Shown: in pieces, positions 1 through 39,604 of the stretch
Layout of the letters: the number at the start of each line of letters is the position of its first letter
Position numbering within the stretch: position 1 is the stretch's first letter
IMG/VR virus record: IMGVR_UViG_3300042465_003370
Location: 1 to 39,604 of that record
Reading direction: 5' to 3' (one strand)
Length of the DNA stretch: 39,604 bases
Origin: a virus
Notes under the pieces: generated by a model
The model's input: the letters and a program-made list of their open reading frames with translations, nothing else
What the model was told of the DNA's origin: nothing
The model's database searches: none
Translations under genes and position numbers: made by a program

Positions 1-127
1 GGGTTAACACAAAGTCCTTCATGTAGGCCGCTGCGGTGTCCTCTAAAAGATTCGAATTTATTTTTACAAATAGGTAACTACTTGAACCCTCAGGAAAAAA
101 CTTGCAGAATTGATTTTGCTCTAAAAA
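1..127. repeat. Terminal direct repeat, left copy (circular-genome overlap)
   Basis: Bases 1-127 are identical to 39478-39604. An exact 127-base overlap is what a de Bruijn assembler run at k=127 leaves on a closed circle, so this is most simply an assembly overlap and not a biological terminal repeat. The reading frame of the primase-helicase runs through the join without a break, which supports closure at 39,477 bp. Confidence 0.95.
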
Positions 128-1162
128 GAACTTGTAACGGTGTGGGCTTAGTTGGATTTTTCCTTTCTCATTATAAGTCCAAAAATCACTTATTGCCAGC
201 GTTTCACGAATCTGTTCGCTTACGTCCTCCGCTATTTCTTCGCTTATGCCTATTTCCTTAGCTATTGCCTTTACCGTTTTGCCAGCTCGAATTTGCTTTT
301 CAACCTGAGCGTGTGCGTTTTTGTCCTCCAAAAACTGCGTGCCGTGTTCACTTGTGTTTTTGTATGCAGATTTTACCACCTTTTGAATTTCCGTAAATGG
401 AAAATCCTTAACAGCAAACTGTGAAAGGTGTTGTTCACATACATCTTTTGGAACTCCAAAGCGATTAAGTGCAGATGCAAACACAAATAGATCCGCATTC
501 CTTCCCAAACCAGCCCCTTTCTTTTTACCTTCCCACCATCTGTGGATAGTTGAAATGATTATCGTATCACTCTTAACAGGAATTAAAGCGTGTGATACTC
601 CAATATCCGAAAGTTGCTTTTCTACTTTAATGTGCCAAATGTCCGCTTCCTTATTCACGTATAAATTTGGATCGTAGCTTTCATAGCATACACGGCTTAC
701 ATCGCTTGTACTTGTATCGAAATACTGGCACTCTTTAAAATGCTGTTCAAAAGCTTCAAAATACTCTTTATGGCCTATTGCATCCGTTGGCGGTATTCGA
801 ACCAATACTTTTAACCCGTTACCACTTGGCGAAGTGAATAGCGCAAAAGTATATTCCCAAGCTTGCAAGGTGTCGCGCCACGTGGTTAATGTGTCGGCAT
901 CTTCAAACCCATCAAAATCCAAACACATCAAACCGCTATGCTTTACCAAACCAGCAGCCGACCTATTTTGAAACGTGCCGCTAAAGCAAATGGAAGGCAA
1001 CCCCATCTTTAATTGATTGCGTACTTCCTTTTCGGGTTCTAACCTTATTTTGCTTAGTAGTTCTTTGCTTTTTCCGTTTTGAATCCTTGCCAGCGCAAAG
1101 TCAACTGACTTATTAAATCCCGTTGCTGTTGCCGTTATGTTTTTAAAAATTGTGATTGTCAT
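1..1162 (-). CDS. Primase-helicase, N-terminal part (VirE_N/BT4734-like primase domain); partial at window edge
   Basis: Starts at the ATG at 1162 and is still open at base 1. On the closed circle it continues at 39477 and ends at 38255, 795 codons in all (794 aa), exactly in frame. The N-terminal 180 residues look like the VirE_N/BT4734 archaeo-eukaryotic primase family: LDFD at about 81-84 supplies the catalytic acidic pair, followed by the family motif SPSGNGLK at about 111-118. A linker follows with a possible helix-turn-helix (AKEIGISEE). Together with the helicase half it would open the phage origin and prime synthesis. No DNA polymerase is seen, so the host polymerase is probably used. 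The upstream region carries the candidate origin. Family is firm; exact activity is inferred. Confidence 0.9.
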   Translation of the reverse strand, partial: MTITIFKNITATATGFNKSVDFALARIQNGKSKELLSKIRLEPEKEVRNQLKMGLPSICFSGTFQNRSAAGLVKHSGLMCLDFDGFEDADTLTTWRDTLQAWEYTFALFTSPSGNGLKVLVRIPPTDAIGHKEYFEAFEQHFKECQYFDTSTSDVSRVCYESYDPNLYVNKEADIWHIKVEKQLSDIGVSHALIPVKSDTIIISTIHRWWEGKKKGAGLGRNADLFVFASALNRFGVPKDVCEQHLSQFAVKDFPFTEIQKVVKSAYKNTSEHGTQFLEDKNAHAQVEKQIRAGKTVKAIAKEIGISEEIAEDVSEQIRETLAISDFWTYNEKGKIQLSPHRYKFFLEQNQFCKFFPEGSSSYLFVKINSNLLEDTAAAYMKDFVLT

Positions 1163-1241
1163 GCAATAGTTTGTTACTCTAAGTTACCCTTTTAGTTTGG
1201 GTAGTTAGACTGTTAATGAATATGTGAGTAGTGTAGAAAAG

Positions 1242-1289
1242 GAAAGCCTATCGGGTTCAGCGTAGCAGCGCGTTCCCCAATAGGCTTTC
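1242..1289 (-). other. Strong hairpin in the leader of the primase-helicase
   Basis: Arms 1242-1255 and about 1276-1289 form a 14-bp stem in minus-strand RNA (GAAAGCCTATTGGG with CCCGATAGGCTTTC), including one G-U pair that would be a mismatch in plus-strand RNA. The loop holds a smaller GCG/CGC helix. It lies 80 bases upstream of the ATG at 1162 and is followed by CTTTTC, too weak a tract for a convincing terminator. It may be a leader regulator, an attenuator or a single-strand initiation site. Confidence 0.6.
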
Positions 1290-1338
1290 AGAATGTCTTT
1301 TTACTTTAGTTAACCAATCTGCTACTTGGTGAACGGTG

Positions 1339-1346
1339 CGAAGATA
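1339..1346 (-). promoter_or_regulatory. Weak -7-like box upstream of the primase-helicase
   Basis: Minus strand TATCTTCG, one mismatch from the Bacteroidota -7 consensus TAnnTTTG. The context (GGTGC next to it) resembles the better box at 3402-3409. The TTACGCC repeats lie just upstream, where a regulator of this promoter would bind. No -33 TTG at the usual spacing is visible. Confidence 0.3.
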
Positions 1347-1368
1347 CAAATACTTTTTGAATTACATA

Positions 1369-1474
1369 CTTACGCCATAACTTTTTTTATTTACGCCATA
1401 TCTCCTTAGTGTAATTTGGATAAACCTGCGCTCAAACCTTTGCTGCTATTGGGTTACGCCGTATCTCCTTAGTG
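1369..1474. other. Candidate replication origin: iteron-like repeats
   Basis: A 21-bp sequence (TTACGCC, R, TATCTCCTTAGTG) occurs at 1391-1411 and 1454-1474 with one mismatch, start to start 63 bp, about six helical turns. The core TTACGCC(A/G)TA also occurs at 1370-1379, and an inverted GGCGTAA at 1567-1573. Between the long copies, TTTGGATAA (1415-1423) is the reverse complement of a DnaA box with one mismatch, and a T-rich stretch lies at 1381-1392. The block sits directly upstream of the primase-helicase and one gene away from a DnaA-domain-IV protein. An operator array is the main alternative. Confidence 0.5.
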
Positions 1475-1576
1475 AAACCCCGATTTCAAAACGCGTGTAA
1501 AATTCAAAAAGGCTTAAAATAAATGAGAGAGAGAGTAGGGAAATAAAAGATAAGGCGCAAAGATGTGGCGTAAAGG

Positions 1577-1612
1577 CATAAAAAAAGCCCTCACAACTAA
1601 ATGCAAGGGCTT
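1577..1612 (-). terminator. Rho-independent terminator after the C5-methylase operon
   Basis: On the minus strand, AAGCCCT and AGGGCTT (1606-1612 and 1585-1591) form a 7-bp stem with a 14-base loop, followed immediately by a run of T residues. It begins 22 bases after the stop codon of the gene at 1634-2293, and it separates that operon from the primase-helicase transcript. Confidence 0.85.
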
Positions 1613-1633
1613 CTTTCAATCGTTCGGTTTGGG

Positions 1634-2293
1634 TCATTGCCATTGTGCTACCATTGCTTTTGCTATTCCTGGAAATGTCTTAGAACGAAATTCAGCACGC
1701 ATATCAAGGTCTTTAATTTTTGCGGCTTCAATCATACTCCATGCAGGGTATTTCTTGCCCGTTTTAGTGGTGTAAAATTCGGGTTCTACTACTGTTGAAG
1801 TATTGAACATATCACTTTCCTTTTGCCATTTCAACAAAGGCAAACCGCGAAGCCATAAGCAAGTCGCTTTCGTTGCTGGGTCGCCAAAATAATACGGGTG
1901 TATAATTTGGTCGGGCTTTCTAAATACGCTACTCATGCAGCCTATCGGGTTTTCTATTGCCAACTTAGGAATGCTACAATTCCAAATACGCATAAAAAAG
2001 TCTATTGATTCATTTCGTGCCTGGCGTCTTTCTTCGCCTACTAATCTACCGCTGACCCTCTTTGGCTGGTCTTTGAGCCACTTATTAGCTGTAACGGTTA
2101 AGAACGTGCAAGGCGGATGCATGACGCCTAATTCGGGTTTAATTAACTCAATAGCTTCAAATAAATCCATTTGCAAATGCCATTCGCTGTTAATTTTTGC
2201 AGGCTTCAAATCGCAGCTATAACATTCGTGTCCTGCTTGCCGATAAAGCTCTGTTAGCGTTTGGCTTTCTTCGCACCCAATTAAGATTTTCAT
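1634..2293 (-). CDS. C5-cytosine DNA methyltransferase-like protein
   Basis: 219 aa. The Rossmann start ILIGCEESQ (about 4-11) takes the place of the usual FxGxGG motif I. HPPC (59-62) holds the catalytic-cysteine PPC motif IV, and IENP (113-116) matches motif VI. The C-terminal FPGIAKAM resembles motif X. The protein is about half the length of a full C5 methylase and has little room for a target-recognition domain, as in many short phage members. Activity is therefore uncertain: it may modify phage DNA for protection against host restriction or be a degenerate paralogue. It overlaps the upstream 60-aa gene by four bases and is the last gene before the terminator. No partner restriction nuclease is present. 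Confidence 0.82.
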   Translation of the reverse strand: MKILIGCEESQTLTELYRQAGHECYSCDLKPAKINSEWHLQMDLFEAIELIKPELGVMHPPCTFLTVTANKWLKDQPKRVSGRLVGEERRQARNESIDFFMRIWNCSIPKLAIENPIGCMSSVFRKPDQIIHPYYFGDPATKATCLWLRGLPLLKWQKESDMFNTSTVVEPEFYTTKTGKKYPAWSMIEAAKIKDLDMRAEFRSKTFPGIAKAMVAQWQ

Positions 2294-2472
2294 CTCACAA
2301 TAGTATATAAATTTCCATCCTTAGTAACTGGTAACTTCTTCAACTCATTCTCGATTACGCTATCGCTCCACTTCTTGCGTTGTTGTATTCGGCTAACGTG
2401 GGCTTGTAAGTCGACAACGGAGTAGCTGCCTTGAAGGAGTAGGGCTCGGATTATTTCTGCTCTATCTCCCAT
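2290..2472 (-). CDS. Small winged-helix-like protein, 60 aa
   Basis: Not recognised by family. The sequence looks like a compact winged helix: helix AEIIRALLLQ (5-14), SVVDLQAHV (18-26), a third helix VIENELKKL (39-47), then a short beta hairpin KDGNLYTIV. It overlaps the DnaA-like gene by 22 bases and the C5-methylase gene by four, so it belongs to the same early operon. A DNA-binding role is plausible but rests only on predicted secondary structure. Confidence 0.6.
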   Translation of the reverse strand: MGDRAEIIRALLLQGSYSVVDLQAHVSRIQQRKKWSDSVIENELKKLPVTKDGNLYTIVR

Positions 2473-2822
2473 TGTTTCGCCATCTCTAATATGGTTTCAA
2501 TTTGCTCTTTGTACTTTGGCTCTATTGATATGTATGCCCTCGCTTGCCGTACGTTGTGAATAACCGTGCTGTGGTTTCTGTTCAGTAGCCTACCCATTTC
2601 CAAGTACGTAGACTGGTTGATGTAGGTGTAGATTACGTAGGCTATTTGTTCCCGACATTTTACAACATGAGGAAGGTTCGACTTTCTTGTTATCTGCTCC
2701 CACTCAATTTGGTGGACTTGCATGGCCGCAATACATAGCCCCTCAACGCTTACATCGGGTAGGAATTTGCGCTCGGATAGCCGTTGTTTAATGGCTGCCA
2801 GTTGTTCTGCTGTCATCTTCAT
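2451..2822 (-). CDS. Stand-alone DnaA domain IV-like DNA-binding protein
   Basis: 123 aa. Residues about 21-100 resemble the C-terminal DNA-binding domain of the replication initiator DnaA. The signature RNHSTVIHNVRQA (82-94) corresponds to the DnaA RDHTTV-H-A motif that reads the major groove of the DnaA box. The AAA+ ATPase domain is absent, so it can bind but not hydrolyse ATP or unwind on its own. Short phage and plasmid proteins of this kind are known; likely roles are marking the phage origin or diverting host DnaA. It overlaps the preceding 87-aa gene (ATGA). The candidate origin at 1369-1474 lies about 1 kb downstream. Family confident, role inferred. Confidence 0.8.
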   Translation of the reverse strand: MKMTAEQLAAIKQRLSERKFLPDVSVEGLCIAAMQVHQIEWEQITRKSNLPHVVKCREQIAYVIYTYINQSTYLEMGRLLNRNHSTVIHNVRQARAYISIEPKYKEQIETILEMAKQWEIEQK

Positions 2823-3082
2823 TTTGCGCTTACAATTACAGGCGTTTGAAGAATTACAAAGTGCGCCCCGTTTTCAATCGTTAGGCTGTACGTGCGCCCG
2901 TTCCAATGGCTTTCCACTTGCAAAGCGCGTGCAAGTTCGCCCAGCGTGGTCTTGTCGCATTCGATGTGAGCGGAGGTGTCTGCTTGCAAACGCACCGCTG
3001 CAATTTGTCCTTTTAGTTTTGACAATTCGCTAAGGTTTGGCGTGTCAATTAAAGCGGTTTCGAGTTGGGATAGTGTGGTCAT
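2819..3082 (-). CDS. Hypothetical protein, 87 aa, first gene of an early operon
   Basis: No family recognised. The N-terminal half (1-37) is predicted helical and leucine-rich. The C-terminal part (45-80) alternates as strands: GELARALQV, RTYSLTIENGAHFVILQ. There is no signal peptide or membrane segment. It follows a copy of the repeated promoter module (3083-3177), so it should be the first gene of the operon that includes the DnaA-like protein, the 60-aa protein and the C5-methylase. Its stop overlaps the next start. Confidence 0.7.
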   Translation of the reverse strand: MTTLSQLETALIDTPNLSELSKLKGQIAAVRLQADTSAHIECDKTTLGELARALQVESHWNGRTYSLTIENGAHFVILQTPVIVSAK

Positions 3083-3177
3083 CGTAGTTTGGTTTTGTGG
3101 TTATTTGATAGGACAAAAGTACAAAGCGTTTTCTATGAAAATAGCATAAAAATTACAAATGTGAAAATAAATTTTAG
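3083..3177 (-). promoter_or_regulatory. Early promoter module, copy C
   Basis: Minus strand: -7 box TACTTTTG (3114-3121, preceded by TG) fits TAnnTTTG. About 34 bases further upstream is TTTGTAATTTTT, preceded by TTTATTTTC, and ATAGAAAA lies midway. The leader contains CAAATAACCACAA before the start at 3082. The same elements in the same order occur at 34080-34151 and 36536-36620. The upstream TTTG is too distant for a standard -33 box, so it may be an activator or repressor site. Confidence 0.6.
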
Positions 3178-3187
3178 GAATTAACAA
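3175..3187 (-). repeat. 13-bp direct repeat, copy 1
   Basis: Minus strand TTGTTAATTCCTA, identical to 3253-3265, 78 bp start to start. This copy borders promoter module C. The other directly follows the large hairpin of the RNA candidate. It may be a binding site. Confidence 0.5.
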
Positions 3188-3252
3188 TACCATTCCGAAA
3201 CACTTAACAGAAACAGGGCTAAGTAGTTGAAGTATAGTGCGGTTCGAATAGG

Positions 3253-3265
3253 TAGGAATTAACAA
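3253..3265 (-). repeat. 13-bp direct repeat, copy 2
   Basis: Second copy of TTGTTAATTCCTA. It supplies the T-rich tail after the 13-bp hairpin at 3267-3303, so it may also serve in termination of the RNA candidate. Confidence 0.5.
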
Positions 3266-3395
3266 AGCCAGCCGCAAGGATAACCACAAACCTCACGACT
3301 GGCTAAATGTTGCCGATTGGGGACGCCCCAGTCCAATGCAACGGTAAACGACCCATGACTGGTACGCAGTTCTAACGGTATGCGTTCGGCTACTG
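3253..3395 (-). ncRNA. Candidate structured non-coding RNA
   Basis: Between a promoter box (3402-3409) and a TTTGTT tail there is no convincing ORF but much pairing in minus-strand RNA. The main helix (3291-3303 with 3267-3279) has 13 consecutive pairs, three of them G-U pairs that would be A-C mismatches on the plus strand, and an 11-base loop. Others: 3381-3385 with 3364-3368; 3357-3362 with 3328-3333 (CCAGTC/GACTGG); 3338-3342 with 3309-3313 (GTTGC/GCAAC), enclosing 3326-3329 with 3319-3322. The last two helices cross, giving a pseudoknot or a switch. It could be a regulatory RNA or a leader of the downstream operon. No known RNA family was recognised. Confidence 0.5.
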
Positions 3396-3401
3396 TTGGT
3401 G

Positions 3402-3409
3402 CAAAGATA
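3402..3409 (-). promoter_or_regulatory. Promoter -7 box for the RNA candidate
   Basis: Minus strand TATCTTTG is an exact match to the Bacteroidota TAnnTTTG box. Transcription would start near 3395, at the head of the structured region. One arm of the first palindrome ends six bases upstream, where a bound repressor would block polymerase. No clear -33 TTG is present at 19-21 bases. Confidence 0.5.
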
Positions 3410-3415
3410 GTAAAC

Positions 3416-3466
3416 GTAAGCCTATGAACTTACTTCTTAGCCAAATAAGTAAGCCTATACACTTAC
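3416..3466. promoter_or_regulatory. Tandem palindromic operators
   Basis: Two 18-bp sites, GTAAGCCTATGAACTTAC (3416-3433) and GTAAGCCTATACACTTAC (3449-3466), share GTAAGCCTAT and CTTAC. Each has perfect GTAAG/CTTAC arms, and they start 33 bp apart, about three helical turns. The first abuts the promoter box at 3402-3409. This is the classic form of a dimeric regulator site in duplicate. The binding protein is not identified here and could be host- or phage-encoded. Confidence 0.65.
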
Positions 3467-3474
3467 TATTTAAC

Positions 3475-3493
3475 CGTCCGAAATTAGCGGACG
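3475..3493 (-). terminator. Hairpin at the end of the 63-aa gene (possible weak terminator)
   Basis: Minus strand CGTCCG (3493-3488) and CGGACG (3480-3475) form a 6-bp stem with a 7-base loop that contains the TAA stop of the gene at 3484-3675. It is followed by GTTAAAT and not a true T run. It marks the end of the late operon, so partial termination or 3'-end protection is plausible. Confidence 0.4.
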
Positions 3494-3675
3494 TTTGAAT
3501 CGTTTGAAAAGATAGGATTGCCATCTACATCCAACGGTGGGTAATGCCTTAGACACCTTCGCGCCCGTTCCTTTAATTGCTTAACGGTCTTTGGTCGCGT
3601 ACTTGTAGTTAGCAAGTCGAGCATAAACTCACGTGTCATTAACAAAGATGCGTGCTGCTCATGGCGTAGGCTCAT
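3484..3675 (-). CDS. Hypothetical protein, 63 aa
   Basis: No family recognised. Mostly helical and basic: helix about 2-27, then KTVKQLKERARRCLRHYPP (29-47), ending in a short polar tail. There is no membrane segment. It overlaps the metallophosphoesterase gene by four bases (ATGA) and is the last gene of the long late transcript before the intergenic control region. Its stop codon lies inside a small hairpin. Confidence 0.6.
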   Translation of the reverse strand: MSLRHEQHASLLMTREFMLDLLTTSTRPKTVKQLKERARRCLRHYPPLDVDGNPIFSNDSNVR

Positions 3676-4694
3676 CGAATCTTCCCCTTAATAATAGTAT
3701 GGTTGTGAACTGTAAACCCGTTATCCTGTTCACGCTCGGCATAGGCAAAGCCTAAGTTCCATTTATTTATGGGCATATAAGCTGGGTGCAGCTCACATAG
3801 GCAGCCAGTTGACCACGTGTTGACCACATGGCCGTTCATGCTTGGTTCTACGTGACTGCTTGTTTGGTGATTGTGGCCAGCGATGCAATTTTCTTTTCCC
3901 CTCATGTATAGCCCACGTGCTGGGTTTACGGGGCTAAATACCGACTTGCCAAATTCGTGGCCGTGCATAATGTTTAGATTGCCAAATTTGATAATGCGTT
4001 TATCGTCTATAAGTTCCACGCCAATCTCGCCAAACTTCAAAAGAACGTCCATCCTAAATTCGGCAACGTCCAAAAGTTCGGGCGCTTTAATCCTCAAATA
4101 GCGTTCGTACCTTTCTTCGTGGTTGCCTAATTTGTAGTAAATAGGAACTCCGTCAAACTCTTTGCGAAGTATTTTTAGGAACTCGCGACCCATTTCTAAC
4201 TCTGCTGAAAACCGCCTTTTACGTGGATCCTTTTCGAAAGTAGACAGCCCGTAAAAATCGAGAATGTCACCGTTTAACATTATGCCGTTTACGTTGCGTT
4301 CCTTGCCATATTGCAACGCCAACGTGATAGCGTTAATGTTATGGTAAGGAATGTGAATATCGGATAGGATAAGTAACCGCGTAACGGATGGCGGTATTAC
4401 GTATGGCTCCCATTCTAATTCATCCGTTTCGGGAAGGAAAAACGGATTCGGTATTCCCATTGCATTGGCAAAGCTTGCCGCCTGTGGTTTTTCTCCCATG
4501 TGTGTTTGTTTTCTATTTTTTGAACCAATTTGCCCGCGATAATATCGAACGCAAGAACGCGCACTATCAATACTGTTAAACAACTCTGGAAAGTCTGAAA
4601 ATAGTTTCTTCGCTAAAGTTGCCGAAGGTAAGTCGGGAAAACGCATCAACGCTTCATTAACCGTAATGCCAATAAGCGTTTTATCTTTTGACAT
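3672..4694 (-). CDS. Calcineurin-like metallophosphoesterase with N-terminal helical domain
   Basis: 340 aa. The C-terminal two thirds carry the full metallophosphoesterase motif series: DIH (112-114), GDILD (142-146), GNHE (190-193), MHGHE (243-247) and GHNH (273-276), so two metal ions can be bound and the enzyme is expected to be active on a phosphoester. Residues 1-65 look like a small helical, possibly helix-turn-helix-like, domain. Substrate is unknown; phage relatives have been linked to nucleotide or RNA-end processing. It has no signal peptide, so it acts in the cytoplasm. It starts on the last base of the upstream stop (TAATG) and lies just after the holin-like genes, a late position that is unusual for a nucleic-acid enzyme. 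Confidence 0.88.
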   Translation of the reverse strand: MSKDKTLIGITVNEALMRFPDLPSATLAKKLFSDFPELFNSIDSARSCVRYYRGQIGSKNRKQTHMGEKPQAASFANAMGIPNPFFLPETDELEWEPYVIPPSVTRLLILSDIHIPYHNINAITLALQYGKERNVNGIMLNGDILDFYGLSTFEKDPRKRRFSAELEMGREFLKILRKEFDGVPIYYKLGNHEERYERYLRIKAPELLDVAEFRMDVLLKFGEIGVELIDDKRIIKFGNLNIMHGHEFGKSVFSPVNPARGLYMRGKENCIAGHNHQTSSHVEPSMNGHVVNTWSTGCLCELHPAYMPINKWNLGFAYAEREQDNGFTVHNHTIIKGKIR

Positions 4695-4807
4695 TAACGC
4701 CCTTGCCCCCTGTACGCTTTAAAGCCTTTCGCCCGATACTTACTATGCCTACGCAATTTGCGCTTAACACGGGGCTTAAATTTGCCCCCTACGATGATCT
4801 TTGCCAT
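4694..4807 (-). CDS. Tiny, very basic protein, 37 aa
   Basis: Too short for routine calling. ATG at 4807 shares its A with the upstream stop (TAATG), and its own TAA shares a base with the metallophosphoesterase start, so it fills the gap exactly. The product is about 40 per cent Lys/Arg, with clusters such as KFKPRVKRKLRRHSKYRAK, and has no acidic residues. It resembles small nucleic-acid-binding or packaged basic peptides, but no family is recognised. The perfect coupling on both sides is the main support. Confidence 0.65.
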   Translation of the reverse strand: MAKIIVGGKFKPRVKRKLRRHSKYRAKGFKAYRGQGR

Positions 4808-5133
4808 TAGTCTGCTTTAATGTGTTTCCTAATAATCGTCTCCATTCGTATCATTTCGTTCCGAAGGCCATCAACTTTCACCTCCAAACCCTTGCGACCT
4901 TCCTCACATTCGCGGTGCAGTTGCCTTGTTTCGCTTAGACTTTCTTTGATGTCGGCCATCTCGCCCTTGGTAAACTCGTTGGCTTCTTTGTATTGCGTAA
5001 TTAAGCCTTTCACTTCTTCAAGTTGCTGGTTTTTACCCAATCGAATACCGCCCCAAACACCACTACCAAGCCCTCCGATGGCTGTTAATATCGCTGCAAT
5101 TCCCTCTCCTTCCATAGCTTTAAAGTGTTCCAT
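4807..5133 (-). CDS. Membrane-anchored coiled-coil protein (holin- or spanin-like)
   Basis: 108 aa from the ATG at 5133, which overlaps the holin-like gene by 14 bases, the same spacing seen at the preceding junction. A longer in-frame start at 5172 would overlap far more and is less likely. Residues about 8-28 (glycine-rich, GIAAILTAIGGLGSG) can span a membrane. Residues about 35-105 are charged and heptad-like, ending in IRKHIKAD. The layout (one membrane segment then a coiled coil) recalls inner-membrane spanins or phage haemolysin-XhlA-like proteins that assist holins. Position next to the holin supports a role in lysis; no biochemical motif proves it. Confidence 0.65.
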   Translation of the reverse strand: MEHFKAMEGEGIAAILTAIGGLGSGVWGGIRLGKNQQLEEVKGLITQYKEANEFTKGEMADIKESLSETRQLHRECEEGRKGLEVKVDGLRNEMIRMETIIRKHIKAD

Positions 5134-5347
5134 TTCGTTTGTCTTTGTCGGCAGAACCCTGTGAGCTACCAAAGTAATATGATGCTACGCTTGTAACGAT
5201 GCCAAAGGCAAACCCGATGGCTGTGTCGATTGTCCGCTGGTTCTCCGTTGGTATGGTTAAGAATGAAGCCGCAAAAACGTAACCCATCGCGCTAATGTAC
5301 ACCACGAAAGCAAGTATTAAGCGAATGTAGTGGCTACTGAATTTCAT
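5120..5347 (-). CDS. Putative holin, 75 aa
   Basis: Start chosen at the ATG at 5347, because the in-frame region upstream overlaps the 56-aa gene that ends at 5334. Two hydrophobic segments are seen: about 8-28 (RLILAFVVYISAMGYVFAA) and about 43-62 (AIGFAFGIVTSVASYYFG). They are followed by the polar tail SSQGSADKDKR, a pattern common in small phage holins. Expected role: timed permeabilisation of the inner membrane. The gene follows the fibre gene and a 56-aa gene and precedes a coiled-coil membrane protein, consistent with a late lysis block. Confidence 0.7.
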   Translation of the reverse strand: MKFSSHYIRLILAFVVYISAMGYVFAASFLTIPTENQRTIDTAIGFAFGIVTSVASYYFGSSQGSADKDKRNGTL

Positions 5348-5504
5348 TTGGAACTGGATATAAGGCATCCCACCACGCAGGCGGGTCGCTGTTAAATTCC
5401 CACCCGTTAATAGGTGACTGTCCAGCATCTGCCGCTGTTATTTCTGTGCCATCGGGGAAAGTAATCGTGTAGCCCCTCGCCTGTTGTTCTTCGTTATACC
5501 ACAT
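5334..5504 (-). CDS. Hypothetical protein, 56 aa, tryptophan-rich
   Basis: An unlisted short gene: ATG at 5504, two bases after the fibre stop at 5507, TAG at 5334, overlapping the holin start by 14 bases. The product is acidic and rich in Trp (GW, PPAWW) with a DGTE turn. No family recognised. Small Trp-rich proteins directly after a fibre gene can be fibre-associated or assembly factors, which is only an inference from position. Its presence explains why the longer holin start at 5428 is wrong. Confidence 0.65.
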   Translation of the reverse strand: MWYNEEQQARGYTITFPDGTEITAADAGQSPINGWEFNSDPPAWWDALYPVPNEIQ

Positions 5505-5506
5505 CG

Positions 5507-8158
5507 TTAGTTAGCTATTGTGAAACCTTTGCCTGTCATTACCAATCGAATCGCTAAGGCCGTTGCATCGCTTGCCGTAACCAACACCCCGAAAGGTGTG
5601 CCTGTTATCGTTATGGTTTGCGCACCGCTTGCTGTTCCAAGTGAAGTTGCAAAGATATTCATGCCGTAGTTACCCATTGAAGTATTGGTAAAATTCACTC
5701 CCCGAGTAAGGTTAGGCATATCCAACACTTGCAAAGAGTAGCAATTAGTTATCATTCCCGTTGTGTTGGTGCAAGCTGCTGAATTGGCAAATCGAATAGC
5801 ATTAAGGGATTTGCACGAATTAAATGCATTAGAATAATCTGTACAATTTGGAACAGTAATTAGACCTATTGATCTAAGCGCAAGGCAACCAGTAAACATA
5901 TATGTCATGGCAGTACATAGTGGAAGATTTACCGTTCCAAAAGATTGCAATGAAATACAGTCAGAAACATAGTAGTCAGACCTAGTCATACTTGCCCCAG
6001 ATAAATTTCCGTGAGAAAGAATTGCCGAAGCACTAAATACTTGAATAGTACTTGTAGCCCCAGTCCAGTCTTGATTTGTAACTCTAACAGGCCCAGTTCC
6101 GCTTAATACTGGCTGCCAATTGCCTAATCTTGCAGCTGGTAATTGCAGCGATTCAAGATTGTGCATTCTACCCATGCGAATAGTTGGATTTCCCAACGCC
6201 CAAATTTTAACTTGTTTTGCATACACTGCATCTCTACTTACTCCCGACAAGTAAAATTGAGTATTACAATTGGGAAAACTCAAATCCCAATCTACCGCGT
6301 AATTTGCCGCGTTTAATGGTGAAGTAGCAGCACTTACTGAAAAATCTACATAGGTAATGTTCGCCCCATTTCTTGCGATGTTAATTATCACAAATTTGTA
6401 ATTCTCGCCCGTTAACGCATCCACGTAAACCGTTCCCGCTAATGTAGAATAGGTGTATGTTTTAGTCGTTAATGGAGTAGAACCTCCAACATTTACAGAC
6501 GTGCCATCACCCCACGTTATAGTAGAATGGTTTATCTGAATGGTGAACCTATTTAATCGGTTCTCGTAAACAAGCAAAAGGATATTTCCCCCCTCCGTTG
6601 CCGCGCTAATAGTGGGCAAGGTCGGCCAAAATGAAGGACGTACCCAGCCGCCTGTTGAAGTAAATGCAAGCGTGTCGGTGGCCGCGTTGTAAGTTCCGCT
6701 TGGTGTGCCGTCTAAGGTAGCGATAAGGTTAAACGTAGAACCGCTTGCAAGTGATTCGCTTGGTGTTCCGTTTATTTGTAGGGCTACTGGTGAACAGGCT
6801 GCACTTGTAAAACTAAGCGTATCCGTAGGTGCATCGTAACTACCCGAATTAACAGCACCGTCTAATTTTGTGATAAGGTTAAAGGTCGTGCCACTTGTAA
6901 TGGATTCCTTGTTAACTGCATTGATTTGAAAGGTAACGGGTGAACAGGCTGCGGAGGTGACTTCCCACGTTTGCGTTCCCGCATTCCACGACCCGTTTTG
7001 AACTCCGTCACGGGTTACGAATATAGCCGCATCCTGTTCTGCTTCTTGGTCGGTTACTTGAACACCGTTTATTGTAGTGGCGTTATTTTCAATTACCCAA
7101 TCCGACCCTACAAGAGAACCGACAGGATTTGAACCCTCCGAAAGTACGGGTATATCTTCCGTGCCCCCACTTGCAACCGTAGCGACTGGCACACCGTTTA
7201 ATTCAATGTTACCATCCAAACACGGGTCGCTTGTAACCTCCCATGTTTGTGTCCCAGCATTCCACGTTCCCGATGGATTGCCGTCCAATTCCACAGCAAT
7301 AAAGGCATCTTGTTCAGCAGCTTGGTCTGTAACTTGAACGCTATTGATATAGGTTGCGTTGTTAGCGATTACGTAATCTGTGCCACTTTGTGAGCCTACT
7401 GGATTTGCACCCGTGTCAAGAACTGGAATGTCTAAAGTACCTCCACTTGGTACGGTATCGAATGGCACACCGTTAATGTCAATGGTTGCATCTGCACATG
7501 GCTCGCATAACGCATCCTCCAAACAGGCAACTTGAGTAGGCGTTAATTCAGCAACTACATTTGGATTGCAAAAGTCAAAAATGTGTAGAATGTTCGGGTC
7601 AATATCGCACTCATTTTGCCAACAATCGCGGCTACCAATTACCGTTACCGAAACGCTTAAGGCCATTATCGCCCGTGTGTAATTTAAGTCGTTTACTTGC
7701 GTTCCTGTAAACTCCTCGCCCCATATCTTCGGGATGTTTGTATCAATAGAATTAACCCGAATGCTTACACTTTGCGCTTTGAGTAGCAGTTTTAAATCGG
7801 GAAAGCTGCCCGTTATTTGGTTAGCGATGTCCTCCGCTAACCTTGTTGGCATAAAGGCATCGTCTACTGTGCTATCCTTGCGCCTTGCAACCACAACCAA
7901 ACGGAGGTCGTAAGTTCCTGACATTTGATTAACGCCATACTTGCCCACAATCGGCTCAAAGCTAATTGGGTTATCCATTCGCCAATAACTAAGATTGCCC
8001 CCGTCGATATTGATAGGCACAACTTGCCCCGTGCCGCTGTAAACGTAGGGTACTGTGGTCGTGCCATCACTCCGTAATTCAGCCAAGCAATGTATAACGC
8101 CCAAACGTCCAACGGTTTCAAGTTTTAGGTTCAGATAGTTTACTATTGCTTCGGTCAT
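5507..8158 (-). CDS. Large virion protein: neck/tail-terminator-like N-terminus, internal repeats and BspA-like LRR region (putative receptor-binding fibre)
   Basis: 883 aa. Residues 1-185 form a compact alpha/beta domain resembling tail-completion proteins in size and position after the gp10-like gene. After a Cys-containing hinge (C208, C218, C221) come two ~90-aa repeats (about 222-311 and 312-402; shared SGGTxDIPVL, AxxxATxINxVQVTDQxAEQDA, WNAGTQTWEVTS) and two ~50-aa repeats (403-452, 453-502). Then a PKD-like stretch with TWGDGTS (548-554), and a C-terminal part (about 640-840) with BspA-type leucine-rich repeats (FTGCLALRSIG, FNSCKSLNAI). Such LRRs bind surface ligands, so host adhesion is likely. 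Followed by the 56-aa gene and holin. Confidence 0.75.
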   Translation of the reverse strand: MTEAIVNYLNLKLETVGRLGVIHCLAELRSDGTTTVPYVYSGTGQVVPINIDGGNLSYWRMDNPISFEPIVGKYGVNQMSGTYDLRLVVVARRKDSTVDDAFMPTRLAEDIANQITGSFPDLKLLLKAQSVSIRVNSIDTNIPKIWGEEFTGTQVNDLNYTRAIMALSVSVTVIGSRDCWQNECDIDPNILHIFDFCNPNVVAELTPTQVACLEDALCEPCADATIDINGVPFDTVPSGGTLDIPVLDTGANPVGSQSGTDYVIANNATYINSVQVTDQAAEQDAFIAVELDGNPSGTWNAGTQTWEVTSDPCLDGNIELNGVPVATVASGGTEDIPVLSEGSNPVGSLVGSDWVIENNATTINGVQVTDQEAEQDAAIFVTRDGVQNGSWNAGTQTWEVTSAACSPVTFQINAVNKESITSGTTFNLITKLDGAVNSGSYDAPTDTLSFTSAACSPVALQINGTPSESLASGSTFNLIATLDGTPSGTYNAATDTLAFTSTGGWVRPSFWPTLPTISAATEGGNILLLVYENRLNRFTIQINHSTITWGDGTSVNVGGSTPLTTKTYTYSTLAGTVYVDALTGENYKFVIINIARNGANITYVDFSVSAATSPLNAANYAVDWDLSFPNCNTQFYLSGVSRDAVYAKQVKIWALGNPTIRMGRMHNLESLQLPAARLGNWQPVLSGTGPVRVTNQDWTGATSTIQVFSASAILSHGNLSGASMTRSDYYVSDCISLQSFGTVNLPLCTAMTYMFTGCLALRSIGLITVPNCTDYSNAFNSCKSLNAIRFANSAACTNTTGMITNCYSLQVLDMPNLTRGVNFTNTSMGNYGMNIFATSLGTASGAQTITITGTPFGVLVTASDATALAIRLVMTGKGFTIAN
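6653..7495 (-). repeat. Internal tandem repeats of the fibre gene
   Basis: Coding repeats: two long units at about 7226-7495 and 6953-7225 and two short units at about 6803-6952 and 6653-6802. They are diverged at DNA level but clear in protein. Recombination between units could shorten or extend the fibre. Confidence 0.8.
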
Positions 8159-8772
8159 GATTGAAGTAGTTTTGTCATTTCAATAGCGTATATCCTTTGA
8201 AAATCGTCTTTCTCTTTTTGAGTGAATGCCACAAAGTTACCGTATTTCTCAACAAGCCCTTCCAGCTTCTTGACGTTAATGTCACGCCTTAAAGATTCAA
8301 CATAAAGGTCGTTATTTACTTTAATCACTTCGCCCGTTGGCGGAACTCCAGCCGTGTTGGTGCGAGCAGAGTTTGCAAAGTCGCTTTGCAAATCATTTTT
8401 CAAACGCAAATTAACCACGTCAGGATTAAAGCCTTGCTCACGTTTTAAGTCGTAGTAACTCGCAAAGTAAGTAGTCTTATTGTTTGCTTTTGTCCAAGTA
8501 ATGCTTTTCCCCTTATTCTTTCCGCTTTTAACCGTCCGACCCGAATCAAATGGCTTTCCTTCATGGTTACCTTTTCGCCTTAAGTTCTTATCGTACACAT
8601 AAAGCGCATCGGTTTTATTATAGCTTTCGCCAGCAAGCCCACTACTAAAAATCCGAATTACCCTATCAGCGTGGACGGATTGCGCTGCAATTTGTAAAGG
8701 TGCGTTTAGGGCTATTGCCTTTGCTTTCTCGCGCAACTTAGCCGCAAATTGTTCGGGCGTTAGTTGAGCCAT
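8155..8772 (-). CDS. gp10-like head-tail joining or tail-completion protein
   Basis: 205 aa. The N-terminal helix MAQLTPEQFAAKLREKAK and the later FDSGRTVKSG / TYFASYYDLKREQGF region match the general pattern of HK97 gp10-like proteins, which join tail to head. It is followed by the fibre/terminator-like gene with an ATGA overlap and preceded by the connector candidate, the usual neighbours of gp10. No enzymatic motif is seen. Sequence similarity is weak, so the call rests on both pattern and order. A small overlapping ORF (8712-8864) precedes it. Confidence 0.6.
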   Translation of the reverse strand: MAQLTPEQFAAKLREKAKAIALNAPLQIAAQSVHADRVIRIFSSGLAGESYNKTDALYVYDKNLRRKGNHEGKPFDSGRTVKSGKNKGKSITWTKANNKTTYFASYYDLKREQGFNPDVVNLRLKNDLQSDFANSARTNTAGVPPTGEVIKVNNDLYVESLRRDINVKKLEGLVEKYGNFVAFTQKEKDDFQRIYAIEMTKLLQS

Positions 8773-8864
8773 AATTGAAAAGTAAAAGATGTATAAGTGC
8801 GTGTGAATCGGCAGTAACCTAAGCCACTAATCCACTCGCAAGCCCTATCGCGTTCGCGGATCAT
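8712..8864 (-). CDS. Possible small protein, 50 aa, in the connector gap
   Basis: ATG at 8864 overlaps the stop of the 329-aa gene as ATGA. The frame stays open to 8712, running 61 bases into the gp10-like gene in another frame. It fills an otherwise empty 88-base gap in a genome with few gaps. Composition is Arg- and Cys-containing (RERDRACEW, YCRF) and unrecognised. Coupling favours translation; the long out-of-frame overlap is a reason for doubt. Confidence 0.35.
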
Positions 8865-9850
8865 GGCAAGGTAGTTCTAATCTGAATGCCGCGTCTGCAA
8901 TTAAAACAAATCGGGTCGTTAGGTAAGTTAACGGTATTGAATACCCTATCCATTGCCGTGTTAAAATTATCGCGATACATTGATTGCCGCGCTACAAGTT
9001 TATCGTAATCGCGAACCGTGTTGGTGTTGCCCCTCGAAGTGTTGTAAAGCGCATACTCCATAACCAACTCCGCAACCTTAAAGAGTATTGGCATAGCTAA
9101 TTGCTGCCTGTATTGGCACATCCAACCCTCTGCATCACATTCCATCGATACGCTCAATATAAGCCCTCCCATGTCGCTTAAAGTTGATTGGGTAAGTGGT
9201 GCGCCTATTGTAGCAGTTATTGCCTGTGCGGTCACGTATGCGTTTACGCTGCATGATGTCGGGCAAGTGTAGCAAGTTTGCCCCGATGTAGTTGGAGTTG
9301 TTTTGTATGCGGTTATTGCGCTTGCGTTGTAAATGATAAGCAACTTTTCCACGCGATATAATGCGTTCACGTCCACGCTTACCTCTTGTCCAGCTATTGC
9401 AGAAACTACTTGAGTGCCTAAAGTTACGCCCGTAATACCATCCACAAATAACACCGTTACGTTGCCCGTATAATTACCAATAAACCCAACACTTGTAACC
9501 CTATAGGCTAAAAATGGCATAGGGTATTTGCGCCAAAGTTTAACGCCTTTGTACTTAGCCAACGCGGCCGAGGTAGCTAAAGACGTGCCAGCGTAACCAA
9601 TCGTTTGAGTACTTACAACGGTCTTGGCAACAAAACCATCCTTCATGTGGGCTGTAATCGAATCAATTACCTCGCGAACCGCTTGCGACCTTAGCGCGAT
9701 GAACAAATCGTCCACGCTTGGATAGTCGTTCTGGTCAACGTATGAAGATAGTTCGGAGTAGGTGACTTTGGTATTTAGGTAGGTATTTGCAGCCGTACTA
9801 ATGTCGGCACAACCTCCTTGCAATCCTATAAGTGTTTCTAAGCAAGTCAT
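8861..9850 (-). CDS. Virion protein, probable head-tail connector
   Basis: 329 aa. The N-terminal part (1-75) contains a Cys pair (MTCLETLIGLQGGC) and an all-helix segment (SVDDLFIALRSQAVREVID). The middle (100-190) is beta-rich. The C-terminal third is helical with RQQLAMPILFKVAELVMEY and ends with CFNCRRG (316-322). It directly follows the major capsid gene after a terminator and precedes the gp10-like gene, where head-tail connectors sit. It has no recognised catalytic motif. A TAAATTTG box four bases upstream of its ATG suggests its own promoter. Confidence 0.6.
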   Translation of the reverse strand: MTCLETLIGLQGGCADISTAANTYLNTKVTYSELSSYVDQNDYPSVDDLFIALRSQAVREVIDSITAHMKDGFVAKTVVSTQTIGYAGTSLATSAALAKYKGVKLWRKYPMPFLAYRVTSVGFIGNYTGNVTVLFVDGITGVTLGTQVVSAIAGQEVSVDVNALYRVEKLLIIYNASAITAYKTTPTTSGQTCYTCPTSCSVNAYVTAQAITATIGAPLTQSTLSDMGGLILSVSMECDAEGWMCQYRQQLAMPILFKVAELVMEYALYNTSRGNTNTVRDYDKLVARQSMYRDNFNTAMDRVFNTVNLPNDPICFNCRRGIQIRTTLP

Positions 9851-9854
9851 ATCG

Positions 9855-9862
9855 CAAATTTA
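9855..9862 (-). promoter_or_regulatory. -7 box directly before the connector gene
   Basis: Minus strand TAAATTTG fits TAnnTTTG and ends four bases before the ATG at 9850, so a transcript would be leaderless or nearly so. It lies right after the terminator of the capsid gene, where a new promoter would be needed. No -33 box at the usual distance is seen. Confidence 0.4.
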
Positions 9863-9900
9863 AGTAAAAAAAAAGGGGTTAGGTATTAGCCCAACCCCTT
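9863..9900 (-). terminator. Rho-independent terminator after the major capsid gene
   Basis: Minus-strand stem AAGGGGTTGGG (9900-9890) with CCTAACCCCTT (9883-9873), 11 pairs including one G-U, loop of six bases, then a run of T residues. It begins 18 bases after the capsid stop codon. It would give a short, abundant 3' end for capsid mRNA and reduce read-through into the connector genes. Confidence 0.9.
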
Positions 9901-9918
9901 CAATTTTAGGTTAATCAA

Positions 9919-11007
9919 TTAATCTGCACAAGCAGCCAAATCAGTACAAACTACTTCCAATGCTGCAAGTCCTTTTACTCCTTCAAAGTTGCTTCCAACT
10001 TGGTAAAGGTATGCTGGGGCTGTGTAGTATTGGTATGTAGCACGTATGTTGATATTCCAATCATCACAAAGGCGCTGCATACGGTAGTCGAACTTCATGC
10101 CAGTAGCTGGATCGAAGATAGTATCTGCGATGTTTGAAGAATCCGACAACTTGTTGAAATCAGCTTCGTACAACGAAAATCCAACTGGAACGATAGAACC
10201 AAGACCAACAGCAAGGTTTGTGGCGTTAACCGATGACAAAGCAGCAGCAAGGTGACGGTCATAAACCGCAGCAAGACCGAAACGCTCGATAATTGCCATC
10301 AAGTCATAGCCAAGTCCATCAGATGAACCACCAGCTATTGCCTTACGCAAGTAGCTTGCCAACTCATTCGCTCCAAAAATTGAAGCTCCGTTGATACGGC
10401 TCATCAAAAGCGCGGTTTGGATTTGCTCAAACAAAGCGGAGTTAACAGGACGTGCATCAGTACCGTTAGCCAAAGTGGTGTTCACTTGAAGGATTCCACC
10501 GCCTGTGAGGTTTGTTCCAAGAATGTCAGCAGTATCCTGTGACCATCCACCAAATTGAGTAGCAGCGGCAAGGGCAAGTCTTTCAGATTCTTTCTCCTTA
10601 ATCCCGTTGATTATCTTTTGAACTTTACGAGCAACAAATGCGCTGTTTTCTTCACAAGTACCAACCAAATCGGAAGGGCTAACTGTAAAGTCCTTACCTA
10701 CGTTCAAAGACGTATCAAAAGTGTAAGTTTCAACAAAATCGCATTCGGTGTGAGAAGCCGCACAACCCGAAGTGTTCTCGTTGATGTCGCTGGTTAAAAA
10801 GGGTTGGTCATAAACAATCTCAACCTGACGCACTTTTGACGCGCCTGTTAAGCCTTTGATTGTTGAAGCTGACCGATTACCCTCGCTCATTACGTGGGTA
10901 AGGAATGGCAACGCGATGGGAGCCATATTGTTTTGATTAGCAAAAGCCGAATCCAAAGAGTTTTGGATGGCTGGGCAAGTTACGATTTCGCACAATGATT
11001 GTGACAT
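9919..11007 (-). CDS. Major capsid protein
   Basis: 362 aa. Called from position and pattern: it follows portal, a 100-aa gene and a scaffold-like gene, precedes connector genes, and alone in the head block is followed by a strong terminator, as expected for the most abundant virion protein. The N-terminal ~25 residues are helical with cysteines (SLCEIVTCPAIQNSL). Central features are a charged helix SAFVARKVQKIINGIKEKE (about 122-140) like the HK97 spine helix, and C-terminal beta regions. No head protease is seen nearby, so maturation cleavage may not occur or may use another factor. Upstream (11008-11105) is 98 bases of A-rich leader without SD. Confidence 0.75.
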   Translation of the reverse strand: MSQSLCEIVTCPAIQNSLDSAFANQNNMAPIALPFLTHVMSEGNRSASTIKGLTGASKVRQVEIVYDQPFLTSDINENTSGCAASHTECDFVETYTFDTSLNVGKDFTVSPSDLVGTCEENSAFVARKVQKIINGIKEKESERLALAAATQFGGWSQDTADILGTNLTGGGILQVNTTLANGTDARPVNSALFEQIQTALLMSRINGASIFGANELASYLRKAIAGGSSDGLGYDLMAIIERFGLAAVYDRHLAAALSSVNATNLAVGLGSIVPVGFSLYEADFNKLSDSSNIADTIFDPATGMKFDYRMQRLCDDWNINIRATYQYYTAPAYLYQVGSNFEGVKGLAALEVVCTDLAACAD

Positions 11008-11105
11008 GATGTTTTTGTTTTAAGGTTTGATTTGAACAGTAGGCCGCTCAATTCGCCAAAAAACATTTTAGGGTATGTCACACCCGAAGTGTACTCGTAT
11101 TCGTA

Positions 11106-11885
11106 TTAGTGCCTTGCAGCTACCTTCTTGACGTTATTCTGTCCAATTGGTGGCGTGTAAGTGGTGGCAAAGTTAGGAACTTTTTTTGAATCAATTACAG
11201 CACCTAATTTTGACTCTTCAAACTTGGCTTTAATCACTTCTTCGTAGGTAGCTGGCTCACCACTTTTAACTTTCGATTTGATTAATTCGCCTTTAATATC
11301 GCGAACAATCGGATTACCTTCTTCGCTCAAATCAAATTTGAATGTTTCGTTCAAATCGGCTTTGAATCCTTTTACAGCCAATGCGCTTGCGGCTTCTGAA
11401 AACTTCAATCCTTTTAGCACGTTTTCAAATTCGCCTTGAATCTTACCCGTACGCTTTTCAGAAATTACGCTTTCTTTAAACTGATTAAATTCGTTTTTAG
11501 TACCCTCATGCAAGCCACTCAAATCTTCGAGTTGCTTCTTGTACTTATCCAAATCGCCTTTGAACTTAGCCTCTGCCTGTTCAGCAGTCAAACCTTTTGC
11601 GGCTTCAAGTTCGGCAAAGCGTGACTTAACCGCACCCGCAAATATTGATGGCAAATCAGTAAGGTTTTTGTCCTTCAACTCCGAAGGGTCAATTTCGACC
11701 CCTATATCTTTGAATCCCTTTTTAATGGCGTGTGATACTTTGCCATTCAATTCGCCTAACGCTGTTGAATGCCTTTCTGTTGGCACGTACTTCGCGTTTA
11801 TTTCCTCCTTAACGGTATCAATAGTAGTGTCGGCTGTTATGGTTACCCCCAAAAAGTCGGCAAGGTCTTTTACTTCAATTGGCAT
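11106..11885 (-). CDS. Capsid scaffold-like protein
   Basis: Start placed at the ATG at 11885 (259 aa, MPIEVKDLADFLGV), which overlaps the upstream gene by 11 bases. An in-frame start at 11933 would overlap it by 59. After a small folded N-terminus (1-50) come long charged helices, with a coiled coil about 85-155 (AELEAAKGLTAEQAEAKFKG, KKQLEDLSGLHEG), then a basic C-terminus with KVKSGEPATYEEVIKAKFEE. This matches gp20-like scaffolding proteins that template capsid assembly and leave before DNA entry. It sits between the portal and the major capsid genes. Function is inferred from structure and order. Confidence 0.7.
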   Translation of the reverse strand: MPIEVKDLADFLGVTITADTTIDTVKEEINAKYVPTERHSTALGELNGKVSHAIKKGFKDIGVEIDPSELKDKNLTDLPSIFAGAVKSRFAELEAAKGLTAEQAEAKFKGDLDKYKKQLEDLSGLHEGTKNEFNQFKESVISEKRTGKIQGEFENVLKGLKFSEAASALAVKGFKADLNETFKFDLSEEGNPIVRDIKGELIKSKVKSGEPATYEEVIKAKFEESKLGAVIDSKKVPNFATTYTPPIGQNNVKKVAARH

Positions 11886-12177
11886 CTGCTTTTGGTTTAC
11901 GTGTTTGTTTTGGTTTTTCGGTTGGCGTTTCAAATTCTTCCAACGGCAACGGTTCGGACTTTCTCACTTTTGGCGCAAGGTACTCAAACCTTTGGGCAAG
12001 TTGGGTAAATTCGTCTTTGGTTAATTTCTCCTCTAAGTTCGGATCGCTTACTTCGATGCTCTTAATATTTGGCAGTTTAAGCAACCGACTAAAGAACTCA
12101 CCCGTTAGGGCTTCATAGTTAAATAGGCGCAATTCCTTACCGTTAACTATGCACTTGATTAAAGTGTTTTTAGGCAT
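11875..12177 (-). CDS. Hypothetical head-block protein, 100 aa
   Basis: No family recognised. Residues 1-60 contain a small alpha/beta pattern (LIKCIVNGKELRLFNYEAL). Residues 50-70 have EFTQLAQRFEYLAPK, and the tail (70-100) is disordered, Pro- and Lys-rich (TPTEKPKQTRKPKADAN). It overlaps portal and scaffold genes on either side. A head-assembly accessory role fits the position only. Confidence 0.6.
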   Translation of the reverse strand: MPKNTLIKCIVNGKELRLFNYEALTGEFFSRLLKLPNIKSIEVSDPNLEEKLTKDEFTQLAQRFEYLAPKVRKSEPLPLEEFETPTEKPKQTRKPKADAN

Positions 12178-13969
12178 TCAAGATTTGATTCGTGAGTAAT
12201 GAATTAGGCACAAAGGTATTCAATTTCGCCCGTTCTACAAGTTTCGCCACGCGTTCGGCATTATCCAACTCTAAGAACTTAGGATCTTCTTGTATCAACT
12301 CCTGTGCAATTTGAATAGACGAATCATGTAGCGTAATTTGCCACGGTTCAATTGAGTTGCTTGCCTTACGCAATGCAATAGCCGTATCACTTAGCGCAAA
12401 CAACTTATCTGCAATAACGATTGAACTTAATACCGCCTGTGCATCAACGTCTGAACTAAGTAGATTGTTCATCAACTGAAAGAACAACGTGTGCATAATG
12501 TACGCTGGGGCTTCGCTATCCCTTGCCATCTTAATCTGCTCCCAAATGTCGGCTTCGGTTCTAAAGTCGAAGGTTTGAGGATAGATTAAAGTAGGCGCAA
12601 GGTCGGCATCTTCATACCTTTGGAATGCGATGCGATGGTTAGCGAAATCAAACACATCGAATATCTGCTCACTCACGCCCTTAACAAAAGAGAACATTGA
12701 CTGCTGGTCTATTGCCATCCCTGTGGCCGTCATATCCTTTGACCCCTTAACATCGCTTGTTGATGTTTGGAGGTGCAGAATTGACCGCGCTTCTTTGGTA
12801 TCAATATCCACTTGCTCGCGCACAAAAGACATTGCATTGGTGGATGGCTCAACGTATTCGACAAGTGGGTAGTTGCTTGCTTGCCCTTCGCTGAATCGGT
12901 CTGAATCAGTCCAAAGCAAAGTTCCCATCGGGCTAACTGGACGATATGCCCCTGTGCCTTGACACGCCCCGCACGTGCCTATATCTTTGCCCGTTTCAAT
13001 AGAAATCAAATGCCCGTTTTGGCAGTTACTTACCTCATCGTGAAACTCACACTTTGAAGCCTTCATTATCCTAAAGGGAAACGCACTATTGGCAATGGAT
13101 AGCTGCAAGTAGTTTCTATTGGTTAGTGCTAAGTTCAGCAAACCGACCGCGTAATAAAAAGGACTTACCCAATAAATACTGCCATCAGGTGAAATCTGTG
13201 GAACTCCTTTTAATTCAATAACGGGCAAGATACCCTCACCATGCGCAAAGTATTCAAATATCGCGTAAGTGTTTTCGGTTTGTCTGCCCACTTGCTCAAT
13301 TCTCCAAATGGTTTCACGAGTGTATAAATACATAACCCGCCCCATTCTATGTTCTTTGCCGTTGTACTCAACCCGTGACATTTCAGCACTCACGCAAAGG
13401 GCATAGTGGCCGCTTTTGTAGTCGATTACTTTGTCGCTGGCATAGTAGTATATCGTTGGCTCAAATAGCTTTTGGTCATCAACTCTACTCTCACCGTCCT
13501 CACTTTCTACGTACTCAAAACCATGAGGCATAACGGCAACTAAACCGTTTGCATCCTTCGTTTTGATGGAAGGTAATACGCCTTTCACAAAGGTTTCAAC
13601 CGAGCCATAAATAGGCAAGTCGGTAAGTAGGTATTTCATCAAATCCTCACTACCTTCTTTTGGTATTACTTGCCAATTGGAATCTATAAACGCCCGACCA
13701 ATAACAGTTAGGTAGTCTTGAAATACTTGCGATGTTGTGTTGGTATAATTGTCCTTAATGTATTTCTGCTGCTCAAGGTCTTGATTCGGTGCGCGGTTTC
13801 TAAATAGCTTTTCGGGGAATACGTTAGGGTCGGCATGGACAAGGATAGAATTCCGCTGCTCGATTGCGGCAACGTAGCCATCCCGATACTTAGGAATATC
13901 ACCTTTCTTAGTGAATTTCTCAACTTCCAGAACATTATCTAAAATTCGCCTAACATCGACCTCGTTCAT
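12170..13969 (-). CDS. Portal protein with zinc-ribbon-like insert
   Basis: 599 aa. The order (portal, small protein, scaffold, capsid) and the pattern of an SPP1/HK97-like portal support the call: N-terminal helical region, a long beta-rich wing (about 120-270), the helical stretch YYAVGLLNLALTNRNYLQL (272-290), and a late acidic helical part. Portals form the dodecameric DNA channel at one vertex. Odd feature: C307, C316, C333 and C336 (CEFH, NC, CGAC), with H310 and H320 nearby, make a zinc-ribbon-like insert just after the central helix. The start ATG overlaps the stop of a 38-aa gene as ATGA. Confidence 0.85.
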   Translation of the reverse strand: MNEVDVRRILDNVLEVEKFTKKGDIPKYRDGYVAAIEQRNSILVHADPNVFPEKLFRNRAPNQDLEQQKYIKDNYTNTTSQVFQDYLTVIGRAFIDSNWQVIPKEGSEDLMKYLLTDLPIYGSVETFVKGVLPSIKTKDANGLVAVMPHGFEYVESEDGESRVDDQKLFEPTIYYYASDKVIDYKSGHYALCVSAEMSRVEYNGKEHRMGRVMYLYTRETIWRIEQVGRQTENTYAIFEYFAHGEGILPVIELKGVPQISPDGSIYWVSPFYYAVGLLNLALTNRNYLQLSIANSAFPFRIMKASKCEFHDEVSNCQNGHLISIETGKDIGTCGACQGTGAYRPVSPMGTLLWTDSDRFSEGQASNYPLVEYVEPSTNAMSFVREQVDIDTKEARSILHLQTSTSDVKGSKDMTATGMAIDQQSMFSFVKGVSEQIFDVFDFANHRIAFQRYEDADLAPTLIYPQTFDFRTEADIWEQIKMARDSEAPAYIMHTLFFQLMNNLLSSDVDAQAVLSSIVIADKLFALSDTAIALRKASNSIEPWQITLHDSSIQIAQELIQEDPKFLELDNAERVAKLVERAKLNTFVPNSLLTNQILNA

Positions 13970-14082
13970 GCTGCTTTTTCCATTACGATATAAAAGTCAG
14001 TCAATTGGCAGCCTGACTTCTTGCCGCCACACCGCCCCCGTATTGGCCTATCTTGAGGACGTATCTTTATATTTCGTGCCAT
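13966..14082 (-). CDS. Small basic protein, 38 aa, coupled to portal
   Basis: ATG at 14082, TGA overlapping the portal start as ATGA. It is too short for routine calling. The product is basic with a glycine/cysteine cluster (GRCGGKKSGC) and no recognised family. A TAACTTTG box (14087-14094) lies four bases before the ATG, so a near-leaderless transcript could start here and drive the head genes. The overlap and box together make it likely to be translated. Confidence 0.55.
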   Translation of the reverse strand: MARNIKIRPQDRPIRGRCGGKKSGCQLTDFYIVMEKAA

Positions 14083-14086
14083 GCCA

Positions 14087-14094
14087 CAAAGTTA
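14087..14094 (-). promoter_or_regulatory. -7 box before the portal operon
   Basis: Minus strand TAACTTTG fits TAnnTTTG and sits four bases upstream of the ATG at 14082, at the join between the sugar-enzyme insert and the head genes. A similar TAACTTCG occurs before the ATG at 20713. No -33 element is clear. Confidence 0.35.
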
Positions 14095-14102
14095 GTTAAT
14101 TT

Positions 14103-15095
14103 TTAGCGTGTACTTTCTTTGCCGTTTATCTCGTCCGTCCAATGCTCACACATTTCGATTATCATGCTTTCAAAAGTGTAGCTTGGTTGCCATCCTAATT
14201 CTGCGCGCAACTTTGTCGAATCGCCTTTCAAGTATGGCAGTTCCTCCGCACGTAAGTATTTCGGGTTAAGTGTTACATGGTCGCGGTAATTCAAATCAAA
14301 GTAACTAAACGCCAACTCGCATAACTCGCGTACGGTGTGCGTTTCCATCATACTGCATACGTAATCAGTCGGCTCGCTAAGTTGCAGCATGGCGTGCATC
14401 ACTTTCACGTAGTCTTTAGCGTGACCCCAATCCCTACTTGCATCTAAGTTGCCCAACTCCAGTTTGTCCTGTTTGCCGTGTGCAATCATTGCAGCTGCTT
14501 TAACTACCTTATTCGTTACAAAGTCAACACCTCTGCGCGGGCTTTCGTGGTTAAATAGAATCCCGTTACTCAAGTGCATACCGTAAGCCCTCCGATAATG
14601 GCGAACCACGTTGTAAGCGAATACCTTTGAGCAACCGTAAGGGCTAACAGGATTGAGCGGTGTTGTTTCTCTTTGGTAACCATCGGCATCACAACTAAGC
14701 CCAAACATTTCGCTACTGCTTGCTTGGTACATCTTAGCTTTAGGGCAAACCCTCCGCATCGATTCAAGTAAGTTAATCACGCCCACAGCATCCGTTTGAA
14801 CGGTAAATTGCGGAACGTCAAAGGATATGCGAACGTGCGATTGCGCGGCTAAGTTGTAAACTTCATCGGGCATTACTTGGGTAAGTATGCGCTCCAAACT
14901 TAAAGGGTCGGTCATATCCCCGTAGTGCGTGTGGAAATTCGGGTTTGAGTAGCACAACTTTAGCCGCTTACTTTCTTGCACGATGTTTGAACTTGCCCGA
15001 ATCATTCCGTGTACTTCGTAGCCTAAGCCAAGAAGGTACTCCGAAAGGTAGCTTCCATCCTGACCAGTGCAGCCGCTTACAAATGCTTTATTCAT
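14103..15095 (-). CDS. gmd: GDP-mannose 4,6-dehydratase
   Basis: 330 aa, the normal family length. A short-chain dehydrogenase fold with NAD(P)-binding GCTGQDG (8-14), SSSEMFG (126-132), catalytic YGCSK (Y153, K157), NHESPRRG (182-189) and RDWGHAKDYV (221-230). These are the standard GMD motifs, so it should convert GDP-mannose to GDP-4-keto-6-deoxymannose, the precursor of GDP-fucose, GDP-rhamnose and related sugars. No second-step enzyme (fucose synthase or reductase) is seen here, so the host would have to complete the pathway. It is the last gene of a five-gene insert with a methyltransferase and two glycosyltransferases, between head genes. Cytoplasmic. Confidence 0.95.
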   Translation of the reverse strand: MNKAFVSGCTGQDGSYLSEYLLGLGYEVHGMIRASSNIVQESKRLKLCYSNPNFHTHYGDMTDPLSLERILTQVMPDEVYNLAAQSHVRISFDVPQFTVQTDAVGVINLLESMRRVCPKAKMYQASSSEMFGLSCDADGYQRETTPLNPVSPYGCSKVFAYNVVRHYRRAYGMHLSNGILFNHESPRRGVDFVTNKVVKAAAMIAHGKQDKLELGNLDASRDWGHAKDYVKVMHAMLQLSEPTDYVCSMMETHTVRELCELAFSYFDLNYRDHVTLNPKYLRAEELPYLKGDSTKLRAELGWQPSYTFESMIIEMCEHWTDEINGKESTR

Positions 15096-15337
15096 TTCTG
15101 CTGAAAGTGTTTACATCCAAAGTTCTCACTCACGAGAATTTCATCGTAGAAAACTATGTTTTTGTTTAGTGTTTTGCAGCCTCCCGTTTCGGTATAAACG
15201 CTCACCACTTCCTCCGTACTTAGGTCAAATTGTAGCTTGTCGTTTATAGTAAATGCTTGCCTTATTTCGCCCGTTTTCAAATTACGTGTTGCCCTTGTAA
15301 ACTCAGGCTCGTAATGTTTGCAATCCGCGCATCTCAT
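15092..15337 (-). CDS. Small putative zinc-binding protein, 81 aa
   Basis: Start chosen at 15337, where ATG overlaps the FkbM stop as ATGA; a longer in-frame start at 15349 exists. Cysteines C3, C6, C54 and C75 with H8 and H77 (CADCKH, GGC, FGCKH) look like a four-ligand metal site on a beta-rich body. Short proteins with this CxxCKH...GC...FGCxHF outline are frequent in phages, with unknown function. It is coupled on both sides to the sugar genes. Confidence 0.65.
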   Translation of the reverse strand: MRCADCKHYEPEFTRATRNLKTGEIRQAFTINDKLQFDLSTEEVVSVYTETGGCKTLNKNIVFYDEILVSENFGCKHFQQK

Positions 15338-16008
15338 ATCGGAGTACATATTATGTCCACTTGCGCCCCTTCCAACCCTTCATTTTTGTAAAGATTGCGG
15401 TACTCATAGCCCATCGAATCCAACAAGGCAAGCAAACTCGCGCGGCTTTCACCTTGTCTTTCAAGTGCGGTTTCGTTCACCTCAATTAACATTGTTGGCG
15501 CAAACTTCTTAATGGTTAACGCTGCACCAATTAACGCTTTGACCTCCATACCCTCGCAATCCATCTTTATGAAATCGCATTCGGGTAGGTTAATCGAATC
15601 CAAAGAAACGCATTGGATATTGCCCTCCGCGATTGCGTGAGTAGCCCCAGCGTTAATGTCGTGGGCTAACCCGATGGTGTGCTTCTTATCGCTTACCCCA
15701 CGCTTAAAGCATACCGTATTGTCCTTGCCCTTCAAGTTATACTCCAAGCATTCAAAGGCTTTCGGGTTTGGCTCAAATGCGTAGACAGAACCGCGCGACC
15801 CGACCCGATTAGAATAGGCAATGGTATGGTCACCGATATAAGCCCCAATATCAACTACGGTAAAACCGCGATGGATAAATTCATCTAATAGCGGCAACGT
15901 ACTTCGGTCGTGGTCTAAGCGTTGGTTCTCAATTACCCACTTGCTTATGTGAGTATCGTCCTCAATTAAAGCTACTTTTTTACCGTTGGAAAATTCGTGT
16001 ATTATCAT
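15334..16008 (-). CDS. FkbM-family methyltransferase
   Basis: 224 aa. SAM-binding motif I VVDIGAYIGDHT (51-62), FEPNPKAFECLEYNL (78-92) for the ribose-binding acidic loop, and the late IKMDCEGMEVKALIGA, all standard for FkbM-type O-methyltransferases. Many members methylate hydroxyls on sugars in surface glycans. With neighbouring GMD and glycosyltransferases, it probably methylates a sugar on a glycan or glycoprotein. It overlaps the genes on both sides by four bases. Substrate unknown. Confidence 0.9.
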   Translation of the reverse strand: MIIHEFSNGKKVALIEDDTHISKWVIENQRLDHDRSTLPLLDEFIHRGFTVVDIGAYIGDHTIAYSNRVGSRGSVYAFEPNPKAFECLEYNLKGKDNTVCFKRGVSDKKHTIGLAHDINAGATHAIAEGNIQCVSLDSINLPECDFIKMDCEGMEVKALIGAALTIKKFAPTMLIEVNETALERQGESRASLLALLDSMGYEYRNLYKNEGLEGAQVDIICTPI

Positions 16009-16685
16009 TTGATTTGCGCTAAAACATCGTTAGTAATTCCGCCCCAACTCCAAAACTGCATTGCCTTAATCTTTGGCATATCAGCCCCGTTGGTATCTTT
16101 GAATACGTAACCTTTAGGCTCATGTACTTCGGCAAATGCACCCATCACATTAAACTCCGAAAAGCTGCGATAAGGTACGCGGCTTAGGTAAGTGAACAGC
16201 GGTAATTTGTGAACTTCCTCTAAATACATACACACGTTCTTTAGCGTTTTTGTGTGGTAAACTAAAGGCATCCTACGCATATACTCCCACTCGACCATGT
16301 ATTTCATCGCGGCTTCGGTTATCGGCTGCCAAGGACAATCTATTTCGGAGTAACGTGTTTTCCAAATTATCGGTTTGCCATTCTCAAAGTACTCATTAAC
16401 ATCCAACGGTTCAATCGCAATTACATCGCTATCCCAAAACACAACGGCATCGGCATCGCTATATTTCCACGCTTCCAACTTAGTTAGCTGCTGCCCAATA
16501 TATCCATCGGGTAAGTCTGTCACTTGAACCACTATTTCAGCGGTTAGGTGTTCCAAGCCGCGCGGTGTTGGGGTGCAAATAACGATATTACGGTAGCCCG
16601 TTACGTGCTTTTGAATAGATGCAAGGGCTAAGTGCAGCCATTCGTAATCTTTAGGATAAGTCCTTATCAGAATGTCTATTTGCAT
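16005..16685 (-). CDS. Glycosyltransferase, GT-A fold (DUF6492-like)
   Basis: 226 aa. Begins with IDILIRTYPKDYEWLHLAL, a nucleotide-sugar transferase start, followed by the metal-binding WDSD (84-87, DSD). The later part has KPIIWKTRY and PYRSFSEFNVMGAF, as in DUF6492-type transferases. It should transfer a sugar from a nucleotide donor in the cytoplasm; donor and acceptor are unknown. GMD next door suggests a 6-deoxyhexose but this is inference. Overlaps the FkbM gene by four bases and the next transferase by ten. Confidence 0.8.
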   Translation of the reverse strand: MQIDILIRTYPKDYEWLHLALASIQKHVTGYRNIVICTPTPRGLEHLTAEIVVQVTDLPDGYIGQQLTKLEAWKYSDADAVVFWDSDVIAIEPLDVNEYFENGKPIIWKTRYSEIDCPWQPITEAAMKYMVEWEYMRRMPLVYHTKTLKNVCMYLEEVHKLPLFTYLSRVPYRSFSEFNVMGAFAEVHEPKGYVFKDTNGADMPKIKAMQFWSWGGITNDVLAQIK

Positions 16686-17359
16686 TTGGCTTGAATCAAT
16701 CTAAATACCGTGTTGTTTATATCCTGTGGCCGCCCTCTTTCTAAGTAGTTTTCCACCCAACTAAAGTGTCGTGTCATTCGATGCCATTCCTCCGCGTTGT
16801 ACTGCACTTGGTGGCGTTCGTGCATGAAGATAGGCTCTTTGACCAAAAACAACTGCACGCGGCTCATAATAAAGCGATACGGTAGCCAATAATCCCACCA
16901 CGTTTGACCCATTGCAAATAGCGTGTGAGGTATCAAGTCGTAATAGTCGGAGTGAATAAAGAAAACGTCAAAGCCATTAGGGTATAGCTTTTGGTCTTGA
17001 AAATCGCGGTTAAAATCCGTTCGGTTGCAGAATACCAATCCTTGTTTGCACTTGCTGAAATACTCCGATACCGCATTCCTCAAAATAATGTCGCTATTGA
17101 TTAGCATTATTGATTCAAACCCGTTATTTCTTGCGTGGTCTATAAATGAACTAATCAAAATATAGGGTGCTTTGTAAAGCCCTTTGGTTGTAATCGTTAC
17201 CTCCGCAAACTCAATGTCGTAGCGGTCTTTAAGTAGCGAAATTTCGCTGGCAGTGTTCAAAGATATAACTCGGCAACCTTGTGCCTTCCAACTTTCAACG
17301 GCTTTTATTTGTGCGTCACCAATCGCGTGGCGTGGTGAAATGGAGGTTAGGGCAATCAA
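16676..17359 (-). CDS. Glycosyltransferase-like protein
   Basis: 227 aa. Similar outline to GT-A transferases: N-terminal SISPRHAIGDAQIKAVESW, then MLINSDIIL (85-93) with NSD in place of DxD, then a conserved-looking block FDVFFIHSDYYDLIP and TWWDYWLPY. With only one Asp the metal site is weaker than in its neighbour, so activity is less certain. It is the first glycan gene of the cassette, four bases overlapped with the 71-aa gene upstream. Confidence 0.7.
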   Translation of the reverse strand: MIALTSISPRHAIGDAQIKAVESWKAQGCRVISLNTASEISLLKDRYDIEFAEVTITTKGLYKAPYILISSFIDHARNNGFESIMLINSDIILRNAVSEYFSKCKQGLVFCNRTDFNRDFQDQKLYPNGFDVFFIHSDYYDLIPHTLFAMGQTWWDYWLPYRFIMSRVQLFLVKEPIFMHERHQVQYNAEEWHRMTRHFSWVENYLERGRPQDINNTVFRLIQAKCK

Positions 17360-17571
17360 TTCGATGTGGCTAAAACAATATCCCTTTCAGAACTTAACTC
17401 AATACCGTAGCACCAGCTTTCATCCTTTGAGTTGCTTACTCCATACATAACAGCGTTACAAGGTTTCAGAGTGATGGCAACTACCATTAGTCGTTCCTGT
17501 TCCTTATCAACTTTCAGATACACAAATTCCCCGATATTGAACTCGATAACGTGACCCGTTTTGATAAGCAT
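17356..17571 (-). CDS. Small beta-rich protein, 71 aa (SH3-like barrel?)
   Basis: Alternating strands (HVIEFNIGEFVYLKVD, ERLMVVAITLKP, AVMYGVSN, SWCYGIELS) suggest a small barrel. A similar outline, with VYLKxDxEQxxRMV, occurs in many small phage proteins of unknown role. It is the first gene of the insert. A TAATTTTG box at 17576-17583 lies four bases before the ATG and may drive the cassette. Confidence 0.55.
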   Translation of the reverse strand: MLIKTGHVIEFNIGEFVYLKVDKEQERLMVVAITLKPCNAVMYGVSNSKDESWCYGIELSSERDIVLATSN

Positions 17572-17575
17572 TCGG

Positions 17576-17583
17576 CAAAATTA
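17576..17583 (-). promoter_or_regulatory. -7 box before the glycan cassette
   Basis: Minus strand TAATTTTG fits TAnnTTTG and ends four bases upstream of the ATG at 17571, in a 14-base gap after the Mu-F-like gene. It is one of several such boxes set just before an ATG here. It could give the cassette its own leaderless transcript. Confidence 0.35.
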
Positions 17584-17585
17584 AA

Positions 17586-18518
17586 CTATATTCCCAATAG
17601 TTTACGGGTTTTTGCATCGGGCTTATAGAATCCTTTGGCTATTGCTTCTTTGAGCGTGGCGGTTGGTACGGCCGCTTCGGAAACTGGCAATATGGAATGC
17701 TGGCAATTATACCCACCAGCATAGGCGAAGATTGTACTTGAATCAGTGGCTCGATTCATGCCAGCCCATCCTTTGCCCGTGTTGCATTCGCCTAAATTCT
17801 CTTTGTTGCCCCAACTTTCAATCTCTTTTTTGTGATACCATTTGCCGTTGCGCTTTTCACAAAAGCATCTGGTCGTGTCCATCAAACCGCCCGTGTAACG
17901 ATACCATTCTAAGCCTAAGTCTGCTGCGATAATCTCGGTAAACGCCCTATCAGTTGTGCCAATGGTATCGGTAACAAGTTGCCGCGAATAAGCAAGTAAA
18001 CGCCCGTCATAGTTAGGCGTGCCAACTATGCTATCCGTAACGCTCACCAATAAATCGGAGTAACTCGCTTTGGTTTCGATGCCCGTAAGTAGCGTTTCAA
18101 ATACGGGATTAAGTACGGCTTCATCTATACCGTTAACTAATTGCCCTACAAGTTGCGCCCGCCTTGCCGCGTATGTTTGGGCTGCGAATGTGGTTTCTAT
18201 TCCTTGCCCGCCTAAGGTTGTCATGTAAGCTGTGGATGTCGCTTGCTGCTGAATGAAGTCTTTATTCAACTCACCTATCACCGTAGCATATTCGCCCTGT
18301 GTCATGTAAGCCCGCAAGTCCTCAAGTATAGCCGTGACCGTTCTAAGGTTTGCGCCTGTTTGGTCAACTACTCCATTTGTCGTGGTTAGCTTAGCCATTA
18401 GCCGCGTAAGTCGTGCAGCTATCTTTGGCTGTATACCCGTCACTCGATTAACCCAACTGTCAGGAATATCCGTTAGGCCGTTTACCTTGTCGCGGAGTAG
18501 TTCGGCTGCGGTGGGCAT
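17586..18518 (-). CDS. Mu F-like / SPP1 gp7-like minor head protein
   Basis: 310 aa. N-terminal helical region (1-170), then the head-morphogenesis domain: WYRYTGGLMDTTRCFCEKRNG (205-225) and GGYNCQH (268-274). C218, C220, C245, C272 and H274 match the metal-ligand pattern of the phage Mu F family (PF04233). Members are few-copy head proteins bound near the portal. Here it is separated from the portal gene by the inserted sugar cassette, which suggests that the cassette entered an ancestral head operon. Confidence 0.8.
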   Translation of the reverse strand: MPTAAELLRDKVNGLTDIPDSWVNRVTGIQPKIAARLTRLMAKLTTTNGVVDQTGANLRTVTAILEDLRAYMTQGEYATVIGELNKDFIQQQATSTAYMTTLGGQGIETTFAAQTYAARRAQLVGQLVNGIDEAVLNPVFETLLTGIETKASYSDLLVSVTDSIVGTPNYDGRLLAYSRQLVTDTIGTTDRAFTEIIAADLGLEWYRYTGGLMDTTRCFCEKRNGKWYHKKEIESWGNKENLGECNTGKGWAGMNRATDSSTIFAYAGGYNCQHSILPVSEAAVPTATLKEAIAKGFYKPDAKTRKLLGI

Positions 18519-18519
18519 T

Positions 18520-19086
18520 CTAAGGCGTTGGGATTAGTATGTAGACCATTGTAATAGTAATATCGCTATCCCCGTTTAATGGGTTGCCAGTTTCAACATA
18601 AATTTCAATGTCAGTAGCATCAAGAATTTGCGTGTCGGTTGTTGTTCCACTAAACGTGCCATCAATACCTAATAGGCCACCGCGATTTATAGTTGATTGC
18701 AATACCCTTGTCCAGTTCCCTGCAGCTGCTGAAAAGTGCTTATCTGAACCTATATACCTTGCGGCAAGTTTTGTATTTGTGTCGTATGCCGTTGTTCCAT
18801 TTTGAGCCCGAAACGACATTCCTAAAGGCTGAATGAAATAACCAACAGGAACTGTAATTCCAAAGGGTACTGGAGTAGTAAATAACGTCAATACTTCGGC
18901 TGTTGGAATGGTAACGCTTGCAATAGTTAATGCCGCGTTTGCGTTCAAAGTATTAGCCTGTGCCACCGCTTCATTAAATGGCGTTTGAGTTGTGTCACCG
19001 CTTGCTGTGAATGTCATCACTTGGTCGGCCGTTGTAATTGCCGCGGCTGCCTTAGCTGGTAAATTGTTGACGTTAATACTTGCCAT
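18520..19086 (-). CDS. Virion surface or fibre-like protein, 188 aa
   Basis: No family recognised. Low charge, rich in Thr, Ala and Asn, with an N-terminus MASINVNNLP and beta-strand periodicity to the end (ITITMVYILIP). This resembles small phage decoration or fibre proteins. It lies between the Mu-F-like protein and the distal-tail proteins, separated by one base each side. Role inferred from composition and place. Confidence 0.5.
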   Translation of the reverse strand: MASINVNNLPAKAAAAITTADQVMTFTASGDTTQTPFNEAVAQANTLNANAALTIASVTIPTAEVLTLFTTPVPFGITVPVGYFIQPLGMSFRAQNGTTAYDTNTKLAARYIGSDKHFSAAAGNWTRVLQSTINRGGLLGIDGTFSGTTTDTQILDATDIEIYVETGNPLNGDSDITITMVYILIPTP

Positions 19087-19087
19087 C

Positions 19088-20713
19088 TTATATTGGTTTA
19101 GGTATGTTTATTGTCTTGCCTGTTGATGTGTTTAATACGGGCTTGCGTGTGCCTACGTTTACCTCCAATGCTATTCCTTCAACATCGCATCCCAAAGGCA
19201 CACCGTCTGCACATGGTCGTTTCTCGGTTAATTCTACAGCATCGCTAAACGTATAAGTAGCAACTCCGAAATCAACTTCATTGCTCCAGCTTATCGATGG
19301 CGGTTCTTCATCTTCACAGAATGAAGGCCTACCGTCTAAGTAGACGTTATCAAACCCAAGCGTTAAACGTATAAAGTCGTGCACATATTCGGGCGCACCG
19401 TATGCAAAAGACCGCGCCTTTCGAGTACGCATGTAGGTAGTCTTTTTTTGCCCTGTGCTGAACTCATAGGCTTCACGGGTAGTTGGATAACTCGAAGTCC
19501 TCAAAGTTGATTCTAAGCGAATAGTCGGGTTAAATCCCGTGCCAACAAATCCCATATTAAACTGGTCACCATTGCCGCAAGCTGAAACAAGTACGGTGCA
19601 TTGGCAAAAGGTATCTTTCAATTCAAACGGAACACTTCGATAGGTAACGATAGGCTCAACCGCTTCAATACTGAAATCAGTAATCAATACGAAGTGCAAA
19701 GAAGCAATGTCCAACAAGAATAAGAAACGCAAATCCAACGGGTCATCGTTTGTCCACGTTGGGGTAATAACCTCGGTATAAGTTCCGTCCGTTGTGTAGA
19801 TCGTTCCGCTTGTTAACCCAGCTGCAAATTGGAACGTGTCAGTTCCTTGCATTCCGCTAATGGTGAACGTAATCGTGTAGGCTACATCTTTACATAACAC
19901 ATCCCTACGCCTTACATAGTGAGCGGCTTGGGTAATTGCGCTTGCTTGCATCGTTCCGCCACCGATAACAATTAAGTCATCACCGCCCGCGTATACATCC
20001 CATTGCGCCTGACTTTGGAAGTCATCCCCAGCAAATCCAAACTGGGAGCATTGGCACGGGTCGTAAACAGTTATATAGTAGCAGTCATTGGGTATGGCAA
20101 AATCATTCCAGTCTACATTGTAAGTCAAGAAACCATTATTGTAGGTTACTCCTGTATTGGGCAAACCAAAATTAACAAGCAATCCATCGGTAGAATATAG
20201 ACCAAAATGCACCCGCGTTAAAATCGGCTTCATTATTACATTGGAAACCGTACCGCCTAAAGCCGCATTAAAAAAGAACTCTACGTAAGTCTTTCCAACG
20301 CTTTCAAACGTATACGTGTACGTTCCACTTGCTGAATACGGTATAATCGTGCCATCGCTAAAGTTCAGCAGCATCAAACCATTATTTACCACAATCGTAA
20401 ACTCCAACTCGTAATATAAACCGCTTGCGTTGGCTATTGCTTGCCTAATGTAACCAGCACCGCCAATAGGTGAAACGGCTCGCGTGTCGGGAAAAGTCCA
20501 CGCTCCGCCTTGTATCCAATCAACACCGCTGCCTGTAAAGTTGCCGTCTATTGTTTCGCTGTTTGTGTTTGAACACGCCCCGTATGCAAATTGAACGGAT
20601 GTAAAGTCTGTGCTTCCTTGTATCTTTTGCATCCATCCCTCATAACATGGTAGGGTGCAATTGTCCTCTAATCCGAACGGGAGGGGTTGGTATGGGATTA
20701 AATCGAGGCTCAT
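19088..20713 (-). CDS. Tail-tip protein with two carbohydrate-binding-module-like jelly rolls
   Basis: 541 aa. Two regions, about 45-170 and about 220-355, each show the outline of a CBM jelly roll: FTGSGVDWIQGGAWTFPD ... LYYELEFTIV in the first, WDVYAGGDDLIVIGGG ... AYTITFTISG in the second. Cys pairs (CTLPC, CQC, CQCTVLVSACG) are scattered. C-terminal 370-541 looks structural (FELKDTFCQC, FDNVYLDGRPS). It follows the 658-aa tail gene. Glycan binding at the tail tip is plausible. A TAACTTCG box lies close to the ATG. Confidence 0.6.
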   Translation of the reverse strand: MSLDLIPYQPLPFGLEDNCTLPCYEGWMQKIQGSTDFTSVQFAYGACSNTNSETIDGNFTGSGVDWIQGGAWTFPDTRAVSPIGGAGYIRQAIANASGLYYELEFTIVVNNGLMLLNFSDGTIIPYSASGTYTYTFESVGKTYVEFFFNAALGGTVSNVIMKPILTRVHFGLYSTDGLLVNFGLPNTGVTYNNGFLTYNVDWNDFAIPNDCYYITVYDPCQCSQFGFAGDDFQSQAQWDVYAGGDDLIVIGGGTMQASAITQAAHYVRRRDVLCKDVAYTITFTISGMQGTDTFQFAAGLTSGTIYTTDGTYTEVITPTWTNDDPLDLRFLFLLDIASLHFVLITDFSIEAVEPIVTYRSVPFELKDTFCQCTVLVSACGNGDQFNMGFVGTGFNPTIRLESTLRTSSYPTTREAYEFSTGQKKTTYMRTRKARSFAYGAPEYVHDFIRLTLGFDNVYLDGRPSFCEDEEPPSISWSNEVDFGVATYTFSDAVELTEKRPCADGVPLGCDVEGIALEVNVGTRKPVLNTSTGKTINIPKPI

Positions 20714-22686
20714 GCTGCGAAGTTAGTTATTTTGGAGTTTAGCCTTATCTTAGTATTGCCTGTAACGAAATTCCTAACTAACTCAATTAGCCACCCGCTG
20801 CCATTGGCATAGTCACCAACAGAAAAACCTATTTGGTCTGATAGGTTGGCTTTGATATTGTCCCAAACTTGCTTACTTATTGGGTATTGCATATTGGACA
20901 AAAGTAGATAGTTTTTCTCATTGTAGAATGAAGCCCACCGCCCGCCTAACGGGTCAAAAACCTCAAACGTAGAATTAGTACCATAGCCACCGCTTAACAT
21001 TATCGAAGTCCCGATATATTGCCCCGCTGCCATGTAAACCGTACTGCCAACCGTGAATCTATAAGGGTCGGGCGTTGCCAATGCTGGGTCATCGCCACTC
21101 ATTACAACCCCGTTATTGATTGGCAAGTTTAACGGGGTTTGTGAAGCTAAAAGGATGCTTTGGGCAACCGTTCCGCCCATCATTGGGGGATTCATAACAA
21201 TAGCAAAGAAACGCCCCCACGTGGCATAATCCATACGCATCACACACTCAAAATTATATACTCCGCTAATAGGTGCAACATAGTAACCGCCTAATGTCGG
21301 GGTTAACGCGCCAGCATAGGAATAGTCACCACTTGATTCGTATGTAATAGGAAACGAACGAATAGATACCGCGTAATTTAATCCAACATCGTTAAAAGGC
21401 GGGGTAAAGTCATCGGTAGGGGAAAACACTTTAGGAAGTATTAAAGCTAACTGCGGGCTTGTACGATTTACAAATGCACCATTATTTCCCGCACCCAAAA
21501 ACGCATAAATAGAAATCGGTATTTGGTCAAACCATCGAAGGGCTACGTTTTCATTTGACAGAAATACGTTTAGATAATAATCACCCGCGCTTGATGGGTT
21601 TTCAGTCATCTTTGCCCTATTAATATCGGTCAAGTCCATAACAACCGCACAAACATTAGTATCGTATTTAATATTTGACGTGCCAGTTGGTACTATATCT
21701 TGAATAATATTAGGGTCAATTATTATTGTTTTTGTTTGAAGATTTAATTCAGTATCAATGTTTGTTTGACCGCCCAAATGGTATTCCTCCTCATTCATTC
21801 CTAAAAAGCGAAGGTCGGGCAAATAGGTTTTGTCATCGGCTTCCTCAACCGACCCGAATACAACTTTAGCGGGAAAGCTGTTTCTATCCATAGACTGAAT
21901 CACATTGTCCACGCCATCAAGTACCGCAGAAACGGCAGCAGTCTTAAAGTATGCTTTTGGCTCAATCCTAATGTACTGCACCCCACTTACAAACTCATAC
22001 GCAAATGATAGGTTATACATCGCGTTCATGTCATCAAATAACTCTTTGAACGATATTAGCGGAAATGTGCTAAATGCAGATGAACGCAAAGAACGCCCCG
22101 TAAATAACGCGGTCAAAGAAGCCTGTGTAAAGTTGGTGGCGTTGTAATTAAAGAAGTCGCTTGCTAATGTTATTTGCCCATCACTCATAAACTCTATTTG
22201 AGTTCTAAAGGCATCGTAAACATAAACTCCGCGCCTACTTATATTATCGTTGGCTGAAACATTATCAATGTCGGGTATTCTAAAGTTTGTTATCGGGTTC
22301 GCGTAAATATCAAGCCCGTTTTTAGATTTACCAACGCCCACATTACATTGGATTTGTTTGTTTTGGTCTATTAGCGACATATAACCTTTTACGGATATTT
22401 CACCCGATACCGTTCGCTTTCGTATGTCTATCGTGCAATCAGTAAGGAATATATCGCCATCAATAACATCACCGCATGAAGTAATTATATTAATGGCAAC
22501 AGGCGTTACCACATCATTAATCATTCTATTGTATAGGTAGTCAAACCCGTTTCCTGTAAAAATAAGCTGCCCTACAATCTCTCTAATGTAGCCGCTTAAA
22601 TCACGCGAAAAGTAAATCCGTTCCTCCAGTTCCTCAAGCCCTTTGGGGTCATCAACCAACGTATTATCTAAAACAACTCTACTCAT
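20710..22686 (-). CDS. Distal tail/baseplate protein
   Basis: 658 aa. Directly downstream of the tape measure, where siphoviruses encode distal tail and tail-associated proteins. The N-terminal 1-120 (IYFSRDLSGYIREIVGQLIF, DGDIFLTDCTIDI) and the middle are beta-rich. Residues about 450-580 include a jelly-roll-like segment (YYVAPISGVYNFECVMRM). The C-terminus SKITNFAA is preceded by GDYANGSGWLIELVRN. No lytic motif was found. Overlaps both neighbours by four to eight bases. Called as tail by position. Confidence 0.65.
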   Translation of the reverse strand: MSRVVLDNTLVDDPKGLEELEERIYFSRDLSGYIREIVGQLIFTGNGFDYLYNRMINDVVTPVAINIITSCGDVIDGDIFLTDCTIDIRKRTVSGEISVKGYMSLIDQNKQIQCNVGVGKSKNGLDIYANPITNFRIPDIDNVSANDNISRRGVYVYDAFRTQIEFMSDGQITLASDFFNYNATNFTQASLTALFTGRSLRSSAFSTFPLISFKELFDDMNAMYNLSFAYEFVSGVQYIRIEPKAYFKTAAVSAVLDGVDNVIQSMDRNSFPAKVVFGSVEEADDKTYLPDLRFLGMNEEEYHLGGQTNIDTELNLQTKTIIIDPNIIQDIVPTGTSNIKYDTNVCAVVMDLTDINRAKMTENPSSAGDYYLNVFLSNENVALRWFDQIPISIYAFLGAGNNGAFVNRTSPQLALILPKVFSPTDDFTPPFNDVGLNYAVSIRSFPITYESSGDYSYAGALTPTLGGYYVAPISGVYNFECVMRMDYATWGRFFAIVMNPPMMGGTVAQSILLASQTPLNLPINNGVVMSGDDPALATPDPYRFTVGSTVYMAAGQYIGTSIMLSGGYGTNSTFEVFDPLGGRWASFYNEKNYLLLSNMQYPISKQVWDNIKANLSDQIGFSVGDYANGSGWLIELVRNFVTGNTKIRLNSKITNFAA

Positions 22687-25312
22687 ATCCTCCGCGTTTA
22701 GGTTGTCTGCGGTCTAATTTAGCCGCTAACATTTTGAACCCAGCGACATCAGCCGCCCTATGTCTATCCATTGCCGCAATAATGTTGTGGTCTTTCAAGT
22801 TGGCCGTTAACCCGTTTAACTCTGCGCTTTTACCCATATCTGCGAACCCGCTTAACATAGCAGAATCCAACGCTGGCTTTACATAGTTGCTTAGGATGTA
22901 CTTTTCTGCAAGTCCTTTGTTCATAGCTTCCAATAGCCCTTTGTGCTTGCTTGTTTCCTTCGCTGTGATAACGCTTTCGCCTTTTGAAAGTTTGGCATGA
23001 ATTGAATCACTTGTTGCCGTTCCTTCACCCCGTAAATCTACAACACCCTTAGCGAATTGGGGAACGGGTGCAGCAACAATCGCGGCAATTTGCGCAGCAC
23101 CTAATACGGCTGCGAGGGCTGCCAATACAGGGCCAATTAACGGGCCAGCAGTTGAAGCACTTGTAACGGCTACAGCTGTATTAATTATCGCTTCAAAGAT
23201 TGCAACCACCTTTGCAGCGTTTGCCGCCTTAGTCATTAACCGCCCCTTTTCTCTTTGGTATTGTTCCTCCGATATTAACCCCTGTTCTAACTTCCTATCT
23301 AAGTTTGCAAGGTCTTGGGTATACCCTTCTTGAATAGCGTTACCAACCATTCCGATAAGTTGAACGGTTGTTTGTGCGCTTGCCTCAAATATCTGTTGCT
23401 TTTGCTCCTCAGTTAATTCGGTTGCTTTAGTAGTTTCCTTATTAGCATCTAATTGAGTTTGTACCCAGTTTTCAAGTTCCGCCTTTTGCCATTCGTTAAA
23501 CTCCTCATGTGCTTCCTTTTTACCGTCAAGAATTTTGTTTTCAGCATCTAATTCTGCTGTTATCTTATTCATTAAAGCCTGACTTTCGGGTTCTTCATCG
23601 GGTATTAAGGCTTCCGCAAACTTTGTCATCGCTTGCGCTTGTGTTAACTGCTTAATCTTAGCTTCGATTTTTTGAAGGATATTCCAAAATGTACCACCAC
23701 CGATTGCCGACTTTTCAAGCTGTTCCTTTAAAGTCTTTAATTCATTTGATAGCGTTTCTATGTTGTTTATTCTAACCTCTCCGCTACCATCTACACCAGC
23801 CACGTTATCAAGTGCAACCGCTAAGTTATTAACCGCGTCAACAGTTGGAGCGTTATCACCTACGTCTGTTTGCCTATCTCTAAACTCCTTTAATGCCTCA
23901 CGCGCAATAAGTAACTTATCGTAAAGTATTTGTGTTTTTTCAGCCTGTAATTCTACCGCCTTACTCCACTCCAATCCTGTATCAAATCCCTTTCCTTGCG
24001 TTGCTCGTAAGTCAGCAAGCGCAATGTTTGCGTTCCTATACTGTTCTGCAATGTCCTCACCGCTTCTCAATATACCAAGCCCCGACATACCAAGTAGTGA
24101 TTCCTTGTATTCGTCAAGTGATAGTTTGCCCTGTACAAATTGCTCATTTGATTCAGCCATTGCATCGGCTTGACCGCGTATCATTTCCGATAATAACCTT
24201 ACCGCTTTCTCCGCTTCCTCCGTACTAATCAACTGCAAAACCAACCCCTCCCACGCGCTTGATAGTTCATCCACCGCACCCTTAAAGTTATCTTGCATAA
24301 TGTCAGCCATAACCTTTGCCGAGCCAGCCGCGCCATCCAATGCCGTCTTTAGTTCTTGCACCGTATCTATACCCTTAATCAAAGAAAGGAATGCCGCCTT
24401 TGACCTTTCATCAGTTAATTCAGTCGCAGCCGTTAGGTCTATATTGCCGCTTTCAAGTTGCTTAAATGCTTTAAATAGGTCGTTTGAGTTTTTAACCGTG
24501 AATCCTAATTCCTGTGATAGTACACTACTGGTATCAGATAGTTTTGATAGTAGGTTTTTTAAGCCCGTTCCCGCTATCGAACCCTTTAGGCCAACGTCAG
24601 AAAGTCGGGCTAATAATGCGGTAGTTGTTTCAAGGTCAATGTTTGCAGCCGCTGCAATAGGTGCTACTAACTTCATGGATTCCCTAAAGTCCTCAATATC
24701 CAAAGCCGACTTTGAGAATGCCAACGCCATAACGTCAGCAACACGCCCCGCTTCGCTTGCATCCAATCCAAAACCTCGAATAGTTGAACCAGCTACACTT
24801 GCCGCTTCGCTCAAGGTAGTGCCAGCAGCAGCAGCAAGAGCAAGCGTTCCATCGGTTGCCGCTAAGATTTCTTTTGTGGTAAAACCTAACTTACCGAACT
24901 CCTCTTGAAGTTGCCCCACCTCCGTTGCTGTAAACTTTGTGCTTGCCCCTAATGCTTTCGCTGAATTATTAAGTTCATACATCTCTTTAGCAGTCGCGCC
25001 AGTTACCGCCTTAACCTTTGACATTTGTTGTTCAAAGTTGGTGGTAATCCCTATCGCATTACGCATGATGTTAACAAAGCCCGCAATGCCAGCCGTAATA
25101 CCAAACGCCCCAGCTATCGTGCTGCCTAAGTTGGCAAACTTAGAACCAAGCCCTTGTACGCTTGTGCCAATGTTATTGACCGCTGCCGAACCTTTTGTGC
25201 CAGCCTTTTCAAGTTTAGATTCTAAGAATAGAACGCGGTTTGAAAGTTCGGTTAGGCTTTTGCTCGCGTTATCTACATCGACCCTATACTTTGCTACTAT
25301 TTCGTCTGCCAT
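22679..25312 (-). CDS. Tail tape measure protein
   Basis: 877 aa. TP901-type core at about 85-300 (FEQQMSKVKAVTGATAKEM, ALGASTKFTATEVGQLQEEF, SVAGSTIRGFGLDA), coiled-coil central part (about 480-690, e.g. ELKTLKEQLEKS), a hydrophobic stretch 700-748 (AIINTAVAVTSASTAGP, VLAALAAVLGAAQIAAIVAA) able to enter the host membrane, and the typical tail motif GEGTATSDSIHAKLSKGESV. It sets tail length and helps DNA enter. At 877 aa it implies a tail near 130 nm on the usual 1.5 A per residue rule. Its start lies inside the frameshifted GT extension upstream, as in lambda. Confidence 0.93.
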   Translation of the reverse strand: MADEIVAKYRVDVDNASKSLTELSNRVLFLESKLEKAGTKGSAAVNNIGTSVQGLGSKFANLGSTIAGAFGITAGIAGFVNIMRNAIGITTNFEQQMSKVKAVTGATAKEMYELNNSAKALGASTKFTATEVGQLQEEFGKLGFTTKEILAATDGTLALAAAAGTTLSEAASVAGSTIRGFGLDASEAGRVADVMALAFSKSALDIEDFRESMKLVAPIAAAANIDLETTTALLARLSDVGLKGSIAGTGLKNLLSKLSDTSSVLSQELGFTVKNSNDLFKAFKQLESGNIDLTAATELTDERSKAAFLSLIKGIDTVQELKTALDGAAGSAKVMADIMQDNFKGAVDELSSAWEGLVLQLISTEEAEKAVRLLSEMIRGQADAMAESNEQFVQGKLSLDEYKESLLGMSGLGILRSGEDIAEQYRNANIALADLRATQGKGFDTGLEWSKAVELQAEKTQILYDKLLIAREALKEFRDRQTDVGDNAPTVDAVNNLAVALDNVAGVDGSGEVRINNIETLSNELKTLKEQLEKSAIGGGTFWNILQKIEAKIKQLTQAQAMTKFAEALIPDEEPESQALMNKITAELDAENKILDGKKEAHEEFNEWQKAELENWVQTQLDANKETTKATELTEEQKQQIFEASAQTTVQLIGMVGNAIQEGYTQDLANLDRKLEQGLISEEQYQREKGRLMTKAANAAKVVAIFEAIINTAVAVTSASTAGPLIGPVLAALAAVLGAAQIAAIVAAPVPQFAKGVVDLRGEGTATSDSIHAKLSKGESVITAKETSKHKGLLEAMNKGLAEKYILSNYVKPALDSAMLSGFADMGKSAELNGLTANLKDHNIIAAMDRHRAADVAGFKMLAAKLDRRQPKRGGYE

Positions 25313-26080
25313 CCTTTGCCTGTTTAATCTCGCTTAGACGCGATTCCACAAAGGTAAACAATTCCAAAAGGAAGTCGGAACGCCCCATATCCCGTAGCCT
25401 TGCGAACCCGTCCGAATCCTTGCCCATAAAGCGAAGGAAGCGCGTCCATTCAAGACGTTGCTTGCTTATTCGGTTGTGTGCAGATCGGAACGCAATATCG
25501 ACCACCTTCTTTTCAGGTTTTCGTTTACCTGTTGAAAGTTTCTCAATAAGCTGGTTGCATCGGTCTTGGAAACTGTTAGCCCGTTCAATAGTTTTATGAA
25601 CATGGGCAGTCGAAAAAAAAAGCGACCTTCCTCCGTTTCATGCTTCAAGTAGTCGCATTTCTCCGCGTGTATTGATTCGCTTATCTTTGAAACGTCCTCG
25701 TCCTCCCGAACGTAATTGATGGCGATAATGTTCACCAGAGCATCCAAGTTCACGATCTTTTTTTCGAGGTCTGTAAGGTCGTTAATCACAACGCCAGCTT
25801 TGATAATGTCCTGTTTGGCAAGGCACACGGTAATCGTTTCCAATGCCTGTTTCCACGTTTCGCTACTTAACCCCGCTGCCATGTATTGTAGGTGCGTGTG
25901 GGCTTCACTTAGCCGCGTAATAGGTACATCGCCCTCGTCACGAAATGAGTAATACCACCGCCCTTTATCGTCCTTAAACTCCGCTACCATACCACTACGC
26001 ACGTTGGTAGCTTGGTTAGCCCTATGCCAATCGCTTAAACGTTGCTGCCCGAATATTAGGTTGGCTAATTTGATACCCAT
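25284..26080 (-). CDS. Tail assembly chaperone GT-type, by -1 frameshift
   Basis: Predicted product of -1 slippage at the T9 run (25621-25613): residues 1-156 of the G form joined to 109 residues read in the -1 frame from 25613 to the stop at 25284, 265 aa in all. The -1 frame is blocked by TGA at 25640-25638 and fully open afterwards, so slippage must occur after 25637, and the T9 is the obvious site. The extension is basic and helical (EKLSTGKRKPEKKVVDIAF; RISKQRLEWTRFLRFMGK). It ends 29 bases inside the tape measure gene. A free-standing 73-aa product from GTG at 25505 is the alternative. Confidence 0.75.
25466..26080 (-). CDS. Tail assembly chaperone G-type (unshifted product)
   Basis: 204 aa. 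No sequence family was recognised, but position and recoding identify it: it lies directly before the tape measure, ends in an overlap with an ORF in the -1 frame, and contains a T9 run at residues 154-156 (FFF). Normal termination gives this form. Such G-type chaperones coat the tape measure and recruit tail-tube subunits. N-terminal MGIKLANLIFGQQRLSDWHR and long helices follow. Overlaps the 95-aa gene by 16 bases. Confidence 0.75.
   Translation of the reverse strand: MGIKLANLIFGQQRLSDWHRANQATNVRSGMVAEFKDDKGRWYYSFRDEGDVPITRLSEAHTHLQYMAAGLSSETWKQALETITVCLAKQDIIKAGVVINDLTDLEKKIVNLDALVNIIAINYVREDEDVSKISESIHAEKCDYLKHETEEGRFFFRLPMFIKLLNGLTVSKTDATSLLRNFQQVNENLKRRWSILRSDLHTTE
25613..25621 (-). promoter_or_regulatory. 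Slippery site for -1 programmed frameshift
   Basis: Nine T residues on the minus strand, in frame TTT TTT TTT CGA. This satisfies the X XXY YYZ rule for tandem slippage into the -1 frame, which is open from here to 25284. No downstream stem was worked out. A homopolymer sequencing error would mimic this arrangement. Confidence 0.75.
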
Positions 26081-26352
26081 TTGTTAAGTAGTGTGTTAAG
26101 GAATGCGCAAGATAGAACGGTAACAGGCCACATATGAAGTTCACCGCCTAAGTAGAAATGTCCAATCGTTCCCCATACCGAAGCCATGCAAGTCGGGCAA
26201 TACCAAAGGGGCTTGGATAGCTTTTGGTGCAGCTTGCTTAGTGATAGGTAAAAGTTCTCAGGCAGCCCGTAGAATGTAAATATTAGTTCCATTGTAGCCA
26301 AATGAAAGCCAACGGAAACAAGCGAGGTTAGGACAATTATACCTAATTGCAT
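26065..26352 (-). CDS. Small membrane protein, 95 aa
   Basis: Two to three hydrophobic segments: 2-28 (LGIIVLTSLVSVGFHLATMEL), 53-70 and 73-90 (WPVTVLSCAFLNTLL). A CPTCMASVWG motif (51-60) lies before the second. Small phage membrane proteins with a CPxC...W motif are common, with unknown role. It lies between terminase/structural genes and the tail chaperones, an odd place for a membrane protein. Confidence 0.6.
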   Translation of the reverse strand: MQLGIIVLTSLVSVGFHLATMELIFTFYGLPENFYLSLSKLHQKLSKPLWYCPTCMASVWGTIGHFYLGGELHMWPVTVLSCAFLNTLLNKWVSN

Positions 26353-26684
26353 ACCGTCAACACATTTGCAGCCCCCGTAACTATTCCACTCGCGCCCTGT
26401 ACTAATCCAAATTCAACAATGGCACACGTTATTCCCGTCCACGTTACGTTCGCGCTTACCTTGTAACGTACGCCCGCCACGAATGAAGGTAACGCGGCTG
26501 CAAGGATAGTAAGGTTGCCTACGCCTGTGCTTGTTCCTGTGGCCTTACTTACCGACCCATCTGCAAGGCTTTCAAAGGTTAGCGTTACCGATGTGCTGAC
26601 TGGAAACGTGCCGAAATTAACGGACGTTAGGCACAGGTTCATTCGTTTTGTTTCGGAGCATCCTCCGCAATTATAGCAGCTCAT
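26343..26684 (-). CDS. Small structural protein with Cys-rich N-terminus, 113 aa
   Basis: Starts MSCYNCGGCSE, then a beta-rich, Thr/Ser/Val-rich body (about 18-110) that looks like a single immunoglobulin-like or decoration domain (TSVTLTFESL, VRYKVSANVTWTG). It ends VLTVCN. No family recognised. It lies right after the terminase small subunit and could be a head or tail decoration protein. Confidence 0.5.
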   Translation of the reverse strand: MSCYNCGGCSETKRMNLCLTSVNFGTFPVSTSVTLTFESLADGSVSKATGTSTGVGNLTILAAALPSFVAGVRYKVSANVTWTGITCAIVEFGLVQGASGIVTGAANVLTVCN

Positions 26685-27138
26685 CTTCGTCTGTTTTATC
26701 CCCGCTCATGTCGGTGAAGTTAAATGTAACCGAGGTCGGCAAGTTGCCTGTTAATTCGGTTGTTGTGCTTTCAGTTAGGTTGTTAAGCCTATTGGTTATG
26801 CTTGCATTGTAGTTACCCAATAGCCCGCCAGTTATTTGGTCGGCTCTTATTTCCTTACGTATATGCGAACAGATAGTAACGAAGTCATCGTAATACCCGT
26901 CTTTATTATCAAAGTATTGGTTAACGCATCCATAAAAATCATAACAAAATGATTCAAAGCCATCCATTACCAAAGGCAACTTTGGATAGTCCTCAACTCT
27001 TGTGCCATCTTTACCTACATACTGAATTTTAGGCCATTCCAAGGCTTTAGATTGTAGGCTTTTCTTGTACGCTTTCCACGCTTCAAGTAAGTCGTTAGGT
27101 GTCTTAAAAATACGCGATGGATGTGGTAATTTATCCAT
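26671..27138 (-). CDS. Terminase small subunit (putative)
   Basis: 155 aa, directly before the large subunit and overlapping it by eight bases. It has the outline of small terminases of Bacteroidota phages: an N-terminal helix RIFKTPNDLLEAWKAYKKSL, a middle FESFCYDFYGCVNQYFDN and DDFVTICSHIRKEIRADQ, and a polar C-terminus. It would recognise phage DNA and hand it to the motor. Assignment rests on order and on this helical profile. Confidence 0.75.
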   Translation of the reverse strand: MDKLPHPSRIFKTPNDLLEAWKAYKKSLQSKALEWPKIQYVGKDGTRVEDYPKLPLVMDGFESFCYDFYGCVNQYFDNKDGYYDDFVTICSHIRKEIRADQITGGLLGNYNASITNRLNNLTESTTTELTGNLPTSVTFNFTDMSGDKTDEDELL

Positions 27139-28432
27139 TGTTTGTTTTCCTATGAATATTTGCCCACGCTTGTACGTCTTTGCCGTTTATCATGTATCGT
27201 GCAGCGTCTAAATGGTCGGCTCTTTGGTTTCCTTGTGAGCGGTCTGACTTCCTAATGCTTCCATCGGGGTTAATTTCAACACGTTCAAAGTCACGGGTCA
27301 AATATAAGCATTTCGGGTCGATTCTAAAGTCTGTAAAGTTTCGCAGAAAATAGTTGACATCGTTACGGCTGTTAACGTGCTTTGGGTTCGGTCTTAAATC
27401 GAATTGCCTGTCTTGAAGTCTTAGCCCCTTTTGAAGCGTTTTATACACACTCAACTTGTCGGGCGATACCATGCTACGATTTGTGCCGTTGTAATCGCCT
27501 TGTATAGTTAGTAGGTGCAATGCTTGGCCGTACTTGTTTTTGATTCGGTTAATTGCTTCATCTACCGTGCCGCCTAATATCGTTTCTTCTTCAAATACGT
27601 GTAAATGGTAACCCTCCGTATCGCGCCAAAATTGATAGTAGATAAACGCAAACGGGTCGATGTTAAAGTCCATCGAAATGTAAAGCGGTCGGGTCGGGCT
27701 GTAGCTGCAAGGCTTAACGTGAGTGCTACGGTCGAACGCATGGGCGAAAGGTGCAACTACTTTTTTACCACCCCAAAGTCCAAGAACATAAACTCGGTAA
27801 TAGTCGGGGTCTACTGTTTGCAGCGTGGTAAGCGTTCGGATATACGCGCTATCGAGGTTTCGCGTGTTGGTTTGGTAGGTAGTATGGCAATAGAACGTGT
27901 CATCGCGATCTTGGTCGTGAAAGTCGGTTCTAAGCCAATGCGTTTCCTCGATGTCGGTATTGTAGCTAATTAGGATTTGCAGCCGCCCCCGTGTTGTTCT
28001 CACCGACATATCGGCTTTACGAAAGTCCTCCGCGCTTATTTCATCGGCTTCCTCAAACCAAATAACGCTGGGATCTTTTATGGATTTAACCTTTGCGGTT
28101 TCGTTCTTGCTTGTCTTTTTTAAGCCCCGTGAGATTATGGTGTTGCCCGTAAGCAAGCATCTAAACGCCATTGTAGTTTCGTTCACTTGAAACATAGGCG
28201 TTAATCCATGCGCTTCGATTAGGTCTTTCATTTCCCTAAATTGGCTGTCACGAATTGACCCGTGTATTTCTCGCATTAGAACGCCCCTAAAGTAATCGGG
28301 TTGCATACAACGGCCTAAAAGGTAAAGGGCGATATTGTGCGATTTCCCTGACGCTCGGCCTCCGTAAAAGTGGATGTATCGTTTACTTGAGGCAAACGCG
28401 GGTGCAAAAGCCTTGTTTATACTAATTTCCAC
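27131..28432 (-). CDS. Terminase large subunit (terminase_3-like)
   Basis: 433 aa. ATPase: Walker A GGRASGKS (24-31), Walker B VIWFEEAD (123-130), coupling motif SYNTD (156-160). RNase H-like nuclease: DFNIDPFA (D255), GDYNG (D313) and DHLDAARY (D407, D410). These are complete, so the motor and headful nuclease should both be active. It packages DNA through the portal at the head vertex. It overlaps the upstream glycosyltransferase gene by 11 bases, an unusual neighbour. Confidence 0.95.
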   Translation of the reverse strand: MEISINKAFAPAFASSKRYIHFYGGRASGKSHNIALYLLGRCMQPDYFRGVLMREIHGSIRDSQFREMKDLIEAHGLTPMFQVNETTMAFRCLLTGNTIISRGLKKTSKNETAKVKSIKDPSVIWFEEADEISAEDFRKADMSVRTTRGRLQILISYNTDIEETHWLRTDFHDQDRDDTFYCHTTYQTNTRNLDSAYIRTLTTLQTVDPDYYRVYVLGLWGGKKVVAPFAHAFDRSTHVKPCSYSPTRPLYISMDFNIDPFAFIYYQFWRDTEGYHLHVFEEETILGGTVDEAINRIKNKYGQALHLLTIQGDYNGTNRSMVSPDKLSVYKTLQKGLRLQDRQFDLRPNPKHVNSRNDVNYFLRNFTDFRIDPKCLYLTRDFERVEINPDGSIRKSDRSQGNQRADHLDAARYMINGKDVQAWANIHRKTNNG

Positions 28433-29306
28433 GATTTAAGTGCTTGTCCTGTCTTATCCTTGCCAACTGCGAAGGTGCATTAAGTGCCTTTAGTTCGCGT
28501 TCATACATCGCGAAATAACGCTGCAAAGTTAAGGTTTTCCCTGTGCCTTGCCCGTAAATTGAAAGGATATAGTAACCCGTTTTCACCTCACTTTCGGTTT
28601 TGACGTTTGCAGCATTTCCAAAGTAAATAACAGGCTTTGAGGTTGGCCGCTTAGGTACTATGCCCATCTTTGCAAACACACCTTGGTAAAGTAGTTCATC
28701 TGGTATCGTACCGCCCCAATTAAATTGTAGCATATCACGTGGAATGCCGACCTCCATGTAGTAGTCCAAATACTCTTGCATCTTATCGCATACACGCCCA
28801 GCTTCAAAGTACAGCCAACTGGATTGAATGCCGCAAAGTGTAGCCGTTTCGCCTAACCCGAAGTGTGACCAAGTACGCTCACTTTTCGCCCAAAGATTAT
28901 ACGCAATTTCATCAAACCGACCACCCGACCCCATCACTTCGGTAGCCACGGTTGTGCCGTTTAAGTCTTGGAGTAAAGGTTCAATATCGCACAAAGCCAA
29001 TCCATCGACATCCAAGTACAGAAACTTGTCCAATCCAATGGAACGGCCTAAAGAGTAGATTTGAGTTTTGACTTTTGCGGGATCTATTCTTCCTCCGTTG
29101 TTCAAATAGGCTTTGGTAGGTAGGATATTTATAGACGCGAATAGTTCTGGGCGCGTGAGGTTTAAACTAATGTCCTCACTTATGAAAATATGTATCGGTA
29201 CGTTCGGGCTGTGCTTATGTAACGACAAAGCGAGGTTGTGAGCCATTAGCCCATAACCCCGCTTTCCGAATGCAATTAAAAGTATACTACTAAGAGAAGA
29301 TTCCAA
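28422..29306 (-). CDS. Glycosyltransferase, GT8-like
   Basis: 294 aa. GT-A fold features: N-terminal ILLIAFGKRGYGLMAHNLALS, KVKTQIYSL (78-86), metal-binding YLDVDG (97-102, DVD) and a later WGGTIPDEL. These resemble retaining nucleotide-sugar transferases of the GT8 group. The C-terminus is basic (ARIRQDKHLNRGN). It lies between the tail-tube candidate and the terminase, overlapping both by 11-17 bases. It could decorate virion proteins or a host glycan; nothing shows which. Confidence 0.7.
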   Translation of the reverse strand: MESSLSSILLIAFGKRGYGLMAHNLALSLHKHSPNVPIHIFISEDISLNLTRPELFASINILPTKAYLNNGGRIDPAKVKTQIYSLGRSIGLDKFLYLDVDGLALCDIEPLLQDLNGTTVATEVMGSGGRFDEIAYNLWAKSERTWSHFGLGETATLCGIQSSWLYFEAGRVCDKMQEYLDYYMEVGIPRDMLQFNWGGTIPDELLYQGVFAKMGIVPKRPTSKPVIYFGNAANVKTESEVKTGYYILSIYGQGTGKTLTLQRYFAMYERELKALNAPSQLARIRQDKHLNRGN

Positions 29307-29844
29307 CGGGTAGCACTTGGCTCTTTATGCCAGTTGCAAACTTACCATTAAAAGTGAACTCGTAGTGAGCGTTATCGGTATTGTCATCAGGAAATACCAA
29401 GCTGCCTACAAACTGCAAACCTTTCACACCTCTAACCAATATGCCAACAGTTGTTTCGTCAACTGGTTTGATTAGGATTGCGCCAACTACAGTACCGCTT
29501 GAAGCGTTTATTGCAGCATAAGCAAGGTCGTTCGTATCGTTCACGTTTTGATCCATCCAAGTGCCAGCAATTGTGTAGGTAGTGGTGTTTGGCTCTGCAC
29601 CAGCAATATAAGAAGCCCCAGCAGCAACAGCAGATTGCGCGGGAACACCTACTTTAATCGCTTGGAATAAAGTAGCTTTTCCGCTTGCAATATCAGCAGC
29701 GATGGTTACTTCGTCTGAAAAGTCGGTAGTGGTAGCATCGCAAGCAAAGATAATAGCTTGGTCACCTCCACCCGTTACCGTTGCCCCGCAGTCATTGAGT
29801 AACTGTTCGGGTAGTTGGTCTTGGCAAAAAGAGTTACATGACAT
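29290..29844 (-). CDS. Major tail protein (tail tube candidate)
   Basis: 184 aa. Beta-rich with tail-tube proportions: N-terminus MSCNSFCQDQLPEQLLNDCG, then strands TVTGGGDQAIIFACD, FSDEVTIAADIASG, TYTIAGTWMDQNVN, VGILVRGVKGLQFVGS and HYEFTFNGKFATG. It is the first gene of the structural transcript after the small-gene region, with a TACCTTTG box upstream. No catalytic motif. A major tail protein is the best fit but is not proven by sequence. Confidence 0.6.
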   Translation of the reverse strand: MSCNSFCQDQLPEQLLNDCGATVTGGGDQAIIFACDATTTDFSDEVTIAADIASGKATLFQAIKVGVPAQSAVAAGASYIAGAEPNTTTYTIAGTWMDQNVNDTNDLAYAAINASSGTVVGAILIKPVDETTVGILVRGVKGLQFVGSLVFPDDNTDNAHYEFTFNGKFATGIKSQVLPVGIFS

Positions 29845-29870
29845 TTGTAGGTCGTTTTATGATTCGGTTA

Positions 29871-29878
29871 CAAAGGTA
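29871..29878 (-). promoter_or_regulatory. -7 box before the virion operon
   Basis: Minus strand TACCTTTG fits TAnnTTTG, 26 bases upstream of the ATG at 29844, in a 58-base gap. It is the natural place for a late promoter driving the structural block. TTG lies about 25 bases upstream of the box, longer than the usual spacing. Confidence 0.45.
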
Positions 29879-29902
29879 ATTAGTAATTTTTTAATACGAT
29901 TT

Positions 29903-30259
29903 TCAAGGCTCAACATCTTTAGCAACCGTCACAAATTGCCCTTTGTTGTTTCGCTTACGGCCTGTGAACGTGCGAGCGGTCAAATGCTGGATGGTTTCCT
30001 TAGCGGCTTTCAATTCCCTATCCTTTGCATCATATTCTTTGTCAGATTTGAGCAAATCGTCCTCAAGTTTCTTTGACACTTCAATCTCCACTTCGTAAAG
30101 TTTCCGCATGGTTGTGATTGCCTTAATCGAAATTTCTTTATCCTCCAAAAGATCGGCTATCCTTTCATCCCTTTGATGGATAATTGCAAACAGCATACCA
30201 CACGCAAGCGTTAACGTGGCTGCGATAAATACGGGGATTGTAAGTAGTACAGGGTTCAT
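29903..30259 (-). CDS. Membrane-anchored coiled-coil protein (inner-spanin-like)
   Basis: 118 aa. One N-terminal membrane segment (4-27, LLTIPVFIAATLTLACGMLFAI) followed by a charged coiled coil (30-90, ADLLEDKEISIKAI, VEIEVSKKLEDDLL) and a basic tail GRKRNNKGQF. Size and topology match inner-membrane spanins of the Rz type. A partner outer-membrane lipoprotein might be the 53-aa protein at 31353-31514. It could equally be a structural accessory of the adjacent tail gene. Confidence 0.5.
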   Translation of the reverse strand: MNPVLLTIPVFIAATLTLACGMLFAIIHQRDERIADLLEDKEISIKAITTMRKLYEVEIEVSKKLEDDLLKSDKEYDAKDRELKAAKETIQHLTARTFTGRKRNNKGQFVTVAKDVEP

Positions 30260-30264
30260 TTCCG

Positions 30265-30501
30265 TTAGTTTTCTTTAGTAAATTGCCAGCCCTCCCAGTT
30301 ATAACCAACTGTAAAAGCGGTGCTGCCTTGCGTTTTTAGCGTGTGATACGGAAATCTGTGCAACGTGCAGAAATCCCTAAAAGTACCCGAATGCTTAACT
30401 GTGCGCCCGTCAAAGTGAATAGCCGTGTAACGTGTTGGCTTTGCACGTCCTACGACCTCCACGCCCTTTAGAACATCTGTGATGTGGGAATAGTTACTCA
30501 T
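30265..30501 (-). CDS. Small NUMOD-like DNA-binding protein, 78 aa
   Basis: Residues 25-75 (FDGRTVKHSG, FRDFCTLHRFPYHTLK, NWEGWQF) resemble the short NUMOD/AP2-type helix-turn-helix found near homing endonucleases and in small phage proteins: a helix with FC..H, a turn, then a recognition-helix end and a GW strand. No nuclease domain is attached. Possibly a remnant or a small regulator. Confidence 0.5.
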   Translation of the reverse strand: MSNYSHITDVLKGVEVVGRAKPTRYTAIHFDGRTVKHSGTFRDFCTLHRFPYHTLKTQGSTAFTVGYNWEGWQFTKEN

Positions 30502-30679
30502 TTTCTTCTACTATTTTAAACAAGCTTGGTTTGCTTAGAATGAATGATTCACTCCAGTAGTCGCCATTTTGTTTAGTTCCAAACTGCCGACCAAAACCGC
30601 GAGTTTCAAACATTACCAGCTTGGTGTTCTTTGGGATTAACGGGTGCGAATCGGTCAATACTATTGCGTAGGTTTTCAT
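30494..30679 (-). CDS. Hypothetical protein, 61 aa
   Basis: No family recognised. Short alpha/beta sequence: strand KTYAIVLTD, LVMFETRGFGRQFG, then SFILSKPSLFKIVEENE. No membrane segment or metal motif. Overlaps both neighbours by four to eight bases. Confidence 0.55.
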   Translation of the reverse strand: MKTYAIVLTDSHPLIPKNTKLVMFETRGFGRQFGTKQNGDYWSESFILSKPSLFKIVEENE

Positions 30680-30876
30680 TTGTCCTCAAGTGCTTTAATG
30701 CGTTCATCTTGAATTAGGTTATACTCCGCAGCCTTCAAAAGTGCTTGCTCCAAACGGTTAACCCGTTCGCGAAGTAAGCCGCGCTTTTCGATGCTCGATT
30801 TAATTAAGTCAATTAGCTGGCTGGCTAATGTGAAGATGCCCTCTATCGGGATTGCTTTGTTGGATTGGTTGTTCAT
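30676..30876 (-). CDS. Small coiled-coil protein, 66 aa
   Basis: Helical throughout: residues 12-32 (IFTLASQLIDLIKSSIEKRG) and a heptad-like coiled coil 33-66 (RERVNRLEQALLKAAEY, ERIKALEDK). No family recognised. First gene after a 63-base gap; a TACCTTCG box (near-consensus) lies four bases before the ATG. Confidence 0.55.
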   Translation of the reverse strand: MNNQSNKAIPIEGIFTLASQLIDLIKSSIEKRGLLRERVNRLEQALLKAAEYNLIQDERIKALEDK

Positions 30877-30939
30877 GTTGCGAAGGTATTACGTGTTTTT
30901 CTTTGTTTGTGTAATTAAATAGACGTTGTGGAAATAAAG
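30877..30939 (-). promoter_or_regulatory. Possible diverged promoter module (copy D)
   Basis: A 63-base gap with TACCTTCG (30881-30888) close to the ATG at 30876. On the minus strand it also has AACTTTATTT and ATTTAATTA, both present in the module at 34080-34151. The match is weak and the leader differs. Confidence 0.25.
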
Positions 30940-31356
30940 TTAACTCTTAACCGTCAACTCAAACCCGTCAGGAAACATAAGCATCAACCCCGCAAAGGTA
31001 GGCTTAGAATTTACGATGTCCAGTATTCCATCCTTGTTGATGTCTGACATTGCAGACCCTACCAACACGCAGCCTTTGATGTCACTTTGCCCAGTTTTTG
31101 GGTTAATACTCCCAGCGTAATTACCCCAATGGATTAGCACAAAAGAACGATTCGGCACGTTGGTAATGTGCAGATGTCGGCCATACTTCGCGGAGTGTCT
31201 TGGAACAACTTGGTAAACGCCCTCTGGTATGCAGCTAATCTTTGAAGCGTTATCCTTCCACGCCAGTTCGAGCGTCTTACATTTGAAATTGCCAATCACC
31301 AACTCACCCAGCGTTTGGGTAGGTGTATACTTTCGGGTTAAGGTTGCTTTAATCAT
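30940..31356 (-). CDS. DUF5675-like protein, candidate peptidoglycan-active lysis enzyme
   Basis: 138 aa. Family outline visible: TLGELVIGNFKCKTLELAWKD, SCIPEGVYQVVPRHS (41-55), RSFVLIHWGN (70-79) and DIKGCVLVG (92-100). The H76 and C96 arrangement (IHxGN ... GC) recalls L,D-transpeptidase/carboxypeptidase active sites, which is why a cell-wall role is proposed. No signal peptide is present, so it would need a holin. No other endolysin is recognisable in the genome. Domain family is fairly sure, enzymatic role inferred. Confidence 0.7.
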   Translation of the reverse strand: MIKATLTRKYTPTQTLGELVIGNFKCKTLELAWKDNASKISCIPEGVYQVVPRHSAKYGRHLHITNVPNRSFVLIHWGNYAGSINPKTGQSDIKGCVLVGSAMSDINKDGILDIVNSKPTFAGLMLMFPDGFELTVKS

Positions 31357-31514
31357 TCGTTGATGTCTTTATAGAATAGTCTTTGTTGATTCACGCTAAA
31401 CAGCATAACGTGCATTGGCGTTGGCTTAATCACCTCTTTGCACACGTGCGGCTCATAGGCAGCAAGTGGGCAAAACAGGCAACTAATATAGTAGGTGATT
31501 GCTAAGGTTCGCAT
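31353..31514 (-). CDS. Small exported or lipoprotein-like peptide, 53 aa
   Basis: Start at the ATG at 31514, whose A is shared with the stop of the SSB-like gene (TAATG). A longer in-frame start at 31592 would overlap that gene by 79 bases. The N-terminus MRTLAITYYISCLFCPLAAY looks like a short signal sequence with cysteines (C12, C15) that could form a loose lipobox. It overlaps the DUF5675 gene by four bases. It might be the outer spanin partner of 29903-30259; evidence is thin. Confidence 0.5.
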   Translation of the reverse strand: MRTLAITYYISCLFCPLAAYEPHVCKEVIKPTPMHVMLFSVNQQRLFYKDINE

Positions 31515-31828
31515 TAGAAAGGTAGTGTCGTATTCTCCTCCTCCTCGAATACTTGCGGAGTAGGTGCGCTTTGCCCAGCTGTTAACTTCCATCCCGTTAT
31601 GCTTGGGTAATACTTGCCCGAATATTCTCGCCCTCCAACATTCGCTTCAACACTAACCGACTGCCCTATTTGCAGCCCGTCAAGTAGCCCTGTTTTTTCT
31701 TTGGTGAACTCGATTGGGGTCAAATTATTGAACTTTTCCTCCGTTGCAACTACCAGCAAACGCTTGCTGAATTTGTCGCTTATTACTTCTGTTTGTCCAA
31801 TGTGGTGAACTGTGCCTGTGATTGTCAT
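31514..31828 (-). CDS. DUF3127-like protein, SSB-type OB fold
   Basis: 104 aa. Strands TITGTVHHIGQTEVI, KRLLVVATEE, FTKEKTGLLDGLQIGQSVSVEANV and YYPSITGWKL form the outline of a DUF3127/OB-fold single-stranded-DNA-binding protein. The C-terminus EEEENTTLPF is acidic and ends in a hydrophobic tip, like the SSB tail that recruits partner proteins. It lies in the recombination block beside ERF and Gp157. Confidence 0.75.
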   Translation of the reverse strand: MTITGTVHHIGQTEVISDKFSKRLLVVATEEKFNNLTPIEFTKEKTGLLDGLQIGQSVSVEANVGGREYSGKYYPSITGWKLTAGQSAPTPQVFEEEENTTLPF

Positions 31829-31830
31829 TT

Positions 31831-32325
31831 CTATTTGATTTGAAGGTTATTTATTGTTTCTATTTTGTACCCTTGAACATCCTCACCGCTTTCAATAGCT
31901 GCTTTTATGGCTGTCAGGTTAGGCTTGCGCGATTCAGGTACTAAGGTAGTAAACCTTTCGGCTAAAGTGAACGCCACGCCATCGTTTACACATCGCTTTG
32001 ACGTGCGAAAGGATAGCTTAATTAGTGGCGTTTTTACCTCCGTAATCTCGAAGTATTGCATGGCCTGTGAGATGGCATATTTCAAACGGTCAATTTTCTT
32101 TTCCTTTGATTTTACCAACGCTTGTAGTCTTGCCATTTCGCTTTTAATGTATTCAACATCGTGTTCCTCTTCCTTAATTACATAGGCATAAGCAACCGCC
32201 TTACCTTGCAACTCCGCTTGGCTAATTGCCACAGAATTTTCTAATTCGGGCGTCAATTCCTCTTGCTCTAGCAAAGTAGCAAGTTCAATGTACTCTTGTT
32301 GGATTTGGTATAGTGGCTTGTTCAT
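31831..32325 (-). CDS. Siphovirus Gp157-like protein
   Basis: 164 aa. Helical and charged with a central coiled coil (about 52-90, EEHDVEYIKSEMARLQALV, KSKEKKIDRLKYAI), then KTPLIKLSFRTSKR (97-110) and SRKPNLTAIKAAIESGEDVQGY. This is the usual Gp157 pattern. Genes of this family are regularly next to ERF/SSB genes; function is unresolved. Overlaps the DGQHR gene by four bases. Confidence 0.8.
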   Translation of the reverse strand: MNKPLYQIQQEYIELATLLEQEELTPELENSVAISQAELQGKAVAYAYVIKEEEHDVEYIKSEMARLQALVKSKEKKIDRLKYAISQAMQYFEITEVKTPLIKLSFRTSKRCVNDGVAFTLAERFTTLVPESRKPNLTAIKAAIESGEDVQGYKIETINNLQIK

Positions 32326-33131
32326 TGGATTGCTTGTTTGAAAAGATTTGAAACGCTTTCTTCTGTGCTGACCTTTAGCGTTTTTGCTTGGTACTTATTT
32401 TTGTAGTGAGTAAAAGCCTTTAGAATTAACTGCTCTTTTGCGGCTATTGGCATTGTCATTTTGCTATTAGTAGCAGATGTGATAATCCTATCACGTAATA
32501 AATATACCGCGTTGTTTGTAATGTCGCGGCCACTCATAACCTCACCAAAAAAATCAAGAACGCTTGGATGTCTATCGTACAAAAAAGCTATCATTCCACC
32601 TACTACCGATGCTGGTATTCTGATTGCGCTTTTTGATGTTAATTGTGCAGCTTGCGAATTTACAAAATCAATTAAATCGGTTTCTTTATCGTAGAACGCC
32701 ATTACATCTGTTGCCGTAGGTGGAGCGTACTTTTCACTTGTAGAATGATTCCTGTATCTTATTAAAGAACGTATTATTCCAGTTTTTTGATTAGCGCAAG
32801 CAACTCCGCTTATGCTTAAAATTGCACCTATTGAACGCGATGCGCCTACGTCAATAGTCATAAAGGCTCTTGAATCGACTCCGTATGTCACCCACATATT
32901 AACGCTAACATTACTTTTGATTATTGCGCTAAGTCGATGCTGGCCGTCTACCATCATTCCGTTTTTATCAAACTTAATTGATTCTCCGTTATCAGTTACC
33001 CAATTACCGTTTTTTATTTCATTGGCGTATTTTGCCACTACTCGCTCATTTATAGGGCGATTGTTTTCCAGATTTTGGGTTAACATATTTGCGGCCTGAA
33101 TCGGTGTTATTAGTAATCGTTGCGTAGTCAT
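32322..33131 (-). CDS. ParB/DGQHR-like phage protein
   Basis: 269 aa. N-terminal domain with ITPIQAANMLTQ, then a region with NGEN-like NG and the motif VDGQHRLSAI (61-70), the fold signature of ParB/sulfiredoxin-type and DGQHR proteins. The remainder is helical. Members occur in many phages near recombination genes; activities range from CTP/ATP hydrolysis to DNA nicking and are not shown here. It follows the ERF gene after a 15-base gap. Confidence 0.75.
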   Translation of the reverse strand: MTTQRLLITPIQAANMLTQNLENNRPINERVVAKYANEIKNGNWVTDNGESIKFDKNGMMVDGQHRLSAIIKSNVSVNMWVTYGVDSRAFMTIDVGASRSIGAILSISGVACANQKTGIIRSLIRYRNHSTSEKYAPPTATDVMAFYDKETDLIDFVNSQAAQLTSKSAIRIPASVVGGMIAFLYDRHPSVLDFFGEVMSGRDITNNAVYLLRDRIITSATNSKMTMPIAAKEQLILKAFTHYKNKYQAKTLKVSTEESVSNLFKQAIQ

Positions 33132-33146
33132 GGTTTTAGTTATTGA

Positions 33147-33692
33147 TTAGTTTGTAAATTTAGATTTGAGTGATTCTTTTAATGCGATAACAGACGGGAT
33201 CCGTTGCTCGTGAGCGTTTAGCGATTTCCATGCAATGCCCAGTGTTTCGAGCGTAGTGCAAGCGTTCAATACTGCGATGGCGTTATGGTCGGTCACGCGT
33301 GCAGCTGGTGCCACAGTTGCCCTTTGCGCGTCATCGTCCTCGTCTATGTTCAAGTTCAAAGCCCCAGCGTAACTGTACCTCTTGGCATAAGTTAAGGCCG
33401 ATCCCAAAGCCTGCGGATTGCTGGCATCCTTGCACGGAGTAAGCGACACGCTGCTAATGTATTCGCCCGATGTGTGCAGTAGCATCGTTTCTAATCCACT
33501 TTCACATGGCAACTGGATAATCGATAGCCCAACCGCGTTTAGATGCGGTGTGGTGGCTTCTATGATATTGCTCAAAGAAGCATACTTGTTTTTAAAATGT
33601 GGGTTAACAGCATCCTTGCCAACCTTACCCATTAGCCCGTGGAATTTGTGTAGGGCAACGGCTATTTCTTTAATTGATTCGCTTGTTTTCAT
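33147..33692 (-). CDS. ERF-family single-strand annealing recombinase
   Basis: 181 aa. Strong ERF motifs: helix AVALHKFHGLMGKV, NPHFKNKYASL (30-40), HLNAVGLSIIQ (50-60) and ALGSALTYAKRYSYAG (95-110), then an acidic segment IDEDDDAQ. It anneals homologous single strands for recombination, repair and circularisation of phage DNA. It overlaps the 81-aa gene by four bases. The partner SSB-like gene is two genes on. Confidence 0.92.
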   Translation of the reverse strand: MKTSESIKEIAVALHKFHGLMGKVGKDAVNPHFKNKYASLSNIIEATTPHLNAVGLSIIQLPCESGLETMLLHTSGEYISSVSLTPCKDASNPQALGSALTYAKRYSYAGALNLNIDEDDDAQRATVAPAARVTDHNAIAVLNACTTLETLGIAWKSLNAHEQRIPSVIALKESLKSKFTN

Positions 33693-33934
33693 AGTGTTGC
33701 TGTTATATCGTCCTCTAATTCATTAATGCTTTTACCTATCCATGCAACCATTAAGGCTTGCACGTCCATCCCGTTCCAGTTTACACTTACAACGTGCGCG
33801 GTTGGTTCTGCGTTTTCACCGCTTGCAGTCAAACCCTCGGTGTAATCTGCGCGGAGTTCAATATTCTCTAATTCAAAGTAGTAGCTTGGCATTTGTTCTG
33901 TGGTTTTAATTGTTAGTGTAAAGAAGTGAGTCAA
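33689..33934 (-). CDS. Hypothetical protein, 81 aa
   Basis: No family recognised. Beta-rich: THFFTLTIKT, YYFELENIELRADY, AHVVSVNWNGMDVQALMVA, with an acidic C-terminus. Overlaps the 57-aa gene by 29 bases. A second Met at 33892 would avoid the overlap but break the first strand, so 33934 is preferred. Confidence 0.55.
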   Translation of the reverse strand: MTHFFTLTIKTTEQMPSYYFELENIELRADYTEGLTASGENAEPTAHVVSVNWNGMDVQALMVAWIGKSINELEDDITATL

Positions 33935-34079
33935 TATCTTCGCATGAATCGCATACCGCTAAAAACCAAACAGGCTGGTTTGTTGAGTCGGCATTACGTG
34001 GGCGCTCATTGCTTGTAGAGTAAATTCTGTAGTCATTCATTAGCTGTGAGCCAATTCTGCGTAGTAGTTCGTTTTTCAT
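33906..34079 (-). CDS. Hypothetical protein, 57 aa, first gene of the recombination operon
   Basis: Start set at the ATG at 34079, directly downstream of the promoter module at 34080-34151; a longer frame to 34145 would run across the promoter and its leader. Helical N-terminus (MKNELLRRIGSQLMNDYRIY), then WFLAVCDSCEDIDSLL with a CxxC. No family recognised. Confidence 0.6.
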   Translation of the reverse strand: MKNELLRRIGSQLMNDYRIYSTSNERPRNADSTNQPVWFLAVCDSCEDIDSLLYTNN

Positions 34080-34151
34080 GTTGTGGTTATTTGTTGGGTC
34101 AAATGTACAGGTAGTGTTTCTAATTAAATGTTTCAAAACATACAAAAGCTA
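34080..34151 (-). promoter_or_regulatory. Early promoter module, copy A
   Basis: Minus strand: leader ending CAAATAACCACAAC before the ATG at 34079; -7 box TACATTTG (34100-34107, preceded by TG); TTAGAAACAC midway; and about 35 bases upstream TTTGTATGTTTTG, then TTTATTTTAGC, which overlaps the end of the methyltransferase gene. The palindrome ATGTTTCAAAACAT (34128-34141, 6-bp arms) lies in the middle. The same order is seen at 36536-36620 and 3083-3177. Confidence 0.65.
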
Positions 34152-35162
34152 AAATAAAGTTTCTTGCTTTTGAACTATCTTAAACCTTGCCTTTGCTTCC
34201 TTCATGTTTAGAATAGCCTGTTTATAGTAGCTATCTTTTAACTCAATACCGATAGCCTTGCGACCCATTGAAACAGGGCTAAACACTTCGCTACCAACTC
34301 CCATAAACGGGGTCAATACCACTTCATTAGGATTTGAATACAACTCTACAATCCTATCAATTACATCCAGTTGCAACGGGTGAACGTGCTTTTCATCGTC
34401 CTCTTCTTTTGAATCTCGGAACGGTAAAACATTGTCGATGCGTATATCATCCCAAACGCTCGAAGCGTAACGCTGCCATATGTAGTGATTCAACTTGGTA
34501 ATTTTATCGTCCTCGTTCAAGTTGTTCAAATGTTCCCAAAGTTGAACCTCGTTTAAATTTGAATCGTTTGCATTATTCCACGCCCTTAAAATGTTTGGAA
34601 GGATTGGAATTTCTCCAGCGTAATGGTTAATCCCGAATTTGTGAGTTACTGGAACTTTGTTTTCGCCTTTCTTGGTAAAGATTAGAACATAGTCGGGCAT
34701 AGCAGTAAAACACTTAGTAGAATCTTCAACTATGAATTTGTGCATTAGGCTTTGCACCATTGTTCTCATTCTAACCTTCAAAGGCTCTTTCCAAATTGTA
34801 ATACGGTTACGGTATTCAAATCCGTACTTTTCATGCAGCTTAATTATTTCGTGTGGAAAATCCCAAAGCCTACAAGTGTTATCAAACACATCTGTGCAAT
34901 GCACCGCAGTAATTCGACCAGATTTTGTAACCCTTCCAATTTCTTTAATTAAATATTCGTACTGCTCCAAAAATTGCTCTTTGCTTTCGCAGTTGCTAAA
35001 GTCGTTCTCACTCGAACTGTAATTGTATAACCCCGCAAACGGAGGGGAGTACACGGATAGGTCAATGCTTTCATCTGCCAAAGTCGGCATTACAAGCATA
35101 CAATCCGAATTATACAAGGCGTAATTTTCTGTAATCGTTTGGTCTTTTACTTTTGCTTTCAT
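34149..35162 (-). CDS. N4/N6-type DNA methyltransferase
   Basis: 337 aa. Beta-class order: catalytic motif IV SPPF (39-42) near the N-terminus and the SAM site TPFMGVGSE (284-292), followed by GRKAIGIELKDSYY. SPPF is common for N4-cytosine enzymes but also occurs in N6-adenine ones. The middle region (about 95-260) is the likely recognition domain. It follows a DEAD/DEAH-type helicase gene by five bases, and its stop lies within the next promoter module. No restriction nuclease is seen, so protection of phage DNA is the likely role. Confidence 0.88.
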   Translation of the reverse strand: MKAKVKDQTITENYALYNSDCMLVMPTLADESIDLSVYSPPFAGLYNYSSSENDFSNCESKEQFLEQYEYLIKEIGRVTKSGRITAVHCTDVFDNTCRLWDFPHEIIKLHEKYGFEYRNRITIWKEPLKVRMRTMVQSLMHKFIVEDSTKCFTAMPDYVLIFTKKGENKVPVTHKFGINHYAGEIPILPNILRAWNNANDSNLNEVQLWEHLNNLNEDDKITKLNHYIWQRYASSVWDDIRIDNVLPFRDSKEEDDEKHVHPLQLDVIDRIVELYSNPNEVVLTPFMGVGSEVFSPVSMGRKAIGIELKDSYYKQAILNMKEAKARFKIVQKQETLF

Positions 35163-35167
35163 GGTTT

Positions 35168-36535
35168 TTATATGAATGATGGTTTAATGATTTCTTTGTT
35201 AAATTCCTTAGTCGTATGCGTAAAACTTCTATTCACATTCTCGGTCAAATTGCGGTGTAATTCAATTGCCTTTTTAGTCTTTTGTTCCAATGCTTCAATT
35301 ACCCTTGTTTGACCGTCTGAAATAATCATGTCAATAATTACATCTCGCTTTTGTCCAAACCTCCAAAACCTACGGATAGCTTGGTAGTATTGTTCATAAG
35401 ACCATGTAGGAAAAAACACGGAGTGATTACAATGCTGCCAATTTAGCCCCATGCTTGTCATCTTTGCCTTTGTTATTATTCGCTTTATTTCACCATTTGC
35501 AAAGGCTAATAGTATTTCTTCCTTGCGCTCAATAGATTGGCTTCCTATAATCTCAACCGCTTCTTTATCCGATTGCTTTAGTAGGCTGCTTTCAATATTG
35601 GTATTGCACCAATAAACAGACGTTTTGCCATTTGCCAATTCAATAGCCTTTTCACATCGCTTTACTTCTGTTTGCTTTTGCTCATGTCTAACCTCTGTCA
35701 TTGATTTAGCAATTGGAACAAACATTGACATTTGACCATCTACATCAAATAGCGATTGATTTTCAACTACGTTTTTATTTACAATCAATTGCGGTAAAAC
35801 ATACCTTTCATTTGAAAAACCTAAATCGCTCGGCATCTTAACCATTATTGCCCATTGATTAACCCATGCAAAAAAGTCCTTTTCAGCGTGTGGTTTCAAG
35901 TAGAACTTTTCTCCGATGTTTCTGTTTGTAGAATCTACGCTGTTTTGATTGTTCTTGAAGAACTTGCCTAACATATCCATGTAACCCATGTAGCCCAATG
36001 CTTCGCTACTTGTACCCAATTCAATAAAGTCATTAGGCGATGGCGTGGCCGTGCTTAAATATCTGAATGGTATTTTCTTTACAAAGGCGGTTACTTGCTC
36101 TTTAATCTTACCATCAAAATTTTTCAGAATCGAACTTTCATCTAAAATAACCCCGACAAAATCTTTGCTGTCAAAATAATGCAACCTTTCGTAATTGCAA
36201 ATCACTATCTTCTTTGTGAACTTGCCATCTTTAGAATACTCAATATCATCAATACCCAACTTTTCAGCTTCCAAGATAAACTGAAATGCAACGGCCAACG
36301 GGGTTAAAATCAAAACCCTTTTATTAGTGTGCTGAATTATGTTTTTAGCAATAGATAACTGAATAAGCGTTTTGCCTAATCCAGTATCTGCGAAAATTGC
36401 AATACGTCCTTTTTTTACAGCTCGTTCAATAATAGCCCTTTGAAAGTCAAAAGCCATTTCGGGAATGTAATTGGGTTCAAATCCAAAGTTGCCTATTGTG
36501 TGGCGTTTCTTTTCTATAAAGTCAAAGTAGTTCAT
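35168..36535 (-). CDS. SF2 (SNF2-like) helicase
   Basis: 455 aa. Motif I DTGLGKT (50-56), Ia LTPLAVAFQF (78-87), II DESS (132-135), III STATPSP (161-167), V TSMGLNWQHC and VI QAIRRFWRFGQKR (385-397). DESS replaces DEAH, as in many SNF2-like phage proteins. It may translocate on duplex DNA. It directly precedes the DNA methyltransferase, and the pair may act together. First gene after promoter module B. Confidence 0.88.
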   Translation of the reverse strand: MNYFDFIEKKRHTIGNFGFEPNYIPEMAFDFQRAIIERAVKKGRIAIFADTGLGKTLIQLSIAKNIIQHTNKRVLILTPLAVAFQFILEAEKLGIDDIEYSKDGKFTKKIVICNYERLHYFDSKDFVGVILDESSILKNFDGKIKEQVTAFVKKIPFRYLSTATPSPNDFIELGTSSEALGYMGYMDMLGKFFKNNQNSVDSTNRNIGEKFYLKPHAEKDFFAWVNQWAIMVKMPSDLGFSNERYVLPQLIVNKNVVENQSLFDVDGQMSMFVPIAKSMTEVRHEQKQTEVKRCEKAIELANGKTSVYWCNTNIESSLLKQSDKEAVEIIGSQSIERKEEILLAFANGEIKRIITKAKMTSMGLNWQHCNHSVFFPTWSYEQYYQAIRRFWRFGQKRDVIIDMIISDGQTRVIEALEQKTKKAIELHRNLTENVNRSFTHTTKEFNKEIIKPSFI

Positions 36536-36620
36536 TTGTGGTTTTTAATTATTCGTCAAATTTACAATTACTCTTTTCTATTAAACTATATTAAAACATA
36601 CAAAAGCAAAAATAAATTTA
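36536..36620 (-). promoter_or_regulatory. Early promoter module, copy B
   Basis: Minus strand: leader ending TTAAAAACCACAA before the ATG at 36535; -7 box TAAATTTG (36557-36564, preceded by TTG); ATAGAAAAGAG midway; about 36 bases upstream TTTGTATGTTTT and TTTATTTTTGC. The tract CTTTTGTATGTTTT is shared base for base with copy A. It falls in an 82-base gap. Confidence 0.65.
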
Positions 36621-36803
36621 TCTGCACTTACTTTCCTCAATCCACCACCATTTACACCCATTTTCCTCTCTTATACTGCAATACCAATCTTCGCCCCGTT
36701 GCTCTATTCCATCCACCCAATATGTCTTTCCGTTGCGTTGGAATGCTCGGACGTGGGTTGGTTGGGTATCAATAAGTTTGCTTGACTTGTTGGATGGTTT
36801 CAT
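36618..36803 (-). CDS. Hypothetical protein, 61 aa, tryptophan-rich
   Basis: No family recognised. Beta-rich: HVRAFQRNGKTYWVDGIEQ, EDWYCSIREENGCKWWWIEE, ending SKCR. It is like small SH3/Tudor-like phage proteins. Overlaps the VRR-NUC gene by 35 bases, more than other overlaps here; no later Met is available. Confidence 0.5.
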   Translation of the reverse strand: MKPSNKSSKLIDTQPTHVRAFQRNGKTYWVDGIEQRGEDWYCSIREENGCKWWWIEESKCR

Positions 36804-37047
36804 CGTAGTTGCTGGGCTTAGTTACCATTGCTATAAATCCTTTTGCTTGCAGTTCCTTAATGCGATACTCTTGCACCTTGCTTAATACTCCACCTTCATC
36901 TTTTACCTCAATGAAGATAATTGGTCTAAGTGGGTGCAATAGCATCAAATCGGGATAGCCGTTAACCGTTGCCCGTATTATCTTAATCACCAGCCAGCCT
37001 TTTCCTTCAAAGTGTTTCTTTAGTTTTCGCTGGTAGGTGCTTTCCAT
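36769..37047 (-). CDS. VRR-NUC domain nuclease
   Basis: 92 aa, a minimal VRR-NUC. Motif residues visible: YQRKLKKHF (5-13), GYPDL (30-34, D33), IEVKDEGG (46-53, E47 and K49) and VQEYRI (58-63, Q59). This is the PD-(D/E)xK active site; such small proteins cut branched or single-stranded junction DNA, as in FAN1. It overlaps the SF2 helicase gene by 28 bases, and a helicase-nuclease partnership is common in phages. Confidence 0.9.
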   Translation of the reverse strand: MESTYQRKLKKHFEGKGWLVIKIIRATVNGYPDLMLLHPLRPIIFIEVKDEGGVLSKVQEYRIKELQAKGFIAMVTKPSNYDETIQQVKQTY

Positions 37048-38258
37048 TTCTTAAAGTGCTTTAGAGTGTAATCTTGCTTCTTCATAACCGTGTTATAAAT
37101 ATCCGATTCAATACCACCCTCCGCCATTATAAACCAAACTTCGGGCGGTGTTGTGCGGTCTTTAGTGGTTGCCCTGTCTCGCCCTTGTATGTATGATAGG
37201 CTGCTGAACTCGATATTCAAGTAAACCAAACAGTCCGCGCTCGATAAGTTAACCCCTTCGCGGCTGCTGCGAATTTGCCCAACAAAAGTAGCCGTTGGGT
37301 CGGCATTAAACGCTTCGGGTGTACTTACGCAATTAGGTATTAACTCTTTCACCATGTCCATCTCGGCTTGGTACACGGTAAAGATGGCAATCTTCCTACC
37401 AGCGAATTTTCGCTGTATAGCTTTTACTTTCGTATTATCTACAATGTGAACCCCGTTTTCAGTTATTACCGTTCCGCTGCATAATTGGTGAACCTTTGAC
37501 TGCTGTTTAACACCCGTGTCGGCAAGTATCACATCGGTTTTACCTTCATAAATCCCGTGGTCTTTTACCGCTTTAATCAACTTATAAGTTGACTTTTGCA
37601 AAGGAACGACAAGAATGTCCTCAATAATCTGCTGCGTGAACCCAGCTTGCTGTTGGGTATAGGTTAGCATAATCGGCTTGACATACATTGCAATATCCTT
37701 CCAACGTGCATCGGAGTAGTCGTTCGTGGTTTGCCCTGTTCCTATGTATTTCACTCCGACATTCACAAATACTTTAGCCCACTTGTAGAAGTTGCCATAC
37801 TGCGCAAACGGGCTTAATGGATGCACCCAAAATTGATGGAATAATTGGCTAAAACTTTCAGGGCTTGGCGTTCCACTAAGCAGAATGACGTAGGTGTTTT
37901 GGTCTATAATCGCTCGAAGTTGCTTTGCCCTTAGCGATGGCTTTGGAAACGCACCAATGCAATGCGCTTCATCTATTACGATGTACTTAAACCGTTCTTT
38001 TACTTTGTGCAAACTTTCATAATTCACCACCTCCGTATCGAACCCGATTAACTCCGCATCTTTTTGAATGCTGGGTATTGCCTTTTTTTTGGTTACAAAT
38101 AAGCATCTATTTGCGCCTACATTTTGAAGCGTTGCAAATGCGGTCAAAGTCTTTCCTGTCCTTACCTCCATCGCTAAGTAGACTATCTTGCGCTTAGATA
38201 GTATTTCAGCAGCTTGGTTACTTATGTCGGATTGGTATTCTCTAAGTTCTACACTCAT
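37020..38258 (-). CDS. SF2 DEAD/DEAH-type helicase
   Basis: 412 aa. Motif I EVRTGKT (31-37), II DEAH (96-99), III SGTPSPE (128-134) and VI QGRDRA (358-363). This is the usual phage recombination/replication SF2 helicase that is coupled to VRR-NUC. It overlaps the primase-helicase end by four bases. Differs in motifs II and VI from the other SF2 helicase at 35168-36535, so the two are not recent duplicates. Confidence 0.9.
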   Translation of the reverse strand: MSVELREYQSDISNQAAEILSKRKIVYLAMEVRTGKTLTAFATLQNVGANRCLFVTKKKAIPSIQKDAELIGFDTEVVNYESLHKVKERFKYIVIDEAHCIGAFPKPSLRAKQLRAIIDQNTYVILLSGTPSPESFSQLFHQFWVHPLSPFAQYGNFYKWAKVFVNVGVKYIGTGQTTNDYSDARWKDIAMYVKPIMLTYTQQQAGFTQQIIEDILVVPLQKSTYKLIKAVKDHGIYEGKTDVILADTGVKQQSKVHQLCSGTVITENGVHIVDNTKVKAIQRKFAGRKIAIFTVYQAEMDMVKELIPNCVSTPEAFNADPTATFVGQIRSSREGVNLSSADCLVYLNIEFSSLSYIQGRDRATTKDRTTPPEVWFIMAEGGIESDIYNTVMKKQDYTLKHFKKWKAPTSEN

Positions 38259-39604
38259 TCGAAAGGGTCGTTAAAAAGTGAATCGGTATCTACTGTTTCT
38301 CCTGTTTCTTTTTCAAACATTATCCAACGTATGTCGCTCTTGCCTTGCGTTACCTTGTAGCCCATTTGCTTACCGTAAATGTCCATCCATTGCGTGAACT
38401 TTCTTTGTGATAGCGTTCGTTCGTAATCTTTGTATTCGGCAACAAACGCTGCAAACCTCGCGCCCTTGTCCAGTCTTTGATTTGTAGATAGGTTTTCTTC
38501 TGTTGCCCATTCCACAAAGTCGCTCGAAGTTTCTTTTATGAATTTGCGAAGGTCTAAGTTTACCGATTCATGAGCTACCAATCCATTAGTTAAGTAGTAT
38601 TGAACGCATCCAATCATAAACGTGTCAAACCTTGCCCATTCTGCGCTATCCCATTCATCAAATAGCATACATCCAAATTCATCAAATGGCGTGTGATGCG
38701 CTCCAAAATGGCTACTAAATTCGACCTCAAACTTTCTGCGCTCAAAGGATCCTCCAATCCCTCCAATAGTGTAATTTGTAGTAATTACAATTTTCGGGCT
38801 ACGGCTAACAGGAATATGTATGGCATCCTTGTTTTTCTTTTCAAGCGTGATACCCTCCGTAATGAGTGAGAATAGCTGTTCAAATGCAAAAGACTTTTTA
38901 ACGTCATCAAAAACAAGCACCTGAGTATCTGCTCCAACTGTTTGATACGGGAACGATTTTTCAAAACTGAATTGCTTACCATCCAAAGTAGCTACTCTTT
39001 TCATTCGCCCAATAGCATTGCAAAACATACCCTTTCCACTTCCTCCGTTTGGGTTTTCGCTTATCAGCTCATCATTCATAATAATGGCCTTGTTGTTTGC
39101 GGAGGTCTTATGTGAGTGAAGCAAGTAACCCGCCACGCTTCGAAGTGAATTAAACCTATGCGAATCTTTGCCAGCCGCTAAAAAAAGAAACTTCGAATAC
39201 ATACCGCCATCATTTCCTACCTCCACAAAGTCGCGTTCGATTACGTGCTTTTTCCATACAAAGCCATCAAGATCTAAGTAGTCTATTTTTCGAACGTAAT
39301 CAATACCAACCTCAACCGCGCAATTTTGATAATACAAATAGCAATTCGTTTCCGTGTCCTTTTTTAGTTTGACCTCTGCTGTATCCAATAGGCTCAAATA
39401 GTCATCTTTAAAAAGCCTTGTTTGGTTTGCCATGAAATCGTAAGGGGAATAGCCAACGTCTGAACGGTTTAAAATGTGGGTTAACACAAAGTCCTTCATG
39501 TAGGCCGCTGCGGTGTCCTCTAAAAGATTCGAATTTATTTTTACAAATAGGTAACTACTTGAACCCTCAGGAAAAAACTTGCAGAATTGATTTTGCTCTA
39601 AAAA
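38255..39604 (-). CDS. Primase-helicase, C-terminal part (SF3/DUF5906-like helicase); partial at window edge
   Basis: This is the C-terminal half of the gene that begins at 1162. The ATG at 39499 is only an internal methionine (residue 381 of 794); the frame is open above it through the end of the window. Walker A is GGSGKG at about residues 532-537 of the full protein, Walker B is VLVFDD at about 574-579, and a sensor-1-like ITTN follows, typical of superfamily 3 replicative helicases found C-terminal to phage and plasmid primases. The stop codon region overlaps the next gene (start 38258) by four bases, so the SF2 helicase is translationally coupled to it. Expected cytoplasmic role: unwinding at the phage fork. 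Confidence 0.9.
   Translation of the reverse strand, partial: FLEQNQFCKFFPEGSSSYLFVKINSNLLEDTAAAYMKDFVLTHILNRSDVGYSPYDFMANQTRLFKDDYLSLLDTAEVKLKKDTETNCYLYYQNCAVEVGIDYVRKIDYLDLDGFVWKKHVIERDFVEVGNDGGMYSKFLFLAAGKDSHRFNSLRSVAGYLLHSHKTSANNKAIIMNDELISENPNGGSGKGMFCNAIGRMKRVATLDGKQFSFEKSFPYQTVGADTQVLVFDDVKKSFAFEQLFSLITEGITLEKKNKDAIHIPVSRSPKIVITTNYTIGGIGGSFERRKFEVEFSSHFGAHHTPFDEFGCMLFDEWDSAEWARFDTFMIGCVQYYLTNGLVAHESVNLDLRKFIKETSSDFVEWATEENLSTNQRLDKGARFAAFVAEYKDYERTLSQRKFTQWMDIYGKQMGYKVTQGKSDIRWIMFEKETGETVDTDSLFNDPFE
39478..39604. repeat. Terminal direct repeat, right copy (circular-genome overlap)
   Basis: Exact copy of bases 1-127. Removing one copy closes the genome and restores a single continuous gene across the junction. 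Circular permutation fits headful packaging or circular replication intermediates, but an overlap of assembler length cannot distinguish these. Confidence 0.95.

Follow-up and report, generated by a model that had tools for sequence, protein, structure and literature searches.

AbiF is a HEPN ribonuclease toxin of abortive-infection systems and is regarded as the ancestor of Cas13. The abiF RNAs (RF03085; AbiFr, RCd22) precede the genes of Abi_2/AbiF toxins. To our knowledge, little is known about the ways in which phages evade AbiF.

In Clostridioides difficile, the abiF RNA binds the AbiF toxin directly and thereby neutralises it, both in cis and in trans (PMC12373285). For PbAbiF, the complex shows the ribonuclease blocked by nucleotides in a single-stranded bulge, and these bulge nucleotides are decisive (PMC12737573). 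Phage PhiTE carries pseudo-ToxI, a copy of a type III antitoxin RNA in a phage without the toxin, which counters ToxIN; ToxI is a pseudoknot repeat for ToxN, and wild-type pseudo-ToxI is inactive until amplified (PMC3475682). An abiF sRNA was reported for the cyanophage S-CREM1, with three phage genomes in Rfam; the part of that article considered here offers no counter-defence reading of this sRNA (PMC9964418).

Organization of the phage locus

The DNA analysed here (the window) is a 39.6-kb virus record taken at its full length of 39,604 nt, in which all long listed genes are located on the minus strand. It contains genes for a terminase, an ERF recombinase, a helicase, and a metallophosphoesterase, which are tailed-phage markers; by this gene content, the virus is a tailed phage. 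A sugar-nucleotide dehydratase-like ORF and ORFs for an apparent methyltransferase and an apparent glycosyltransferase occur at 14103-17359 within the structural gene block, as judged from sequence only. The features of the small RNA locus are listed in Table 1. The 87-aa ORF at one border of the intergenic stretch is followed by a gene for a small protein with a DnaA C-terminal domain.

Table 1. Features of the phage small RNA locus (positions in the window).
Feature	Positions	Strand	Remarks
Intergenic stretch	3083-3483		flanked by a 63-aa ORF, which lies behind the phosphoesterase gene, and by the 87-aa ORF
Operator-like palindrome 1, GTAAGTGTATAGGCTTAC	3449-3466	none	pattern scan
Operator-like palindrome 2, GTAAGTTCATAGGCTTAC	3416-3433	none	adjoins the promoter box on its upstream side
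Bacteroidota-type -7 promoter box, TATCTTTG	3402-3409	minus	
Whole small RNA	3255-3398	minus	about 140 nt, own promoter and terminator
RNA-A, antitoxin-RNA-like hairpin	3351-3391	minus	5' part of the RNA
Module C, bulged hairpin	3309-3342	minus	
T, terminator hairpin	3255-3303	minus	
87-aa ORF leader, exact complement of the T loop	3094-3104	minus	tentative candidate antisense site

An earlier note on this DNA had proposed a structured minus-strand RNA with its own promoter and operators in a region without a convincing gene. The existence of a structured small RNA locus is confirmed. The 143-nt minus strand folds better than its shuffled versions (z -3.3; 2 of 200 were as good), the plus strand folds less well relative to shuffles (z -2.0), and conservation in relatives makes the RNA more than a chance structure. 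RNA-A is not coding, since insertions and deletions of 1 and 2 nt in the conserved stretch of the aligned relatives exclude a conserved reading frame. Reading of the sequence bore out the promoter box and both palindromes. No tRNA or tmRNA was found in the region, and Blast searches of phages and plasmids with this region returned chance matches only.

Transcription is expected to start near 3396-3398 on the minus strand. A TAnnTTTG box also precedes the antitoxin RNAs at bacterial Abi_2 loci, and the promoter type points to Bacteroidota-type bacteria as hosts. The arms of palindrome 1 covary among relatives (GTAAG/CTTAC versus GTCAG/CTGAC). Palindrome 2 is kept in relatives, but L006, L008, L017, and L080 carry another palindrome instead (GTTCA..TGAAC; GTTCAYATTTTGTGAAC), which suggests a different repressor acting over the same RNA. 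Just three other matches to the operator pattern, with up to two mismatches, are scattered over the window.

Structure of the RNA and its modules

The 5' module, RNA-A, has an inner stem (3381-3384 with 3365-3368), a loop at 3369-3380 (UACCGUUAGAAC), a 3' bulge at 3359-3364 (UACCAG), and an outer stem (3386-3391 with 3351-3354 and 3357-3358) that contains one G.G mismatch in the window (AGCC for ACCC). A 5-bp hairpin ACGCA/UGCGU (3385-3381 / 3368-3364), which the earlier note had described, forms with a probability of 0.90-0.99. The inner hairpin alone is robust, with a probability of at least 0.90 in the predicted ensemble of the full RNA. Across the RNA-A family, 98.8% of the cells are paired in the RF03085 layout plus one extra bulge. 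Covariation in homologues, proposed as a check, was found for one fully compensatory pair (U-A/A-U, 12:5), and one further pair alternates between G-C and G-U.

The weak part of the fold is the outer helix. For the isolated window hairpin, the antitoxin-like fold is calculated at +0.5 kcal/mol versus a predicted minimum of -7.2 kcal/mol. In the full window RNA, GCCGA is predicted to pair with UCGGC of module C and the bulge to be partly paired; this pairing may be a real competition or the sign of a weakened copy. The RNA-A copies of some relatives (L016, L097) fold as expected.

Module C has the layout GUUGC-AUUG-GACUGGGG-CGU-CCCCAAUC-G-GCAAC, with the core GGACUGGGGYGUCCCC held within a changing stem. 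No convincing Rfam family was found for it. Phages without RNA-A (L027 2210-2250; L030; L033; L034; and L035) also carry module C as an independent RNA behind a TAnnTTTG box of its own, and it occurs in Flavobacterium phage immuto (L246 855-930) as well, where it lies inside a tRNA cluster.

The terminator hairpin T contains the 13-bp helix with three G-U pairs noticed earlier, which is formed on the minus strand by GCCAGUCGUGAGG (3303-3291) and CCUUGCGGCUGGC (3279-3267) with a probability of about 1.0. It encloses the conserved loop UUUGUGGUUAU (3280-3290) and is followed by a short U tail (3255-3266). The T-rich tail said to end the RNA is weak in the window (UUUGUUAAUU) and reads UUUCUUUUU in relatives. 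Outside this phage group, a search of viral contigs with the terminator-loop pattern gave only coding or unrelated matches.

Conservation and modular composition in related phages

Relatives were gathered by scanning virus contigs with neighbouring proteins and DNA patterns. RNA-A was detected in the window and, among 34 other related or comparison virus records, in 20, each time at an E value below 1e-13. Nearly every copy has the promoter box, RNA-A, and the terminator hairpin T, the loop of which reads UUUGUGGU(U/A)AU or a near variant. The space between RNA-A and its terminator is variable: it is empty in L010, L012, and L021; it holds module C in the window, L097, and L100; module D in L003, L019, and L080; and module E in L007. 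Modules D (e.g., L080 1050-1080) and E (L007, about 4370-4405) are small structured modules that replace C. Rfam recognises neither module D (L080) nor module E (L007); they may mimic further defence RNAs. While neighbouring modules were exchanged, the bulge UACCAG remained invariant in all 17 phage RNA-A sequences, and so did the core of the loop. The region does not represent a lone new RNA class, as the earlier note had considered possible, but a set of swappable modules (RNA-A, C, and T), in which RNA-A is a relative of the Abi_2/AbiF antitoxin RNAs.

Most relatives possess a second unit downstream, composed of its own TAnnTTTG box, RNA-B, and another terminator. RNA-B fits the RF03085 architecture exactly (6 bp - A - 3 bp - loop - 3 bp - 6-nt bulge - 6 bp), with all nine pairs standard, and lies just under the threshold of that model (local search E 6e-4). 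RF03085 matches were obtained in 13 of 21 phage records, the best of them scoring 32.7 bits against a gathering threshold of 37 bits. Covariance model R1, built from bacterial RNAs only, recovers RNA-B with a best E value of 1.7e-5. The RNA-B bulge is CACUUU, as in L154, L156, and L193, and its loop is nearest to that of Hymenobacter L146 (CACUGAUUCAA). By these model searches, RNA-B is related to Abi_2-linked RNAs. Because their bulges match different Abi_2-linked RNAs, RNA-A and RNA-B resemble two antitoxin subtypes.

Two further hairpins of this kind were observed. A 75-kb phage without other detected similarity (L119) has an RNA-B-like hairpin at 4696-4731 that serves as a terminator (R1 E 6e-4). 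A Phocaeicola plasmid (L139) carries, at 2933-2992, a second abiF RNA with a loop insertion and its own promoter box downstream of the AbiF gene.

Relationship to Abi_2-linked antitoxin RNAs

Loci with Abi_2 genes were taken from plasmids and viral contigs. The Abi_2 seed of Lachnospiraceae (L136) had no recognisable abiF RNA, and genes from Bacteroidota plasmids were used instead. A structural scan revealed an antitoxin-type hairpin upstream of the Abi_2 gene in 30 of 98 loci.

Covariance model R2 was trained on 12 phage RNA-A sequences only and applied to both strands of 94 Abi_2-neighbourhood loci (440,647 bases). The top eight matches (L186, E 2.4e-5; L153, 1.2e-4; L173, 1.7e-4; followed by L161, L166, L157, L185, and L151) were all located on the coding strand, at most about 100 nt upstream of an Abi_2 gene; windows of this kind make up about 1.3% of the bases searched. 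On a decoy of 576,889 bases of viral and bacterial DNA outside the Abi_2 set, the best E value was 2.7. Since R2 finds RNAs immediately upstream of Abi_2 genes and nowhere else, RNA-A belongs with the broader group of Abi_2-associated antitoxin RNAs. The genes beside the R2 matches were identified as Abi_2 by Pfam (E below 1e-50), and a tested subset as AbiD by PADLOC. The proteins of L144 and L153 match the solved AbiF structure 8vz6 with E values of about 1e-67.

The similarity extends to the nucleotides of loop and bulge. The RNA of L153 reads CGC-loop UUCCCAUUGAACA-GCG-<UACCAG>, and phage RNA-A reads CGC-loop UUACCAUUAGAACA-GCG-<UACCAG>, with nearly equal loops. The Bacteroides fragilis plasmid L144 has GCG<UACCAG>, the same bulge as in RNA-A. 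In L185, the leader, loop, and 3' end are AACAGUACCCG...GCAUACCAUUAGAACUGC...GGGUCAUUU, versus AACAGUAGCCG...GCAUACCGUUAGAACUGC...GGGUCGUUU in the window. Overall, the loop UWCC..AGAAC and the 3' bulge UACCAG match those of Abi_2-linked RNAs (L153, L144, L185, and L186). In a tree of 35 Abi_2 proteins obtained by a quick method, the proteins linked to the five UACC-bulge RNAs (L144, L152, L153, L155, and L186) form one clade (SH-aLRT 99). The RNA-A-like loci do not all fall in one clade; five changes are needed on the Abi_2 protein tree.

The bacterial-only model R1 misses RNA-A even without filters, since the outer helix of RNA-A is interrupted; the link to the Abi_2 RNAs therefore rests on the phage-to-bacteria search with R2. 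On this basis, RNA-A is related to the antitoxin RNAs beside Abi_2/AbiF toxin genes. As the earlier note had it, the window RNA escapes Rfam: nothing exceeds the threshold, and the only match at E<=10 is a spurious one to IS102. The window gave no RF03085 match at the gathering threshold of 37 bits. The RNA-A loop starts with UACC versus the CUCU of RF03085; the loops of the Abi_2-linked RNAs L153, L185, L186, and L151 do not start with CUCU either. Because it fails both the model threshold and the loop signature, RNA-A is not filed under RF03085. The exact RNA-A pattern had five matches in genome_contigs (84,980 species), all stemless and near chance expectation, and hence we know of no host with a closely matching AbiF.

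Proposed function and alternative explanations

The Abi_2 gene (PF07751) was absent from all 21 phage records searched, and no Abi_2 toxin gene adjoins the RNA that would make up a complete AbiF toxin-antitoxin system. Because the phage itself lacks the toxin, we favour a role in counter-defence: RNA-A and RNA-B are, in our judgement quite probably, orphan antitoxin-RNA mimics that would be expressed, bind host AbiF, and neutralise it. The small RNA would be transcribed during infection from its own Bacteroidota-type promoter, and folding would expose the UACC..AGAAC loop and the UACCAG bulge of RNA-A. Through this loop and bulge, the phage RNA could bind host AbiF, replacing or exceeding the host antitoxin RNA; the ribonuclease would be held off and the suicide response would not fire. 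In most relatives, RNA-B would act as a tandem second mimic of the other antitoxin subtype. With the RNA, the virus probably prevents the death of infected cells before it has multiplied.

A wider proposal, which we put forward tentatively, is that the region is an exchangeable counter-defence RNA island. Each of its promoter-driven cassettes would copy the surface by which a different defence RNA contacts its protein, and the cassettes would be reassorted between phages to match host toxins. It is conceivable, with equal reserve, that in such an island RNA-A would be directed at the UACC-clade AbiF, RNA-B at the CACUUU type, and modules C, D, and E at systems yet unrecognised.

The bacterial copies lie directly upstream of a toxin gene, and L185 and the phage have a 5' leader and the 3' sequence GGGUCNUUU in common. 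These features, together with the decayed outer helix in the window, would also suit a relic, i.e., an ancestor with a whole AbiF system that lost the toxin, the RNA persisting as a leader or terminator that does not act as an antitoxin. However, neither loop nor bulge varies among 17 sequences although the surrounding modules turn over, most relatives carry two subtypes in tandem behind separate promoter boxes, and none of the 21 records contains an Abi_2 remnant. We regard a relic as unlikely. The earlier suggestion of a pseudoknot or switch, which would be a new RNA unrelated to defence, was built on two crossing helices, GUUGC/GCAAC (3342-3338 / 3313-3309) and CCAGUC/GACUGG (3362-3357 / 3333-3328). 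Both sequences are present and both helices can be drawn, and GCCGA has two possible partners, one within RNA-A and one in module C; yet the crossing helices have a probability of about 0 in the whole-RNA ensemble, as computed by a folding program that cannot draw pseudoknots. They lack covariation support, module C stands beside RNA-A only in the window and the near-identical L097/L100 and is missing there in most relatives, and the RNA-A model finds Abi_2 leaders. All this makes such a pseudoknot or switch extremely improbable.

Another activity might reside in T. Its loop UUUGUGGUUAU could pair with AUAACCACAAA in the leader of the 87-aa gene and block translation, as c4/CopA RNAs do. The complement is perfect over 11 nt and lies shortly before the start codon. 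Near-complements occur in the leaders of the genes starting near 34077 and 36535 (sites 34090 and 36543, minus strand), so that all three coding-strand sites of at least 9 nt fall in leaders; two leaders at this length were reached by 1.65% of shuffled loops, a weak statistic uncorrected for having looked. Nevertheless, the loop changes (UUUGUGGUAAU in L007; UUUGUGGUGAU in L031) without the matching change in the leader that would be expected of C4/CopA RNAs, phages in which another gene lies downstream have the same loop, and A/C-rich leaders are common in these phages. Rfam antisense families had no match in the window. An antisense regulator thus seems very unlikely.

If the mimicry of AbiF antitoxins is true, a set of related phages would possess naturally evolved, subtype-specific RNA inhibitors of AbiF. 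The toxin-contacting nucleotides (loop UWCC..AGAAC; bulge UACCAG) and the targeted AbiF clade would be predicted as well, and AbiF would join ToxIN, so far the main documented case, as a target of RNA antitoxin mimicry. The Rfam abiF model misses a whole antitoxin subtype.

Comparison with known systems

No report of phage AbiF-antitoxin mimics was found in the open-access literature. The RNA-A subtype, its absence from Rfam, and the tandem mimics of two subtypes appear to be new. RNA-A shares with the abiF RNAs the unpaired A, the NGC/GCN inner stem, a loop of 11-14 nt, a 6-nt 3' bulge, an outer stem, and the TAnnTTTG promoter in Bacteroidota; its bulge and loop equal those of some Abi_2-linked RNAs. 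In contrast to the abiF RNAs, no toxin gene adjoins RNA-A, which has its own terminator and other modules attached. Its outer stem is weaker and contains an extra bulge, and it lies below, or is absent from, the Rfam model. The abiF sRNA of S-CREM1, with 51.6 bits on RF03085, belongs to a different phage group, whereas RNA-A represents the subtype missed by Rfam.

The Racr RNA anti-CRISPRs are likewise solitary viral copies of a defence RNA behind a promoter, but they mimic CRISPR repeats and target Cas proteins (PMC10651486). The phage RNA described here has in common with pseudo-ToxI that it resembles a type III antitoxin RNA in the absence of the toxin. It differs from pseudo-ToxI in that RNA-A and RNA-B are single promoter-driven units of two subtypes, which would mimic the antitoxins of AbiF.
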